From: Pseudidiomarina sediminum DSM 21906
GTDB taxonomy: Bacteria; Pseudomonadota; Gammaproteobacteria; Enterobacterales; Alteromonadaceae
Length of the DNA: 64,000 nt
Direction: 5' to 3'
Assembly (NCBI RefSeq): GCF_000423165.1
Contig: NZ_AUHL01000005.1
Location: 124,001-188,000, forward strand
A program made the position numbers and the translations under genes. The notes beneath the pieces were generated by a model. It saw nothing but the letters and a program-made list of their open reading frames with translations, did not search any database and had not been told where the DNA came from. Shown piece by piece: positions 1 through 64,000 of this stretch. Position 1 is the stretch's first letter; each line of letters starts with the position of its first letter.

Positions 1-506
1 TCCGCAATACGAAGATCGTCCACTAAACCAGGACGACTAAGCTTATCGTTCAGCATCTGCTGAATTGGGTTCACCCCTTGACGTTCAAAGTCATCGGGCT
101 TTTCATGCACCTCAAACTCGAGGGTTTGGTTGGTCGCTTTATCGATGACGAAACTAAAGCCCGCGTCCATCATGGCGCGCATCTCTTTGTCACGGCTGCT
201 GCTAGGTTCATCAAAACTACTAAAATGCCCTTGCGGGTACTTCATGCGCATGAATTCAGGCAGCATATGCATACGATACACATCGCCGTCATCGCTAATT
301 TCATAATTCATCAGCATCATATTGCGCATGGTTTCGGTGTGTTCACGCGACCCCCGTTGCACAGTGATCATCATGTTGGCATGGGTTTGATAGCGACGCG
401 TTTCACCATCTTCAGGATGAAACTCCAAGGTCGTCGCCGGACCAGAATCTGAACACGCAGTCACGAAGAGAACGCAAGCCGCCACTGCTGAAAGGCGCCG
501 TAACAT
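1..506 (-). CDS. Putative lipoprotein, 3' end outside window
   Basis: I read this gene directly on the minus strand; it runs off the left edge. It starts at ATG 506-504, preceded by an AGGGG ribosome site. The N-terminus has a short charged region, a hydrophobic stretch and a lipobox (LFVTAC), so the mature protein should be a lipid-anchored envelope protein beginning at the Cys. The rest is hydrophilic and rich in Met, Glu and Asp, with many internal Met codons. I do not recognise a family. It lies downstream of soxR on the same strand, with a 113-bp gap holding an inverted repeat at 573-589. The coding call is good; the function is unknown. Confidence 0.75.
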   Translation of the reverse strand, partial: MLRRLSAVAACVLFVTACSDSGPATTLEFHPEDGETRRYQTHANMMITVQRGSREHTETMRNMMLMNYEISDDGDVYRMHMLPEFMRMKYPQGHFSSFDEPSSSRDKEMRAMMDAGFSFVIDKATNQTLEFEVHEKPDDFERQGVNPIQQMLNDKLSRPGLVDDLRIA

Positions 507-571
507 ATTTCCCCTACTATTTTTTAACGAGAGTATGAAAAAACGCATACGATAGTGAGTCCAGCGGCTAA

Positions 572-590
572 CCTCAAGCAAAGCTTGAGA
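572..590. repeat. Inverted repeat resembling an imperfect SoxR box
   Basis: The 7-bp arms CTCAAGC and GCTTGAG (573-579 and 583-589) are separated by AAA. Read as half-sites this is CCTCAAG-N5-CTTGAGA, one base longer between half-sites than the true SoxR box at 1084-1101. It lies between the soxR stop and the lipoprotein start. It could be a weak second SoxR site or a hairpin at the end of the soxR transcript. No U-tract follows on the minus strand. Confidence 0.35.
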
Positions 591-619
591 ATTAACCCTG
601 TCTTTACATAGCTTGCTGG

Positions 620-1069
620 CTAATCTGGTTTCGCTTGAATCAAGATTTGTGCGCCAGGTCCATCTTGCCCCAACACATCGCGCGGATTTCGCAACGGACA
701 GTCAGCCATAGATAAGCAACCACAGCCAATACAGCCGCCCAAATTGTCGCGTAGTTGTGTAAGACTTTTAATACGCTCATTAAGCATTTCATGCCATTCT
801 TGACTAACCTGTTGCCAGTCTTCTCGACTAATCGCTTCTTGCGGCAATCTATCAAGGTGATACTTGATTTCTTTTAATGAAATTCCGGCCTGTTTGGCTA
901 TACGAATAATAGCAATCCGCCGCAAAATGCTGCGATCGTAGCGCCGTTGGTTGCTGGCTGTCCGCCAACTTTTAATCAGTTTCTTTTCTTCGTAATAATG
1001 GATGGTCGATACCGCCACACCACTGCGTTCAGCGACTTCACCGACCGTCAGCACTTTTCCCGCCACCAT
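620..1069 (-). CDS. soxR: SoxR, redox-sensing MerR-family activator
   Basis: 149 aa. An N-terminal MerR winged helix (about residues 7-75, with motif VAERSGVAVSTIHYYE) is followed by a dimerisation helix. A C-terminal [2Fe-2S] ligand set follows: C113-x2-C116-x-C118-x5-C124 (CIGCGCLSMADC), which is the SoxR signature. I chose ATG 1069-1067 because SoxR proteins begin close to the HTH and AGAGG lies just upstream; a longer in-frame extension to 1168 would run through the operator. In the family, oxidation of the cluster by redox-active compounds twists the promoter DNA and activates transcription. The gene is divergent from the efflux/sodB operon and the SoxR box lies between them, so direct control is very likely. 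No soxS is seen, matching non-enteric SoxR circuits. Confidence 0.95.
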   Translation of the reverse strand: MVAGKVLTVGEVAERSGVAVSTIHYYEEKKLIKSWRTASNQRRYDRSILRRIAIIRIAKQAGISLKEIKYHLDRLPQEAISREDWQQVSQEWHEMLNERIKSLTQLRDNLGGCIGCGCLSMADCPLRNPRDVLGQDGPGAQILIQAKPD

Positions 1070-1079
1070 AAAAAACCTC

Positions 1080-1110
1080 TTGACCTCAAGTATACTTGAG
1101 GAAATAGTAT
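1080..1110 (+). promoter_or_regulatory. SoxR-controlled promoter with SoxR box
   Basis: A perfect 18-bp palindrome, CCTCAAGTATACTTGAGG, lies at 1084-1101 and matches the canonical SoxR operator. It sits between a -35-like TTGACC (1080-1085) and a -10-like TAGTAT (1105-1110). The spacer is exactly 19 bp, the overlong spacing typical of MerR/SoxR-activated promoters. The promoter points toward the adaptor gene at 1226; soxR is transcribed the other way. Confidence 0.9.
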
Positions 1111-1225
1111 GCCCGTCGGTTCTATTTCTCAAGCTCAATGCGATGAGCCTTGCTGAGGTTGCCGACACTGCTTGTCGTCTTCCTCATGAGCGCTATCGCC
1201 ATACTTTTATGAGGTTATCGACACT

Positions 1226-2362
1226 ATGACTACCCCCAACAGCCAGCGGCGCAAGCGGCAAACCGCTTTACTCAGTTTGATCATTACCTTAGCGGTTGTC
1301 ACTGCGTTACTTTCCGGTTTGTATTACTGGCGCATGCAGAACCAAAGTCAACCTAGCGGCTGGCAACAACAAGCACTGCCAGTAACGGTGATAAAAGTCA
1401 CGCCACAATCACTGCCCAAGCAATTCGCCGCGGTTGGTGAGCTGACGGCACAACAACAAGTTGAACTTACCGCTGAAACAGCAGGTCGGGTGACTGCCAT
1501 TCATTTTGAATCGGGCCAAACGGTCGAGGCTGGCGCACCTTTAGTACAATTATTTGACGCGATTGAACAAGCCCAGTTGCGCGACAGTGAAGCGTCACTA
1601 GTGCTAGCCAAGCAACAGTTGCAACGCGTGCAAGAACTCACCCCTACTGGTGCAGAGTCAGAAGAAGTTTTAGGACAACGAGAAGCGGCTTATCAACGCG
1701 CCCAAGCGCAAGTAGAATCGGTGCAAGCACAACTGCGCATGAAGCGCATTGAAGCCCCTTTCAGTGGCAAAGTAGGTCTGCGTCAGGTGCACCTTGGCGA
1801 CTACCTAACCTCAGGTACGCCCATCGCCACCTTGACGAACCTTACCCAACTCTACGTCGAGTTTGCCCTACCGCAAGCAGCGCTTGGGCAAATCACCGAG
1901 ACCGCAACCATTACCTTCACCACCGACGCTTACCCTGGTGAGCATTTTACCGCGTCACTTGCTGCAGTTGAGCCGCAAATCAACCCAGCTACACGAACCG
2001 TCCGCGTGCAGGCACAGGTCGACAATAGTGATGGACGTTTGCGTCCAGGACTTTACATCAATGCGATCATGCAACGCCCTGAAGCTGACCGCGTACTAGC
2101 GTTACCACTCAGTGCAGTCCAGGCCTCCGCGCAAGGCAACAGCGTGGTGGTGGTAAAAGGTGAGCAACCATTGCAACAAGGCGCAATCGCCGTTCAACCT
2201 GTACAAACAGGGCAACGTATTGGCAATGCAATCATTATCACTGCCGGCTTACAAGCTGGAGATGTTGTGGTGGTCGATGGGCAAAACCGTTTACAACCAA
2301 ACGCCCCGGTAACTGTCGTTGAACAACAACAACCAGAGGAGCTCCAACATGCACTTCACTGA
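1226..2362 (+). CDS. RND efflux periplasmic adaptor (MexH-like)
   Basis: 378 aa membrane-fusion protein. An N-terminal membrane segment (about residues 13-33) is followed by the first half of a lipoyl/barrel-sandwich domain (from about 50). A Gln/Ala-rich alpha-hairpin (about 105-165), the second lipoyl half (IEAPFSGKVGLRQVHLGDYL) and beta-barrel and membrane-proximal domains complete it. It links the inner-membrane pump to an outer-membrane TolC-type channel. No channel gene is nearby, so a distant TolC is expected. It is the first gene behind the SoxR promoter and overlaps the pump gene by 14 bp. The layout resembles the SoxR-regulated mexGHI-opmD operon of Pseudomonas, without mexG or opmD. 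Confidence 0.92.
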   Translation: MTTPNSQRRKRQTALLSLIITLAVVTALLSGLYYWRMQNQSQPSGWQQQALPVTVIKVTPQSLPKQFAAVGELTAQQQVELTAETAGRVTAIHFESGQTVEAGAPLVQLFDAIEQAQLRDSEASLVLAKQQLQRVQELTPTGAESEEVLGQREAAYQRAQAQVESVQAQLRMKRIEAPFSGKVGLRQVHLGDYLTSGTPIATLTNLTQLYVEFALPQAALGQITETATITFTTDAYPGEHFTASLAAVEPQINPATRTVRVQAQVDNSDGRLRPGLYINAIMQRPEADRVLALPLSAVQASAQGNSVVVVKGEQPLQQGAIAVQPVQTGQRIGNAIIITAGLQAGDVVVVDGQNRLQPNAPVTVVEQQQPEELQHALH

Positions 2363-5300
2363 TCGTTTTATTCAGCGTCCTACCCTTGCCATCGTCGTCA
2401 GCCTTCTGATCTTATTGATCGGTATAAGTGCGGCCATGAACCTGCAAGTGCGTCAATATCCAAAAATGGAAAGTGCGACCATCACCATCACCACTGCCTT
2501 TCCTGGCGCGACACAGGAAATGATGCAAGGCTTTGTCACCACGCCAATAGCGCAATCCATCGCAACGGCAAGTGGCATTGCGTACATGACCTCCAACTCG
2601 ACCCAAGGACGTAGCCAAATTTCGGCAAAATTGGTGCTCAATGCCGACGCTGATCGGGCGATGACGGAGATTTTATCGAAAGTACAATCGATCAAATACC
2701 GGCTGCCTGCCGGTGTGACCGATCCGGTGATCACCAAACAAACCGACGGCGCATCAGCAATTCAATATGTGGCTTTTGTCAGTGAACAACTAACGGCCTC
2801 GGAGTTGGCAGATTTTGCTACTCGCGTTGCACAACCGCTCATTACGTCGGTCAACGGCGTTGCCTCAGCCAGTATTGACGGCGGTGCGCCACTGGCCATG
2901 CGGATCTGGTTAGACCCCAACCAACTCGCCGCGCGGCAATTGACCGCAACGGACGTCGTACAAGCGTTACGGGCCAACAACGTGCAAGCAGCGCCGGGAC
3001 AGCTGAAAGCTGGTGATACCGCGCTCAGCCTGACTGCAGCAACAGATCTACGCTCGATTGAGGCGTTTCAAACGATCATTGTCAAAGAAACAGCCACTAG
3101 CCAAGTAAAATTGCAGGATATCGCCACCATCGAGCTTGGCGGTCAGAATTACGATTCTGCAGCGCTTTCTGGTGGCAGACAATCGGTTACCATTTCAATC
3201 ACTCCGACACCTGATGGTAATCCGTTGGACATCGTCGCCGACGTGAAAGCCTTAATCCCGGATATTCAAGCGGTGGCACCACCGACCGTTGAAGTCTTTA
3301 GTCAGTTCGACGTGGTTCACTTCGTTGAAGCTTCCATCAGTGAGGTTGAAAAGACCTTAATCGAAGCAATACTGATCGTCATCGCGGTGATTTTCCTGTT
3401 TCTCGGCACCTTTCGAGCCGTCATTATTCCGATTGTAACCATTCCGCTGTCGTTGCTAGGCACCGCGGTACTCATGCTAGCGTTTGGCTTTTCGTTAAAC
3501 CTACTTACGCTGCTCGCAATGGTACTTGCGATAGGTCTCGTCGTTGATGATGCGATTGTGGTGGTGGAAAATATTCACCGTCATATCGAAGAAGGACGCA
3601 CGCCGATTGATGCTGCGCTAATTGGCACCCGAGAAATTATTGGTCCGGTCATAGCCATGACCATTACCTTGGCCGCCGTCTACACTCCGATCGGACTGAT
3701 GGGCGGCTTAACCGGCGCCCTCTTCAAAGAGTTTGCTTTTACCTTAGCGGGTTCGGTCATCGTCTCCGGTGTGGTGGCATTAACCTTGTCACCAATGATG
3801 AGCAGTCGCCTGCTTAATGCCAAGCAAGCAGAGTCGAAGACCGTGCAGAAACTTGAGCACGTCATGCAACGCTTAACCAAGGGGTACACGCGCTTGCTCG
3901 ACCAAACGCTCGCCCATCGCGCTGCCGTCATTCTGCTTGGCGTCACCCTACTTGGTGGCATTGTCATGCTGTTCTCAGGAGCTCGTAGTGAACTCGCGCC
4001 GCAAGAAGACATGGGCTACCTCTTCGTACAAACCAAAGCGCCGCAATATGCCGACAAAGCCTATACGCAACGTTATAGTGAGCACGTTGAAGACCTGTTC
4101 CACACCTTTCCAGAATATCAAGGAAGTTGGTTTGCGATTGGTGGCGATATGGGCTCAAACATCGGCTTTGGCGGCATTATTTTGGATGAGTGGGACGAAC
4201 GCGAGCGTTCAGCTGATGCCATTCAAGCGGAGCTCACAGGTAAACTCGCTGGCGTCACTGGGGTTTACTCCAGCGTCTTTCAAGACAGTCCTTTACCGGC
4301 GAGCACAGGTGGTTTGCCAGTGCAGATGGTGCTCCGTTCGTCGGCGTCATTTGCGGATATCTACAGCACCCTGCAACAACTAAAAGGGGCAGCTTGGGGT
4401 AGTGGCTTGTTTGCCTTTGTCGATAGTGATCTGGCATTCGATAGTCCGGCTGCACATTTGCAGATCGATCGCGATAAAGCCACGGATCTTGGCATTAGCA
4501 TGGCGCAAATTGCTGATACCCTCGCCATCTTGGTAGGTGAAAACTACGAAGACCGTTTTAATTGGTTTGATCGTTCCTACGATGTCATCACCCAAGCAAA
4601 AACCCAGTACCGACAAACGCCCGAAGACCTCGCACAGTTTTATCTGCGCACTGACAGCGGTGAGCTCGTCCCGCTTAGCAGCGTCGTTCACTTCGAGCAA
4701 CGTCAACAAGCAAACAGCTTGCCACAGTTCAATCAAATGAACTCTGCTACCCTCTCGGCAGTTTTAATGCCTGGCGTCACCATGGGGCAAGCCGTTGATT
4801 TTCTGCAACAACAAGAACTCCCGCAAGGGATGAGTGTTGACTGGATGTCAAACAGCCGCCAATACGTTGAAGAAGGTAATCGTCTGCTCACCTCCTTTGT
4901 CTTTGCCATGGTAGTGATTTTTCTTGTCCTCGCCGCACAATTCAATAGCTTCCGCGATCCATTAGTGATTTTGGTCACCGTTCCCTTAGCTATTTTCGGA
5001 GCACTCGTGCCGCTGTATTTAGGCTATACCACGCTCAATATCTACACCCAGATTGGGTTGGTAACGCTGATCGGACTTATTTCGAAACATGGCATTTTGA
5101 TGGTGTCCTTCGCTAACGACATTCAAGCGGAAGAGAACCTTAGCAAAGTTGCCGCAATCCGACGCTCAGCTGCAGTAAGGATGCGTCCGGTATTGATGAC
5201 CACTGCAGCCATGGTTGCGGGCCTAATTCCACTGATGTTCGCCTCGGGCGCAGGTGCAGAGAGTCGCTTTGCTCTGGGTGTCGTCGTGGTCATGGGCATG

Positions 5301-5420
5301 TTGATTGGGACCTTCTTTACCTTATTTGTCCTGCCAACAATTTACACCTTTGTCGCCGCGGACCATCGTCCGCACTCATCCCTCGAAACCGATGTGCATC
5401 GCACACAAGAAATGTCGTAA
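2349..5420 (+). CDS. RND multidrug efflux pump (HAE-1, MexI-like)
   Basis: 1023 aa inner-membrane proton-driven transporter of normal RND length, with 12 predicted TM segments and two large periplasmic loops. The N-terminus ([18 protein letters not shown]) and the adjacent QYPKME and FPGAT motifs match the HAE-1 class. The TM4 motif [17 protein letters not shown] carries the paired Asp residues of the proton relay. I chose ATG 2349 because AGAGGAG precedes it at 2336-2342 and the protein then begins as family members do. It overlaps the adaptor stop by 14 bp, so the two are translationally linked. Substrates are probably redox-cycling or cationic compounds, inferred only from SoxR control. 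Confidence 0.94.
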
Positions 5421-5455
5421 TGATGCACTATTTTTCATCCCTAAAGGAGTCTACG

Positions 5456-6055
5456 ATGACCTTTGTATTACCCGCACTGCCCTATGCAGAAGATGCGCTA
5501 GAACCGCATATTTCTGCAGAAACCCTTGCTTATCATTATGGTAAGCATCACCAAACCTATGTCACGAACCTCAATAAACTGGTGCAAGGCACAGCCCATG
5601 CCAGTCAATCGTTAGAGGAAATTGTCGCCAGTGCAACTGGCGGTATTTTCAATAACGCTGCGCAGGTATGGAACCACACCTTTTACTGGCATTGCCTAAG
5701 CCCGAATGGCGGACAAAAACCAAGCGGCGCGCTACTTGATCTGATCGTCAAAAAATGGGGTTCTTACGAGAATTTCCAAGATGCGTTCAGTGCTCAAGCG
5801 ATCGCGAACTTCGGTTCCGGTTGGACCTGGTTGGTGATTGATCAAGCGGGTCAACTCGCGATTATCGACACCAGCAATGCTGACACCCCTATCGCACAAA
5901 GCAGCTACTACCCGTTGCTTACGGTGGATGTGTGGGAACATGCGTATTACATTGATTACCGCAATGCGCGACCGAACTACCTCGCCGCGTTTTGGCAACT
6001 CGTCAATTGGGACTTTGCCGCGGAAAACTTGAAGAAATACGCTGCTCAATTGTAG
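5456..6055 (+). CDS. sodB: Superoxide dismutase, iron type
   Basis: 199 aa. Converts superoxide to H2O2 and O2. Metal ligands are visible as H27 (AYHYGKHH), H74 (WNHTFYW), D158 and H162 ([11 protein letters not shown]). The [14 protein letters not shown] and [10 protein letters not shown] stretches are those of Fe-SodB. ATG 5456 is favoured by AAAGGAG at 5443-5449; an upstream in-frame Met at 5420 would add a non-homologous tail. It lies only 35 bp after the RND pump with no terminator between, so it is probably co-transcribed from the SoxR promoter. That is an unusual pairing of a detoxifying enzyme with an efflux pump. No signal peptide is seen, so the enzyme is cytoplasmic. Confidence 0.95.
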
Positions 6056-6198
6056 ATCTTCACCCAGTTGTTGCCTTCTCCTTTTTCCTGACCGTTGCAG
6101 GATTAGGCAACAACTCAACAGCTTTGTGTATCCAAAACCTCGTCATTTTTCACAATAATGGACACCGTCAATTAATTAAGATTCGATAGGAGTTCATT

Positions 6199-6945
6199 AT
6201 GAGCCAGAACATTCAAGATAAAGTCATCGTTATTACCGGTGCCAGCAGTGGCTTAGGCGAAGCTACAGCACGCTTGTTAAGTGCCGAAGGCGCCAAATTA
6301 GTCCTTGGGGCACGCCGCCTGGATCGCTTAACCGCCCTCGTTGAAGAACTTAATGCCAACGGTGGGCAAGCTGTTGCTCAGCAAACCGATGTCACCGCTC
6401 GCCAACAAGTTGAAGCCTTAGTGCAAGTAGCAATGGATGCATTTGGTCACGTGGATGTGATGCTTAACAACGCAGGTATCATGCCACAAGCGCCTCTTGC
6501 CAGCCTTCCAGTTGAAGACTGGGATCGCCAAATCGACGTCAACATTAAAGGTGTGTTGTATGGTATCGCCGCAGTGTTGCCGCACATGCAAGCACGCAAG
6601 TCCGGCCATATCATTAACGTCTCTTCGGTTGCGGGACACAAAGTACTGCCGCCAGGTACCGTATACTGTGCCACCAAACATGCGGTACGCGCCATCTCTG
6701 AAGGGCTGCGCATGGAAATGACAGAATCGAACATTCGTAGCACCATCATCTCGCCAGGTGCCGTAGCTACTGAGCTCAATGATTCGATCAACGATGCGCA
6801 AGTGCGCGACAGCTTCAACGCTTTCTACGATCAAGTTGCGATTCCTGCTGACTCTTTCGCGCGCGCAGTCGCTTTTGCGATCAGCCAACCGGACGACGTC
6901 GACATCAACGAAATCCTATTCCGCCCAACGCGTCAAGAAGTGTAG
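6199..6945 (+). CDS. SDR-family NAD(P)-dependent oxidoreductase
   Basis: 248 aa, a classical short-chain dehydrogenase. The cofactor motif [10 protein letters not shown] is near residue 14, NNAG follows, and the catalytic Ser and YCATK lie near 140-160. An Arg-rich turn after beta-2 (GARRLDR) favours NADP(H). ATAGGAG precedes the ATG. The C-terminal half ([26 protein letters not shown]) is typical of YdfG/oxidoreductase-like SDRs acting on small carbonyls; the substrate is unknown. The AraC-type gene starts 99 bp downstream on the same strand and is a likely regulator. Confidence 0.88.
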
Positions 6946-6957
6946 GATAGGTCAAGT

Positions 6958-6997
6958 ACGGCAGGTGGGACGACTTGAATCGTCCTTGCCTGTCGTC
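6958..6997. repeat. Imperfect long inverted repeat before the AraC gene
   Basis: Outer arms ACGGCAGG and CCTGTCGT flank inner arms GGACGA and TCGTCC around a CTTGAA loop. The repeat lies in the 99-bp gap between the SDR and the AraC-type gene. There is no downstream T-run, so it looks more like an operator or an mRNA hairpin than an intrinsic terminator. Confidence 0.4.
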
Positions 6998-7044
6998 AAT
7001 AATCAATTAGCTTAGTACGACACAATCACGAAGGCGCGCCAGCT

Positions 7045-7968
7045 ATGGTACAGCAGTATCGAGAGACAATTAGCAGCTTGCTTGACCGACATACCCAAGG
7101 TATGGAGGACGTTGTTACCGCCATTGATGGATTTGGTTTGTTTCGTCGTGAACACACCACCGAACCTTGTGATTGCGTCGTCGCACCGAGCATGGTGCTC
7201 GTCACGCAAGGTGAGAAACAACTCTTTATAGGTGAGCAAACCTACAGCTACGATGCCAAACGGTTTATCCTTTCGTCACTCGACGTTCCAGCCCGCTCCC
7301 AAGTACTGCAAGCCAGCCCTGAGCAGCCATGTTTAGGGATGGCACTGCGTCTCGATATTGCTTTGTTAACTGAACTTATTTCAACCCATCAGTTAACTCC
7401 ACCGGCAACACATCGACAGACTGAAAGCACCCATATCGGAACCTTGAGCAATGACTTATTAGAGCCTTTTTTACGTTTGTTAAAGCTATTAGACGTACCA
7501 GCAGATGCCGCCGTTTTAGCACCGTTGATCCAGCGAGAAATCCATTACCGTCTGCTGCAGAGTGACGTCGCACCTCGTTTGTGGCAGCTGGCCACCATTG
7601 GCAGTTCGAGCCAACGTATCGCTCGCGCCATTGATTGGTTAAAACACAACTATGCCAAGCCGTTAGCCATTGATGATTTGGCCAAACATGTGCAGTTGAG
7701 CCCTTCAAGTTTGCATCATTCGTTCAAACAAATGACCGCGAAAAGTCCATTACAGTACCAAAAGTGGTTACGCCTGACTGAAGCTCGCCGCTTGATGTTC
7801 AATGATGGCTTCGATGCCTCACAAGCCGCATTTCAGGTCGGCTACGAAAGTGCCTCGCAGTTCAGCCGCGAATACAGTCGCCACTTCGGCGCGCCACCAA
7901 AACGTGATATTGAGCAACTGCGCACCACCTCGAACATTGCTTCATCACCGACGAAAAATGCTTGGTGA
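7045..7968 (+). CDS. AraC-family regulator with AraC_N cupin domain
   Basis: 307 aa. The N-terminal half (about 15-170, including PSMVLVTQGEKQLFIG) fits the AraC-type N-terminal domain of YqhC-like regulators. The C-terminal half (about 195-295) has two helix-turn-helix motifs (IDDLAKHVQLSPSSLHHSFKQM and DASQAAFQVGYESASQFSREYSRHFG). YqhC-like proteins respond to aldehydes and switch on reductase genes. The upstream SDR on the same strand is therefore the obvious candidate target, by inference. CGAAGG precedes the chosen ATG. Confidence 0.88.
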   Translation: MVQQYRETISSLLDRHTQGMEDVVTAIDGFGLFRREHTTEPCDCVVAPSMVLVTQGEKQLFIGEQTYSYDAKRFILSSLDVPARSQVLQASPEQPCLGMALRLDIALLTELISTHQLTPPATHRQTESTHIGTLSNDLLEPFLRLLKLLDVPADAAVLAPLIQREIHYRLLQSDVAPRLWQLATIGSSSQRIARAIDWLKHNYAKPLAIDDLAKHVQLSPSSLHHSFKQMTAKSPLQYQKWLRLTEARRLMFNDGFDASQAAFQVGYESASQFSREYSRHFGAPPKRDIEQLRTTSNIASSPTKNAW

Positions 7969-8022
7969 TACTTCGCCGGATTTGCTACGTTGTGTGCAGA
8001 CTCTCATTTCATTGTACAGGCT

Positions 8023-8547
8023 ATGCTAAAACTCATCCGCCCCACCCGCGCCTACGCACAAAGTTACCATGCTTACATTGCCGAGCTCGGCGATGAAGAG
8101 CGTTATCCGTTTCCGCTAGATTTTGATGCCACAGATTTTGACGCCATGCTGGCACGTATTGCTGGCTTTGCCGATGGTACGGCGGTGCCTGAAGGTTGGG
8201 TGCCGAGCAGCACCTTTTGGTTGATAGAGGGTGACGAAATTATTGGCTGTAGTAACCTGCGCCACGTTTTAAATGATGCCATTGCTCATTGTGGCGGCCA
8301 TATTGGTCTGGGCATTCGCCCATCCTACCGCGGCAAAGGTTTAGGCATTGAATTATTGCAGCGCACGCTACAACAAGCGCAGCAACGGGGCATCGACCCG
8401 GTACATATTCACTGCCATAGTGATAACGCCGCCTCAAACGCGATGATACGCGCCTGCGGCGGCCACTTCGATTCAGCAATACAGGTTGACGGCGAGCATA
8501 TTCACCGCTACCTGATCAATGCTATTCACCAATCGACCCATGATTGA
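8023..8547 (+). CDS. GNAT-family N-acetyltransferase
   Basis: 174 aa. A GNAT fold is shown by the acetyl-CoA binding segment [19 protein letters not shown] (motif A, R-x-x-G-x-G/A) and the following [18 protein letters not shown]. The acceptor is unknown; proteins of this type often acetylate small molecules or amino groups. I used ATG 8023, with ACAGG directly upstream, rather than an in-frame start at 7990. The 3' end overlaps the convergent YdhR-like gene by 26 bp. Confidence 0.82.
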
Positions 8548-8830
8548 TTTGCGTAAGCTCAGCGTTCACGTCAAAGATTTTGCCGTGGACCTGCGTGACA
8601 CCCAACTGTTGCAAACGCGCGGTGTGCATCGTTAAATAGGCCTCGGCACTGGCCTCATCTTCGAATAAGTAAATACCACCCGCCTCTTGTGCCGCTGCGT
8701 TCTCGGTCCAGATTTTCCAAATCATACCAGGCTCTTCATTGATGGACGCCGCTAAACCTTGCAACTGCTCTGCCATCTCTGCGCCAAACGGGCCCGGAAA
8801 AGCAAAATGTACCTGTAGTAGTTTTTTCAT
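8522..8830 (-). CDS. YdhR-like putative monooxygenase
   Basis: 102 aa dimeric ferredoxin-like alpha/beta-barrel protein. The sequence closely follows E. coli YdhR ([12 protein letters not shown] near the start, then [22 protein letters not shown], and a C-terminal DVN--LTQIN). YdhR is a structurally characterised but functionally uncertain putative monooxygenase. ATG 8830 was chosen over the adjacent GTG 8833 because a GAGGTG motif lies 5 nt upstream of it. It converges on the acetyltransferase with a 3' overlap. Confidence 0.85.
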
Positions 8831-8953
8831 CACATCACCTCAGACTCAATGAGACTGCCATTATACGCCCTCCGAAATAGAAGTGGGTATACAGCGCGCT
8901 GCGAATTTCGCTAAACTGTCGGTAACTTCGTTATCGAAAGAGACTTCAGCAAG

Positions 8954-9457
8954 ATGCCAAGCACACTCGCGAAATCACTCGACATGATTTGGACTGTGAT
9001 TATTTTCATCATTGTGCCAATTGTGTATACCGCGCTCCTCTTTATTGAAGAGATTGAAATCAATCTGTGGGTGACTGTGTTCTTTATCTCAACTGTATTT
9101 GTGACGTCGCTATGGAACGTCTTTAACGACGTCAACAACGAACACTTCGGTTTTCAGCTCAGTAAAATGGTACTGTCTATCTATGTCACCCTCTTTGCCT
9201 TCGCCGCGCTCTACCAACGCGCTGGATTGATGCACTACGGGGAAATCTCGCACGAGCCGATAGATGCCCTTTACTTTTCAATTGTTACTTGGACCACACT
9301 TGGCTACGGAGACTTTCATCCGGTTGAAAGCTTACGCTTGTTAGCGGCGTTCCAAGCGTTACTCGGCACCCTATTTATTCCACTTTTAATTGCGGCCCTG
9401 CTCTTTTCTGTGCAAGAAAAAGCGCGTGAAAAAATCCGCGCGAGTCATCGTAAATGA
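8954..9457 (+). CDS. Potassium channel pore protein
   Basis: 167 aa membrane protein with hydrophobic segments at about 11-31, 38-56, 72-88 and 126-152. A re-entrant pore loop holds the K+ selectivity filter TTLGYGD (residues 114-120). It lacks the charged S4 sensor and any RCK/TrkA-N domain, so it is a simple pore-only channel of the Ion_trans_2 type. Its stop codon overlaps the patatin gene start (ATGA at 9454-9457), so the two are made together. Confidence 0.88.
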   Translation: MPSTLAKSLDMIWTVIIFIIVPIVYTALLFIEEIEINLWVTVFFISTVFVTSLWNVFNDVNNEHFGFQLSKMVLSIYVTLFAFAALYQRAGLMHYGEISHEPIDALYFSIVTWTTLGYGDFHPVESLRLLAAFQALLGTLFIPLLIAALLFSVQEKAREKIRASHRK

Positions 9458-10836
9458 GCCATTTTAAGCCTGCTTTCGTAAACACCCTTTGGAAGCAACT
9501 TCTTGTTGCCTGTGGCGCCATTTTTGCGAGTGCGTGCAGCACCGTTGGGCAAATTGAAAATGAGCCGATCACCCGTACCGTAACAAATGAAATTCCGAGT
9601 ATTTTATTTGCTTCGGAGACCATTCCTGAGCCGCAAGAAGTGACCCTCATCTTAGCCTTCTCGGGCGGCGGAACACGCGCTTCAGCGCTGTCCTATGGCG
9701 TGCTTGAGGAGTTACGCGACACCATGATCACGGTCGACGGCAAACCTGTACGCTTGCTTGATGAAGTCGACTTTATTTCATCAGTATCTGGTGGCAGCAT
9801 CACCGCGGCCTATTATGGATTGTTCCGTGAACAAGTTTTCTCCGACTTCAAAAAGGATTTTTTAACACGCAACTTACGCGATGAAATTTTGGCGACATTG
9901 TTCAATCCTGTTCGCTGGTTCTCCAGCCTAGGCATCACCGACCATGCCACGCGTATTTATGCCCAAGCAGGCTTTGGTGATCATACCTTCGCGGATATGT
10001 TTGCTAACGGCCCACCCTACGTCGCTATTAATGCGACCGATTTATCGCAAGGCACCCGTTTTTCGTTTGTGCAGGACTATTTTAACTTGCTGTGCTCGGA
10101 CATTTCCTCATTTCCGGTCGCTCGCGCTGTTGCGGCTTCAGCAGCCATGCCCATCGTATTTGACCCCGTCGTGCTAAAGAATTACGACACCTGTGACGTC
10201 TCGGAAGCCATCGATTTTCTTGCTAAGCAGAGTGAAAAAGGTCGCAAAGGCCTAAGAACCTCGGCGTTTGGCGCCTTGTCGTACACCAATAAAAAAGCGC
10301 GCCCATACGTCCATTTGGTCGACGGTGGTGTGTCTGACAATTTAGGGTTACGCGTGATCAGTGAGCCGATTGAACTCACTGGAGGCCTGATTAACTATCT
10401 GAAATTAAAGCACGGTGACGATAACTTTGCGGTGCCAGGCCATTTTGTGATTATCTCAGTGGATGCTTCAGTAAAAGCCAATGACGCCATCGACACGACC
10501 TCTGCGCCACCGTCCGTGACCCAAGTCGTCAACGCTGTAACCGACACCCAAATTCACTTATACAACGAAGCCTCGATCGAGCTGCTAAAACAGCGCCTGG
10601 ATGATTGGAGTGAAGAAACGAAAGCATCTCAGCGTCCCGTGCGTACCCACTTCATTGAAGTGCAAATCGACGCGGTGGCTTCGACACCAATCAAGCGCCG
10701 TTTGAACCTGATCCCGACCACCCTCGGGTTGCCAGAGAAAGAAGTCGACTTGCTGATTGAAACAGGCCGTAACCTATTGCGAGAAAACCCACAGTTCCAA
10801 GAGTTGCTCGGCAGTCTCGCGCTGGATAATCTTTGA
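9454..10836 (+). CDS. Patatin-like phospholipase lipoprotein
   Basis: 460 aa. The N-terminus carries a lipobox ending in C28 (FASAC). The patatin catalytic elements are present: oxyanion loop FSGGGTRA (about 69-76), nucleophile S112 in SVSGGS, and the catalytic Asp in HLVDGGVSDN (about residue 290). This indicates an acyl-hydrolase anchored in the envelope, probably acting on phospholipids or lysolipids. It overlaps the K+ channel gene by 4 bp. The coupling suggests a shared membrane-stress role, but that is inference. The coding call is firm; the substrate is unknown. Confidence 0.88.
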   Translation: MSHFKPAFVNTLWKQLLVACGAIFASACSTVGQIENEPITRTVTNEIPSILFASETIPEPQEVTLILAFSGGGTRASALSYGVLEELRDTMITVDGKPVRLLDEVDFISSVSGGSITAAYYGLFREQVFSDFKKDFLTRNLRDEILATLFNPVRWFSSLGITDHATRIYAQAGFGDHTFADMFANGPPYVAINATDLSQGTRFSFVQDYFNLLCSDISSFPVARAVAASAAMPIVFDPVVLKNYDTCDVSEAIDFLAKQSEKGRKGLRTSAFGALSYTNKKARPYVHLVDGGVSDNLGLRVISEPIELTGGLINYLKLKHGDDNFAVPGHFVIISVDASVKANDAIDTTSAPPSVTQVVNAVTDTQIHLYNEASIELLKQRLDDWSEETKASQRPVRTHFIEVQIDAVASTPIKRRLNLIPTTLGLPEKEVDLLIETGRNLLRENPQFQELLGSLALDNL

Positions 10837-10842
10837 GTTAGT

Positions 10843-11298
10843 TTAACAACGATCCTTTTTCAAACGAATCGCATTGGCCATCGCCCGTGCGACGATTTTC
10901 CCTTCACTATTAAGAATAACGCTATTGGTGGCAAACATCCGTTTACCAGCATGGTCGACTCGGCCTTCAATAGTCAATGTTTCATCAAGGGCAAAAACCG
11001 CTCGTATAAACTTAATCGATAAATCAGTCATCGTGATCCACTCGTTAGGGGGTAATGTCGTTAACGCGGCGGCTGCCATAGCACTATCGGCCAACGTAGC
11101 AGCAATGCCACCATGTAACGAACCAATATGGTTCACATGTCGAGCCTTTAACTGATAATGATAAGTAACTTTGCCGGGTTCAGCCGAGTCAAGAATGAGC
11201 CCAAGATTTTCAACCATTCCCGAATGCTGGCAACTTGCTTCAATAGCTGCGAGGCGTTCCATTCCAGGCAAATGCAACATCATATCTGGTTGATTCAT
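10843..11298 (-). CDS. PaaI-type hotdog thioesterase
   Basis: 151 aa. Hotdog-fold acyl-CoA thioesterase: the segment NHIGSLHGGIAATLADSAMAAAA matches the PaaI/YbgC-like active-site helix (H/N-x-x-G-x-x-HGG), and DLSIKFIRAV follows. It probably releases CoA from small aryl- or acyl-CoA esters. ATG 11298 follows a GGGGGGAAAG stretch; an in-frame ATG at 11319 is also possible. It is convergent with the patatin gene and divergent from the catabolic locus starting at 11581, so it could belong to that locus. Confidence 0.82.
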   Translation of the reverse strand: MNQPDMMLHLPGMERLAAIEASCQHSGMVENLGLILDSAEPGKVTYHYQLKARHVNHIGSLHGGIAATLADSAMAAAALTTLPPNEWITMTDLSIKFIRAVFALDETLTIEGRVDHAGKRMFATNSVILNSEGKIVARAMANAIRLKKDRC

Positions 11299-11580
11299 TA
11301 TGACTTTCCCCCCTCCCATAAAAAGAACACCTTATATAAGTATGATTAAAAAAGCTATCTGAGATTTAAAAGATGATAACAGCACCACACAAAGCAAACA
11401 AAAATAGATATAAACATTTAAAATCAAAGACTTATAAAGTCTAAAAAATAAGCAGTGACAGTATTGCAAATGTAACATCTATTTAATAGGATTAATAACG
11501 ATTACGAAAGTTTATCGATGCGGGAAGCACTTTTTATAACAACAATCCCGATAACTACATGAACAAAAGCAGAACAAACT

Positions 11581-13275
11581 ATGAAAACATCCAGCCAGAC
11601 AAGAATTGCGGCTATGACCAGTAAAGGTTGGTGGGGTACAGATACCCTACATGGACTTTTGGCCAAAGCCGTTGCCAGTTCACCAAATAAAATAGCTGTT
11701 GCCGATCAGCCCAACCGAGAGGAACTTACCGGTAGTACTCCTCGTCGCTTAACCTACGTTGAACTCGATCAAGCCTCCGACCGCTTAGCCCAGCAACTAC
11801 TCAGCAATGGTGTGACCGCTGATGATATTCTAATTGTGCAGCTACCTAATATTACTGAGCTTGTCGTAACTTACCACGCTGCAAGTAAAATAGGCGCAAT
11901 TCTCTCACCCATCCCAGTACAATTTGCTCGCCATGAGCTAAGTACTATTGCCACTGTGCTGGACAGCAAACTATTTATTACCACCAGCCATTTCAAAGGA
12001 CAGCCTTTAGCCACTGAGGCGCTGAACAATGGCGCCACCGTGTTTTGCTTTGGAGAGGAACCTCCAACAGGAGCAATTCCGCTGAGCATCGATAATGCGG
12101 TCCATTGTGAAATGCTCAACAACTACCGAGCTGAACATGCTGATGTTATCGATGATGCGAACCGCATCATTACTATTTGTTGGACATCAGGAACAACAGG
12201 CACGCCAAAAGGTGTGCCTCGGTCTCATAATATGTGGTTAGCCACAGTCAAAGCAGAAATTGGTCCCTGTGATTATCAGCCCGGTGATAACTTTTTAAAC
12301 CCCTTTCCACTGGTTAATATGGCGGCAGTAGGTGGTTTCCTTTTTCCATGCGTGTTAATGGCCGGTTCGCTCTTTTTACATCATCCACTAGAGCCAAATA
12401 TCTATCTACAACAGTTACAAGACGAACAAATCAACTTTACCATCGCCCCACCAACCTTACTCAATTTGCTCGCCAAATCGGAAGATATGTGGAACCAGTT
12501 CGATTTCAGTGCGCTACGCCGTGTTGGTTCCGGTTCTGCTCCACTGGCTCCTTGGATGATTGAGATTTTTTCTAAAAAATATGGCAAAGAAGTCACCAAC
12601 TTTTATGGTTCTAACGAAGGTATTTGCCTGCTTTCTAACGTCGAAACAGCAGCAGACCCTGAGCAGCGTGCCCTTATGTTCCCTCGTTTGGGCTATGAGC
12701 ATTTGCCTTGGAAAACCGACGCCAACACCTTCACAAAAACCAAAGTTGTTGATCTGACAACAGGCGAAGAAATTACTGAAGCCGGTCATAAAGGCGAGCT
12801 CCTCATTGCTGGACCAACCATTTTTGATGCGTACTTTACCCGCCCCGGACAACCAGCGGTAAACGCTGATGCCTTTACCGAAGATGGCTTCTATCGTACT
12901 GGCGATTTAGTTGAAATCTGTGGTGACCCCGCCTACTACTACAAGATCGTTGGTCGCTGTAAAGATGTTATCAACCGTGGGGGAATGAAAATATCACCCG
13001 TCGAGATCGATCTATTACTTGAGTCGATGGAGACGTTGCAAGACGTCGCTGTATGCGCGTATCCGGATGAGCGTCTCGGTGAACGTATTTGCGCTTGCGT
13101 GGTTCCCAAGGCAGATGTTGCCCCTCCCTCCCTTGAGGATATCTGTGCGCATCTGAATAAAGCTGGTATTGCCAAGTTTAAATTACCAGAACGCATCGAA
13201 ATTTTTGAGCGTTTACCGCGCAACGCGATGGGTAAAGTGCTTCGATATCAGTTGGTCGAACAAGTGAGCGTTTAA
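11581..13275 (+). CDS. Acyl-CoA synthetase (AMP-binding, class I adenylate-forming)
   Basis: 564 aa. Activates a carboxylic acid to its CoA thioester with ATP. The P-loop TSGTTGTPKG lies near residue 205. FYGSNEG and YRTGD follow, and the hinge region GRCKDVINRGGMKISPVEID precedes the C-terminal catalytic Lys in PRNAMGKVLR. The layout resembles 2,3-dihydroxybenzoate-AMP ligase or cyclohexanecarboxylate-CoA ligase types more than long-chain FadD, but the substrate is uncertain. No strong ribosome site is seen before the ATG. It is preceded by a 282-bp AT-rich intergenic region and is 1 bp from the thiolase gene downstream. Confidence 0.9.
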   Translation: MKTSSQTRIAAMTSKGWWGTDTLHGLLAKAVASSPNKIAVADQPNREELTGSTPRRLTYVELDQASDRLAQQLLSNGVTADDILIVQLPNITELVVTYHAASKIGAILSPIPVQFARHELSTIATVLDSKLFITTSHFKGQPLATEALNNGATVFCFGEEPPTGAIPLSIDNAVHCEMLNNYRAEHADVIDDANRIITICWTSGTTGTPKGVPRSHNMWLATVKAEIGPCDYQPGDNFLNPFPLVNMAAVGGFLFPCVLMAGSLFLHHPLEPNIYLQQLQDEQINFTIAPPTLLNLLAKSEDMWNQFDFSALRRVGSGSAPLAPWMIEIFSKKYGKEVTNFYGSNEGICLLSNVETAADPEQRALMFPRLGYEHLPWKTDANTFTKTKVVDLTTGEEITEAGHKGELLIAGPTIFDAYFTRPGQPAVNADAFTEDGFYRTGDLVEICGDPAYYYKIVGRCKDVINRGGMKISPVEIDLLLESMETLQDVAVCAYPDERLGERICACVVPKADVAPPSLEDICAHLNKAGIAKFKLPERIEIFERLPRNAMGKVLRYQLVEQVSV

Positions 13276-13276
13276 C

Positions 13277-14512
13277 ATGCAGCCACAAAGTAAAGTCTAT
13301 ATTTTAGGCGGCACCCAAACCGACTTCGCTCGCAACTGGACCCGTGAAGGTTTAGGGTTATTTGACATTTTTAAAGAGGTTCTTACCGACGCCGTCACGC
13401 AAGTAGGAATCGAACCTGCTCAGATTGAAGTGGGTCACGTTGGCAACTTTGTCGGCGAACTCTTTGCTCACCAAGGTTTACTTGGTGGCTACTTCGGCCA
13501 CGTTTATCCTGAATTAGCGAATCTGCCGACATCGCGTCATGAAGCGGCTTGTGCTTCGGGCTCTATGGCTCTGCTCGCGGCGATGTCGGACCTGCAAGCC
13601 GGTCACTACGGTCTTGCCTGCGTGCTTGGTTTAGAGCTCATGCGTAATGTTCCCGGACAAGTGGGTGCCGAACATTTGGGGGCTGCGACCTGGTATGGTG
13701 AAGAAGCACAAAACTGTACATATCCTTGGCCCCATATGTTCGATCTTTTAGCGCAAGAATATGACCGCCGCTATGGGATGGATTATGAAAGTTTGAACAC
13801 CATTGCTCGCATTAATTACGACAATGCACGCTTAAACCCAAATGCACAATCACGCCAGTGGTCATTTACCCCGGAGAGCTTCACTGCCAATGACACGTAC
13901 AACCCGATCATTGAGGGGAAGCTGCGTAAATCAGACTGCGGACAAATCACCGATGGCGCAGCCTGTGTATTTCTAGCGAACGAAAAAATCGCAAAAGAGT
14001 ACGCTGTCAAACACGGTTTGTCGCTGCGCGACATTCCTTATATTAAAGGTTGGGGTCACCGTTCAGCACCGTTATTGTTCGCCGAGAAGTTGCGCCTCAG
14101 TGCACAACACCCGCTGATCTTCCCGCATATTCAACAAATGGTACAAGATACGCTCCGCAGAGCTGGTATGCAGTCCGTCTTTGAGCTCGATGGCTTAGAA
14201 ACCCACGACTGTTTCACCGTTACTGAATATATGGCGATTGATCACTGGGGTCTCACTGCACCAGGCAAGAGCTGGCAAGCTATCGCTGATGGGCATATCA
14301 CCAAAGACGGGGCTTTCCCTATCAATCCAAGTGGTGGCCTGATTGGCCTCGGTCACCCAGTCGGAGCAACGGGTATCCGCATGTTGTTAGATTGCTTTAA
14401 GCAAGTTTCTGGTCAAGCAGGCGCGAGCCAACTACGTAAAGTCGATAATATGGCAACCTTCAATGTGGGCGGGAGTGCAACCACTTGCGCTAGTTTTATT
14501 GTTGGACGCTAA
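13277..14512 (+). CDS. Thiolase-family enzyme, SCP-x/lipid-transfer type
   Basis: 411 aa. The nucleophilic Cys is at residue 92 (HEAACASGS). The family's HD-F motif (HDCFTVTE) and the His motif GGLIGLGHPVGATG are present. The C-terminal Cys loop of classic biosynthetic thiolases is replaced by NVGGSATTCASFIV. Such proteins cleave 3-ketoacyl-CoAs or act as retro-aldolase/acyltransferase relatives in sterol and branched-chain catabolism. It starts 1 bp after the acyl-CoA synthetase stop, so the two form an operon, closed by a strong terminator at 14517-14550. Confidence 0.87.
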   Translation: MQPQSKVYILGGTQTDFARNWTREGLGLFDIFKEVLTDAVTQVGIEPAQIEVGHVGNFVGELFAHQGLLGGYFGHVYPELANLPTSRHEAACASGSMALLAAMSDLQAGHYGLACVLGLELMRNVPGQVGAEHLGAATWYGEEAQNCTYPWPHMFDLLAQEYDRRYGMDYESLNTIARINYDNARLNPNAQSRQWSFTPESFTANDTYNPIIEGKLRKSDCGQITDGAACVFLANEKIAKEYAVKHGLSLRDIPYIKGWGHRSAPLLFAEKLRLSAQHPLIFPHIQQMVQDTLRRAGMQSVFELDGLETHDCFTVTEYMAIDHWGLTAPGKSWQAIADGHITKDGAFPINPSGGLIGLGHPVGATGIRMLLDCFKQVSGQAGASQLRKVDNMATFNVGGSATTCASFIVGR

Positions 14513-14516
14513 CTAC

Positions 14517-14550
14517 AAAAAAAGTGCCACGATTGTGGCACTTTTTTTTT
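14517..14550. terminator. Bidirectional intrinsic terminator
   Basis: A perfect 10-bp stem, AAAGTGCCAC / GTGGCACTTT, has a GATT loop. It is flanked by an A-run on the left and ten T residues on the right. It separates the convergent thiolase (+) and SDR (-) genes and can serve both strands. Confidence 0.93.
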
Positions 14551-14569
14551 GCTTCCACAGGACATAATA

Positions 14570-15355
14570 TTACAACGAACTGATCATATGGCCACCATCT
14601 ACAGGCAACGCAACACCATTGATAAACGAACCCGCATCGCTGCATAACAATAATAATGGACCATCTAGCTCGGACATATTTCCTAAACGCTGCGCAGGTG
14701 TCTGCTGAATATACTGTTGACCTTTTTCTGTATCGAAATAATCACGATTCATTTCAGTCTCAAAATACCCCGGACACAGCGCATTGACGCGAATACCTTT
14801 GCGCGCCAACTCTAGCGCCATTGCTTTGGTTAACTGAACCACGCCAGCTTTAGAGACTGCGTAAGCGCTTGCTCCGAAACCAACCCGCAACCCCAGAATC
14901 GACGCGGTGTTGACAATACTCCCCGAAACCCCGTGCGCCAGCATCTGAGCCGTGACAGCCCGCGCCACACGCCACGCTCCCGTTAAATTGGTCTCGAGCA
15001 CAAACTGCCAGTCTTCTTCATTAATCTCAGTAAAACGCTTAGAAGCTGCCACGCCGGCATTATTCACTAAACAATCAATGGGACCATAGATTCTCAGCGC
15101 CGCATTCACTGCCCGCTCAACACTTTCATGATCAGCAACATCAAGCGCAACCGCCGTCGCTTCACCACCTGCTTCATTAATTTGCGCCACCAGCTCTTCT
15201 AACCGCTGTACCCGACGAGCAGCAACGATCACACGTGCTCCAGCCGCTGCCAACACCCTAGCAAAGTGGGCTCCAAGTCCGCTAGACGCTCCAGTTACTA
15301 AGACCACTTTGTCGGCCATCGCTTGCGCATTAAAGAGCGGAGTTTTTATAGTCAT
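14570..15355 (-). CDS. SDR-family 3-hydroxyacyl-CoA/oxidoreductase, LvaD-like position
   Basis: 261 aa classical SDR. The cofactor loop [12 protein letters not shown] is near residue 21, NNAG near 97, the catalytic Tyr in SAYAVSKAG, and PVDGGHM near the C-terminus. An AARR turn suggests NADP(H) preference, although many NAD enzymes share it. It lies 14 bp after the kinase-like gene in the ACAD/APH/SDR operon. An SDR in this position accompanies levulinate-type (lva) pathways, where it acts on 3-hydroxyacyl-CoA. That role is inferred from neighbours, not from residues. Confidence 0.85.
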   Translation of the reverse strand: MTIKTPLFNAQAMADKVVLVTGASSGLGAHFARVLAAAGARVIVAARRVQRLEELVAQINEAGGEATAVALDVADHESVERAVNAALRIYGPIDCLVNNAGVAASKRFTEINEEDWQFVLETNLTGAWRVARAVTAQMLAHGVSGSIVNTASILGLRVGFGASAYAVSKAGVVQLTKAMALELARKGIRVNALCPGYFETEMNRDYFDTEKGQQYIQQTPAQRLGNMSELDGPLLLLCSDAGSFINGVALPVDGGHMISSL

Positions 15356-15369
15356 AGGTCGTATACCTT

Positions 15370-16407
15370 TTATTGTTGAGGTTCATCTAACAAGCTGACT
15401 GCAAGTTGCACTAGGGGTTTGATCTGCTCACCCATTTGGTGCGCATTCTTATTTGACGAGTTCCCCTCAATGGCGCGTTTCTTTACACCTTGTAGTATCG
15501 AAGCTAAGCGAAAAAAACTGAAGGCCAGATAATAATTCCAATGCGGAATATGCGAAATGTTCATGCGCTGACAATACTCAGCCACGTATTCTTCCTCGGA
15601 TGGAATGCCCAATGCCGCGCGATCCAAACCACCTAATCCAGACAGCAGACCACCATGCGGCATTCGTAGCTGCATACATTGATAAGCTAAATCTGCAAAA
15701 GGGTGTCCTAACGTAGAAAGTTCCCAATCCAACAATGCAACGACCTGCAAACTCTCTTTATCAAACATCATGTTATCTAAACGAAAATCACCGTGTGCAA
15801 TCGCGACCCGACCGTCATCTTCGGGTAAATTTTGCGGTAACCAATCAATGAGCGCTTCCATCTCAGGAATAACTTCAGTTTCAGCGGCACGATACTGTCG
15901 AGTCCAACGAGCCACCTGACGCTCAAAATAGTTGCTCGGACGACCGTAATCACTCAACTGAACAGCGTCGATATCAACGCTATGCAACGCTGCCAAAACA
16001 CGGTTCATTTCATGGTAGACCGCGCGACGCTGATGATTATCAAGAGTGGCTAAGGACGGGTCCCAAAACACTTGAGCATCGATAAACTCCATCACATAAA
16101 AAATGTTACCGATTACCGTAGCGTCTAGGCATAAATGATAAGTTTTGGCTACAGGTACGGCTGTTTTACCTAACGCTGAAATCACCCGATACTCGCGATC
16201 AACCGCATGCGCTGATTTTAATAGCTCTCCAGGCGGCTGACGGCGCAATACATATCTCGCGTTCGAGGACTTAATTAAGTAGGTCGGATTCGATTGCCCA
16301 TCAGCAAACTTTTCACTCGAAATGGGACCTTTAAAGCCATCAATATGCTGTTCTAAATAGCTCGCTAAACGCGCATTATCGAGTTCTAAATGGTTCGCAC
16401 TTGTCAT
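15370..16407 (-). CDS. APH-fold kinase, ACAD10/11 N-domain-like (LvaA-like)
   Basis: 345 aa. Aminoglycoside-phosphotransferase fold with the Brenner motif HGDFRLDN (H205, D207, N212) and the metal-binding D227 in LLDWELSTLGHP. The N-terminal G-loop region (FADGQSNPTYLI) matches the kinase half of ACAD10/ACAD11 and the bacterial LvaA type. In those systems the kinase phosphorylates a 4-hydroxyacyl-CoA, which a dehydrogenase-like partner then converts to a 3-hydroxyacyl-CoA. The gene lies 12 bp after the ACAD gene and has AAGGAG upstream. It is very unlikely to be an antibiotic resistance gene. Confidence 0.88.
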   Translation of the reverse strand: MTSANHLELDNARLASYLEQHIDGFKGPISSEKFADGQSNPTYLIKSSNARYVLRRQPPGELLKSAHAVDREYRVISALGKTAVPVAKTYHLCLDATVIGNIFYVMEFIDAQVFWDPSLATLDNHQRRAVYHEMNRVLAALHSVDIDAVQLSDYGRPSNYFERQVARWTRQYRAAETEVIPEMEALIDWLPQNLPEDDGRVAIAHGDFRLDNMMFDKESLQVVALLDWELSTLGHPFADLAYQCMQLRMPHGGLLSGLGGLDRAALGIPSEEEYVAEYCQRMNISHIPHWNYYLAFSFFRLASILQGVKKRAIEGNSSNKNAHQMGEQIKPLVQLAVSLLDEPQQ

Positions 16408-16419
16408 CTCAACTCCTTT

Positions 16420-17643
16420 TTATCCCGCCTGATAATGCTCAATTACGCGCTTGCCCAGCGCCATCTGGTGCACTTGATCAGGACCATCAGCGATGCGACA
16501 GTAGCGAGCATAGTTAAAGGCTTCGGCCATACAATAGTCATCAGTCAAACCACCTGCGCCATGAAGTTGAATACACCGATCGATAATGTTTTGTACCATC
16601 AGCGGCACGCTCGTCTTGCTCGCAGCAATTAACTTAAGCGACGCTTCAATACCCCGCGTGTCGATACTCCAGCAGGTTTTTAACACCAGCAAACGCGCCA
16701 TTTCAATTTCTGCATACATTCGTGAAATATCTTCACGTACCGATTGGTGCTTCGCCAGCGGACGACCAAAAGTGGTTCGCTGTGTTGCGCGTTGGCACGC
16801 GAGTTCCAATGCTCTCTGGCCGGCCCCTATCAAGCGCATACAATGATGCATCCGCCCTGGCGCTAAGCGGCTTTGCGCAATTTCAAAACCACGTCCCTCG
16901 CCAAGTAATACATTCTCCAACGGTACACGAACATTATTGAACACCACTTCAGCATGGCCAATCGGTGCATCATCGTAACCGAAGGTAGTTAGAGGACGAA
17001 TGATGGTGACCCCAGGCGTATCTTTAGGGACTAAAATTTGCGTTTGTTGTAAATGACGATCAGCATGCTCTGGCGCTGATTTCCCCATGACGATAAAAAT
17101 ACGGCAATCGTCGTGCATCGCACCGGTGATAAACCATTTGCGACCATTCAACAGCCAGTGTTCGCCGTCTTTAGTGATCGCCAACTCAATATTCGTGGCA
17201 TCACTCGAGGCAACTTGCGGCTCGGTCATTGCATACGAAGAGTGAATTTCGCCATTCAATAAAGGTACCAGCCATTGCTGCTTCTGAGCTGGTGTCGCAA
17301 AGTTCATTAACACTTCCATATTGCCGGTATCTGGCGCATTACAATTAAATACTTCCGCAGCCCACATCACCCGCCCCATGACCTCTGCAAGTGGCGCGTA
17401 ATCGCTGAACGACAAGCCTCCGTGTTGAGAGTATTCCGCATGATTTGGAGGCACAAAGAGGTTCCAAAGCCCCTCTTGCTTGGCCTGTTCTCGCAATTGT
17501 GCCATCAAAGGCAAGGTGGCAAAGCGATGCTTCGCATTCTGGAGCTGCTCGCGGTACACCACTTCATTTGGGTAAATGTGCTGATCCATAAAGTCACATA
17601 AACGCCGCTGTAACTGCTTCGCATGATCACTTTGCTCAAACAT
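16420..17643 (-). CDS. Acyl-CoA dehydrogenase, ACAD10/11-like (LvaC-like)
   Basis: 407 aa flavoprotein of the acyl-CoA dehydrogenase fold. FAD/substrate segments include SYAMTEPQVASSDATN and the ACAD11-type block LAPGRMHHCMRLIGAGQRAL. Near the C-terminus, the position where MCAD-type enzymes have the Glu base (Y-E-G-T) reads ADGPDQVHQM, as in ACAD10/11 relatives. That fits the specialised chemistry on phosphorylated 4-hydroxyacyl-CoA. It is the first gene of the ACAD-APH-SDR operon, with AAAGGA before the ATG. It is divergent from the LysR gene, which is the likely regulator. Confidence 0.88.
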   Translation of the reverse strand: MFEQSDHAKQLQRRLCDFMDQHIYPNEVVYREQLQNAKHRFATLPLMAQLREQAKQEGLWNLFVPPNHAEYSQHGGLSFSDYAPLAEVMGRVMWAAEVFNCNAPDTGNMEVLMNFATPAQKQQWLVPLLNGEIHSSYAMTEPQVASSDATNIELAITKDGEHWLLNGRKWFITGAMHDDCRIFIVMGKSAPEHADRHLQQTQILVPKDTPGVTIIRPLTTFGYDDAPIGHAEVVFNNVRVPLENVLLGEGRGFEIAQSRLAPGRMHHCMRLIGAGQRALELACQRATQRTTFGRPLAKHQSVREDISRMYAEIEMARLLVLKTCWSIDTRGIEASLKLIAASKTSVPLMVQNIIDRCIQLHGAGGLTDDYCMAEAFNYARYCRIADGPDQVHQMALGKRVIEHYQAG

Positions 17644-17690
17644 AGATAAGTCCTTTGTGTTGATGGTGAGTCGACTATAGTGCTATAAGA

Positions 17691-17721
17691 AAATCATTCA
17701 AATTTATTTTAAAAATGATTT
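17691..17721. promoter_or_regulatory. Possible LysR operator in divergent promoter region
   Basis: The inverted repeat AAATCATT (17691-17698) / AATGATTT (17714-17721) with a 15-bp AT-rich spacer is centred in the 113-bp gap between the ACAD operon and the LysR gene. Its position and interrupted dyad are those expected for a LysR-type regulator binding site. This is by inference only. Confidence 0.5.
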
Positions 17722-17756
17722 GTTATTCATTTAATTAATAACACTGGAGCTCTGCT

Positions 17757-18665
17757 ATGCGCTTGGATCGCGTCGACCTCAATCTATTTATCGTTTTTGA
17801 AGCCATTTATCGCGAGCAAAGTATCTCTAAGGTTGCGGCGCTACTTAACCTCACTCAGCCAGCCATTAGTAATGCTTTGGCACGTTTACGTCGTACCTTT
17901 AATGACCCGCTTTTCGTCCGCTCGCCGCAAGGAATGTTACCTACTGCGGTTGCCGACAATATTATTGGTGACGTGCGCCAAGCACTAACCTTACTTCAAC
18001 AGAGCGTCGGCACCACAGGTGACTTTCAACCTCAGTTGTCGAAAAAAACCTTTAAACTTGGCATGAATGATCTGACCGAATACCTCACGCTCACCGAATT
18101 GATGAAAACACTACAAACGGAGGCTCCTAACGCCCTCCTTACCTGCTATTACATTGATCGCAAAAAGGCGACTGAAGATTTAAAGTCGGGTGCCTTAGAT
18201 ATCCTTGTCGACGCAGCCAGTTACAACGTTGAAGAACTCCATCAGAGTTCGCTTGGCAAACTTAATTACGTGGTTGCCTACGGCGATCACCACCCCCTCA
18301 ATAACCAATCGCTGTCACTCGAAGACTACTTAACACAGGAACACATTCATGTGTCTAGTCGCCGCGGCGGCAAAGGCCAAATGGACATCGCCTTGCAAGC
18401 ACTTGGACATTTACGCCACATCAAAATGCGCGTTCAAAACTATCAAGTCGCCGCTAAGGTGGTGCAACAAACCCAGTTGCTCCTAACGGTCCCACGCTTA
18501 TTTGCGCAAGCCAAAGGGCTAAGGTATTGCGAACTCCCTTTTACAGTCGAACCTATGCCGATAAATCTGTATTGGCATCGCAGTACGACGGATGATCCAG
18601 CCAACCTATGGATGCGTGAAAAAATACGTAACATACTCTCATTGCTTGTTGATAAGGACACCTAA
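17757..18665 (+). CDS. LysR-family transcriptional regulator
   Basis: 302 aa. The N-terminal winged HTH (DLNLFIVFEAIYREQSISKV, then LTQPAISNALARLR) is followed by a periplasmic-binding-like effector domain (about 95-295). The N-terminus resembles NodD/LeuO-type LysR proteins (LNLFIVFEAIY and DPLFVRSPQGM). It faces the ACAD-APH-SDR operon and lies upstream of the thiolase/PaaN operon, so it could control both arms of the locus. The effector is unknown; a CoA ester or acid is plausible. Confidence 0.9.
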   Translation: MRLDRVDLNLFIVFEAIYREQSISKVAALLNLTQPAISNALARLRRTFNDPLFVRSPQGMLPTAVADNIIGDVRQALTLLQQSVGTTGDFQPQLSKKTFKLGMNDLTEYLTLTELMKTLQTEAPNALLTCYYIDRKKATEDLKSGALDILVDAASYNVEELHQSSLGKLNYVVAYGDHHPLNNQSLSLEDYLTQEHIHVSSRRGGKGQMDIALQALGHLRHIKMRVQNYQVAAKVVQQTQLLLTVPRLFAQAKGLRYCELPFTVEPMPINLYWHRSTTDDPANLWMREKIRNILSLLVDKDT

Positions 18666-18799
18666 CGGCTCATTCAACAAAGTCAACAAACACAACCAAA
18701 AGCAAAAGACTTGCTTAACCATACCCTCCTGTGTGATAGTGCTTTTCAAACACAATGATGACTTTGCCAATTGGCAAAGCGACATGAATGAGGAGCACC

Positions 18800-19945
18800 A
18801 TGACATACATATTTGATGCGGTTCGGACACCGCGTGGGAAAGGAAAACCTGAAGGTGCGCTGGCGGCAATGAAGCCGGATGAGCTGGTTGCGACCTTAGT
18901 AACGGCGCTACAACAACGCGTCCCGACGGCGACTCCACCAGATGCACTTATTTTAGGGTGTGTCGGTCAAATTGGCGCACAAGGAAGTAATATCGCTTTA
19001 GTTTCGAAGTTTCGTTCGGAACTACCTGATGCAACTGCCTCATTCTCAATTAATAACTTTTGTACCTCCGGCTTAACTGCCATTAATCAAGGTGCAGCTC
19101 TCATCGCTGCCAACCAAGCAACAACAGTTTTAGCTGGTGGCGTTGAAATGATGTCACGCGTCGGCTTTATGGCTGACAAGGCAAGTTACTACAGTGATAC
19201 GTCCCTGCCCTTGCGCACTCGCTATCTGCTCGTCGCCTTAGCCGCCGATCGACTCGCCGACGACCTGAATATTACGCGCCAAGAGCTTGATCATTTAGCA
19301 CTACTATCGCAGCAACGTACGCAAGCAGCGGAAGGAACAGCTCTCGTTGCGTCACGAATTGCCGTCAATGGTTATAACGCCGAAGAATGCTTACGGGTCG
19401 GTAACCTTGCCTCACTTGCTGCGCTCGAACCTGCATTTGCGGAATTAGGGGCCGCACATATCGAACAGCTTGGTCGCCCTATCGATCACCGTCACACCAT
19501 TGCACATGCGCCAGGAATTTGTGACGGCGCGGCACTCGCACTGATTGGACAACGCGATGCCATTGACGCCCCACCTCGAGCGCGGATTGTCGCCAGTGCT
19601 GATGTTGGCGGTGATCCTGAGCAATCACTGACCGCCGGTTTTGCGGCCATGGAGCTGGCCTTGCAACGAGCAGGATTAACCCTTGCCGACATGGATCGCA
19701 TTGAGTTCATGGAATCGTTTGCGGTCACCATGGCGAAGTTCATCCGTGACTACCAACCTAACCTCGACAAAGTCAATGTGTCTGGTGGACACCTCGCAAA
19801 AGGACATCCTCTCGGAGCTTCTGGCGCCATTTTACTTTCCACCCTGTTAGATACTCTCGATGTCGCCAAAGGTCGCTTTGGACTGGTCGTCGCTACCGGC
19901 GCTTCAGGCACCGGCAGCGCCATGATTGTCGAACGAATGGAGTGA
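18800..19945 (+). CDS. Thiolase family protein with altered C-terminal loop
   Basis: 381 aa. The nucleophilic Cys is C88 (NNFCTSG), and the His motif GGHLAKGHPLGASGA is present. The canonical NEAFA motif is changed to MESFAVTMA. The usual C-terminal CxGxG loop reads ATGASGTGSA, so the second catalytic Cys is missing. The protein may therefore use a different proton donor, or act as a hydrolase or decarboxylating relative. ATG 18800 has AGGAG at 18791-18795; an in-frame upstream start at 18788 lacks one. It heads the operon 18.8-30.5 kb, and the next ORF starts 5 bp after its stop. Confidence 0.85.
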   Translation: MTYIFDAVRTPRGKGKPEGALAAMKPDELVATLVTALQQRVPTATPPDALILGCVGQIGAQGSNIALVSKFRSELPDATASFSINNFCTSGLTAINQGAALIAANQATTVLAGGVEMMSRVGFMADKASYYSDTSLPLRTRYLLVALAADRLADDLNITRQELDHLALLSQQRTQAAEGTALVASRIAVNGYNAEECLRVGNLASLAALEPAFAELGAAHIEQLGRPIDHRHTIAHAPGICDGAALALIGQRDAIDAPPRARIVASADVGGDPEQSLTAGFAAMELALQRAGLTLADMDRIEFMESFAVTMAKFIRDYQPNLDKVNVSGGHLAKGHPLGASGAILLSTLLDTLDVAKGRFGLVVATGASGTGSAMIVERME

Positions 19946-19950
19946 TCAAA

Positions 19951-21654
19951 ATGTCAGAACAACTCAAGCAACTCATCAATAAACATCAAACGACCTTGTC
20001 TGCCGCAATTGAGGCGATTCGTACGCGTCATAACTGGAGTCCTTTTCAAGACTCACCGTCATCAAAGTTCCACGGCGAAGAGAAACCCAAAGCAGGTAAG
20101 GCTGCGTTTGTGGCACGTTGCCACCGGCCTTTTGATCTTAAACTACCCGGTATCAACGACTGGGTCGGAGGCGAAGTCTCGCCGTTCACACAAGAACCTT
20201 TAGGCATTACCTATCCAGCATGTGACCCGCAAGCTATCATTGCAGCTGCCAAAGCAGCTGCCCCCCAATGGGCCAAGACCACGGCAGAAACACGTCTGGC
20301 AGTCTGCGTCGAAATGACCGAGCAATTGTATGCGCGCAATTTTGAAATGGCGCATGCCATCATGCACGTGGCTGGACAGAGCTACACCCAAGCTTTCAGT
20401 GGCTCTGGTCCGAATGCTTTGGATCGCGGTCTCGAAGCGCTTGCCTATGCCGCCGAAGCAATGCGCCATGTACCAGCTTCAGCAACCTATTCGCGTAACT
20501 TCGCTGGTGAGCAGGTTTTATTGACGAAAACCTACAACCTTATCCCGCGCGGTATTGGCTTAGTCATTTGTTGTGCCTCGTTTCCAACATGGAATGCCTA
20601 TCCTTCGATGTTTGCCAGTTTAGCGACGGGCAACCCAGTCATTATCAAGCCGCACCCCAATGCCATTTTGCCTATGGCTATTGCCGTCGAGATCTGTCGT
20701 GAAGTACTAGAAAAATTTGGGTTTGATGCAAACCTCATCACCTTAGCTGTCGATACGCCAAGCAAACCCATCGCTATGACCTATATCGAAAATCCGGCAG
20801 TACAAATCATCGATTTTACTGGCAGTCCTCGGTTTGGCAGCTACCTTGAGTCGACTGTGAAAGATAAATTGCTGTTTACCGAAACTGCGGGCGTTAATAG
20901 CGTTGTGGTTGCCTCGGTCGACAACCTGCAAGAATCGATGCGTGCTATAGCTCGCGGCACCAGCTTGTTCTCGGCGCAAATGTGCACCAGTCCACAAGTG
21001 GTCTATGTACCCAAAGATGGTATAGCGACGGGAACTGGAACGGTGAGCTTCGAAGAGGTCGCGCAAACACTCGTTAATGAAATCGAAGCGATCGCCAGCA
21101 ACGCAAAAATGGCAGCAGCGATTATGGGAGCTATTCAAGGCCAAGTGAGTTTGAACGTTGTTGCAAGCGCCCACGAACAAGCACAAGCTAAAGGTTTACG
21201 CATTTTACGCGAGGCTTCGCCATATCAGCACCCCGACTTCCCGAACGCACGCACCCTCAGCCCTTTAGTTATCGCGACCACACCAGAACATCAAGAAATG
21301 TACGCGCAAGAATGCTTCGGTCCAGTGCTCTTTATCGTCGCTACAGAAGATGCCGATGCGGCAGCGTATGAAGCCACCGAGCTAGCCCGAACCAAAGGCA
21401 CCATCTCTTGCTACATGTACGCTACTGACGATGCTTACGTCGATCGTTGGTTAGATGCTTACGCGCAAGCTGGAGCCAACCTCACATTAAACTTGACCGG
21501 CCCAATGTGGATCAACTTCGCTGCTGCGTACAGTGATTATCATGTCACGGGATTGAATCCTGCAGGTAATGCCTGCTTGGCAGACTTAGCATTTGTCAGT
21601 GCACGCTTTCGTATTGTCCAACACCGTCGTCCCACCACTGGAGCTGCATCGTGA
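19951..21654 (+). CDS. PaaN-like aldehyde dehydrogenase
   Basis: 567 aa, longer than typical ALDHs. The sequence suits the PaaN-type family associated with phenylacetate degradation (PHIIKPHPNAILPMAI-like core, then IDFTGSPRFG). The catalytic Glu lies in FTETAGVNS and the nucleophilic Cys in FSAQMCTSP. It should oxidise an aldehyde, probably a CoA-pathway intermediate, with NAD(P)+. The carotenoid oxygenase downstream would generate aldehydes, giving it a natural substrate by inference. ATG 19951 has GGAGTG 6 nt upstream; a GTG at 19942 is possible. Its stop overlaps the next gene (GTGA at 21651-21654). Confidence 0.88.
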   Translation: MSEQLKQLINKHQTTLSAAIEAIRTRHNWSPFQDSPSSKFHGEEKPKAGKAAFVARCHRPFDLKLPGINDWVGGEVSPFTQEPLGITYPACDPQAIIAAAKAAAPQWAKTTAETRLAVCVEMTEQLYARNFEMAHAIMHVAGQSYTQAFSGSGPNALDRGLEALAYAAEAMRHVPASATYSRNFAGEQVLLTKTYNLIPRGIGLVICCASFPTWNAYPSMFASLATGNPVIIKPHPNAILPMAIAVEICREVLEKFGFDANLITLAVDTPSKPIAMTYIENPAVQIIDFTGSPRFGSYLESTVKDKLLFTETAGVNSVVVASVDNLQESMRAIARGTSLFSAQMCTSPQVVYVPKDGIATGTGTVSFEEVAQTLVNEIEAIASNAKMAAAIMGAIQGQVSLNVVASAHEQAQAKGLRILREASPYQHPDFPNARTLSPLVIATTPEHQEMYAQECFGPVLFIVATEDADAAAYEATELARTKGTISCYMYATDDAYVDRWLDAYAQAGANLTLNLTGPMWINFAAAYSDYHVTGLNPAGNACLADLAFVSARFRIVQHRRPTTGAAS

Positions 21655-22868
21655 GCGAAAAGATCTATATCGTTGGTGCTGGCATGACGCGTTTTGGTAA
21701 GCATCTGGATGAATCGGTTAAAACGCTTACGCGACAATCGGTGGCAGCTGCACTCAATGATGCTGGCGTGCAATCGCAAGCGATACAAGCAGCATGGTTC
21801 TCAAATACACGCCAGCAAATGCTTGAAGGACAAAACACCATTCGCGGACAAATTGCACTGCGCGCTGCTGGTATCGAAGGTATTCCCATTATCAACGTTG
21901 AGAACGCATGTGCTTCAGGAGCCACCGCTGTACACCAAGCAATGACAGCGATCCGCGCCCAAATGGTTGATCTTGCGTTGGTCGTAGGGACCGAAAAAAT
22001 GGTCTATCCCGACCGCCCCGAGCGGGTCGCAGCGGCGTTTGCGGGAGGAACTGATGTGCACGATCGGCAAAGTGTTTTAGATTACATCGCTTCAATAGGA
22101 GGTACTCCCCCTGGGCCGGACCGAAGCCTCTTTATGGATTTGTATGCCGCTCAAGCGCGTGTGCATATGAATCGTTTTGGAACAAAAGTAGAAGATTTAG
22201 CGCGCCTCGCAGCTAACACTCATTGCCATGGTCACCACAACAGCAAAGCACAGTACCGTACACCTTTTACTGTGACGCAGGTACTAGCTGATAAACCGAT
22301 CGTATTTCCATTTACGCGCGCCATGTGTGCACCAGTTAGCGATGGCTCGGCGGCGCTAATAATATGCAATGAAAAAATGGCCCGCCAATTGGGGAAAGCG
22401 CGTGCCGTTGAATTAAATACGGTCGCACTGTTAAGCACTATAAGCCGTGATAAAAACGATTATGAAAATCATATTGGCCGACGCGCAGCTATACAAGCCT
22501 ATAACGATGCAGGCGTGAACCCAGCAGATATCGACCTGATTGAAGTTCACGACGCCACAGCCTTTTCCACTCTACAGCAAATTGAGAACCTCCAATTGTG
22601 CGCCGCCGGTACCGTTGGCGCTCAGCTACGCAAGGGAGATTTTGCCATCGGAGGTCGTACCCCAGTGAACCCATCAGGAGGTCTGCTGGCCAAGGGACAC
22701 CCAGTTGGCGCAACAGGTATTGCGCAGTTATACGAATTGGTTACCCAACTACGCGGCGAAGCTGGCCGAAGACAAGTTGCCGATGCGCGGCTTGCAGTAG
22801 CCGAAAATGGTGGTGGCTTTCTCGGCGTGGAAGAAGGTGTTACCGCGGTCACCGTGTTGAACAAATGA
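21651..22868 (+). CDS. Thiolase-family enzyme, lipid-transfer/SCP-x type
   Basis: 405 aa, starting at GTG in a 4-bp overlap with the ALDH stop. C87 (VENACASGAT) is the nucleophile; HDATAFSTLQ and GGLLAKGHPVGATG supply the remaining active-site motifs. The C-terminus ends in ENGGGFLGVEEG without a second Cys, as in SCP-x-like thiolases and the related side-chain aldolases. Those aldolases usually need a DUF35 partner; none is seen nearby. It overlaps the esterase gene downstream by 4 bp (ATGA), so all of these genes are translated as a coupled set. Confidence 0.87.
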   Translation: MSEKIYIVGAGMTRFGKHLDESVKTLTRQSVAAALNDAGVQSQAIQAAWFSNTRQQMLEGQNTIRGQIALRAAGIEGIPIINVENACASGATAVHQAMTAIRAQMVDLALVVGTEKMVYPDRPERVAAAFAGGTDVHDRQSVLDYIASIGGTPPGPDRSLFMDLYAAQARVHMNRFGTKVEDLARLAANTHCHGHHNSKAQYRTPFTVTQVLADKPIVFPFTRAMCAPVSDGSAALIICNEKMARQLGKARAVELNTVALLSTISRDKNDYENHIGRRAAIQAYNDAGVNPADIDLIEVHDATAFSTLQQIENLQLCAAGTVGAQLRKGDFAIGGRTPVNPSGGLLAKGHPVGATGIAQLYELVTQLRGEAGRRQVADARLAVAENGGGFLGVEEGVTAVTVLNK

Positions 22869-24439
22869 ATTACCCCATTCGAAAACGAATCACCACGAGG
22901 ATAATCACAATGGGATATTTAGCTTTAGGGTTGCTCTCCACTGCGACCAGCCTTGCCGCTACTTCAGTTGATGCTGATACCCTACTTCAATGTAGCAACA
23001 TTGCGCCACCGAACAACGTGCAATTCGAGCAGCCTCCGCAATGGCAAACCACCGAAACGTTGCCACGCTACTGCCAAGTGCGTGGCACTATTTCCGAACG
23101 GATTCGCTTTGAAATGCGTTTACCTGCTCAGTGGAATGGTCGTTTTATGATGGCCGGTTGCGGTGGTTTTTGCGGTGAACTTCTGCCGGACAAACCAGGC
23201 TATTCCAATACCATTAACGAAGCTTTGAAGCGCGGGTATGCGGCCATTAGTCATGATGCAGGACACCAAGCCAAAAGCTGGCAAGTGAGCTGGGCCTATG
23301 ATGATCCGGAAGCGCTAGAGATCTGGGCACATAAAGTGATCCCTTTAGTGCATGCTGCTGGTCTCGCCTTAGTCGACAACCTCTATCAGCAAGCCCCGAA
23401 CTATAGCTACTTCTCGGGTTGCTCGAACGGTGGCCGACTTGGGTTGATCGCCGCCCAACGCTATCCCGATTTGTTTGACGGCATTGCCGCCGGTGGACCT
23501 ATTCTTAACCTAAGTGAAACCGCAGGGCTTTGGGGAAACTGGGTATTGCAACACGCTGGCTCGGCAGATGCTCCGCGGCTCGAAAAAAGCGAAGTACAAT
23601 GGGTGAAAAAAGCCGTTATGCAGCATTGCGATGCGACAGACGGCCAACGTGACGGCGTCATCAGTGCCCCACGCAGCTGTTCATTTGACTTTAATCGCTT
23701 GCGCTGTCCGGCCGACCAAGCGGATCACACAAATTGCTTAAGCAACGCGCAAGCAACGATGTTGAACACACTCTACGACGGCGTCAAAACTAGCGATGGA
23801 ACGCGCGTAGCTGCGACCATGGAATACGGTTCCGAACACTACGCGGACATTTGGATTTTTGGCTCACGTAAACAACCAGCATGGGGTGCAGCCGCATCTC
23901 AAGGTTATCGGCAGCTGTTGTCAATGGAACTACTTGGTAAAGAAACAGCGACCGCGATCAGCACACAACAGATGTTGGATTGGATTGCTAATGCCAACCT
24001 ACCAGCACTCACTGACGCAGTGAATCCTAACTTGAGTGCACTTAAACAACACGACACCAAACTAATGATTTACCAAGGTTGGGCTGATCCGCTGATCATT
24101 CCACAGCCCGTGATTAACTATTACCAGCAAGCTATCGCTGCTACCGGTGACCTCGAACAACTGCAACAGAACGCGCGACTGTTTATGCTGCCAGGTTGGG
24201 GACATTGCTGGGAGCGACCTGCTGAAGCGCCGGATCAGTTCGATCCGCTACATGTCCTCGAGCAATGGGTTGAACAGGACCAAGCACCTGATGCGGTAAT
24301 TGCTACGCAACGTAATGGCGAAGCAATTGAACGCTCACGCCCTATTTGCGCCTATCCAAAGGTCGCACAACTCATACCGGACAGTGACCCTAAGGTTGCC
24401 AGCAGTTATCAATGTGTCTCTTCTGAAGCCCCTGAGTAG
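22865..24439 (+). CDS. Secreted tannase/feruloyl-esterase family hydrolase
   Basis: 524 aa. An N-terminal signal peptide (RKR then GYLALGLLSTATSLA) suggests export to the periplasm or beyond. The family's CS-D-HC catalytic arrangement is visible: Cys-Ser in FSGCSNGG, Asp in GWADPLI and His-Cys in GWGHCWE, where the two Cys are expected to form a disulfide. A calcium-loop-like DATDGQRDG lies mid-protein. It should cleave an ester of an aromatic or similar acid outside the cytoplasm. The start ATG at 22865 overlaps the thiolase stop; the frame is open further upstream but only through the thiolase coding region. Confidence 0.88.
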   Translation: MNYPIRKRITTRIITMGYLALGLLSTATSLAATSVDADTLLQCSNIAPPNNVQFEQPPQWQTTETLPRYCQVRGTISERIRFEMRLPAQWNGRFMMAGCGGFCGELLPDKPGYSNTINEALKRGYAAISHDAGHQAKSWQVSWAYDDPEALEIWAHKVIPLVHAAGLALVDNLYQQAPNYSYFSGCSNGGRLGLIAAQRYPDLFDGIAAGGPILNLSETAGLWGNWVLQHAGSADAPRLEKSEVQWVKKAVMQHCDATDGQRDGVISAPRSCSFDFNRLRCPADQADHTNCLSNAQATMLNTLYDGVKTSDGTRVAATMEYGSEHYADIWIFGSRKQPAWGAAASQGYRQLLSMELLGKETATAISTQQMLDWIANANLPALTDAVNPNLSALKQHDTKLMIYQGWADPLIIPQPVINYYQQAIAATGDLEQLQQNARLFMLPGWGHCWERPAEAPDQFDPLHVLEQWVEQDQAPDAVIATQRNGEAIERSRPICAYPKVAQLIPDSDPKVASSYQCVSSEAPE

Positions 24440-24483
24440 ACACGTATTAACCAACTAAAAATAATAATTCAAAAGGCTATGCT

Positions 24484-25428
24484 ATGCAGAACAATCCATT
24501 ACAACTTAAGTTACCCATTTTTTGCGCGCCGATGTTTTTGGTATCTAGTCCAGAATTGGTCATTTCTGCGTGTAAAGCAGGCATTGCTGGGGCATTTCCA
24601 GTAACCAACGCACGTAGTATTGAAGAGCTGGAACAGTGGATGGCGACAATTTCAGATGCGCTTAACGAGAACGATGCACCTTGGGTAATGAACTTGATTA
24701 CGCACTCGACCTATCCACGCTTAGAAGAAGAGCTCAAACTGGTTGCGAAGTATAAACCCAAAGTAGTCATTACTGCGTTAGGCTCCCCTAAGCCAGTTAT
24801 GGAAACCGTCAAATCCTATGGTGGCATGGTGTTTGCCGATGTTGTCGATCTAAAACTCGCGAAAAAGGCTGCTGCCGCAGGCGTCGATGGCCTTGCCTGT
24901 ATTTGCGCCGGCGCTGGTGGCCATACAGGACAACTCAATCCATTCGCCTTCGTCTCTGCGGTGCGCGAGTTTTTTGATGGTTATATTGCGGTCGGTGGCG
25001 GTATTTCAGATGGTGCCGCCGTGGCCGGTGCTATCGCCGCAGGTGCCGATTATGTGTATATGGGCACGCGCTTTTTGCCAACCGAAGAAAGTATGGCCTT
25101 CCCCGACTACAAAGCCATGGTGGTGGAAGCGACGTCTGATGATCTTGTGGTTTCCGACGCTATCACTGGTACCAAAGCTTCATGGCTAAAACCAAGTCTT
25201 GTACGCGCAGGTCTAGACCCTGAGAACTTAGGTGAATCAGTACAACGCGACTACTCCGGCGCTGGCGGAACCAAACGCTGGAAAGACATTTGGGCTGCAG
25301 GACAAGGCGTTGGCAGAACCCGCGCGATTGAACCGGTTGCCACCATCGTGGCTGATATAGAGCGAGAGTACCTCGAAGCGATCCAACGTTTCAACCAACG
25401 CGTTAGTGCGAGTACAAGCAATGCATAA
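24484..25428 (+). CDS. Nitronate monooxygenase-family FMN protein
   Basis: 314 aa TIM-barrel flavoprotein of the 2-nitropropane dioxygenase/NMO family. The FMN phosphate segments are GGGISDGAAVAGAIAAGADY and YMGTRF, and the active-site His lies in GAGGHTGQ. True nitronate oxidation is not required; relatives act as quinone or enoyl reductases. AAAAGG lies upstream of the ATG. In this operon it could handle an unsaturated intermediate. It is followed by the CoA-transferase with an 8-bp overlap. Confidence 0.87.
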   Translation: MQNNPLQLKLPIFCAPMFLVSSPELVISACKAGIAGAFPVTNARSIEELEQWMATISDALNENDAPWVMNLITHSTYPRLEEELKLVAKYKPKVVITALGSPKPVMETVKSYGGMVFADVVDLKLAKKAAAAGVDGLACICAGAGGHTGQLNPFAFVSAVREFFDGYIAVGGGISDGAAVAGAIAAGADYVYMGTRFLPTEESMAFPDYKAMVVEATSDDLVVSDAITGTKASWLKPSLVRAGLDPENLGESVQRDYSGAGGTKRWKDIWAAGQGVGRTRAIEPVATIVADIEREYLEAIQRFNQRVSASTSNA

Positions 25429-26605
25429 GTTACTCGCAGGTATTCGGGTACTCGACTTTGGCCGGTACATCGCCGGCCCCTTTTGCGCTACGTTGTTGGC
25501 TGACTTAGGTGCTGATGTCATCCGGATCGAGAAACCCAGTGGTGGCGAAGACCGTTACACCGTTCCTGTCACTTCACAGGGTGAAGGCGCGTACTATTTA
25601 CAACTCGGCAGAAATAAACGCGGTATTACCTTGAATCCAACCAGCACCGAGGGGCGTGAAGTGGTGCGTAAGCTGGTTGCTAGCGCAGATGTAGTGGTAG
25701 CCAATCTCCCCACGCCAGCGTTAAAAAAGCTCGGGTTAGATTATGAAAGTTTACGCGCCATCAAAGCTGACATCATTCTTACGACCGGATCAGCATTTGG
25801 TGCCACCGGACCTTATGCTGCTCGCGGTGGCTTTGATACTGTTGCGCAAGCCATGTCAGGGGCAATGTACTTAAGTGGCGATAACAATCAACCGGCAAAG
25901 TCATTCGCTCCTTATTGTGACTTTGGCACCGCTTCACTCAGTGCATTCGGGACGCTCGCGGCACTCATGCACCGCCAACAAACGGGCGAAGGACAAGTTG
26001 TAGAGGGCAGCTTACTGAGTACTGCACTTACCTTTAACAACGCGGCGCTAATGGAACAGGCATTGATCGGCATCAACCGGCAAGGTAGTGGCACACAAGG
26101 GCAGTACAACGCTCCAACGGATACCTTTAAGACACGCGATGGCTACATCACCGTACAAGTTGTTGGGGCAGGAATATTCAAACGCTGGGCCAATCTAATG
26201 GGTGAGCGAGAGTGGCTCGATAATCCACGCTTTGATACCGACCAGAAGCGTGGCGATCATGCCAATGAAATTAATCAGCGTATGGCCCGTTGGTGTCGTG
26301 AGAGAGACACTCAACAAGCCTTAGATGACCTTGCGAATGCAGGTATTCCAAGTGGAGAAATGCTAAAGCCAGACGCTGTACTGACGCATGAACACATCCA
26401 GCAAGCGCGAATGTTTCAATGGCTTACGTACCCCGATATGACTGCAGAAGCACCTATCGCTGAACACCCTATACGCTATTCAAGAACAAGTGTGCCGCCC
26501 TTTCGACGTGCTCCCAGTCTAGGTGAACATACCGATGAGGTGCTCGAAGAAATTGGATATAACGCTGAACAAATTCGCCAACTGCGCCGCAGCGGAATTA
26601 TTTAA
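25421..26605 (+). CDS. CaiB/BaiF-family CoA-transferase
   Basis: 394 aa. A class III CoA-transferase: the N-terminal LLAGIRVLDFGRYIAGPFCATLLADLGADVIRIEKP-type start, GRNKRGI, and the region with the expected catalytic Asp (ARGGFDTVAQAMSG). It moves CoA between an acyl-CoA donor and the pathway acid. ATG 25421 was chosen over GTG 25406 because the family begins at the LAGIRVLDFG motif; the ribosome site is weak either way. It is the second potential acid-activating enzyme of the locus after the acyl-CoA synthetase. Confidence 0.9.
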   Translation: MHKLLAGIRVLDFGRYIAGPFCATLLADLGADVIRIEKPSGGEDRYTVPVTSQGEGAYYLQLGRNKRGITLNPTSTEGREVVRKLVASADVVVANLPTPALKKLGLDYESLRAIKADIILTTGSAFGATGPYAARGGFDTVAQAMSGAMYLSGDNNQPAKSFAPYCDFGTASLSAFGTLAALMHRQQTGEGQVVEGSLLSTALTFNNAALMEQALIGINRQGSGTQGQYNAPTDTFKTRDGYITVQVVGAGIFKRWANLMGEREWLDNPRFDTDQKRGDHANEINQRMARWCRERDTQQALDDLANAGIPSGEMLKPDAVLTHEHIQQARMFQWLTYPDMTAEAPIAEHPIRYSRTSVPPFRRAPSLGEHTDEVLEEIGYNAEQIRQLRRSGII

Positions 26606-26834
26606 CGTAGGTTCAACTATAAAAGTGATGAAATACATAATCTACGTAAATAATAACTATTGACAGCATAAATTACATACAATAAGGTTTTGTTATGCAA
26701 GTTGTTTAAGGCTGTCTACTTGCAGATAGCGCTGAGCGCCCTTTGACTAAGGACGCTCTAAAACGGCAACTGCCACCTAATAATAAGAATAAACACAGAA
26801 CAGCTAGCATAAGAAATAGCTGCAAGGAACACAC
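26606..26834 (+). promoter_or_regulatory. Promoter region of the TonB receptor gene
   Basis: This 229-bp AT-rich gap breaks the otherwise coupled operon and probably holds an own promoter for the receptor and oxygenase genes. It contains an imperfect inverted repeat at 26734-26758 (GAGCG-C-CCTT / AAGG-A-CGCTC around TGACT), a possible operator. No certain -35/-10 pair could be fixed. Confidence 0.4.
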
Positions 26835-29054
26835 ATGAAATACAATCTGCTGTACAAAAGCATGGTCTGTGCATTGTTTCTAAGCACTCCTTATCACTCG
26901 GTCATCGCACAAGAAGCTACCGAGGCAGACGAAGAAAAGAAAAAGTCACTGGAAGTCATTATGGTGACGGCTGAGCGCCGCTCAGAGTCGATACAAGAGA
27001 CGCCAATGTCCATTACCGCATTCAATGAAGAAATGATTGAAGAAGGTGGCATTACCACAATTGATAACATTGCGCAGCAAACGCCAAACCTAAAAATCAA
27101 TACGTTCAATATTTCAGAGCCACAGCTCTACATTCGCGGTATCGGCACCACTAACGATTCGGCCGGCTCTGATCCTGCTGTCGCTGTATTTATTGATGAT
27201 GTTTATATTGGCCGACCAAGTGGCGCGTCGATGGATCTCTATGACCTTGAACGCATCGAGGTTCTGCGCGGCCCACAAGGCACCTTATACGGCCGCAACT
27301 CAGCGGGTGGCGCCATCAATCTCTTCACTAAGAAACCTCATGCCTACTACGACGCAAAATTCGGTGTCAGCATTGGCAATGAGGAGCTCTGGAATCTACG
27401 TGGCTACGTGAATGGCGCTATCACCGATAACGTGTTTGGCAAACTGACCACTAATATTCGCCAACGCGGTGGCTTTGCTGAAAACGTTACAACGGGCCAA
27501 GAGTTGGAAGATGAAGATACCAAAAGTGTTCGAGGACAGTTGTTGATCGAAGCAAGTTCAGACGTCGAAGTCTTACTCGGTTTTGATTATACCGACACCT
27601 CCGGCAATGGCAGCAACCGCTACCTCACCCGCTTTGACGTTGACCCGATTTTCCCAGTGCAAAGCATTATTGATGCGCAGCTTGCCTCGAACGCCAGTAT
27701 TGGCAACGATCCTCGTAAGAGCAATAGCAATCTTGTGCAATCTACCAGTAAAGAGATCTTTGGTTTGCAGGCGCGCGTCGAAGCACAACTAGATTGGGCA
27801 CGTTTCACGTCAATTTCTGCCTATCGTGAAAGTGAATCCTCTTGGTTACAACCACTGGTGCCAATGTTGATGATTCAAGATGGCGGAACCGGGCTGTATG
27901 AAATTAACAACGGAGCGGATCAAAAGGCTGATCAGCTCTCACAAGAATTTCGTTTAAACGCTGAAACAGATACCTTGAAATGGGTCGCTGGCTTATTTTT
28001 CTTCAAAGAAAACATAGAGCGTGATGAAACCTTCCAAACCTATTTTATTCCTGGTCTTTTACCGCCAGCTATTTCAGAGGGCGATGTAAGTTTCTTCCAA
28101 GACGCCACAAGTGAAAGTGCCGCCGCATTCGGTCAAATCACCTGGGATGCAACGGATGATCTTGCGCTAACCCTCGGTGCCCGCTATACCGACGACAAAA
28201 AGAGCATTGATAACATTGCCGTCAATAATCGCGACACTGCGATTGGGGGCATCCCACTCAATGGTCCAGGCTACAGTGTGGAAGCTAGCGAGTCATGGTC
28301 AGATACGACCTACCGCGCAACCGTTGATTACAACCTAACGGACAATCATTTGCTTTATTTTACCTACTCTGAGGGTTTCAAAAGCGGTTCGTTTACTGGA
28401 CAACAAAGCAGCCCAATTATCGCGGCGACACCAATTCTGCCTGAAACTTCAACGAACTATGAAATTGGTGCCAAAACCGAGTGGTTTGATAATCGTTTAC
28501 GCTTGAACGTCACCTACTTCCAGTTAGATTACGAAGACCTACAAACCTTCACGCTCGTTGATGGCACGACCCTTGTGGCCGATAACTCCAATGCTGAAGT
28601 TTCCGGGTTTGAAGCTGATTTCGCCCTTTTGGTTACTGAAAACTTAAAACTAACTGGTACCTACGCTGCGCTCGACGGAGAGTTTGTTGATGGTCAACAC
28701 CAAGGTAATGAAACCCCACGGAGTCCCGGTACGAGTTGGTCGTTAACGCCGACCTACACGATGCCATTTGGCAGCGACGGCTGGCTCGATTTCGCTGTGA
28801 ACTTCTCGTATACCGACGAGTACTATATCGATACAGCCAATGACCCACGTGGCTTACAAGACGATGTTTTACTTATGGACGCCTCAATCAAATACAGTCC
28901 AGAAGCCGGTGACTGGGATCTATCTTTATGGGCTAAAAATATCCAAGACGAGTTGTATACCGTGCATAGCATTAACGGCAACCTAGGTGGCGCCAGCGAA
29001 ATCTATGCGCCACCGCGGACGTTTGGAATCACCTTTAACTATTACTGGTTTTAA
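26835..29054 (+). CDS. TonB-dependent outer-membrane receptor
   Basis: 739 aa. A signal peptide (MKYNLLYKSMVCALFLST, then AQ) precedes a plug domain. Its start, EVIMVTAERRSESIQETPMSITAF, is of the sphingomonad/marine catabolic TBDR type, with LYIRGIG and RIEVLRGPQGTLYGRNSAGGAINL typical of the plug end. A 22-strand barrel follows and ends in a C-terminal aromatic (YYWF). It imports a bulky substrate across the outer membrane using TonB energy. It is 23 bp upstream of the oxygenase gene, so the imported molecule is probably the oxygenase substrate or its ester. No nearby iron genes argue for a siderophore role. Confidence 0.93.
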   Translation: MKYNLLYKSMVCALFLSTPYHSVIAQEATEADEEKKKSLEVIMVTAERRSESIQETPMSITAFNEEMIEEGGITTIDNIAQQTPNLKINTFNISEPQLYIRGIGTTNDSAGSDPAVAVFIDDVYIGRPSGASMDLYDLERIEVLRGPQGTLYGRNSAGGAINLFTKKPHAYYDAKFGVSIGNEELWNLRGYVNGAITDNVFGKLTTNIRQRGGFAENVTTGQELEDEDTKSVRGQLLIEASSDVEVLLGFDYTDTSGNGSNRYLTRFDVDPIFPVQSIIDAQLASNASIGNDPRKSNSNLVQSTSKEIFGLQARVEAQLDWARFTSISAYRESESSWLQPLVPMLMIQDGGTGLYEINNGADQKADQLSQEFRLNAETDTLKWVAGLFFFKENIERDETFQTYFIPGLLPPAISEGDVSFFQDATSESAAAFGQITWDATDDLALTLGARYTDDKKSIDNIAVNNRDTAIGGIPLNGPGYSVEASESWSDTTYRATVDYNLTDNHLLYFTYSEGFKSGSFTGQQSSPIIAATPILPETSTNYEIGAKTEWFDNRLRLNVTYFQLDYEDLQTFTLVDGTTLVADNSNAEVSGFEADFALLVTENLKLTGTYAALDGEFVDGQHQGNETPRSPGTSWSLTPTYTMPFGSDGWLDFAVNFSYTDEYYIDTANDPRGLQDDVLLMDASIKYSPEAGDWDLSLWAKNIQDELYTVHSINGNLGGASEIYAPPRTFGITFNYYWF

Positions 29055-29077
29055 CCACAGTTTCCCAGGAGAACGCT

Positions 29078-30550
29078 ATGAGCAGTACTATTGTTGACAA
29101 CCAAGCGCCCTTTGGTGAAAAACACGGGCCTTTCGTAATGGGCGCATATGCGCCCGTTGCAGAAGAACTTGTCCTTACTGACTTGCCGGTTGAGGGTTCC
29201 ATTCCAACAGACCTTAACGGGGTCTATTTACGCAATGGGCCGAACCCAATGTTTGCGCCTAAAGGGTCGTACCATATCTTCGATGGCGACGGCATGATTC
29301 ATGCGGGCCTGTTCCACAATGGCCGCTTTACCTACCGCAACAAATATGTGCAAACAGCTGACTTAGAGAAGAAAAAAGCCGCCGGTGAAGACTTATTTTG
29401 GAGTGTCACCACGTCGGTCAAAGACAGCAGCGATAAACCTATGGCTGATGCTGCAAACACCGATATTATCGGTTTTGCAGGAAATGCCGTAGCGACTTGG
29501 TACTTGGCTGGTATTCCGCACATTATTGACCCTATCTCGCTCGATACCATTAAAGCTGCTCCAGAATACGTTAGCGGCTTAGGCAAGGGAATGTCGGCAC
29601 ATTGTAAAGTGGATGAAGTCACCGGTGAGTTGCTCTACTTCGACTACTATACACAAAAGCCACATATGAGCTACGGCGTTGTCAGTCCAGAGGGTCAACT
29701 TATTCATCATGTACCGGTAGAGTTACCGGGGGATCGTTTAATGCACGATATGGCGATTACCGAGCACTACTCGATATTGCATGATGTCCCGTTGTACCAT
29801 GACACTGCAGCGTTGAAAGCAGGTCGTCATAAAATCATTTTTAATTCACAGTTACCAATGCGCTTTGGCGTGATCCCTCGCATGGGAAGCTCAGACAGCG
29901 TGCAATGGTTCAATTTCTCTCCCTGTTTCATCTACCACGTTGTCAACGCTTGGGAAGAAGGCGATGAAATTGTCATGGTCGCGTGCCGTTATATGCCTGC
30001 AAAACACGACGACGGTAGTATCGACGAACAACGCACCGCAAAAATGATCGCGACCCTTGCTATGGACGCCCGCTTGTGGCGCTACCGTATGAACGTGAAA
30101 ACAGGTGAAACCCACGAAGAATGTCTCAACGACGAACACAATGTGGAGTTCCCAGGGTACAACAGTGCTATGACAGGGCGTAAAACTCAGTGGGCTTATC
30201 TCGTTGATCATCATCCCAATACGCTACGTTGGACCGGCATTCGCAAAATGAACACCGATACAGGTGAGAGCTGCGGCGCCTGGTCAGATGACCATGACCA
30301 TTGCTGGTACAGTGAACCATGGTTTGCGCCTGCGGATAACGCGCAAAGTGAAGACCATGGTTATGTGGTTACCTTCTGCTGGAACGACAAAACTTGCATT
30401 CAACAACTGCAAATTTTTGATGCGCAAAATGTTGGCCAAGGGCCGATTGCACGTATTACCTTGCCGCAGCGTATTCCCGCTGGATTCCATGCGTGCTGGA
30501 TGAAACCAAACCAGATTGCGACCTGGCATCAACTCGACAACTCGTTTTAG
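29078..30550 (+). CDS. Carotenoid/lignostilbene cleavage oxygenase
   Basis: 490 aa, RPE65/CCD family, splitting a C=C bond of a conjugated substrate with O2 to give two carbonyl products. The four iron-binding His are all in place at H175 (MSAHCK), H223 (LMHDMA), H287 (FIYHVVN) and H471 (GFHACW). The family start NGVYLRNGPNP and FDGDGMIHA are clear. Substrates can be carotenoids, apocarotenals, stilbenes or phenylpropenes; sequence alone does not decide. CAGGAG lies upstream. The gene ends the operon before a bidirectional terminator. Aldehyde products would suit the PaaN-like dehydrogenase. Confidence 0.93.
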   Translation: MSSTIVDNQAPFGEKHGPFVMGAYAPVAEELVLTDLPVEGSIPTDLNGVYLRNGPNPMFAPKGSYHIFDGDGMIHAGLFHNGRFTYRNKYVQTADLEKKKAAGEDLFWSVTTSVKDSSDKPMADAANTDIIGFAGNAVATWYLAGIPHIIDPISLDTIKAAPEYVSGLGKGMSAHCKVDEVTGELLYFDYYTQKPHMSYGVVSPEGQLIHHVPVELPGDRLMHDMAITEHYSILHDVPLYHDTAALKAGRHKIIFNSQLPMRFGVIPRMGSSDSVQWFNFSPCFIYHVVNAWEEGDEIVMVACRYMPAKHDDGSIDEQRTAKMIATLAMDARLWRYRMNVKTGETHEECLNDEHNVEFPGYNSAMTGRKTQWAYLVDHHPNTLRWTGIRKMNTDTGESCGAWSDDHDHCWYSEPWFAPADNAQSEDHGYVVTFCWNDKTCIQQLQIFDAQNVGQGPIARITLPQRIPAGFHACWMKPNQIATWHQLDNSF

Positions 30551-30572
30551 AATCAAGGTTCTCCCCAAAGTT

Positions 30573-30608
30573 AAAACGCCCAACCAGTATTACTGATTGG
30601 GCGTTTTT
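30573..30608. terminator. Bidirectional intrinsic terminator
   Basis: A long near-perfect stem (AAAACGCCCAA / TTGGGCGTTTT with inner CAGTA / TACTG) has flanking A- and T-runs. It lies between the convergent oxygenase and HxlR genes and overlaps the HxlR stop codon. Confidence 0.93.
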
Positions 30609-31572
30609 ATTTGGCTGAACTTTTACTTATTTGCAGGGTGTAGCTGACCTCTGTCGGCTGCACTGGTTGTTGACATTCGGAGCAGAGCATCTCAAAGGCT
30701 AAAGGCTGTCCGCAGGTTGTGTGCGTAAGTAATAAGGGCGGTCCTTCTGGCGAAGGCAACCACTTATCACCCCACTTTAATAACGCCACAATAATCGGAT
30801 AAATCGCCAAACCTTTCGGTGTCAGTTTGTATTCAATACGCCGCGAATCCGTCGGCACCTGATTGGTTGTAAGTACGCCCTCTTCAACCAATTCAGACAG
30901 TCGACCGGCGAGGATATTGGTTGCAATCGCCGTTTCTTTAAGGATTTCTTGGTATTGATTCACTCCGGTAAAAATAGAGCGTAAGATCAACATTGACCAG
31001 CGGTCACCAATGATCTGAATAATTTCGTCATGCAAGACAGTATTACCACTCGACTTGGTCGACTTACGCCGACGCGCACTGTAGGTGGCTTCCATTAGAC
31101 CTACACCTGGCCCTTTTTCCCAAGCCATATCACGCGGGCTGATCTCACCTTTACAGGCATTGCACGCTGGGTAAGGTTGTGTAACTTTGCCACAATTTTT
31201 GTGCGTAAGAACCACTTCGAGTTTACCAGGTTTAATACTCCACTTGCGCTCCCAATAAAGCATAGCAAGCGCCAAAGGAAAAAAGTCTAAAAAGCGCTCC
31301 GTCGCCCGGTATTCATAACGTTTCGGTCGACTGCTGTATTCAACCCGCGTCAAACAGTCGTTATTGATAAGACGCTTTAAACGATCACTCACGACCGGCT
31401 TGAGTAAGCCTGTTTGGCGGCAAAACTCATCAAAGCGACGCGCACCCAACCAGTAGCTTTGGATCACCAAAAGAGTTGGCGCATCGCCAACAACTTCAAG
31501 CGCGCGCCAAATGGAGCAGGTTTGAATGAGTTTTACATTACTTGGGGTGGTCGACAATTGACTAAAATCCAC
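30607..31572 (-). CDS. Tandem HxlR-type regulator with two HCCC metal motifs
   Basis: 321 aa, about twice a normal HxlR protein. It consists of two HxlR winged-helix domains in one chain (about 15-112 and 178-272). The first begins CSIWRALEVVGD like classic HxlR, while the second has lost that Cys. After each domain comes an identical pattern H-x2-C-x9-C-x2-C: H124, C127, C137, C140 and H284, C287, C297, C300. This is probably a zinc knuckle. HxlR proteins normally work as dimers and sense aldehydes or redox state, so this is a built-in dimer. It converges on the oxygenase and likely regulates the locus. The start is GTG 31572; no good ribosome site is seen, so the start is uncertain. Confidence 0.86.
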   Translation of the reverse strand: MDFSQLSTTPSNVKLIQTCSIWRALEVVGDAPTLLVIQSYWLGARRFDEFCRQTGLLKPVVSDRLKRLINNDCLTRVEYSSRPKRYEYRATERFLDFFPLALAMLYWERKWSIKPGKLEVVLTHKNCGKVTQPYPACNACKGEISPRDMAWEKGPGVGLMEATYSARRRKSTKSSGNTVLHDEIIQIIGDRWSMLILRSIFTGVNQYQEILKETAIATNILAGRLSELVEEGVLTTNQVPTDSRRIEYKLTPKGLAIYPIIVALLKWGDKWLPSPEGPPLLLTHTTCGQPLAFEMLCSECQQPVQPTEVSYTLQISKSSAK

Positions 31573-31747
31573 ATTGATAGAGGGCGGTGATTCACTGGGC
31601 TAATGCCCTTTAAATCAAGCGTTCGTTTACTAAATCGATACCGGATATTATCCGAAAAAGTGCCCAGTAATGCAAGGAACTGCCGGCTCTGATGCTTGAT
31701 AGCTAGTGTTGCGCGTTACTCGTCACAACATCGGTGGGAAAAGACCA

Positions 31748-33088
31748 TCAAATGGTTTGCAAAAGCGTTTTTCTGCGCAGACCTAGGTAGAGCGTCCAGG
31801 TGATCAGAGCATCGATCGTCATACCTATTCCAAACATCAGCGTAATGCGCTCCAAAGTAGGAACGAAAACGCCAAACTGGTAGAGAATAAATGCGCTACC
31901 GTAGAACAGAATGTTCACAATCAGCGACTGGTACAACATCAAGTCCGTTCGTCCCAGCCCATAAAAATAACTATCAACCACATTATTGAGGGTAAATATC
32001 GCGTAGAAGCCTACCATTAACCAAACAACATTCGTCACAGGTAGTGATGGTTGCACGCCCATAACGTTGCTAATAAAACCCTCCCAAGTCGATGCACTCA
32101 CAAGCCAAATCAGAACAATGCCGAGACTCAGCCATAAGTAACTGCGCAGGCGCTCTTCCGTAAGTCCATTACTGGTCGCGGTGTCTCGCTTAATCAACTG
32201 TCCTAACGCAAGCACAGGCAGCAACAACCATCCCCAAATAAACTGATTCGCGACCCAAAAGTTGCCGGCTTGTCGAACCTCGTTGATGAGCTGCAATATC
32301 ATGATCACGAAGGCAGCATTTCTAACGAAAGACTCTAGACCGGACTTCCAACCAATTAGCCACCACTCGCGCAACCAGTTATGACTGATCCAACCAGAAT
32401 AACTTCTTTGCAGCACAATACCGCAGCGCGATAGATAAACGAGAGCGATGAGCGCAAGTACTCCATTAACCACGAGGTTACTCACGGCGATACCCATCAC
32501 GCCTAGCTGCAATGAGTAAGCATGTTGGCTCACCAAAAAACTGTCACAAAGTATCGTTAGCAAGGATTGCGTAATCAGAAACCAATACAGATGTCTTTGC
32601 CGATTTTTCAGAAGCAGCACTAACGACACAAACGCATAAACACTCGAAAGTAAAATCGCGATAGATTCCAAGCGAATATACTGCGCAGTCTGCAGCCAAA
32701 GCCCCTCTTGTTGCTTGACCGCTTGCACGAATTCAGGCGCGAACACAAGTACAATGAAGGTCAGCCCTGCGTAGCTCATTAGAGTCACCAGCAGCGCAAC
32801 GCCCGCTCTGGCGCGAAACTCCTCTGTATGTTTGATAACGCTGCCAAGAATAAAAGCTAGTGGCACCAATAGCGCCTCTTTTAGAACTTCATAGCCGACG
32901 TTTAACCAGGTCACTTGTGCGGCAATGGTAAAAGCTGAGGCGCTTGGCAGCGCGCCCAAAAAATGAACGCGTGTGGTGGCATAGATTAACGGAATAAATT
33001 GGGTCAGGATTAACGCCAACCACAAACGATAATTAATCGCTTTGAATGCTTCGAAATGCAACCCGTTAGTCCTACGCCACCTAACCAA
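31748..33088 (-). CDS. MATE-family transporter
   Basis: 446 aa polytopic membrane protein with about 12 hydrophobic segments. Its two-half arrangement matches MatE multidrug/sodium antiporters (the N-terminal FKAINYRLWLALILTQFIPLI, a repeated half from about 230). No ATG exists near the 5' end. The frame begins with TTG 33088, and TTG 33061 with TAGGA upstream is an alternative, so the start is not settled. It lies 20 bp after the periplasmic protein gene on the same strand. The transported compound is unknown. Confidence 0.78.
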   Translation of the reverse strand: MVRWRRTNGLHFEAFKAINYRLWLALILTQFIPLIYATTRVHFLGALPSASAFTIAAQVTWLNVGYEVLKEALLVPLAFILGSVIKHTEEFRARAGVALLVTLMSYAGLTFIVLVFAPEFVQAVKQQEGLWLQTAQYIRLESIAILLSSVYAFVSLVLLLKNRQRHLYWFLITQSLLTILCDSFLVSQHAYSLQLGVMGIAVSNLVVNGVLALIALVYLSRCGIVLQRSYSGWISHNWLREWWLIGWKSGLESFVRNAAFVIMILQLINEVRQAGNFWVANQFIWGWLLLPVLALGQLIKRDTATSNGLTEERLRSYLWLSLGIVLIWLVSASTWEGFISNVMGVQPSLPVTNVVWLMVGFYAIFTLNNVVDSYFYGLGRTDLMLYQSLIVNILFYGSAFILYQFGVFVPTLERITLMFGIGMTIDALITWTLYLGLRRKTLLQTI

Positions 33089-33108
33089 ACTTCTGTTTCA
33101 ACGTGCGG

Positions 33109-33876
33109 TTATTTTGACAGTTGCACGCGCACAAACCGTGCAGGTTTGATATCCATCACCAACCCAGAAGTTAAGGTTGCGGCCTCATGTCCCACCCATA
33201 GCGGCCCTTGTTGATACAGGTGTAAATTCATCATTCCCTGCGCACCTTTTAGAATAATGCCATTACTGGTGTCAGGCATGGACTGTTTTTCATGAGGGAT
33301 AGCAACCAACTTGCCGAAACTGTAATTTTCAACATCGACGCGACCATCAGGGTACTCCAACAACGCAACGATACTGCTCGTTGCCGCATGACCGACAATT
33401 CCCAAGTACAGTGTCGGAGTTTCTGCGGCATCGTGCGCTTGTGTTGATCTCAAGAGCTCCGCGTGACGCGCCGTAAAGCGGTCCGCAGCAGGCAGATCCT
33501 GCACTGGTTGCAGGTGATACGAGTCAGTCAACAGGTGCTGTTCTGACGCATCGTGATGCAATTCCAACACCCGCAATCCATTCCCAGGATCAGGCGCTAA
33601 GATCAGTTGCGCGTCAGCAAACGTTACCGTGCATTTAAGTGCGTCACACTTGAGCGGAGCGGGCTTGGTTGTTTGCCGTTTCATTTGCAAAAAACCGCTC
33701 GACAGCGATGAACTAATAAATGCAGCCTCACCATTCTCTGACACCATCAGCAAGTTGTAAGTAAAGCTTGTACGCTCAACCCCCTCATAGACGCCACTGG
33801 CGATCTCGAGCTTTGCCGGCGCTGCAATCGCAGGTAAATTCAAAAGTGCAAAAACACCCAAAAGTATCCGTTTCAT
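33109..33876 (-). CDS. Periplasmic protein of unknown function
   Basis: 255 aa with an N-terminal signal peptide (MKRILLGVFALLNLPAIAAPA), so it is exported. There are two Cys at about 77-82 (CDALKC), perhaps a disulfide. The mature part is beta-rich with no motif I recognise. It precedes the MATE transporter by 20 bp and is probably co-transcribed with it. The gene is convincing; the function is not known. Confidence 0.75.
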   Translation of the reverse strand: MKRILLGVFALLNLPAIAAPAKLEIASGVYEGVERTSFTYNLLMVSENGEAAFISSSLSSGFLQMKRQTTKPAPLKCDALKCTVTFADAQLILAPDPGNGLRVLELHHDASEQHLLTDSYHLQPVQDLPAADRFTARHAELLRSTQAHDAAETPTLYLGIVGHAATSSIVALLEYPDGRVDVENYSFGKLVAIPHEKQSMPDTSNGIILKGAQGMMNLHLYQQGPLWVGHEAATLTSGLVMDIKPARFVRVQLSK

Positions 33877-34002
33877 AGTGAGTTACATCCATCCATAGCG
33901 AAAGTGAATCTGATTGATATTAACATTTTAGAAACATAACAGAATTACCCTAGAGATAAAATGGGGTTGCGGCCAATTTCATAAAACTGTATAACTACTT
34001 AA

Positions 34003-34018
34003 CTGTACAAACATACAG
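34003..34018. promoter_or_regulatory. LexA (SOS) box
   Basis: CTGT-N8-ACAG (CTGTACAAACATACAG) is a perfect match to the gammaproteobacterial LexA operator. It lies 31 bp upstream of the yebG start, so it should repress yebG until DNA damage. Confidence 0.9.
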
Positions 34019-34049
34019 TATTAATTCTGAATGCTCATGAGGACAAATA

Positions 34050-34373
34050 ATGGCAGTTGTGACGCAATACGTTGTAGTTCGAAACGGAGAGGAAAAAATG
34101 ACATTTACCAGCAAAGCTGAAGCCGACGCCCATGACAAAATGCTGGATATGGTCGATGAACTCCTCCCGTTACTGGAACGCAGTGAAGCTGTAAACGACG
34201 AACAAAAATTAGAAGACCTCGCCTTCTTCCTTGCCCGCGAACGCGAGCAAGTACTGATCGCCCTCGGCGCGAAAAAGCCAGCCAAGAAAAAAGCTCCCAA
34301 GCCGGCGGCAAAAGTCGAGCCTGAAGCCGAGAAAGCTGACGCCACAGCAGAAGCTGCGAGCGACGCGGCGTAA
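34050..34373 (+). CDS. yebG: YebG, SOS-inducible small protein
   Basis: 107 aa. The N-terminal two-thirds follow E. coli YebG (MAV-QYVVVRNGEEKMTFTS, then KAEADAHDKMLD). The C-terminus is a Lys/Ala/Glu-rich, probably disordered tail (AKKPAKKKAPKPAAK). YebG is DNA-damage-induced; its biochemical role is uncertain. A LexA box sits upstream and a terminator directly downstream. The integrative element begins 57 bp after its stop. Confidence 0.92.
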   Translation: MAVVTQYVVVRNGEEKMTFTSKAEADAHDKMLDMVDELLPLLERSEAVNDEQKLEDLAFFLAREREQVLIALGAKKPAKKKAPKPAAKVEPEAEKADATAEAASDAA

Positions 34374-34393
34374 TCTTACTGACGAGCAGGCAC

Positions 34394-34421
34394 AAAAAAG
34401 CCGCTCATTGAGCGGCTTTTT
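34394..34421 (+). terminator. Intrinsic terminator after yebG
   Basis: GCCGCTC / GAGCGGC stem with an ATT loop (34400-34416), flanked by an A-run and a T-run. It ends just before the att repeat at 34430. Confidence 0.9.
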
Positions 34422-34429
34422 ATTGAATG

Positions 34430-34455
34430 TGGTGGAGCTGGCGGGAGTTGAACCC
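34430..34455. repeat. Attachment site (distal), copy of the ssrA 3' end
   Basis: 26 bp identical to 39747-39772, the last 26 bases of the tmRNA gene on the minus strand (acceptor CCA end and part of the T-arm). The two copies bound the 5.3-kb element, and the identity stops at 34456. This is the signature of site-specific integration by a tyrosine recombinase. Confidence 0.93.
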
Positions 34456-34486
34456 ATAGTAAACCCTTTTTTATTAAACAGTTAAA

Positions 34487-35050
34487 CTACTTGTGCGACT
34501 CATCGCAACTATCTGTACATTGAGTTTCGTTTGTTAAATCTACCGAAACCGTTTCAATATTGTTGAAACAGGCCAAGAGCACCGACATTCCTGACAGCAA
34601 CAAAAACATGAATGTATGGAATAATGGTGCACGCCTCGAACTAGATAGCTGTATCCCCAATATCGAGCTATCGGCACTCGCCTTTTTTATATGCTGCGTA
34701 AGTTGCACCTCTGTCATTCTTCTATTTATCTCAGACTCGACTAGTAGGCCTGCCTTCACGCTACCCAGCAAAAACGGCGTATACCATTTCACGTCTAGAA
34801 ACCAGATTACAACCCAAAACAGTGCACCAAACATCAATAATGCCGAAGCTACTGGTATACTAAAACCCGCATCTGTTAGGGTCATCTCATACCCTGAGCG
34901 AAAAGTCAAACCTGCGGCGCCCACCAACGCAGCTACAAGAATAAAGCCTAAATGCCGAACTTTCATAGCAACATCGTTAAAATGGCGCTGAGTCTCAACA
35001 ATCTCTTTCCAAACTGTGATCTGATTTTCGAGAATATCTTTATCGTTCAT
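34487..35050 (-). CDS. Three-TM membrane protein, element cargo
   Basis: 187 aa. A cytoplasmic-looking helical start (1-32) is followed by TM segments at about 33-50, 65-86 and 143-162. Between them is a roughly 55-residue charged helical region, and the tail contains two Cys. I do not recognise a family. The early TM hairpin plus amphipathic helix recalls SLATT-like membrane effectors, but this is only shape similarity. Its start overlaps the HAD gene stop (ATGA at 35047-35050), so the two are translationally coupled and probably act together. Confidence 0.72.
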   Translation of the reverse strand: MNDKDILENQITVWKEIVETQRHFNDVAMKVRHLGFILVAALVGAAGLTFRSGYEMTLTDAGFSIPVASALLMFGALFWVVIWFLDVKWYTPFLLGSVKAGLLVESEINRRMTEVQLTQHIKKASADSSILGIQLSSSRRAPLFHTFMFLLLSGMSVLLACFNNIETVSVDLTNETQCTDSCDESHK

Positions 35051-35934
35051 GCTTTTTTTTTTCTAAAGTTGATTATTTCCAAAAGCTGATCAAACCGATC
35101 TATGGTGTAATCTGGCTTCAAATGCTTACTATTCCTTTTGATTTCCTGCTCTCGCTCAACATCTGCATCGGTCCAATGAGTAACGGCTTGCAGTAGTTCA
35201 TATCTTCTATCATCCCCTTCGAAGTGGCCCGTACCATATTTCGCGAAAACAGCTGTAACGCCTGCTTGGAGGGCCATTTCTACGTCTTTCATTTCACTAT
35301 CACCCACATACACGCATTCCTCGGGCGTAGCGCCTATCTCTTTTATAATATCGAGTAATAATCGTGGATTTGGCTTTAATTCACCTTCGGGCGTATGTTT
35401 TGATTTCATAAAATCAAAGGTAATTTCGGTTCGTTGCTCTTCCTCAATCGGAACACTATGATCTGAGGGTGAATATAATATTTCAATAAAATAATCTAGG
35501 CCTAGGCGTTTGAGACGGTTCTTGGTGTACCATTCCTTTGATTCAGTATAAGCAATAACCCTTACTCGTCGAGATTTAAGTTCAGCCAAGGTGTCGTAAA
35601 CACCTTTATATAACTTTAGATGGGTCATCCTCTCACTGCGGTAAGCATGAATAGCCTCACTCAGTTCGTCATTAATTCTTTGTCTTGAGCCATATTTTTT
35701 TTGTAAAGACGGTAGTTTTTCGAGTACAAACGCATATTCCGCAGTGCCGTGCTCTCTGTGTACTGGACGAATTTCTTTTATTAATTGCTCTTTTGAAATA
35801 CCGGAGATTTCGACCACACGTTCGAGCATCGCATTAAACGAGCTGTACCAGATTTCAAACCAGTCATATAAAGTATTGTCTAAATCGGTAATGAGAACTG
35901 ACTTACTAGGTTTATACACTTGATAAAACTCCAT
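35047..35934 (-). CDS. HAD-superfamily hydrolase, element cargo
   Basis: 295 aa. All four HAD motifs are visible: DLDNT with D17 and D19 (I), T130 in AYTES (II), K187 in LKPNP (III), and D212 and D217 in GDSEMKD (IV). The inserted helical cap lies at about 25-110. It is a probable phosphatase; the substrate (nucleotide, phosphosugar or protein) is unknown. It starts 78 bp after the integrase stop with a weak ribosome site. It is the larger half of the two-gene cargo and looks more AT-rich than the chromosome around it. Confidence 0.82.
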   Translation of the reverse strand: MEFYQVYKPSKSVLITDLDNTLYDWFEIWYSSFNAMLERVVEISGISKEQLIKEIRPVHREHGTAEYAFVLEKLPSLQKKYGSRQRINDELSEAIHAYRSERMTHLKLYKGVYDTLAELKSRRVRVIAYTESKEWYTKNRLKRLGLDYFIEILYSPSDHSVPIEEEQRTEITFDFMKSKHTPEGELKPNPRLLLDIIKEIGATPEECVYVGDSEMKDVEMALQAGVTAVFAKYGTGHFEGDDRRYELLQAVTHWTDADVEREQEIKRNSKHLKPDYTIDRFDQLLEIINFRKKKA

Positions 35935-35988
35935 TTATTTTTTTATGAGTGTAACCCATGTTATGCGCGGGATAAATCCGATAAGGAT

Positions 35989-36011
35989 TAACACTGTTTA
36001 GCATAGTGTTA
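35989..36011. repeat. Hairpin between integrase and HAD genes
   Basis: TAACACT / AGTGTTA arms around a 9-nt loop in the 79-bp gap. There is no T-run on the minus strand, so it may be a processing site, operator or weak terminator between the recombination genes and the cargo. Confidence 0.4.
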
Positions 36012-36013
36012 GT

Positions 36014-37087
36014 TTAATTCCTAATCCAACGACCATAAACTTTCCAAATCATCGCACAATCTTTGTGCCCAAGTTGCTGAGCAACCCAAAGCGGGTTGCA
36101 CCCCACAGACAAAAGTGAGGACGCATAGGTATGCCTACACGCATACGGCTTTCTATATTCGACGCCGGATATTCTCACTGCGGGCACCCAGTATCGATCA
36201 CGCGGAATACTATCATTCCCCCAACGTTTGTGGGTTTTAGGATCTCGGAACACGTACCCAGTATATTCTCGTAACCTATTCAAAACTCCCAAAGCTTTTG
36301 GGTGAAGCTCATGTGTTCGGTTACTCCCTGCGGTTTTCGTACCTGCCTTGCGCCCTTTTACAATTGATTCACGAATGAAAATCACTCCACGTTCCATATC
36401 AACGTTTTCCCATCTCAAGCCGATTTGCTCTCCTGTTCTCAACCCTGTCCAGAATGCAAATTCATAAAAGTCTCGAACGTACCCCTGTGGCAATGCTGCT
36501 AAAATTCTCTCACGTTCATCGTTGTTAAAGGGCTCTACTTCTTCGCGTTCGGTTTTTAGGCGCTTAACACTTTTCATAGGATTTCGTATGAGGATGTCAT
36601 CATAAAGCAAATAATCAAACGCTTGGCTTAGTAGACTTTGTACCTCGTTAGCTGTTTTGGGGTTAAGTTTGGTTTTACGCTGCCACTCGCGAAAGTGAGA
36701 TGGTTTAAAATCGCAAACACGAATATGCCCGAAGTTTGGCAATATGTGGTTATCCATGCGGCCACTGTTCGTTTTGAGCGTACTGTAAGCCCAATTTTTG
36801 TGACTTTGCTTGAACCATTCTTCGCACATTTCAGCAATAGTAAGAAGTGCAGCTTTATTATCGGAAAATTCGAATGCCAGCTTACTCTCTGGAAATTCAC
36901 TCGCGTAGTCGAACTCACCAAAATCAATCTTCATTTGAACTCGATCACGCTTGCGTTTAACGAGTTTAAGGTTCTCGGGTGTGGGTTCGACGCGCACCGT
37001 TTCACGACAGCGACGACCTTTGAAGATAAATTCCATGCGAATCGAGTGTTTGCCAACACTGATGCCAGGATATTGAGATGCTTTCAT
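36014..37087 (-). CDS. Tyrosine integrase
   Basis: 357 aa phage-type site-specific recombinase. An N-terminal arm-binding region (GISVGKHSIRMEFIFKGRRCR) is followed by a SAM-like core-binding domain (about 80-175) and a catalytic domain (about 180-357). Active-site residues are R217 (TGLRTGE), R318-H319 (ACRHTYAS), H341 (LGHKD) and the nucleophile Y351 (VYGRW). It should integrate and excise the element at the ssrA 3' end, as the flanking 26-bp repeats show. Its ATG lies 2 bp after the stop of the AlpA/Xis-like gene, an operon arrangement. Confidence 0.93.
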   Translation of the reverse strand: MKASQYPGISVGKHSIRMEFIFKGRRCRETVRVEPTPENLKLVKRKRDRVQMKIDFGEFDYASEFPESKLAFEFSDNKAALLTIAEMCEEWFKQSHKNWAYSTLKTNSGRMDNHILPNFGHIRVCDFKPSHFREWQRKTKLNPKTANEVQSLLSQAFDYLLYDDILIRNPMKSVKRLKTEREEVEPFNNDERERILAALPQGYVRDFYEFAFWTGLRTGEQIGLRWENVDMERGVIFIRESIVKGRKAGTKTAGSNRTHELHPKALGVLNRLREYTGYVFRDPKTHKRWGNDSIPRDRYWVPAVRISGVEYRKPYACRHTYASSLLSVGCNPLWVAQQLGHKDCAMIWKVYGRWIRN

Positions 37088-37089
37088 AG

Positions 37090-37275
37090 TTAGCCCCTCT
37101 CAACCCAGCGTTCGTACTCCACGATATTAATGAAGTAGCGACGATTGCGAATTGTGAAATGTTTAGCGACCATCCAGCGGCCGTTACGGATCAGCGCGTA
37201 AACTGATTTACGAGTGAAGCCTGTTTCCTCACAGAATTTGTCGAGCTTCACCCATTTGGTAGAAGTAGTATTCAT
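37090..37275 (-). CDS. AlpA/excisionase-like DNA-binding protein
   Basis: 61 aa from ATG 37275. It has a winged HTH of the MerR/AlpA type (WVKLDKFCEETGFTRKSVYA, then GRWMVAKHFTIRNRRYFIN). Such proteins direct excision or switch on integrase genes. The frame stays open upstream to 37575, but the extra part (rich in Arg/Thr/Leu, no motif) looks non-coding; the ribosome site at 37275 is weak, so the start is uncertain. It is immediately followed by the integrase. Confidence 0.75.
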   Translation of the reverse strand: MNTTSTKWVKLDKFCEETGFTRKSVYALIRNGRWMVAKHFTIRNRRYFINIVEYERWVERG

Positions 37276-37595
37276 TTGCAGTACCAATAGCCTCGTGGCT
37301 ATCTTTGATAGCCAGATTAGTCCTAATGCAGCACGGCAAATAGCCGAGCGCATATCGCGAGTGAGACTGCCATTGGTAGTAAAATGAATTGTATAAAAAC
37401 AATAAAGGATTTGCGTTTTAGGACTATGGGGGCCGTTTAGGTTATCGTATCGTTCAAGCGGTTTAAGTCTATCGGACCGAGTTTTAGGTGCTGCCCCTGC
37501 ATGGCACTGTGTATTTTTCCAAATATGTCTTTGAGTCTGCAATGTGTCGTTTTCTGACAGTCTCGAAGCAAACATAATCCAACCTCAACAATCTG
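37276..37595. other. Non-coding stretch inside the element
   Basis: About 320 bp with no gene I can support. It probably holds the promoter of the Xis/integrase operon. I saw no clear repeat or promoter pair. Confidence 0.4.
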
Positions 37596-37829
37596 TCAAC
37601 ACTCTATCGTAAACTTTGTAAAGAGTTCGAGTTTGGTGAATTGCTTGACGCATGACTGAAATTTCACAATCACTTCTACCTCATGATTCATATCTAACAC
37701 CCCGACGATGACACCAATATCTTTGATCTGATGCGTGTGATTGTTGTTTGGGTGTACCGCATGATTAATGAGCGATACCGCTTCATCATGCGTGAATATG
37801 GTGGTATCTCGGTCTACTTGATGTGTCAT
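37596..37829 (-). CDS. Small protein of unknown function in the element
   Basis: 77 aa from ATG 37829, with AGGA about 10 nt upstream. It is rich in His/Asn/Val with no motif or membrane segment. It lies between the Rep region and the Xis/integrase operon on the same strand. It might be a regulator, but no HTH is visible, and it could be a chance ORF. Confidence 0.45.
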   Translation of the reverse strand: MTHQVDRDTTIFTHDEAVSLINHAVHPNNNHTHQIKDIGVIVGVLDMNHEVEVIVKFQSCVKQFTKLELFTKFTIEC

Positions 37830-37898
37830 TTGGGGTTGTCCTATTTTTACCGTACAGTTATTTACACAAGTCCAAGGGCCACTTCAGCAATTCACCCG

Positions 37899-38055
37899 AC
37901 CTGCGGTCGGCTGAACCGCTTCAGCGGCTCAGCCTAAAACCCGATTGGCTTCATTTTTTGACTCGCATTTGTCATTTGAGCTTTTTTGAGGTCATTTGAC
38001 TTCTTTTCTTCATAAAAACCATCATTTGAACCCTTCATTGAATGAGGCCTCATTC
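37899..38055. repeat. Iteron-like and palindromic region, possible origin
   Basis: Three copies of TCATTTGA (37972, 37992, 38022) lie near a perfect 16-bp palindrome GAATGAGGCCTCATTC (38040-38055). Hairpins CGACC/GGTCG (37899-37911) and GCTGA-CCGC/GCGG-TCAGC-like (about 37911-37934) lie beside them. The region sits directly downstream of the HUH rep gene. Such clusters mark replication origins or regulatory regions of rolling-circle elements; this role is inferred. Confidence 0.5.
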
Positions 38056-38127
38056 GTGTTTCTGAATCCGCAATGTTGCAGACAGGGCGAAATCTCTTGC
38101 TTTGCAAGATACTCCTAAATCAGCGCT

Positions 38128-39690
38128 CTAATACAGCATGCCCACTCCGTCTCTGGGTTGTGGTGATTTCGACATCCAATACCATTTCTTATAACGCGTA
38201 AGCACGCCAAACAACGCGTTTCGTAAGCCAATTACTCGTGGTCGGCGAGGCTCACCATATTGGTTCAAATTGGCTAACTCATGCGCTTGCTCGTCGATGG
38301 AAGATGAAGAGTAGACGGGATGAATATCTCGCTTCGAAGTTCCACCGAAACCACCCATAGCTATACAAAATGCTGCCCAATTTGACGAATCTGCCGCGAG
38401 ACGCAATTCTTCTAGTGTTTCATCTTTGACGCTATGCGAGAGTCTACGCAACTCTCTCCAAACGGTTACACTTGGCCCACCTATTTGTGCAAACTTACGA
38501 ATACCATGTGCTGACGCCCAAGCGCGGGTGCGACGCGCGGCTGAACGCCTACCCGCGTCGCCCTCCCTCGCGCCCTTTATGCCGTTAATGTTTTTTGCAA
38601 TGTACTTCGCCAGATACCCAGCTGCGGAGCCGCGTTCTCGGTCTATATCAACAAAGTGTGTTCTATATTTGGTTGCTCCTTTTTCATTGGGGCTATCCTG
38701 CATTGCATAGCGCTTCACGATACGTTTTAGGTGTTTAAGCTTGTCGGGTTCAACGAAAAGCAGTATATGCCAGTGCGGCGTACCATCATGATTCGGTTCG
38801 GCAACGCGCATGCCGTAGGGAGCAATTTCAGAACGTGAGAACTTAGCGCGAATAAGCTGCCATACATGGTTTAGGTACTCGTTAGCCTGTTTGGGTGATG
38901 TGCCATCGAATTTTGGATTAGGTTTACCGCTTGCCTTGAGGATAGGATGCATGCGTGACGGTGTACTAAGTGTGATCATTACACCCACATGCCCCTGATA
39001 GTCCGCAACTTGCTCGAATCCACGAATACGCACCATCCATTCTGCGAATAACACATCTGGATTCGCAATGGTATGTTCACTGACCTCTGCTAAATTAACG
39101 CTCTCACCGTCAGCGCTAACTAGTAGCGTGCGTTCAAGAAACTCTTGGCTCTTGAGTAGCGATTCTTCGAAATTCTCAAAAGTTTTGTCGCCACAATAAA
39201 GACCGCGACGAGAACTGACGAGATGCAAAGCACGCTCGGTTTCAGCTAATGCCTCATTACTTTTATGTCGAAGCCGACGCTGCCAAAATCGCTCGTCGCT
39301 TAATCGTTTCAGTATTTCATAATCGGTAAACTGCAACTCACCTAACTCATAATGTGCAAAGAGTTGGCGACACTTACCGACTGCCATAAATGGGGGATAA
39401 TCGCTTCGGTATCTACGGCATTCGTTCGCTTGGCGTTTTGCAAATGCGCGATGCGTTGAATGATCGAATAAGTCGAGATCGTCGATTTGTGCGAATGACT
39501 TTATGTTTTCAAGTAACGCAGCGGCTTTGTTCGCATCGTAATGTTCGTAGTCGCGTAAAACACGATTGAGCAGCGAATGTGCTACCGAAAAGTTGGCATG
39601 AGACGTACGTAAAGGGGGTGTTTTTTGGCTATTTAGGGGGTATTCAAGGGTACTCGCGCGAACTTCGTCGACTTGGCGAAAGAGTTGCAA
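38128..39690 (-). CDS. Phage-type HUH replication endonuclease (GpA family-like)
   Basis: 520 aa. The HUH motif TPHWHILLF carries metal ligands H306 and H308. The downstream GYLAKYIAKN carries the pair Y359 and Y363, the two-tyrosine layout of phage replication gene A proteins (P2 gpA/phiX174 A type). It should nick the origin and start rolling-circle replication of the excised element. No ATG is available near the 5' end; TTG 39690 is a guess, and the frame stays open through the att repeat into ssrA. It is the ssrA-proximal gene of the element. Confidence 0.88.
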   Translation of the reverse strand: MQLFRQVDEVRASTLEYPLNSQKTPPLRTSHANFSVAHSLLNRVLRDYEHYDANKAAALLENIKSFAQIDDLDLFDHSTHRAFAKRQANECRRYRSDYPPFMAVGKCRQLFAHYELGELQFTDYEILKRLSDERFWQRRLRHKSNEALAETERALHLVSSRRGLYCGDKTFENFEESLLKSQEFLERTLLVSADGESVNLAEVSEHTIANPDVLFAEWMVRIRGFEQVADYQGHVGVMITLSTPSRMHPILKASGKPNPKFDGTSPKQANEYLNHVWQLIRAKFSRSEIAPYGMRVAEPNHDGTPHWHILLFVEPDKLKHLKRIVKRYAMQDSPNEKGATKYRTHFVDIDRERGSAAGYLAKYIAKNINGIKGAREGDAGRRSAARRTRAWASAHGIRKFAQIGGPSVTVWRELRRLSHSVKDETLEELRLAADSSNWAAFCIAMGGFGGTSKRDIHPVYSSSSIDEQAHELANLNQYGEPRRPRVIGLRNALFGVLTRYKKWYWMSKSPQPRDGVGMLY

Positions 39691-39746
39691 CGCCTTGTTA
39701 TTGCTTGGAAAGATAGAGCCAGCGCGCGATGCGCTGACTCTGGTAT

Positions 39747-39772
39747 TGGTGGAGCTGGCGGGAGTTGAACCC
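39747..39772. repeat. Attachment site (ssrA-proximal), tmRNA 3' end
   Basis: 26-bp direct repeat identical to 34430-34455. It forms the genuine last 26 bases of ssrA, so integration restored the tmRNA gene. Confidence 0.93.
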
Positions 39773-40106
39773 GCGTCCGTAATACCTACATCCTCGGTCC
39801 TACATGCTTAGTCAGTCTTTTAGTTAATCACCAAGTCGCCGACTGACAGGCTACTTAAGGTGACGATCCCGATTGAGTTTAACGCTTTGGCTACGGGCGA
39901 AGCCTCCACGCGAGTCTGCTTTGGGGTGAACCGACTGATCCTAGTCTCACAGACAAAGCGCTAGGGGTCGGACTCAGCGGGTTATTAAGCCGCTAAAGCG
40001 TAGTTGTCGTCGTTTGCAACTATTAGTTTGAGGCTTTTTACGAGGCCAGCCTCACCTCGGCATGCACCTTGGGTTTCGTGTATTCCGTCGAATCCAGATC
40101 AGCCCC
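39747..40106 (-). ncRNA. ssrA: Transfer-messenger RNA (tmRNA)
   Basis: 360 nt, close to the 363 nt of E. coli. The 5' end GGGGCTGATC pairs with the 3' CAGCTCC-ACCA to form the acceptor stem, and the T-arm GGGTTCAACTCCCGCC is intact. The tag reading frame lies at 40017-39985 and encodes ANDDNYALAA, then stop. tmRNA rescues stalled ribosomes and tags the nascent peptide for ClpXP. A TATAGT at 40135-40130 is a plausible -10 box. The 3' end hosts the integrative element. Confidence 0.96.
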
Positions 40107-40203
40107 AGGGGTTTTGTTAAAGCTTGCGTACTATACCTAAGACACTTGTAAAGCGCTAGAAGTTCCGTACGCAAGCGGTGGTCTTTTAACCAACGTCGGT
40201 CTA

Positions 40204-40857
40204 TTACGCCGACCAGTTCACTACTTTTTCTACTAACTTGCTGATGCCCTGCTCGGCTTGCACCAAGTTCTCAGCCAACATATACGCAGGTGTGGTCACC
40301 AAACGGTGTGCTTCATCCACCACAATATCGTCCACGTTGCAGTTCACGTGCGTGCCGCCCATGGCTTCAAACGCTTGTGCCATATCAGCGTCAGTACCTA
40401 AGGTACCATGCACGCCCGCGCCATATACATGCGGCGTTAACACTGGCGCAATACAGATGTAGCCTGCCGGTTTACCAGCGGCAGCAAAGGCTTTGCCAAT
40501 GGCAACCACGTCAGCATTGGCGGTCATATCTGCGCCTTTCACCGCAAAATCGCAGAAGTTCTTCGCTACGCCAAAGCCACCTGGCAACAGCAAGGCATCA
40601 AAGTCATCAACATTGAGTGCGCTCAGAGGTTGTACTTCGCCGCGCGCAATTCGTGCGGACTCGGTAAGGACGTTGCGGCTTTCTTCTGTCGCTTCACCAC
40701 TGGCGTGATCCACCACGTGCATTTGCGCGATATCGGGCGCAAAACACTGGTAGCTCGCACCTTGCTTGGTCACGTGCAACAAGGTCAGTACCGCTTCGTT
40801 AATTTCGGCACCATCCATAAAACCTGAACCTGATAAAAGTACTGCTACGTTTGTCAT
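40204..40857 (-). CDS. elbB: ElbB, DJ-1/PfpI-family glyoxalase-like protein
   Basis: 217 aa. The sequence follows E. coli ElbB (VAVLLSGSGFMDGAEINEAV, then LLLPGGFGVAKNFCDFA). The nucleophile Cys sits in the elbow GYICIAP. ElbB was first linked to isoprenoid synthesis and has glyoxalase activity in the DJ-1 family. It lies 98 bp upstream of ssrA on the same strand; the chromosomal neighbour order before integration was probably elbB-ssrA-yebG. Confidence 0.92.
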   Translation of the reverse strand: MTNVAVLLSGSGFMDGAEINEAVLTLLHVTKQGASYQCFAPDIAQMHVVDHASGEATEESRNVLTESARIARGEVQPLSALNVDDFDALLLPGGFGVAKNFCDFAVKGADMTANADVVAIGKAFAAAGKPAGYICIAPVLTPHVYGAGVHGTLGTDADMAQAFEAMGGTHVNCNVDDIVVDEAHRLVTTPAYMLAENLVQAEQGISKLVEKVVNWSA

Positions 40858-40929
40858 TGTTTAATCCTTTATCCCTTTGGGTTTACCCATACTATGGTGA
40901 CGCCCCCTAAGGTTTTCAAGCCTTCACCA

Positions 40930-41334
40930 TTACGCTGCAGGGTTATGCACCAATTCCCACAAATGTCCGTCGGGGTCTTGGAACACCGCGCCATAGCCGC
41001 CCCACGGCAAGGCTCGCGGCGCGCGCACCTGTGCAGACGTTGGCAATGCCTGATACAGCGCATCGACGTCGGCGGCACTCGGTACATTATGCGACAACAT
41101 CAGGCTAGGTATTGCTGCCGGTGCTAATGCAACGCCAGTAAATTTCGCCAAGCTGTCGTGTTGCCAAAGCGCCAGCGTCATGCCATTTTCCAATTTGAAA
41201 AACGCCACCTCACCGTAGTCACTGCCCGCGCCGACCAAGCCCTTGCTCGGCCAGCCCAATACCTCATGATAAAACCTCTGCGCCCGCGCGACATCTGCCA
41301 CGCCAAGGGTAAGGTAACTAACGCTCGCCTGCAT
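40930..41334 (-). CDS. VOC/glyoxalase-like protein
   Basis: 134 aa with two beta-alpha-beta-beta-beta modules ([20 protein letters not shown] near the start; [16 protein letters not shown] near the end). This is typical of the vicinal oxygen chelate family. Metal-binding candidates are a Glu/His in DGHLWEL. The substrate is unknown. ATG 41334 has GGAG 8 nt upstream and overlaps the DUF817 stop by 17 bp. Confidence 0.85.
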
Positions 41335-42127
41335 CGCTGGTCTCCTTTTCCTGATGACGATCAGAATGAATGGTGCGCACCAAACTAACCAAGACAAAGC
41401 TCAGTAGCATCAATAAGAACCACGAACTAAGCTTCGCCCAAGGAACCATTTCCCAACCGTCATGTTGATTCGGATAAATCCAGATATTGGCAAAGGTGGC
41501 AATGTTCTCAGCAAACCAAATAAACAGCGCCACCAAAAACCAGCCCAGAAGCAGCGGCATCTGGCGATGCTTTTCAATAATGCGGTAGTAAATGGTGGTG
41601 CGATAAAACATCAGCACCGTCGCAGCAACCAGGAGCCAGCGGATATCCCAAATATAATGATGGGTGAAGAAGTTCAGGTACACCAAGGTTACCAGCACGA
41701 CCGTGGTCCACTTCGGTGGATAATACGAATAGCGAAAGTCAAACAAGCGCCACACCCGAGCAATGTAGCTACCAACAGCGCTGTACATAAAGCCGGTAAA
41801 TAGCGGTACATTGGCAATGCCAAACACATAGGCTTCGGGATAGACCCAGGAACCAATGGCATCGGAGGTTTTAAACAGCTCCATCACCGTTGCGACCACA
41901 TGAAACACAATAATGACAAGGGCTTCGCGCAAGGTTTCTAGCTTGAACACCAGCAACAACACCTGAAAAGCAATTGCCGCGAGGAAGATGAAATCATAGC
42001 GGTGCAGGCTTTCCAACGGGTACCAATAATGGGTGATGATCATCACTGCCAATAAGAACCCACCGAAAAGACAGGCATTGGCTTGCTTTAGACCAAACCG
42101 CCAAAACTCCAACACAAACTGTTTCAT
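41318..42127 (-). CDS. DUF817-family membrane protein
   Basis: 269 aa with about eight hydrophobic segments. It fits DUF817 ([64 protein letters not shown]). Members are integral membrane proteins of unknown function. It sits 14 bp after the diguanylate cyclase and overlaps the VOC gene. Confidence 0.85.
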
Positions 42128-42141
42128 TTCCCTCGTCCTTG

Positions 42142-43704
42142 TTATAGCTCGTGCCAGCCGAGCACTTTATTCCGTCCGGTTTGTTTGGCGCGGTATAAGG
42201 CTTTGTCAGCGCGCTCAATCACTGCGTCAATGTTGTGATCATCGCGCTGGTACTGTGCCACACCGATACTAATGGTGATGCGCCCCACCACCTCGAACTT
42301 ATGTGCGGCCACTTGCCGACGAATTTTATCCGCCACCCGTAGCCCTTGCGGCTCATTGGTTTCAGGGAGTAAACAAACAAACTCTTCGCCGCCCCAGCGT
42401 GCCACAGTATCGGTACCTTTAAGGTGACGGCGGATCAGTAAACTCAGTTCGCGCAGCACTTCATCGCCAACGTTGTGGCCATACGTGTCGTTTACACGCT
42501 TGAAATGGTCAATATCAATCATCGCCACAACGAGGTTTTCATCGTTGCGTTGACACTTTTGGCTCTCGCGTGAAAACACGTGAATGAAGCGATTACGATT
42601 GCTCAGCTTGGTTAAGGTATCCGTTGCGGCCAGTAGCTTTAACCGCCGCCGGTTGCGTTCTTGTACCGCAAGGATCAAAAACACCAGTAAGGTCACCAAC
42701 ACAATTAAGCCAATCACGCCGGTATAGGCATTGGAAATCACATCGAGGTTATTGCTCTGCTCCACCGACACTAAATACGCCACTTGCTCGTCAAGGTGGT
42801 TGGTAATAGCAAAAAACAAGAAGCGATAGGTTTTGCCTTCAAGGGTCGCAAAGTGACCAAAGTTACTACCGCTCGCCAGTTGCGGTGCTATTGCATCAAG
42901 CACGTGTGCATGTTGATGCAGCAAATACGGATACTTGATCAGCGGCATGGCATCGCCATACACCTCATTGTCAAACAGGTAGTCTGTGGCGATAAAGCTT
43001 TGGGAGTAATTGCTGAGTTCGTCATCAAATAGCTTTTCTTGGACCACATCTTTGCGGATCATAAAGTACAAGTCAGCGTCGTGATAAATCTCCAACAGCG
43101 ACCGCACCAAGGTTGCCATTGAGATGGATACTTCCACGGTGGCTAACAGCTCGCCATCATCTAAAATCGGATACACGAAGCGATAGCCGTTGAAAATACG
43201 CCCCTCTTCAAAACCTTCAATGAAACGCCGCTCGGTACTTGCGCGTCGTACGGTTTCACGTACATCAAATAAATAATCGCCGAACTTATCGGGGCGGTGA
43301 AAACGCAAAAAGCTCTCGCCATTTGGCAGGTGAAAATGCAGTTGCCGAAAATCATGCTGCTGCAAACGTTCAAAGGTCGGTTGTAGCTTTAGGTAGAGCT
43401 GTTCGCGTAATGCCTGTTGCGCTGCGGTATCAGCGTCTTTGGCTTGACGCAAGAGCGCCACAACTGGTTCGGTGTGAATGGTCTCGACATAAACAAAATG
43501 TGAAAAAATACGGTAGGTGTCGACGCGAGAGGTTATTTTTGCGCCTAAACTAGCAAGTCCAGCGTCGATATCACGCTGTTTTTCTTGCTCAAATTCACGA
43601 ATAACTGAGGTGGTGATGGTGCCCACTAACGCGGTTAACACCAGTGCAAACAGGATCACCCCTTTGGCCAGCAGGCGGCCACTGTTTCTCGCATATCGCT
43701 CCAT
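42142..43704 (-). CDS. Membrane diguanylate cyclase with periplasmic sensor
   Basis: 520 aa. TM1 (about 12-35), a large periplasmic sensor (about 36-300), TM2 (about 310-330) and a C-terminal GGDEF domain. The active site reads RWGGEEF (about 438-442) with [13 protein letters not shown]. It makes c-di-GMP from GTP. The inhibitory I-site four residues before the GGEEF segment reads KGTD instead of RxxD, so feedback control may be weak. ATG 43704 has AGGGG upstream; a longer frame to 43926 would cross into the purM start region. Confidence 0.9.
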
Positions 43705-43858
43705 CCAATCCCCTAATCTTTTGACGCACTTACGCGAGAAGCTGTTAAATTTTAGACAGTTTAAATGACCTTTGTGGCCCTGCCAAGTTGCAAATTTTCC
43801 GACGTAATTTGCGTTCCTTGCGTATCGCAGTCTGACAGGAAAAGTGTTAAACTGGCGC

Positions 43859-43869
43859 GCAAAATTTGC
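43859..43869. promoter_or_regulatory. Possible PurR-like half palindrome upstream of purM
   Basis: GCAAAATTTGC is an 11-bp palindrome 36 bp before the purM GTG. PurR sites are GCAAA-centred palindromes of 16 bp, so this could be a divergent version. It is weak evidence. Confidence 0.3.
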
Positions 43870-43904
43870 ACCTACTTTTTCGCACTTAAGAAAGGATCGT
43901 TCCC

Positions 43905-44951
43905 GTGAGTGAGCAAAAAACCTCATTGAGTTACAAAGACGCTGGCGTTGATATTGATGCTGGTAATGCCTTAGTTGACCGTATTAAAGGTGTTACCAAG
44001 CGCACCGCACGCCCCGAAGTGATGGGTTCCATCGGTGGTTTTGGCGCACTCTGTGAACTTCCTACCAAGTACAAGCAGCCGGTATTGGTGTCAGGTACTG
44101 ACGGTGTCGGCACCAAGTTACGCTTGGCGATTGACCTTGGCAAACACGACTCGGTCGGTATCGACTTGGTTGCCATGTGTGTGAACGACTTAATCGTCCA
44201 AGGTGCCGAGCCACTGTTCTTCCTTGACTACTACGCCACTGGCAAACTCGACGTTGACGTTGCCGCAGACGTGGTTACAGGTATCGGTGAAGGCTGTGTG
44301 CAAGCAGGCTGTGCGCTTATCGGTGGTGAAACCGCTGAAATGCCAGGCATGTATGAGCACGGCGACTACGATATTGCCGGTTTCTGTGTGGGCGTGGTCG
44401 AAAAAGAAGACATTATCGACGGTACTAAAGTTGCTCCTGGTGATGCCTTGATCGCACTTGCTTCAAGTGGCCCACACTCAAACGGTTACTCACTGATCCG
44501 CAAGATCATCGAAGTCAGTGGCGCTGATGTTGCCAATGAAGAGCTCGACGGTAAGCCATTAGCGGAGCATTTAATGGCACCAACACGCATTTACGTGAAG
44601 TCCGTACTGAAAGCGCTTGAGCACTATCACGTGCACGCGATTTCACACATTACTGGTGGTGGTTTCTGGGAAAACATCCCACGCGTGTTACCCAACGACG
44701 CCAAAGCCGTCATCAATGACAGTAGCTGGGAATGGCCTGCCATCTTTAACTGGTTACAGCACAACGGCAACGTCACCACCAAAGAAATGTTCCGTACCTT
44801 TAACTGTGGTGTTGGCTTGATCATGGCAGTGCGCCAGTCAGAAGCGGACGCTATTGTTGAACTATTACGTGAAGAAGGTGAAGATGCTTGGGTGATCGGC
44901 TCAGTTGCAGCCCGCCAAGATGACGAAGCACAGGTAGAAATTATTGCATGA
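43905..44951 (+). CDS. purM: Phosphoribosylformylglycinamidine cyclo-ligase
   Basis: 348 aa, full length. It closes FGAM to AIR with ATP in purine synthesis. The start ([20 protein letters not shown]) and the ATP/Mg segment [10 protein letters not shown] and [13 protein letters not shown] are diagnostic. It starts with GTG; AAAGGA precedes it. Its stop overlaps purN (ATGA at 44948-44951). Confidence 0.96.
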
Positions 44952-45586
44952 AGCGAATTGTCGTTCTAATTAGTGGATCAGGTACAAACATGCAGGCCAT
45001 CGTTGAGGCCTGCCAAGCACAGCATATTGAAGGCAACGTGGTTGCCGTGATCAGTAACAAGGCCGGCGTCGCTGGCCTTGAGAAAGCTGCCGCAGCTGAT
45101 ATTCCCACCGCCGTGTTATCCCACAAAGATTTTGAAACCCGTGAAGCTTACGATGCTGAACTGCAACAATTGGTTGATAGTTATCAACCTGATGTGGTGG
45201 TGCTGGCTGGCTTTATGCGGATTTTGACCGCAGAATTCACCCAACATTATCACGGCCGTATGCTTAATATTCATCCGTCGCTGTTACCGAAATACCGTGG
45301 CATCAACACCCATCAACGGGCGTTGGACAATGGCGATATTGAACATGGTGTGTCAGTACACTTTGTGACGGAAGAATTGGATGGCGGTCCGGTGATTTTG
45401 CAAGCACGGGTACCTGTATTCGAGAACGACAGTGCTGACGATCTACAGCAACGGGTCCATTCGCAAGAACACCGCATCTACCCATTGGTCGTGCAATGGC
45501 TTTGTTCTGAGCGCTTAAAATTAACCGCGAAAGGCGCCACACTCGATGGCACCCTGCTCGGCCCACAAGGTTACGCAGCCGATTAA
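44948..45586 (+). CDS. purN: Phosphoribosylglycinamide formyltransferase
   Basis: 212 aa. It formylates GAR with 10-formyl-THF. Signature motifs: [14 protein letters not shown] near the start, the catalytic N-x-H in [12 protein letters not shown], and the Asp in [12 protein letters not shown]. It is coupled to purM by a 4-bp overlap and overlaps the convergent DUF3108 gene by 4 bp. Confidence 0.96.
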
Positions 45587-46335
45587 TCGAGCTGCTCTAG
45601 CAACAGGGTGGCAACCTCGTCACCCTCTTTGCGTTGCTGCATCTTCACCAACACATAATTCATTTCTGGCGCAAACCAATAGGTTGTCTCTCGGCGTGAG
45701 TTTTCGCGAATTCGCTCCACCCGCAAGCCTTTCACTTCGCCATAAGGCACCGTAAAGGTTTCCACCTCGCCACGCACGAACTTCTGCTTATCGTACTCAC
45801 CTTTATCGTCCACCAAGTGGTAGCTGAACTCTTTTGCCTCACTGTGCTGTAAATCGTAACGCAATTGCTCGAGCATACTTGCTTCGTCCATGAGTGCTTC
45901 ATGCCACTTCACCGGCAAAGCAACATCGGCTTCAGCGTCTTTTACTTGCTTCGTTTTACTATCAAAGCTGACATGAATGCCTTTATTCCGGCCAGTACCA
46001 CTGCGCTTGAAATGAAACTCAAGCGGTTCCACCTGGCCTTTGGCAAAAGCAAAGCGACTGTCGTAACGACGCACGTCAGACAAGAACAAAAACGAGATCT
46101 GCGTTTCGTTCAGTAAACGGTACTGCCCCTCGCCAATGCTCTCAAGCTTGCGCATTGCTTCACCATAGTCGGACCCACCACGCTGCACTTCATAAATCGC
46201 ATGGTAATTGTTCAGGGCTGCTTGACCTGATGCCGCCTTTTCGCTCGCGAGAGCTTCACCGGCGAATACCAGACTGCTCCCGGTCATACTCATCGCAACC
46301 AGTGGAACCGCCAGCCAATGCCGTACTACTTTCAT
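45583..46335 (-). CDS. DUF3108-family periplasmic protein
   Basis: 250 aa with a signal peptide (WLAVPLVAMSMTGSSLVFA). The mature beta-rich domain fits DUF3108 (NYHAIYEVQRGG; FHFKRSGTGRNKG; VRGEVETFTVPYGEVKGLRV; YWFAPEMNYVLVKM). The function is unknown. It lies convergent to purN. Confidence 0.85.
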   Translation of the reverse strand: MKVVRHWLAVPLVAMSMTGSSLVFAGEALASEKAASGQAALNNYHAIYEVQRGGSDYGEAMRKLESIGEGQYRLLNETQISFLFLSDVRRYDSRFAFAKGQVEPLEFHFKRSGTGRNKGIHVSFDSKTKQVKDAEADVALPVKWHEALMDEASMLEQLRYDLQHSEAKEFSYHLVDDKGEYDKQKFVRGEVETFTVPYGEVKGLRVERIRENSRRETTYWFAPEMNYVLVKMQQRKEGDEVATLLLEQLD

Positions 46336-46455
46336 AACTTCTCCTTCACGAGGGTAACGAGCAATTCAGGCTCTATTAAAGCATCAGACCGCGACGACTT
46401 CAAAAAGTGCTATGAGGCTTGAAAAGCACAGGTAAATTAGCTAATCTCGAACACT

Positions 46456-46472
46456 TACTGGTCTGACCTCTA
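46456..46472. promoter_or_regulatory. FadR-like operator upstream of fadE
   Basis: TACTGGTCTGACCTCTA contains the FadR core TGGTCnGACC. It ends 20 bp upstream of the fadE ATG, an expected repression site for a fatty-acid beta-oxidation gene. This is sequence match plus inference. Confidence 0.7.
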
Positions 46473-46492
46473 ACAAATTACGGAGTCTCATT

Positions 46493-48937
46493 ATGAGTGT
46501 CGCCTTATGGATCATTGCCACCCTCCTCGTGTTGGGCGGCTTACTGTATTACCGCACCTCGTTGCTTGTCGCGAGCCTTGGTATGGTAGCTATGTTTGCT
46601 ATTGGTAGCTTAATGGACGTTGTCGGTATCGTGCTGTGGGTACTGTTGGCGTTGGTGTTGTTGCCGTTGAACATCACGGCCTTCCGTCGTGGCGTACTCA
46701 GTAAGTCACTACTGGGCATGTACCGTAAAGTGATGCCGGAAATTTCCGAAACGGAAAAAGACGCCATCGACGCCGGTACCACTTGGTGGGAAAGCGAATT
46801 GTTCCGCGGCGCGCCAGACTGGAAAAACCTTCACAGCATTCAAAAAGCTGAACTGTCAGCTGAAGAGCAAGCCTTCTTAGACGGTCCGGTCGAAGAAGTC
46901 TGCAAAATGATGAATGACTGGGAAGCGACCCACGAGCTGGCTGACATGCCGGAAGAAGTGTGGAACTACCTGAAAGACAACAAATTCTTCGCCATGATCA
47001 TCAAGAAGCAATACGGTGGTCTAGAGTTCTCGGCCTATGCGCAATCACGCGTTTTACAAAAACTTGCGGGTGTGAGCACCATTTTGGCCAGTACGGTCGG
47101 CGTACCAAACTCGTTAGGTCCGGGCGAGTTGTTGCAACACTATGGTACTGAAGAGCAAAAAGATTACTACTTACCGCGCTTGGCGGTGGGTAAAGAAGTG
47201 CCCTGTTTCGCCCTTACCAGCCCAGAAGCGGGTTCTGATGCCGGTTCAATTCCAGACACCGGTGTGGTCTGTAAAGGTGAATGGGAAGGCAAAGAAGTTG
47301 TCGGTATCCGTTTGAACTTCAACAAACGCTACATCACCCTCGCACCAGTTGCGACCGTGCTTGGTTTAGCGTTTAAACTTTATGACCCAGAGCACCTGCT
47401 CGGTGACAAAGAGTCATTAGGTATTACTGCTGCCTTGATCCCACGCGATACGAAAGGCGTTGAAATTGGCCGTCGTCATTTCCCATTGAACGTGCCGTTC
47501 CAGAACGGTCCTATTCGTGGTGAAGACGTGTTTGTCCCGCTTGATTTCATTATTGGTGGCGCGGAAATGGCCGGTAAAGGCTGGCGTATGCTGGTTGAGT
47601 GTTTATCTGTCGGTCGTGCGATCACCTTGCCATCGAACAGTGCTGGTGGCGTGAAGTCGATTGCCTTAGCCACCGGAGCCTACGCTTACATTCGCCGTCA
47701 GTTCAAGCTGCCGGTCGGTAAAATGGAAGGCGTGCAAGAAGCCTTGGCGCGGATTGGTGGTAACGCCTATTTGATGGATGCCGTGACTAGCCTCTCAACC
47801 AAAGGTATCGATCTTGGTGAGAAGCCATCAGTCATCTCAGCCATCGCCAAATACCACATGACCGAGAAACTCCGCGCCTGTATGGACGATGCGATGGATA
47901 TTCACGGTGGTAAAGGCATCTGCTTAGGTCCAAACAACTACTTAGGTCGTGGTTATCAGGGCGTACCTGTTGCCATTACCGTAGAAGGTGCGAACATTCT
48001 TACCCGTAGTTTGATGATCTACGGTCAGGGCGCCATTCGCTGCCATCCGTACGTACTCGAAGAGATGCTCGCCTCTGCAGAGCATAGCGAAGAAGGCCTG
48101 AAACGTTTTGATAAAGCCATCTTTGGTCACATTGGCTTTGGTGCTAGCAACTTCGTCCGTTCACTTGCGCTCGGAGTTGGCGGTTATCGCTTGAGCTCAG
48201 CACCAGTGAAAGACAGCACTAAAATTTATTATCAGCAAATGAACCGTTTCAGTGCCAACCTTGCCCTTCTCTCTGACGTGGCGATGGGGGTACTTGGTGG
48301 CTCGTTGAAGCGTAAGCAGCGCATCTCAGCGCGTCTCGGTGACATGTTGAGTTACCTCTACCTTGGCTCCGCGACGCTCAAACGTTTTGCCGACGAAGGT
48401 CGCCAGCATGACGACTTGCCGTTAGTGCACTGGGCCATGCAAGACACCTTGTACAAGCTACAAGAATCACAACTTGAGTTGCTCGATAACTTTGGTTTTG
48501 TCGGCAAAGCCATGCGTGTGTTGATGTACCCGTTCGGTCGTTTCGTGAAACGTCCATCGGATCGTCTTGATAGCAAAGTCGCTAAAATCTTGCTCAAACC
48601 AAGTGCGAGCCGTTCACGTTTAGGTCAAGGTCAGTTCCTTGCCCCTGAAGGTCAGTTTGGCTACCTCGAGCAAACCTTACGTGACATTATCGAAGCAGAA
48701 CCGTTGCATGACCGCATTCAGCGCGCCGCGAACGAGCGCATGCCGTTTATGTTCTTGGATAAAGTCGCAGCCAAAGGTAAGGAGTTGGGTGTCATTAGTG
48801 ATGATGACGTCGCACTCCTTGAGCGCGCCGAACAAGGTCGCTTACGCGTCATCAATGTCGATGACTTCGCTCACGAAGACCTCATGGCAGGCAAAGCTGC
48901 ACGTGAATGGGCTTTGGCGCAACAAGACAACGCGTAA
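46493..48937 (+). CDS. fadE: Acyl-CoA dehydrogenase FadE
   Basis: 814 aa, the exact length of E. coli FadE. It carries out the first step of beta-oxidation, acyl-CoA to trans-2-enoyl-CoA, with FAD. Two hydrophobic N-terminal segments (about 4-60) tether it to the membrane. The acyl-CoA dehydrogenase core is clear ([52 protein letters not shown]), and a C-terminal FadE extension follows. A FadR-like site precedes it and a terminator follows at 48968-48999. Confidence 0.96.
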
Positions 48938-48967
48938 CGGCTATCCGCTTAACTTACACAACAAAGT

Positions 48968-48999
48968 AAAAGGGCCGCATCACATTTGCGGCCCTTTTT
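48968..48999 (+). terminator. Intrinsic terminator after fadE
   Basis: AAAAGGGCCGCA / TGCGGCCCTTTT stem with a 7-nt loop and T-run. It lies between fadE and the convergent peroxiredoxin gene and may serve both. Confidence 0.92.
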
Positions 49000-49018
49000 A
49001 TTGCTCTGGTCAGAGCGA

Positions 49019-49651
49019 TTAGTCTTTTACTTGGGTAAAGCGCAAGTATGGCTTCACCGTTTTAAAGCCTTGCGGGAATTTCTTCTCGGCGTCTTCCATC
49101 GATACTGATGGTGGGATGATCACATCACCGCCAAGTTCCCAATCTGCTGGCAATGCGACGCCATGCTTATCACCGGTTTGCAGTGCATCAATGACACGCA
49201 AGATCTCAGTGAAGTTACGGCCCACGCTCATTGGATACGTCATCGTGAGACGAATTTTGTGATTCGGGTCGATAATAAAGACTGAGCGCACTGCTGCAGT
49301 TTCACTTTCACCTGGGTGAATCATTTCATAAAGCTCAGCAACTTTCTTGTCAGCATCTGCAACAATCGGAAATTTCACCTGAGTGTTTTGCGTCTCGTTG
49401 ACATCGTTGATCCAACCATTGTGCTCTTCAACGGTGTCGGTCGATAAACCTAATGGCTTCACGCCACGCTTGGCGAACTCTTCAGCAAGTTGTGCTGTGC
49501 GTCCCATTTCAGTCGTACATACCGGCGTGTAGTCAGCTGGGTGACTGAAGAAAAAGACCCAAGAGCCTTTCGCCCAATCGTGAAAATTAATTTTGCCCGC
49601 AGTTGTTTCGATGTCGAAGTTCGGGGCGATATCACCAATACGTAATCCCAT
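49019..49651 (-). CDS. 1-Cys peroxiredoxin (Prx6 type)
   Basis: 210 aa AhpC/TSA-fold peroxidase. The peroxidatic Cys lies in HPADYTPVCTTE, with the catalytic Arg later (AVRSVFIIDP). The extended C-terminal domain (ALPADWELGGDVIIPP) and the absence of a second Cys place it in the 1-Cys Prx6 class. ATG 49651 has GAGGAAAG 6 nt upstream; an in-frame extension to 49714 does not fit the family start. Confidence 0.93.
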   Translation of the reverse strand: MGLRIGDIAPNFDIETTAGKINFHDWAKGSWVFFFSHPADYTPVCTTEMGRTAQLAEEFAKRGVKPLGLSTDTVEEHNGWINDVNETQNTQVKFPIVADADKKVAELYEMIHPGESETAAVRSVFIIDPNHKIRLTMTYPMSVGRNFTEILRVIDALQTGDKHGVALPADWELGGDVIIPPSVSMEDAEKKFPQGFKTVKPYLRFTQVKD

Positions 49652-49773
49652 AATACTTTCCTCTTTGGTTAACTCACTGCTTAGAATGTCTGTACCAAAA
49701 ATGCTGAGCCTCAAATAAGCTCACCCACTCTGGCAACGCTTTAACGCGCAAGTTCCATTTCAATAGCGCGACA

Positions 49774-49802
49774 TATTTCGTGTTTAACTAAATTACGAAA
49801 TA
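49774..49802. repeat. Inverted repeat between peroxiredoxin and TauE genes
   Basis: Perfect 8-bp arms TATTTCGT / ACGAAATA with a 13-bp AT-rich spacer lie in the 292-bp divergent intergenic region (49652-49943). It has the shape of a regulator dyad and could control one or both genes. Nothing else is recognisable in this stretch. Confidence 0.45.
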
Positions 49803-49943
49803 AGGTAGACTATTGCAAGTCGAGTTTGTCGATAACCGCTATCGCTTTCTTCAAGCGTTAGTTTGCCGCAAAATTCCTTTACTATGTGCATGCGTTGCTA
49901 GGCGTTTTTGTTCTAGCTCATAACTTTTCGAAAGGACGACATC

Positions 49944-50696
49944 ATGATTGGAGCCATTCTAGGAGCGATCTTAATCGGGATCAGTTTAGGGGTCTTTGGT
50001 TCAGGAGGGTCGATTCTTACCGTCCCGGTGCTGCTGTACCTTGCCAACATGCCTGCCAATATGGCCATCGCCTCTTCGCTCTTAATTGTAGCCCTCATTA
50101 GCTTATTTGGCGGTGCGCTCGCTACCCATAAACGTCTCGTGTCATGGCGCCATGTTTGGTTATTTGGCTTGCCTGGTATGCTAGGCGCCTACGGTGGTGC
50201 TTGGGCAGGTACCGCGGTTGATAGTCGTATTCAATTGTTGGTCTTCGTCGTATTAATGATCATCGCCGCCGTAATGATGTGGCGCAAACGAGGTAACCAA
50301 GACACACAACCTAGTGATATCAAAATGTTACGCATTACCCTTGATGGTCTTATTGTTGGGGCTATTACCGGTTTTGTGGGCGTTGGCGGTGGTTTCTTAA
50401 TTGTACCGGCGCTGGTCTTGCTTGGCGGCGTGCCAATGTACTTGGCCATTGGTACCAGTTTAATGATTATCGCCTTGAAGTCCTTTGTTGGTTTTGCCAA
50501 GTACTATACAGCGCTAAGTGCGCAAGGTTTGCAGTTTGACTGGCATACCATCGCCATTGTCACCATTGCGGGTATCGTCGGAAGCTTTGCTGGGGCTTGG
50601 ATCAGTGCGCGTTTGCCGCGTGATAAATTACAAAAAGGCTTTGCGATTTTCTTGATCGTTATGGCCACTGTGGTGCTTACCCAGTCGGTCCTCTAG
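49944..50696 (+). CDS. TauE/SafE-family membrane permease
   Basis: 250 aa with about eight TM segments in two repeats, each starting with a glycine-rich motif (GISLGVFGSGGSILTVPVL; GAITGFVGVGGGFLIVPAL). The TauE/SafE (DUF81) family exports sulfite or organosulfur anions, but many members are unassigned. CGAAAGGA precedes the ATG. Confidence 0.9.
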   Translation: MIGAILGAILIGISLGVFGSGGSILTVPVLLYLANMPANMAIASSLLIVALISLFGGALATHKRLVSWRHVWLFGLPGMLGAYGGAWAGTAVDSRIQLLVFVVLMIIAAVMMWRKRGNQDTQPSDIKMLRITLDGLIVGAITGFVGVGGGFLIVPALVLLGGVPMYLAIGTSLMIIALKSFVGFAKYYTALSAQGLQFDWHTIAIVTIAGIVGSFAGAWISARLPRDKLQKGFAIFLIVMATVVLTQSVL

Positions 50697-50706
50697 CGCG
50701 GTCACT

Positions 50707-50731
50707 GTTGAGCCTCTTAATGAGGCTCAAC
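50707..50731. terminator. Inverted repeat between convergent genes
   Basis: GTTGAGCCTC / GAGGCTCAAC, 10-bp perfect arms with a TTAAT loop, overlapping the DUF2798 stop. It lacks a clear T-run, so a terminator role is likely but not certain. Confidence 0.55.
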
Positions 50732-50974
50732 AATAAAGCGGGTTAAACGCTGCACCACCGGCAGCACCATCAACAAGGTCGGGAACGCGACCAACCACGA
50801 CATCAACCATGCTTGCGGCCATAACCCCAACAACTCCGTAGTAAAACCCACCGCCAAGAGCGTACTCACCAAAGAGACAATACAGGTCATAAAAATCGAC
50901 AACAGTAATGGCATGACTTTCGATGCATACTTGGCCGGTAACTTACGGGTTTTCTTCTCTACCTTAGGTTCCAT
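50717..50974 (-). CDS. DUF2798 small membrane protein
   Basis: 85 aa with two TM segments (about 21-43 and 55-75) joined by a short loop, ending in a basic tail. It matches DUF2798 (KVMPLLLSIFMTCIVSLVST; WLVAFPTLLMVLPVVQRL). The function is unknown. It converges on the TauE gene. Confidence 0.85.
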   Translation of the reverse strand: MEPKVEKKTRKLPAKYASKVMPLLLSIFMTCIVSLVSTLLAVGFTTELLGLWPQAWLMSWLVAFPTLLMVLPVVQRLTRFIVEPH

Positions 50975-51016
50975 ACTGCTCTAGTTCCTCATTTATTTCT
51001 TACATAAGCTTACGGC

Positions 51017-51601
51017 TTACTTCGAGAGCCACTCAATTAAGAAGGCGCCGCGTAAATCGCCCACTTCAAAACCCGTTGCTTGATCCTCTGGGTACTTCGC
51101 TTGAATCGCCTGTTGCACGGGGGCAGCAATACTACTGCCGTGACAAGCTAGGCACTGAGGTTGCATAACGATAGCGCGCATGTAGGCTTGCGAGCCATCC
51201 GCTTGGGTAATGACGTGTTCCGGTACCACACTGGCATCGTCTGCAAGTGCAGCAGCCATGGCCTTCATCACTTCAGCTTGTGCTACGGTCGGCTGATTGT
51301 TCGGATTCCGTACCCGCAATGCCGTACGCCCCACCGTAACCTCTTGCTCGCGACTCAAGCGCGATGCAATTTGCGGCGCCTCTAAATGACACACCTCAAT
51401 GGCATGCACCGGCCCCTGCGCCTGCATTGCCGCCTTGAGTTTGCCCGATAGTTGTTGCTGCAAGTCTTGCGCTAACGCGCGCGATTGGGTTTTGAGTGCG
51501 GTGTCACTATCGTCTTGTGCCCATGCTGGCAGTGTCACAAAAGGAAGTGTTGTGCTCAGTAGTATACCAGCAATAAGGGTGCGGGTTGTTGTGAATAGCA
51601 T
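51017..51601 (-). CDS. DUF3365-family haem-binding periplasmic protein
   Basis: 194 aa with a signal peptide (LIAGILLSTTLPFVTLPAWA). A single CxxCH haem c site (QCLACHG) lies near residue 153. The pattern VCHLEAPQIA plus R-T-x-L-R-x-R-N-P-x-N is typical of DUF3365/Tll0287-like proteins, which may sense redox or gas signals. ATG 51601 has AGGAG upstream; an in-frame start at 51634 is possible. Confidence 0.87.
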   Translation of the reverse strand: MLFTTTRTLIAGILLSTTLPFVTLPAWAQDDSDTALKTQSRALAQDLQQQLSGKLKAAMQAQGPVHAIEVCHLEAPQIASRLSREQEVTVGRTALRVRNPNNQPTVAQAEVMKAMAAALADDASVVPEHVITQADGSQAYMRAIVMQPQCLACHGSSIAAPVQQAIQAKYPEDQATGFEVGDLRGAFLIEWLSK

Positions 51602-51736
51602 GGTCTGATGCTCCTTTGCTTTAATTAAGAACATTCTAAATTAAAACCCTTGCTTTGCAAAGGCCATGAGTACAACCTGTTTTTAGTGTACAATCGCCGC
51701 CTTAATTTTTGGTAAAGACGATAGGAGCCTTATTGC

Positions 51737-53302
51737 ATGACGCAAGCCACCTCGCCTTCAGAACAACAAAAACGCGGAGCGTTTACTCGATTTCTCGACA
51801 CTGTCGAGTGGTTAGGAAACCTACTTCCTCACCCCATCACCCTGTTCGCTTTATTTGCCCTTGGCGTGATCGTCGCCAGTGGTATCGCCAGCTACTTTGG
51901 GTTAAGCGCCCTTGACCCGCGTCCAGGCGGTGAAATGATTGAAGTCGTCAGCCTGCTGAACGCCGAGGGCTTACAGCGCATTGTCACAGGCTTGGTCAGC
52001 AACTTCGTGGGCTTTACCCCACTTGGTACCGTATTGGTTGCCTTATTGGGCGTTGGTATTGCTGAGCGCTCAGGACTCCTCTCTGCCGCGATGCGTGGCT
52101 TAGTGATGAATGCACCGCCGATCCTCGTTACCATCACTGTGGTGTTAGCAGGCGTACTATCCAACACTGCTTCTGAGCTTGGTTACGTGGTACTTGTGCC
52201 GCTTGCTGCGATGATTTTCCACTCGCTTGGACGTCACCCACTGGCCGGTCTTGCGGCTGCCTTCTCGGGCGTCTCTGCTGGTTATAGCGCCAACTTGTTC
52301 TTAGGTACCGTAGACCCATTGTTGGCCGGTATCACCAGCAAAGCCGCTAACTTGATTGATCCAGCGTACGAAGTCGGTGCTGAAGCGAACTGGTTCTTCA
52401 TGATGGCGTCAACCTTCTTGATTGCCACTATGGGTACCTTAGTGACCACCTTTATCGTGGAACCTAAGCTGGGCAAATACGATCCTAAAGAAGCCAGTAT
52501 CGACTTGTCAGAGCAAAAGATTGAATCACTCTCACCACTTGAGAAAAAAGGTCTTATCGGTGCAGGGTTGAGCTTCCTCGCGCTTGCGGCTCTGCTTGCG
52601 GTTACTGTCGTTCCAGAATGGGGTATTTTGCGTCACCCTGAAACTGGTGAAGTTGCAGGTTCGCCGTTCTTGAAAGGCATCGTTACCTTTATCTTTATCA
52701 CCTTTGCCATTCCAGGTTACGTCTACGGCCGTATTACCCGCGTCATGCGCACCGACAAAGATGTGATCGACGCTATGTCTGACGCCATGAGTACCCTTGG
52801 CATGTACATTGTGTTGGTGTTCTTTGCCGCCCAATTCGTTGCTTTCTTTGGCTGGACCAACTTCGGTAGCATCTTCGCCATTAAAGGTGCAGAGTTCCTG
52901 CAAAACGTCGGTTTAACCGGCCCTGCGGTGTTTATTCTGTTTATCTTGATGTGTGCTTTCGTAAACTTGATGCTCGGTTCAGCGTCAGCACAGTGGGCCA
53001 TCACCGCGCCGATTTTTGTTCCTATGCTGATGTTGATTGGGTACGCACCAGAACTTATTCAGGCGGCCTATCGTATCGGTGACTCGGTCACCAATATCAT
53101 CACCCCAATGATGAGCTACTTCGGTATTATTTTGGCCGTGGCGGCCCGCTATAAGAAAGATATTGGTTTAGGCACGCTGATTGCGACAATGTTGCCGTAC
53201 AGTATGGTCTTTATTGTCGGCTGGACTGCGTTCTTCTTCCTCTGGGTGTTCGGCTTAGACTTGCCAGTTGGCCCGAACGCACCAACTTACTACACACCTT
53301 AG
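51737..53302 (+). CDS. AbgT-family transporter (first copy)
   Basis: 521 aa, about 11-13 TM segments, full length for the AbgT family (FLDTVEWLGNLLPHPITLFALF; GIAERSGLLSAAMRG; FLGTVDPLLAGIT; GSASAQWAITAPIFVPML). E. coli AbgT imports p-aminobenzoyl-glutamate; some homologues export sulfonamides. ATAGGAG lies upstream. The second copy at 59781 differs clearly in sequence, so it is not a recent duplicate. Confidence 0.93.
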   Translation: MTQATSPSEQQKRGAFTRFLDTVEWLGNLLPHPITLFALFALGVIVASGIASYFGLSALDPRPGGEMIEVVSLLNAEGLQRIVTGLVSNFVGFTPLGTVLVALLGVGIAERSGLLSAAMRGLVMNAPPILVTITVVLAGVLSNTASELGYVVLVPLAAMIFHSLGRHPLAGLAAAFSGVSAGYSANLFLGTVDPLLAGITSKAANLIDPAYEVGAEANWFFMMASTFLIATMGTLVTTFIVEPKLGKYDPKEASIDLSEQKIESLSPLEKKGLIGAGLSFLALAALLAVTVVPEWGILRHPETGEVAGSPFLKGIVTFIFITFAIPGYVYGRITRVMRTDKDVIDAMSDAMSTLGMYIVLVFFAAQFVAFFGWTNFGSIFAIKGAEFLQNVGLTGPAVFILFILMCAFVNLMLGSASAQWAITAPIFVPMLMLIGYAPELIQAAYRIGDSVTNIITPMMSYFGIILAVAARYKKDIGLGTLIATMLPYSMVFIVGWTAFFFLWVFGLDLPVGPNAPTYYTP

Positions 53303-53307
53303 TCCTA

Positions 53308-54495
53308 CTAAGGTGTGCGTAACAATCGGTAGGCGATTGTGGCAGTAAGGCCACAACCGCCTATCACCATCAACATCCCAAGCGGATGTAAATGGCCGAC
53401 ACTATTCACCAACGCAGAAATCAACCCCGCAATCAGAAACTGTAAGCTTCCCGTTACCGCAGACGCCGATCCAGCACGTTCTTGCTGCTCTGCCAAAGCG
53501 CCAGCCATGGCATTTGGAAACACCATGCCTAGGGTACTGATGTAAACAAACACCACCATCAACACCCACCAAAAACCTGCATTTAGCCAAGCAAGTAATA
53601 GCGCACTAAGCGCGACCAATGCCAAAAATGGCAAGGAAACATTGAGGATCTTACGGGCGTCACGGCGACGTAACAACCACGCATTGAATTGTGATAAGCC
53701 GATAATACCGATGGCGTTAAAACCAAACAGCCAACTGTAATGGGTCGGATCAAGACCAAAGTGATCAATGAATACCACCGGCGACCCCGTAATGTAAGCA
53801 AATAGACCTGCTTGCGCGATACCGCCAGAGAGCGAATAACGTAGAAACCCACGGTCTTTTAACACGTCCCAATAAATCGGTAGACTACGCCGCATTTGCA
53901 CGGCACCGTTAAAGCCACGGGTTTCCGGCAGACGCACATGCACAATGGCCATACAAGCTAGGGCTAGCGCAGACACAATCAAAAAAATCGCTTGCCAACC
54001 CAATGCTTGGGTTACATAAGCGCCAGCCAGTGGGGCCAGTACAGGCGCGATGCCCATCACCAAAATCAAAAACGAGAACACTTGGGCTGAGGCTTGCGCA
54101 CTGTAGAGATCGCGTACCATGGCGCGGGCGATAACTAACCCTGCACAAGAGCCAATGGCTTGGAAGAAGCGCAGCACGATCAAACTTTCAAGGTTTGGCG
54201 CATAAGCACAGGCCAATGATGCCAAAATGTAGATGGTTAAACCAAAATACAACGGCGGCTTTCGCCCCCATTTATCTGAAGCGGTACCATAGAGCAATTG
54301 ACCAATGAAAAGGCCAAAGAAGAACGAGGTTAACGAAAGTTCGACGCGATTGGCTTCGGTGCCATAGCTGCTGGCAATGTCACCGAATGCCGGGAGGTAC
54401 ATGTCAATGGAGAGTGGCCCAAACATGGTTAACAGGGCCAACACCACCACCATTAAGTCAAAACGCGCTGTGTCCGATACTTGATACTGACTCAT
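53308..54495 (-). CDS. Bcr/CflA-type MFS drug transporter
   Basis: 395 aa with 12 predicted TM segments. The family marks GPLSIDMYLPAFGDIA, DKWGRKPPLYFGL and RAMVRDLYSAQASAQVFS are present. It probably exports drugs or metabolites by proton antiport. Its ATG overlaps the stop of the 5'-nucleotidase (4 bp), so it is the last gene of a coupled three-gene operon. Confidence 0.92.
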   Translation of the reverse strand: MSQYQVSDTARFDLMVVVLALLTMFGPLSIDMYLPAFGDIASSYGTEANRVELSLTSFFFGLFIGQLLYGTASDKWGRKPPLYFGLTIYILASLACAYAPNLESLIVLRFFQAIGSCAGLVIARAMVRDLYSAQASAQVFSFLILVMGIAPVLAPLAGAYVTQALGWQAIFLIVSALALACMAIVHVRLPETRGFNGAVQMRRSLPIYWDVLKDRGFLRYSLSGGIAQAGLFAYITGSPVVFIDHFGLDPTHYSWLFGFNAIGIIGLSQFNAWLLRRRDARKILNVSLPFLALVALSALLLAWLNAGFWWVLMVVFVYISTLGMVFPNAMAGALAEQQERAGSASAVTGSLQFLIAGLISALVNSVGHLHPLGMLMVIGGCGLTATIAYRLLRTP

Positions 54496-56234
54496 TCTGC
54501 GACCGCTCGATAGCTTTGTGTGCTATGCGCGCTCGGTCGTTCAATGATTTGCGTTTTGCGTGCCCAATCCACGAAAGACTGCGCATAGTTCACATAAGTG
54601 TCCTGCACTAACCCCTGTGCGTTCAACTCACCTAGAAGGCGCCAGCCATCGGCGCCACTCGACAAGAAACTGTTGGTGATCATCGTGTAGTGCTGGGTCG
54701 CAACCAGCGGCTGCCAGCCCTCTGCACCTTGAACTTCAAGATTGCTAAAGCGCTCTCCGTCAGGAGCGTTAAGATCAACATCAAAACGAATCCCAGCACC
54801 GTGCGGGTAAGCACCATCCGAACCTGAGTCCGACAACGCGTAGCTCACCGCTTGTTCAAGCACTTCTTTGACTTGCGCTCCAGTGATCGCAACCTCGACC
54901 AGGGTGTTCGCAAACGGCAACAACTGATAGGCATCGGCGACAGTTAGGCTGCCAGCGGCAATTTCGGTACGTACACCGCCGCCGTTTTGTAGCACAAAGT
55001 CAGCCTGCGGCGCACTCGCAAGGAACGCTTGCGCAACCACCGCATGAATGTCGGACTGCCGTCCAATACCACACTCCGGCTGCGTCGCTGGCCCCATCCG
55101 CTCGATACATAAACGCTCGGTAACCGTCGCAATTTCAGCTTGCGTTAAATGTTCAAGGCGGTCTTGATACTGCACTAAGACGCGTTGGGCTTCGGCATCA
55201 GGCGCTACCGCAGTAATGAACGGCTGTTGTTGCACCGCTTGTGGCGCATCGGTACTCACTAACAGGTGTGGCTGACCACCACACTGCGCAACAGCGTCGC
55301 CGGCGAAGGTGATCTGTAACTCCCCCACTACTTGGCTGTATTGCCAGGCTTGCGCAATACACACCGGCGTACCATCCAAGTTTTGTACTTGCATGGGATA
55401 CGGGCCTACAGTCGGTAGGCCTTGTTGAGCATAATTGCCAAGCAAGGTGTGCGAGTCGCCGCCAATAACAAAGTCGACCGCTGGCAATTGCTCAGCCAGG
55501 CGCAAATCATTTTTGTATTGAATGTGCGTAAGCAAACCAATCTTTTCGATGCCTTGCTGCTGCAACTCTGCCACATAATAACGCGCCGTGCTTAGTTCGT
55601 CGGCAAACATGGTCGTGGCGTCGGGTTGCGACGAGTTTTTCGTTTTGACGGCAATATCAAGGCCAATCACCCCGACCTTCTCACCATTGAGGCTAAAAAT
55701 CGTATAAGGTTTAAAGCTATCCCAACGGGTCTTCGGCGTTAGTGGCGATACCCCGACTTCAGGTTGCACGTTGGCGCCTAACACTTCAGTACGACAGTCA
55801 TCGGTTTGCGCCAAGCTATCTAAAAATAACTTCAGGCCAGCGTCACCATTATCAAACTCGTGATTGCCCAAAGCCATAGCGTCAAAGCACACCTGATTCA
55901 TCAGTGCAGCGTCGGCTTCACCTTTGAAAATACTGTAAAACAAGGTGCCAGTAATGGCGTCGCCGGCATGCAGCGCCAACACATTTTCGTTGGCGCCACG
56001 AATAGCATCAATTTGCGCCACCACACGCGCAAAACCACCCGTTTCAACCGTGTAACTCTCACCACCAACGCGCAGTTGCGTACTTTCGTGCGGCAACAAG
56101 TTCGAGTGATGATCATTAATGTGTGCCACCGTTAATTGAAACGGCGCTTCGGGTGCTGGGCTTTGTGCACAACTGGTAAGAACAGCAATACTTACCAGAC
56201 TACTGGTGACACGAAACAGACGACGCAGTTGCAT
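54492..56234 (-). CDS. 5'-nucleotidase/UshA-NadN family lipoprotein
   Basis: 580 aa. A lipobox at the N-terminus (VLTSC) anchors it in the envelope. The metallophosphatase domain has motifs HINDHHS, GNHEFD and GGDSHT; the C-terminal 5'-nucleotidase domain (about 340-560) has LQNGGGVRTEIAAG and NSFLSSGADGW. It hydrolyses extracellular nucleotides or NAD-type substrates in the periplasm. Its start overlaps the 2OG-oxygenase stop by 1 bp (TAATG) and its stop overlaps the MFS gene by 4. Confidence 0.92.
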   Translation of the reverse strand: MQLRRLFRVTSSLVSIAVLTSCAQSPAPEAPFQLTVAHINDHHSNLLPHESTQLRVGGESYTVETGGFARVVAQIDAIRGANENVLALHAGDAITGTLFYSIFKGEADAALMNQVCFDAMALGNHEFDNGDAGLKLFLDSLAQTDDCRTEVLGANVQPEVGVSPLTPKTRWDSFKPYTIFSLNGEKVGVIGLDIAVKTKNSSQPDATTMFADELSTARYYVAELQQQGIEKIGLLTHIQYKNDLRLAEQLPAVDFVIGGDSHTLLGNYAQQGLPTVGPYPMQVQNLDGTPVCIAQAWQYSQVVGELQITFAGDAVAQCGGQPHLLVSTDAPQAVQQQPFITAVAPDAEAQRVLVQYQDRLEHLTQAEIATVTERLCIERMGPATQPECGIGRQSDIHAVVAQAFLASAPQADFVLQNGGGVRTEIAAGSLTVADAYQLLPFANTLVEVAITGAQVKEVLEQAVSYALSDSGSDGAYPHGAGIRFDVDLNAPDGERFSNLEVQGAEGWQPLVATQHYTMITNSFLSSGADGWRLLGELNAQGLVQDTYVNYAQSFVDWARKTQIIERPSAHSTQSYRAVAE

Positions 56235-57166
56235 TATTTCACCAATCCAATTTCACGCAGACGCTCCATCAAGTAGTCATCTGCAGTAATTGCTTCCCAA
56301 CGTTTTGGATTATCATCGCTGATACAGCTAGCCAGCGGCTCAATCATCACATCTGGGTTGAAGTGCAAGAAAAACGGAATCGAATAACGCGACTTCGCAC
56401 TATACGGCGCCGGCGGATTCACCACGCGGTGAGTGGTTGATGGCAAGACACCATTGGTCAAACGCTGCAACATATCACCAACATTACAAATGATCGCGCC
56501 TTCAATAATGGTCACCGGGATCCAAGATCCATCTTTCGCCAACACTTCCAAACCTGGCTCGCGCGAACCGACCAATAAGGTCAACACATTAATATCTTCA
56601 TGTGCACCGGCACGTACTGACGGCGTGCCCTCATCAATGATCGGCGGGTAGTGCAATGGGCGCAAAATCGAGTTACCAAGGTTCACTTTATCGTTAAAGT
56701 AATCACGTGGCTGCTGCAAATACACCGCCAAAGCTTCCAACACGCGTAAACCTAGCGCGTCGAGTGAACGGTACAGCTGTAGAATTTTGTCTTTAAACGA
56801 TGGCAACTCTTGCGGCCAAACGTTCGGCGTGAGTTGCGGATAAGGCGCTTCGCCTTCAATTTCACGCCCCACATGCCAAAACTCTTTTAAATCAACATGT
56901 TTTGCATCTTTGGCGATTTCGGTTCCAAACGGTGTATACCCACGCGCACCACCGCCACCTGGAATGTGATACTGCTTTTTCACTTGCTCCGGCAGAGCAA
57001 ATAATTCGCGGCAGGTATCCAAAGCTTCATCAATAAGTTGTTGGTCAACACCATGCTGGGTTAAGGCAACGAAACCATTGCTTTCATAACCTTCACCAAC
57101 CAAGTTAGCAAATGCCTCAAAATCTGCGTCATAGAGGCTCATATCAATGTGTGGAATCGACTTCAT
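56234..57166 (-). CDS. Isopenicillin-N-synthase-family 2OG-Fe(II) oxygenase
   Basis: 310 aa. An N-terminal DIOX_N region (IPHIDMSLYDADF; GFVALTQHGVD) is followed by a jelly-roll core. Fe(II) ligands are visible in HEDINVLTLL (His, Asp) and STTHRV (His), and the 2-oxoglutarate Arg in SRYSIPFF. It oxidises a small molecule using 2OG and O2. It is the first gene of the operon with the nucleotidase and the exporter. The substrate is unknown. Confidence 0.92.
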   Translation of the reverse strand: MKSIPHIDMSLYDADFEAFANLVGEGYESNGFVALTQHGVDQQLIDEALDTCRELFALPEQVKKQYHIPGGGGARGYTPFGTEIAKDAKHVDLKEFWHVGREIEGEAPYPQLTPNVWPQELPSFKDKILQLYRSLDALGLRVLEALAVYLQQPRDYFNDKVNLGNSILRPLHYPPIIDEGTPSVRAGAHEDINVLTLLVGSREPGLEVLAKDGSWIPVTIIEGAIICNVGDMLQRLTNGVLPSTTHRVVNPPAPYSAKSRYSIPFFLHFNPDVMIEPLASCISDDNPKRWEAITADDYLMERLREIGLVK

Positions 57167-57337
57167 CGGGGACCTTTCGAACGGGTTTAAGAACAGTTGT
57201 CTATGTTAGGCAGTTTGCCCCCTAAACACAACGCAAAGCCGCAAAAACAGGCAGGTAAAACTTCGGTAAACCGTCTTTTCAAGTTGCCAAAGGCTTAGCA
57301 CACTATAGAACGAATTCATTACATGAGGTAATTCATC

Positions 57338-57925
57338 ATGAGTACGTTTAGTAAAGTGTTTACCCTTACTGCAGTAGCCAGTACTTTGGCCGTCGTAACC
57401 CCAAGCTTTGCGCAAACGCAAAACAATGCCCCGTTTGAGGCGCCCGAAGTAAATAGCGCTTACAACTTCATTAGCGCTGGTATTGCGGATCACGACGAAG
57501 GCGATGATGGGTTTATCCTCGAGGGTAGCTACCAGTTCAACTCACCGTGGTTCGTAGGCGGTTACTTCCGTGACGGCGATGACGGCTTCCAAGGTAATGA
57601 CCGCGATGCCTACGGCGTGAAACTTGGCCGCCACTTGTGGTTGAGCGATACCGTGTTAGCCGATTTCTCGGGTCGTGTAGGTCACGTTGATTTTGGCGGT
57701 TTTGATACCTCGTACTGGGGTGTCGAGGGTAACTTACGTACCCGTATCGACCGTTTTGAGATCTACGGTGGTCTTGGTTGGGTCGACTACAATGACGCCG
57801 GCGACGATACTCAGTATCAGTTCGGTACGCGTTTTTACATCAACCCACAATTTGCTGTTGGCGCACGCTATCAAGACAGCGAATTCGGTGACGGTATTCG
57901 TTTAGAAGCAAGTTATCACTTCTAA
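57338..57925 (+). CDS. Outer-membrane beta-barrel protein
   Basis: 195 aa with a signal peptide (MSTFSKVFTLTAVASTLAVV, then FAQ). Alternating aromatic/polar strands (YNFISAGIADHD; GGLGWVDYND) end in a terminal SYHF, the outer-membrane sorting signal. It resembles small OmpA/OmpW-like barrels but has no clear family. The gene is secure; the function is not. Confidence 0.82.
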   Translation: MSTFSKVFTLTAVASTLAVVTPSFAQTQNNAPFEAPEVNSAYNFISAGIADHDEGDDGFILEGSYQFNSPWFVGGYFRDGDDGFQGNDRDAYGVKLGRHLWLSDTVLADFSGRVGHVDFGGFDTSYWGVEGNLRTRIDRFEIYGGLGWVDYNDAGDDTQYQFGTRFYINPQFAVGARYQDSEFGDGIRLEASYHF

Positions 57926-57972
57926 TAAAATAAGGTATGCTGTGACTTACCGTGCATTCAATGGAGTACAGT

Positions 57973-59136
57973 ATGTCACAGCTACCCCCTTTTCTGACCC
58001 TCTATCGCGAGCTTATCGCGATTCCTTCGGTTTCTTGTCTTGACCCACATTGGGATACCAGTAACAAAGCGGTCATCGACAAACTCGCCGGGTGGCTGAC
58101 CACACTAGGTTTTGACGTAACCATCAATGAACTGACACGCCAGCAAGGCAAATACAACTTGCTTGCGAAATACACGCCCGCGCAAAGCGACGGCAGTGGT
58201 GGCTTATTACTCGCTGGACATACCGACACGGTGCCATGGGACGAAGGCCGCTGGACCAAAGATCCGTTTCAACTACATGAAGCCGATGGCAAACTCTATG
58301 GCCTCGGTAGCGCCGACATGAAAGGCTTTTTTGCCTTTGTCCTTGAAGCATTACGTGATATCGACTTAAACAAATTGAGCAAGCCCGTATATGTACTGGC
58401 CACGGCTGATGAAGAGACCACTATGGCCGGTGCTCGCGAATTAGCTGCTTTTGAAGGGTTACGCCCTGACTTTGCCATTATTGGCGAACCGACCTCCATG
58501 ACCCCAGTCACCATGCACAAAGGTCATATGACCGAAGGCATTCGCGTTACCGGGAAAAGTGGCCACAGCTCGAACCCAGCGGCGGGCGTGAATGCGATTG
58601 AGATCATGCACGATGTCATCACCAACTTGCGCGAACTGCAGCAGGAGTTCAAGCAGCGCTATCACGATGACCACTTCGATGTGCCCTACCCAACCCTCAA
58701 CTTCGGCAATATCAATGGTGGCGATGCCGCCAACCGCATTTGTGCCTGCTGTGAGATGCACATCGATATGCGTCCGCTACCAGGTATGAGTATTGATGAG
58801 CTTTATGGTTTACTTGATGAGAAGCTCAGTCCGTTAAAACAGCAATTTGCTAACGCGATTTGTCTTGAGCACATGCACGAACCTATTCCGGGCTATCGCT
58901 GTGACCCTGACGCCGCCATTGTCAGTTTGGTGCAAGAGTTAACCGGTAACGCAGCAACGCCCGCGAACTACTGTACCGAAGCCCCTTTTGTACAAGACCT
59001 CGGCTGCCAAACCATCGTCATGGGGCCTGGCTCGATTGCCCAAGCGCACCAACCGGATGAATTTATTCGTCTCGATGAAATTGCCCCAGCGCAACAGCAG
59101 TTGCGCCAAGTCATTTTGCGGATGTGCAGCGCTTAA
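57973..59136 (+). CDS. argE: Acetylornithine deacetylase
   Basis: 387 aa M20 metallopeptidase of arginine synthesis. Metal motifs: [27 protein letters not shown] and the C-terminal His in [10 protein letters not shown]. The sequence pattern ([14 protein letters not shown]) is ArgE-like. ATG 57973 has GGAG 6 nt upstream; an in-frame ATG at 57952 is less likely. It converges on rnhB with a 4-bp overlap. Confidence 0.92.
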
Positions 59137-59699
59137 ACGTCTTCACCCAAGACCCGGCGCACAGGTTTAAAGCTGCGCCGGTGAATGGGACACACACCAT
59201 GTTCTTGAATCAAGGCGAGATGCGCCGGCGTTGGGTACGCCTTGTGCTTGGCAAAATCGTACACCGGATACTGCTCATGCCATGCCAGCATTTGTCGATC
59301 ACGTTCTACTTTGGCCAAAATCGAGGCTGCACCAATACAGGCATGCAGCGCATCGCCACCAACCACGGCTTCTGCCGGCACTTGTAGTTTCGGTAGTTTA
59401 TTACCGTCAACCAAGACTTTTTCCGGAGCAATCGGTAAGGCTTCCACCGCACGCTGCATCGCCAGTAATGAAGCCTGTAAAATATTAATGGCGTCAATTT
59501 CGTCAGCATCACACTGCGCAATCGCCCAATACAAAGCTTTCGCTTTAATCTCTTCACTTAGTGCCTGACGTTTCTTTTCAGACAACTTTTTTGAATCATT
59601 GATCCCTTCAATGGGTCGCTGCGGGTCTAAAATCACCGCTGCGGCGACCACTGGGCCGGCAATGGGGCCGCGCCCTGCTTCATCGGTTCCACAAATCAT
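59133..59699 (-). CDS. rnhB: Ribonuclease HII
   Basis: 188 aa. It cleaves the RNA strand of RNA-DNA hybrids and removes misincorporated ribonucleotides. The N-terminal [20 protein letters not shown] is the family signature, with D and E catalytic residues; DGNKLP and [11 protein letters not shown] follow. Full length for RnhB. Confidence 0.95.
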
Positions 59700-59780
59700 G
59701 GTAGCTCTGTTGTTCTCCTATCCTGATGGGGTATGATACGTGCGTCTTACAAATAATAACAATAGTAAAGGGGTTATCTC

Positions 59781-61316
59781 ATGTCTGAACCTTCCTCGTT
59801 ACTCAACCGTATGCTCGACAAAGTCGAGAAGGTGGGTAACAAACTCCCTGATCCAGCCGTTATGTTCTTCGGCTTGCTCATCATCGTATGGGTCGCTAGC
59901 TTCTTATTATCTGGCGTTCAATTCGATGCTGTGCATCCGCTAACTGGCGAAAATGTTGGCATCACCAACTTATTAAGCGGCGCCGAAATGGCCGACTTCC
60001 TCGCCAATATGGTAGGCACCTTTATGGGCTTTGCGCCGTTAGGCGTTGTCTTGGTTGCCATGTTAGGTGTTGGTGTAGCCGAACGTAGTGGCTTTATCAA
60101 CGTAGCCATCAAACTGATGCTCAACGTAACGCCAAAGCTGTTACTTACGCCGGTCTTGATTCTTATCGCCATTGTGAGTCACACAGCAGTTGATGCCGGT
60201 TACGTGTTAGTCATTCCACTCGGTGGGGTGATTTTCTACGCTGCGGGCCGTCATCCATTAGCGGGTATTGCGGCGGCGTTTGCCGGTGTTTCAGGGGGCT
60301 TTAGTGCCAACTTTGTGCCATCAGCCATTGACCCGTTATTGCAAGGGTTTACCCAAACCGCAGCGCAGATCCTTGATCCGCAGGTGCAACTCAACCCACT
60401 GAACAACTACTTCTTTACCGCGGCGTCTTCCATTGTCGTCATTCTCGTCGGTTGGTATTTAACGGACCGCGTCATCGAGCCGCGTTTGAGCAAAACGCCA
60501 ATTGACGGTGACCAAGAAGACATGCCAGCCCTTGATGATGTCACCCCACGTGACCGCAAAGCTTTCTACGCTGGTGTGATCACTATGGTACTCGGCTTGG
60601 TTGCTTTGTTTTTTGCGGCTACGGCTGAAAATACGCCGCTGGCAGATGCATCTGGTGAACTCGCTTCATTCACTGCACCGTTGATGAAGATGATTGTACC
60701 GTTAATCTTCTTGCTGTTTATCCTGCCAGGTATTGTCCATGGTTATATTTCTGGAGCCTTTAAAACCTCGCAAGACGTCATTGGTGCCATGACGAAGTCG
60801 ATGGAAGGCATGGCTTATTATATGGTCATGGCGTTCTTCTGTGCCTTGTTTATTAAAGCCTTCGGCGACTCAAACTTAGGTATCTTGTTGTCGATTAAAG
60901 GTGCAGCCTTCTTAAGTTCACTTGAACTTTCTGGCGGCGTGACCATGGTGGGCATCATCATTTTGGTCGCCTTTATCAACTTGTTTGTCGGTTCAGCCTC
61001 AGCCAAATGGGCATTGATTTCACCGATTTTCGTGCCAATGCTGATGCAACTGGGTTATTCACCTGACTTAACCCAAGCGGCGTACCGTGTCGGTGATTCC
61101 ACCAGTAACATCATCACGCCATTGTTGCCGTACTTCCCACTCGTTGTGTTGTACTGTCAGCGCTATGTGAAAGGCACAGGTATCGGTTCATTGGTGGCAC
61201 TGATGTTGCCGTTTACTGTGAGCTTGTTAGTGATTTGGTCGGCGTTCTTCGTCTTGTATTGGATGGCCGGCATTCCATTGGGTATTCAAGCCAACTACGT
61301 TTACCCAGCGGGCTAA
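59781..61316 (+). CDS. AbgT-family transporter (second copy)
   Basis: 511 aa, multi-TM (LLNRMLDKVEKVGNKLPDPAVMFFG; GVAERSGFINVAIKL; FVGSASAKWALISPIFVPML). It is clearly related to the copy at 51737 but divergent in sequence. AAAGGGG lies upstream. The SDR starts 3 bp after its stop, so they are co-transcribed. The substrate may be an aminobenzoyl-glutamate-like or other amino acid conjugate. Confidence 0.93.
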   Translation: MSEPSSLLNRMLDKVEKVGNKLPDPAVMFFGLLIIVWVASFLLSGVQFDAVHPLTGENVGITNLLSGAEMADFLANMVGTFMGFAPLGVVLVAMLGVGVAERSGFINVAIKLMLNVTPKLLLTPVLILIAIVSHTAVDAGYVLVIPLGGVIFYAAGRHPLAGIAAAFAGVSGGFSANFVPSAIDPLLQGFTQTAAQILDPQVQLNPLNNYFFTAASSIVVILVGWYLTDRVIEPRLSKTPIDGDQEDMPALDDVTPRDRKAFYAGVITMVLGLVALFFAATAENTPLADASGELASFTAPLMKMIVPLIFLLFILPGIVHGYISGAFKTSQDVIGAMTKSMEGMAYYMVMAFFCALFIKAFGDSNLGILLSIKGAAFLSSLELSGGVTMVGIIILVAFINLFVGSASAKWALISPIFVPMLMQLGYSPDLTQAAYRVGDSTSNIITPLLPYFPLVVLYCQRYVKGTGIGSLVALMLPFTVSLLVIWSAFFVLYWMAGIPLGIQANYVYPAG

Positions 61317-61319
61317 GCT

Positions 61320-62105
61320 ATGCAGTACTACTCAGGTAAAACTGTGTGGTTGACCGGTGCCTCTTCAGGCATCGGTCTTGCCATGGCTGAGCAACTTGCC
61401 GAGGCAGGTGCCCACCTGATTTTAACGTCACGCCGTGCCGAAGCGCTTGAGGAAGTCCGTCAGCGCCTCGCCCACCCTGAACGCCACCGAGTCCTCGCTC
61501 TCGACCTAAGTCAGCCAGAGCAAGCCGCTACGGAAGCGCAACAGGCACTTGGCGATCAGGTGATTGATATTCTCATCAATAATGCCGGTGTCTCACAACG
61601 TTCCTTGATCCTTGAAACCGATCTGAGTGTGTACCGTCAACTGATGGAAATCGACTACTTTGCCGTAGTCGCCCTCACCAAATTGGTGCTACCGCGTATG
61701 CTTGAACGTCGCAGTGGACACATTGTCACCGTGTCATCGGTAGCGGGCAAAGTCGGCACTAAACTGCGCAGTGGTTATAACGGTGCTAAGTTTGGTGTGC
61801 TTGGGTTTATGGATGCGCTGCGCGCCGAAACTCATACGCATCAACTTGTCGTAACCTCTATTCTGCCGGGCTTTATCAACACTCAAGTGGCGCACAACTC
61901 GCTGACGGGGAATGGCTCAGCCTTAGGTCACGAAGACCCTGATAATGCCGGAGGTATTTCTGCGGAGGAATGTGCGCGTCAATCGCTCAAAGCTATTGCC
62001 GCGCAAAAAGCTGAAGTGGTCGTGGGTTCTGGCTTATCGAAGCTTGCGCCATTGTTACAGCGCTTCTGGCCGGGCTTAGTACGACGTATTGTCGCCAAGC
62101 GCTAA
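61320..62105 (+). CDS. SDR-family oxidoreductase
   Basis: 261 aa classical SDR. TGASSGIGLAMA near the start, NNAG (about 87-90), catalytic SSVAGK and YNGAKFG, and a long C-terminal tail with basic residues (RRIVAKR). It resembles DHRS7/DltE-like short-chain dehydrogenases. It is 3 bp downstream of AbgT. Confidence 0.88.
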   Translation: MQYYSGKTVWLTGASSGIGLAMAEQLAEAGAHLILTSRRAEALEEVRQRLAHPERHRVLALDLSQPEQAATEAQQALGDQVIDILINNAGVSQRSLILETDLSVYRQLMEIDYFAVVALTKLVLPRMLERRSGHIVTVSSVAGKVGTKLRSGYNGAKFGVLGFMDALRAETHTHQLVVTSILPGFINTQVAHNSLTGNGSALGHEDPDNAGGISAEECARQSLKAIAAQKAEVVVGSGLSKLAPLLQRFWPGLVRRIVAKR

Positions 62106-62144
62106 TTTGTTGTCGCTGCCTTGGGCAGCGACACCTTCATGACG

Positions 62145-63278
62145 CTAGAAGAAAATTGGACGCTTGCCACTCTGCTTCTCAATAGAAAAATCAAGCTGGA
62201 CCTTCAGCCCATCAGCTCGAACAAATTCTCCATTCACAAACCCTGGCGCATAACGCCACATTGCCAATGCTTCTTTCGCGGCGATACCAAAGTATTCGCT
62301 GGTCTGCTCAACAACTTCGATATCACTTACGCCACCGTCTTCGTTGACAGCAAAGCTCAGGAGCACTGCGCCACCCTTATCGTTTTGCAGTTCTTCGGTC
62401 GGATAGCTTGGGCTCGTACGATAAATCACCGTCGGTTCATGCTTTGCCTCACCTAAGTTCACACTTAGCCGAGAGACGGACTGTGCATGCAGCGCTGCCT
62501 CTTTGTCTTCTTTACGCTTGCTGTGAATCCGCGCCAAGCTAGTATGCGCTGCGATGCGTAGCTTTAGCATTTCCGGCGCGTCTGACTCGGGTAAATTAAC
62601 GATGCGGCGCAAGGTCGACATCGCACTGGTGTGATTATTGTCAGCCTCGTCGTGGCTCGCAATATTGTAGGCCGCGGTCAGGGTGTGCAAATGCGTATCA
62701 CCCAAGCGCTCAGCGCTTAACTGATACAGCTTTTGCCAACGTGATTTCTCTGAAAGACCATGGTTGAGGAGTTCTGTGGCGAAGAGTACCCGCATGCCAA
62801 TCACACGCTCGGGTTGCTCATTTACATACTGATTGAGGATGGTTTCAGCTTCTTGTACGTAACCCTTCGTTGCCGCGCTGTCCTTGCCTGCCACGGAACG
62901 AACACCAATGAGTAAAGGCGCGACGACCTCATATGCATCCTCACCATAAGCACTGCGAAACACAGTGATCATCTGTGCGGTAAGTTGCTGATACTGCTCT
63001 TGTTGGAGTGTCTCGGGAGCTAAAGACAACAAATAATTCATTAACAGGGTCGCGGTATTAATATCGTTTTCGCCAAAATAATCTTGTCCGGCCTGCCAAG
63101 CCTCGCGAGCCACCTGTTGTAACTCGTCAGTTGGTGTTGTTGGCGTTTGACGCGCAGTTAAATAAGCTTGATAGCTCGACTGAAATCGCTGTTGAGCTGC
63201 TGAGGCTTCCTCGCTATACACGCTGTTACTAAAAAGTAATGCGCATAAGCCCAATCCTATTACAAATAACTGGCGCAT
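62145..63278 (-). CDS. Periplasmic TonB-C-domain protein
   Basis: 377 aa. A cleavable-type signal (MRQLFVIGLGLCALLFSNSVYS) precedes a TPR-like helical region (about 30-280). A C-terminal TonB_C domain follows (PSYPTEELQNDKGGAVLLSFAVNEDG, EALAMWRYAPGFVNG). There is no inner-membrane anchor or Pro-rich spacer, so this is not a classic ExbBD-coupled TonB. Its role is uncertain. Confidence 0.85.
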   Translation of the reverse strand: MRQLFVIGLGLCALLFSNSVYSEEASAAQQRFQSSYQAYLTARQTPTTPTDELQQVAREAWQAGQDYFGENDINTATLLMNYLLSLAPETLQQEQYQQLTAQMITVFRSAYGEDAYEVVAPLLIGVRSVAGKDSAATKGYVQEAETILNQYVNEQPERVIGMRVLFATELLNHGLSEKSRWQKLYQLSAERLGDTHLHTLTAAYNIASHDEADNNHTSAMSTLRRIVNLPESDAPEMLKLRIAAHTSLARIHSKRKEDKEAALHAQSVSRLSVNLGEAKHEPTVIYRTSPSYPTEELQNDKGGAVLLSFAVNEDGGVSDIEVVEQTSEYFGIAAKEALAMWRYAPGFVNGEFVRADGLKVQLDFSIEKQSGKRPIFF

Positions 63279-63352
63279 ACCGACTATCTCCTATTAACAA
63301 GTTAATAAAAAGATAACATAGCGTCTACACTAATACCAAGACCGTTAAACAC

Positions 63353-63379
63353 AAAAAAACCGGCCTTTGGCCGGTTTTT
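63353..63379. terminator. Intrinsic terminator (bidirectional)
   Basis: AAAAACCGGCC / GGCCGGTTTTT stem with a TTT loop. It lies downstream of the E2 gene on the minus strand, before the TonB-C gene. Confidence 0.93.
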
Positions 63380-63397
63380 ACACTATTTATTAACTGG

Positions 63398-64000
63398 TTA
63401 GACCATATGCACAAGCATTGAGGTCGGATCTTCAAGGAATTCTTGCCAACGTTTGTTAAAACGCGCAATCGTCCCGCCATCAATGATCCTATGGTCACCT
63501 GACCAACTTACCGTCATGATGTTACGCGCAACCACATTCCCTTGCGCATCAAAACGCGGTAACTGTTGTACTTTACCCAATGCCACAATTGCCGCTTCAG
63601 GTTTGTTAATAATCGGCGTCGCTACCGTGCCACCAATCACCCCGATATTCGAGATTGAAATGGTTCCGCCTTTCATATCTTCTTGCGCCACGCGACCTTC
63701 ACGCGCTGCTTGCGTTAGACGCGTCACTTCGTTGGCGACATCAATCAAGCTCTTGTTTTGTACTTGCTTCACATTCGGAACCAGCAACCCAATTTTGGTA
63801 TCCACTGCCATACCGATATTGTGATCATCGAAGTATGTCAACTCAGTGCACGCGTCATTAACTTGCGCGTTCATGATTGGGAACTCTTTCAATGCCAACG
63901 ACAGCGCTTTGATAAAGAACGGCATCATAGTGATACGAATACCTTCGTCTTTATACCGCTCTTTCAGCTGCTTCTGCAGCGCCATTACCGCCGTCAGATC
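63398..64000 (-). CDS. 2-oxoacid dehydrogenase E2 acyltransferase, C-terminal part
   Basis: The frame stays open to the right edge, so only about 200 C-terminal residues are present. The catalytic domain is clear: FFIKALSLALKEFP, ISNIGVIGGTVATPIINKPEAAI, and the acyltransferase active-site DHRIIDGGTIARF (HRxxDG). Similarity in this stretch is best to branched-chain 2-oxoacid dehydrogenase E2 (BkdB-like), but without the lipoyl domain the subtype is uncertain. Confidence 0.9.
   Translation of the reverse strand, partial: DLTAVMALQKQLKERYKDEGIRITMMPFFIKALSLALKEFPIMNAQVNDACTELTYFDDHNIGMAVDTKIGLLVPNVKQVQNKSLIDVANEVTRLTQAAREGRVAQEDMKGGTISISNIGVIGGTVATPIINKPEAAIVALGKVQQLPRFDAQGNVVARNIMTVSWSGDHRIIDGGTIARFNKRWQEFLEDPTSMLVHMV

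What the first reader, a model, noticed from the sequence alone, without database searches (positions are those of the whole stretch)
34430..39772. Compact 5.3-kb HUH-Rep integrative element in ssrA
A 26-bp exact repeat of the tmRNA 3' end flanks a set of minus-strand genes: HUH Rep, small ORF, Xis-like, integrase and two cargo genes. There are no virion, packaging or conjugation genes. Insertion keeps ssrA intact. Elements this small with a phage-type two-tyrosine HUH Rep and tmRNA targeting suggest a phage or plasmid satellite that replicates alone but moves with help.
Basis: partly seen in the sequence, partly recalled or inferred. Interest (0 to 1): 0.78.

Follow-up and report, generated by a model that had tools for sequence, protein, structure and literature searches.

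The report
Small mobile island beside tmRNA gene
A 5.3-kb mobile DNA island that carries its own cut-and-paste and copying genes, plus a likely virus-defence pair, sits at the end of a marine bacterium's tmRNA gene, and related islands occur at the same spot in many related bacteria.

Summary
A 26-bp copy of the ssrA (tmRNA) 3' end bounds a 5,317-bp element in a Pseudidiomarina genome; ssrA stays intact. Relatives show empty sites, and P. salinarum has the same core with other cargo. It is not a remnant: in 395 sampled genomes of the host family, 24 (12 genera) carry its origin-like motif exactly, 22 of them directly behind ssrA. Seventeen att-bounded relatives (4.1-8.4 kb) share Rep and integrase (17 of 17) and excisionase (16 of 17), all directed like ssrA. 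New here: a hairpin-plus-motif replication origin at the end of Rep; an element-borne hairpin with covariation behind the tmRNA end; cargo matching the PADLOC pair Hydrolase/Hydrolase-TM; two species pairs whose elements are 88-91% alike while adjoining host DNA is 72-74% alike, best explained by horizontal movement. Excision, rolling-circle copying and any helper are inferred. 'Satellite' stays open: no virion gene recognised, no helper found, no free form seen. Nearest known kinds are the tmRNA islands of Pseudomonas, PICMIs and the int-xis-rep core of AICEs. New variant of a known kind.

The parts
39747..40106 (-). ssrA (tmRNA), host target gene, intact
   Evidence: ARAGORN and Rfam RF00023, 247.6 bits, full model
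39747..39772 (-). proximal att copy = last 26 nt of ssrA
   Evidence: exact repeat, 0 in 100 shuffles
39715..39741 (-). element-borne hairpin 5 nt after the tmRNA CCA
   Evidence: -20.1 kcal/mol; over 9 elements 91.9% of cells paired, 5 of 11 pairs changed on both sides
38128..39690 (-). Rep, P2 gpA-type two-tyrosine HUH endonuclease (ORF 520 aa; true start probably downstream of the TTG)
   Evidence: PF05840 E 3e-67, phrog_91 E 2e-134; motifs; codon test
37877..37936 (-). hairpin block directly upstream of the origin motif
   Evidence: block with the motif identical to P. salinarum at 83 of 88 positions (my count); fold -36.8, z -5.9
37850..37876 (-). origin motif CTTGGACTTGTGTAAATAACTGTACGG, candidate Rep nick region
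   Evidence: same motif at the Rep end in 23 of 24 ssrA-type loci found through Rep; 25-mer exact in 24 of 395 family genomes, reversed control 0
37596..37829 (-). 77-aa conserved small protein, function unknown
   Evidence: HMM family with 18 members in the loci searched; no Pfam or PHROG family
37090..37275 (-). excisionase-like HTH protein (short reading from the ATG at 37275)
   Evidence: phrog_539 excisionase E 4e-6; HMM family of 23; start
36014..37087 (-). tyrosine integrase, 357 aa
   Evidence: PF00589 and PF12167; 77% to P. salinarum
35047..35934 (-). cargo 1: HAD hydrolase, PADLOC Hydrolase (PDLC03008)
   Evidence: 407 bits
34487..35050 (-). cargo 2: membrane protein, PADLOC Hydrolase-TM (PDLC03009); overlaps cargo 1 by 4 bases
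   Evidence: 114 bits; overlap
34430..34455 (-). distal att copy
   Evidence: exact repeat
34395..34421 (-). host-type ssrA terminator, at the far end of the element
   Evidence: inverted repeat with T run; the same type sits directly at ssrA in single-copy sites

Best explanation
An ssrA-specific integrative mini-replicon with a defence cargo. Integrase and Xis insert it into, and should excise it from, the tmRNA 3' end. The excised circle should be copied by rolling-circle replication when the two-tyrosine Rep nicks the conserved motif just behind its own gene. The HAD/TM pair is cargo, probably against phages. It has no transfer machinery that could be recognised, so it must be moved by something else, most likely phage particles. 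Shown by sequence: site specificity, occupied and empty sites, conserved core with exchangeable cargo, an origin-like motif that goes with this Rep subtype, and element identity above host identity in two species pairs. Inferred: excision, nicking, rolling-circle copying, cargo function, helper.
For: att and empty sites; same core in P. salinarum with other cargo; 17 att-bounded relatives of 4.1-8.4 kb with Rep and Int 17 of 17 and Xis 16 of 17; catalytic motifs invariant in 20 of 20 Reps; origin motif in 23 of 24 ssrA-type loci found through Rep and, with three more found by the motif itself, a stable hairpin in the 60 nt before it in 20 of 26 (z of -2 or lower); 25-mer exact in 24 of 395 genomes, reversed control 0; Rep and Int distances correlate, r 0.86, p 0.0001, 22 elements; element versus host identity 88.5 vs 71.8% and 90.8 vs 73.9% in two species pairs; cargo hits to defence models.
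Against: No excised circle, empty-site read or particle-borne copy was seen. The own genome has no Zot or phrog_2 match, and the IMG/VR contigs with the exact motif are far larger than the element. Element and host tmRNA distances also correlate strongly (r 0.84 and 0.93), so transfer is mostly short-range. Of the four pairs that passed the filter, L091/L092 is not more alike than its host DNA (92.9 vs 96.8%), and for L120/L382 the host DNA did not align. L090 has a Rep at ssrA without motif, Xis or Int. Six of 26 origin loci have no significant hairpin.
Confidence: 0.8

Rival explanations
1. True phage satellite: a particular helper phage induces it, and its rolling-circle concatemers are packaged in the helper's particles, as PICMI115 DNA is.
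For: Size, int + small regulator + replication gene + defence cargo and no virion genes match PICMI logic (PMC10803314, abstract and sections 7, 10). A tmRNA island is moved by a jumbo phage (PMC12595487). Defence-type cargo occurs in several relatives.
Against: No helper, packaging site or particle copy found; no resident Zot or phrog_2 match.
Confidence: 0.45
2. Integrative mobilizable element: Rep doubles as relaxase and the nicked strand leaves through a conjugative element's channel.
For: HUH endonuclease with its own nick-like site.
Against: Rep belongs to the phage gpA family, for which I know of no relaxase role (recalled); no coupling or mobilisation gene was matched.
Confidence: 0.12
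3. Degraded prophage (P2-like or filamentous) that lost its virion genes.
For: Rep type is shared with P2-like and filamentous phages.
Against: Uninterrupted ORFs, exact att, and the same small gene order in 17 relatives with its own Rep and origin subtype.
Confidence: 0.04
4. Settled defence island: once mobile, now kept for its cargo and inherited vertically.
For: Element and host tmRNA distances correlate.
Against: Patchy presence (motif in 2 of 26 genus genomes), cargo changes, and element identity above host identity in two species pairs.
Confidence: 0.15

Closest known systems
I23/I44/I55 tmRNA islands of Pseudomonas (Zhao 2025, PMC12595487)
   Same: Insert directly behind tmRNA with a direct repeat; tyrosine integrase, defence cargo, no recognised transfer genes; many encode an inovirus Gp2-like protein.
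   Different: From under 20 kb to over 70 kb, with AlpA and often YqaJ and RadC; I55 is moved by a jumbo phage. Here 4-8 kb, P2-type Rep with its own origin motif, an Xis without an AlpA match, other hosts.
PICMI satellites of Vibrionaceae (PMC10803314)
   Same: Minimal size, int + small regulator + replication gene + defence cargo, no capsid-remodelling genes; rolling-circle-like replication and concatemer packaging were reported for PICMI115.
   Different: PICMIs have a primase and always lie at fis; this has an HUH Rep and lies at ssrA.
AICEs such as pSAM2 (PMC3218068, passages)
   Same: int, xis and rep as a unit; rolling-circle Rep; mostly RNA-gene targets.
   Different: AICEs carry a conjugative DNA translocator (recalled); RepSA is not clearly related (PF20199 E 0.076).
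Filamentous-phage satellites RS1 and TLC of Vibrio cholerae (recalled, no source seen)
   Same: Small integrated Rep-bearing DNA without a full virion set.
   Different: They integrate with host XerCD at dif (recalled); this has its own integrase and targets ssrA.
P2/HP1 gpA and Vaf1-type filamentous phages
   Same: Same Rep family; P2-like prophages and some IMG/VR phage-like contigs have a related origin motif.
   Different: They encode virions; the element does not.

Membership tests
Two-tyrosine HUH Rep, P2 gpA family (PF05840) | family match, HxH and YxxxY motifs | tested here: met
   E 3e-67; H306, H308, Y359, Y363 invariant in 20 of 20
PICMI | int + alpA + prim together | tested here: not met
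   no primase or AlpA match; replication gene is an HUH Rep
PICMI | integration at fis | tested here: not met
   site is ssrA
I55-type tmRNA islands | tyrosine integrase gene in an island directly behind tmRNA, direct repeats | tested here: met
I55-type tmRNA islands | alpA or the 23-bp 3'-end sequence of the Pseudomonas set | tested here: not met
   no AlpA family in Pfam at E 0.1; the att differs by eye from the printed 23-mer
P4-like or PICI satellites | capsid-remodelling or packaging-redirection genes | tested here: not met
   none among the Pfam, PHROG and NCBIfam matches of the six genes; no dedicated satellite models were run
AICE | conjugative DNA translocator gene (recalled as defining) | tested here: not met
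   no such match
Phage satellite in general | mobilised in helper particles | not testable with these tools
   needs induction and particle sequencing
Rolling-circle replicon | Rep with a cognate double-strand origin | tested here: inconclusive
   conserved hairpin plus motif found; nicking not testable

The most novel reading that the evidence does not exclude
A family-wide lineage of ssrA-parasitic mini-replicons that also ride on ssrA transcription: the element slips its whole Rep-Xis-Int-cargo operon between tmRNA and the host terminator, puts a hairpin, mostly without a U-run, behind the tmRNA end, and uses the displaced host terminator as its own. A strong, conserved host promoter would then feed excision, replication and defence genes.
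Probability: 0.2. Interest if true: 0.8.

Novelty: new variant of a known kind. Interest (0 to 1): 0.6.

Why it matters
It defines a compact class of mobile element with a recognisable origin motif, so members can be found by a 25-mer plus ssrA. It points to a low minimum size for integrate-replicate-defend islands and gives a tractable system for asking what moves elements that carry no recognised transfer genes. The link between Rep subtype and origin subtype, and the hairpin at the tmRNA end, are directly testable.

Tried and rejected
Tried without result: structure prediction of the 77-aa protein (not accepted); solved-structure search with the Rep profile (0 matches at E 0.01) and the 77-aa profile (one match, E 0.68); Rfam for other RNAs (only tmRNA above threshold; weaker matches taken as chance or as the tmRNA itself); the one genome-contig scan, whose patterns fell in the variable Rep N-terminus and found only P. 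salinarum; papers joining 'phage satellite', HUH and ssrA (0) or 'hydrolase-tm' and PADLOC (0).

Considered and rejected: prophage remnant (conserved small family); a larger element cut short (relatives are of similar size); a settled island as the main reading (empty sites, two pairs with element identity above host identity). Sigma-70-like sites were fewer than in shuffles (5 vs 9.5), so no promoter is claimed. Charybdis elements (PMC12324425, abstract seen) have no hallmark plasmid or virus protein and were set aside.

Rows left out of counts: of the ssrA-type loci, L085, L086, L088, L089, L090, L095, L099, L109 and L383 were not among the 17 annotated (contig end, tandem, short or single att, or broken genes). 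Only 25 of 70 PHROG, 25 of 126 PADLOC and 25 of 31 Pfam families were displayed, so absence of virion genes is claimed only for the window's six genes and, in relatives, for the families displayed and for a phmmer comparison with selected HP1, Vaf1 and 10N.286.49.E3_PE001 structural proteins. That comparison gave one weak Zot match (22 bits) in L085, 7.7 kb from tmRNA; L085 has no att copy of 14 bp or more, so its limit is unknown. The measure 'further standard pair types' did not exceed its shuffles (208 of 500), and 'pairs with a change on both sides' was reached by 15 of 500.
Full report
OBSERVATION. The repeat is exact at both stated ends and absent from shuffles. ARAGORN and Rfam give a complete tmRNA at 39747-40106 on the minus strand. 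Between the copies lie Rep, a 77-aa ORF, an excisionase-like ORF, an integrase and two cargo genes, all on the minus strand, that is, in the direction of ssrA. Pfam, PHROGs and NCBIfam show Rep as phage gpA type, an integrase and an excisionase, and no virion, packaging or conjugation family among the six genes. Codon-position counts against the P. salinarum copy suggest that the first ~40 Rep codons and the first ~95 codons of the 161-aa xis ORF are not under coding constraint.

OCCUPIED AND EMPTY SITES. The tmRNA was found in 26 of 26 genomes of the genus; three (G000, G002, G006) gave a second match to its 3' end. G006 is taken to be P. salinarum ISL-52, because a named contig of the same length holds the same match; the window's genus name follows from that. 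G006 has the same order with Rep 67%, 77-aa ORF 58%, Xis 53% and Int 77% identical and a different cargo gene. In G010, G022 and G023 yebG, the left neighbour of the element, lies beside ssrA with one copy and no insert. In the window the usual ssrA terminator (stem plus T run) lies beyond the distal copy. In 12 of 16 elements the distal copy is followed by such a terminator, and 18 of the 21 single-copy genus sites printed have it directly at ssrA (my count from the listed sequences).

A FAMILY. Rep relatives occur in 102 of 395 sampled genomes of the host family. I fetched the surroundings of about half of these places. The closest Reps mostly sit directly behind tmRNA; many of the others lie at tRNA-Arg or tRNA-Met, and some in P2-like prophages. 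The pattern search is the cleaner count: the 25-mer origin motif is exact in 24 of 395 genomes, in 12 genera, reversed control 0 (exact rows counted by me). In 22 of the 24 it lies directly behind ssrA (and the window); one of these, G410, has a stop in Rep and no integrase match. One (G223) is in a tandem array about 22 kb from tmRNA. One (G130) has the distal att but no tmRNA in the 20 kb read. One further member, with one mismatch in the motif, lies in another family of the order (L339). Seventeen att-bounded relatives measure 4.1-8.4 kb: Rep and Int 17 of 17, Xis 16 of 17 at the 60-aa limit (the seventeenth has a 46-aa match), the 77-aa family in 10 of 17, and the core genes co-directional with ssrA in 17 of 17. 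Ten of the 17 have an extra ORF of 310-388 aa on the opposite strand between Rep and Xis; the window does not.

ORIGIN. Window and P. salinarum share an almost unchanged non-coding block downstream of Rep (83 of 88 positions, my count) while neighbouring DNA aligns poorly. It holds hairpins and CTTGGACTTGTGTAAATAACTGTACGG (37850-37876). In many other ssrA-type elements the motif overlaps the end of the Rep gene. Of 24 ssrA-type loci found through Rep, 23 have it and L090 does not. With three loci found by the motif itself, 26 were folded: 24 are exact over the 25-mer, L339 has one and L109 two mismatches, and the 60 nt before it fold with z of -2 or lower in 20 of 26. Reps of elements at tRNA-Arg or tRNA-Met mostly carry CTTGGAGTTCTGTAAATAASTGTAC instead, and P2-like prophages L046 and L047 a further variant inside Rep; L041 gave no match. 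The phiX174 record has AACTTGATATTAATAACACTATAG at its annotated origin, which shares ACTTG and AATAAC with the motif. A nick at this place is by analogy only.

HAIRPIN BEHIND tmRNA. In 13 of 16 elements a hairpin starts 4-8 nt after the CCA; L096, L097 and L101 lack it. In nine elements like the window 91.9% of cells are paired and 5 of 11 pairs changed on both sides; 0 of 500 shuffles reach the covariation score, 15 of 500 reach the number of pairs changed on both sides, and 208 of 500 the number of pair types (the structure came from folds of these same loci). Most lack a long U-run; L040 and L093 have one. It may be a substitute terminator or an attenuator.

MOBILITY. Rep and Int distances correlate (r 0.86). 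Both correlate with host tmRNA (0.84, 0.93), all p 0.0001, 22 elements. This fits a core that travels as a unit and mostly within lineages. Four pairs passed the similarity filter. In two the element is clearly more alike than the 5 kb of host DNA before ssrA (88.5 vs 71.8% over 5.1 kb; 90.8 vs 73.9% over 4.0 kb). In one it is not (92.9 vs 96.8%). In one the host DNA did not align. The window's HAD cargo is 64% identical to that of L118 while Rep and Int are 35 and 37% identical, so cargo appears to move independently of the core.

CARGO. The window pair matches PADLOC Hydrolase and Hydrolase-TM (407 and 114 bits). Whether this pair was ever tested as a defence system I could not find. Among 73 non-core ORFs (60 aa or more) of 18 elements, displayed matches include PD-Lambda-2_B, AbiLi, a defence-type reverse transcriptase, AriA and ParE/Phd, each in one or two members, weak E1-E2-type and PDC-S12 matches in four, and three PHROG transposase families (first 25 families only).

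OUTSIDE GENOMES. In blastn searches no phage or plasmid record listed holds more than a few per cent of the element (five of ten phage records shown). The exact motif occurs in three IMG/VR contigs of 59-75 kb, far larger than the element; two of them also hold Rep and Int matches. One 16.6-kb IMG/VR contig has a diverged Rep-77aa-Xis-Int set beside genes that look filamentous-phage-like by eye (L127).

PLACE AMONG KNOWN KINDS. PICMIs need int, alpA and prim and lie at fis (PMC10803314: abstract, sections 7 and 10, passages). The Pseudomonas tmRNA islands share site, integrase, defence cargo and often an inovirus Gp2-like protein, but run from under 20 to over 70 kb and were searched for by AlpA or a 23-bp end (PMC12595487: opening with abstract, sections 6 and 9, passages). 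AICEs share int-xis-rep (PMC3218068, passages) but carry a DNA translocator (recalled). From the hitcher review (PMC11389934) I saw passages only. RS1 and TLC are recalled. I found no description of this family in the search listings; that library holds open-licence papers only.

VERDICT. A real, apparently intact, mobile element and a member of a family that I did not find described. It works like an integrative rolling-circle replicon with defence cargo. That it is a satellite is plausible but not shown.

Noticed in passing
L041 5287-12229 (G007, same genus): A second kind of small element at tRNA-Met: integrase, Rep of the same family and a protein matching PADLOC dCTPase (531 bits), bounded by a 45-bp repeat, 7.6 kb.
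   Followed up: partly
L048 6750-9666 (G002): ssrA site with an 82% identical integrase and a 309-aa cargo gene but no Rep or origin match; a host-type terminator lies directly at tmRNA and a second att 2.7 kb away near the contig end.
   Followed up: partly
L095 and L340 (G223): Tandem array at ssrA: tmRNA, about 22 kb of other DNA, then a Rep-type element with its own att.
   Followed up: partly
L346 (10,047-bp IMG/VR contig): Contig with a 61-bp terminal repeat, the same Rep family, the tRNA-type origin motif and ORFs that by eye resemble those of a tailless phage; L348 looks filamentous and has the same motif (no family search done on them).
   Followed up: no
window 37971-38029: Three TCAAATGAY repeats between Rep and the origin block, absent from the P. 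salinarum copy.
   Followed up: no
L118 8564-8974 and equivalents: In several relatives with the extra divergent ORF, a 136-142-aa ORF follows Rep in place of the 77-aa gene; that of L118 has a SEC-C motif and six of the 73 non-core proteins match SEC-C.
   Followed up: no
L094, L096, L097, L101, L115, L117, L118, L120, L381, L382: An ORF of 310-388 aa on the strand opposite to the core, between Rep and Xis; the three scanned (L094, L101, L118) have no clear Pfam family. Perhaps a regulator.
   Followed up: no
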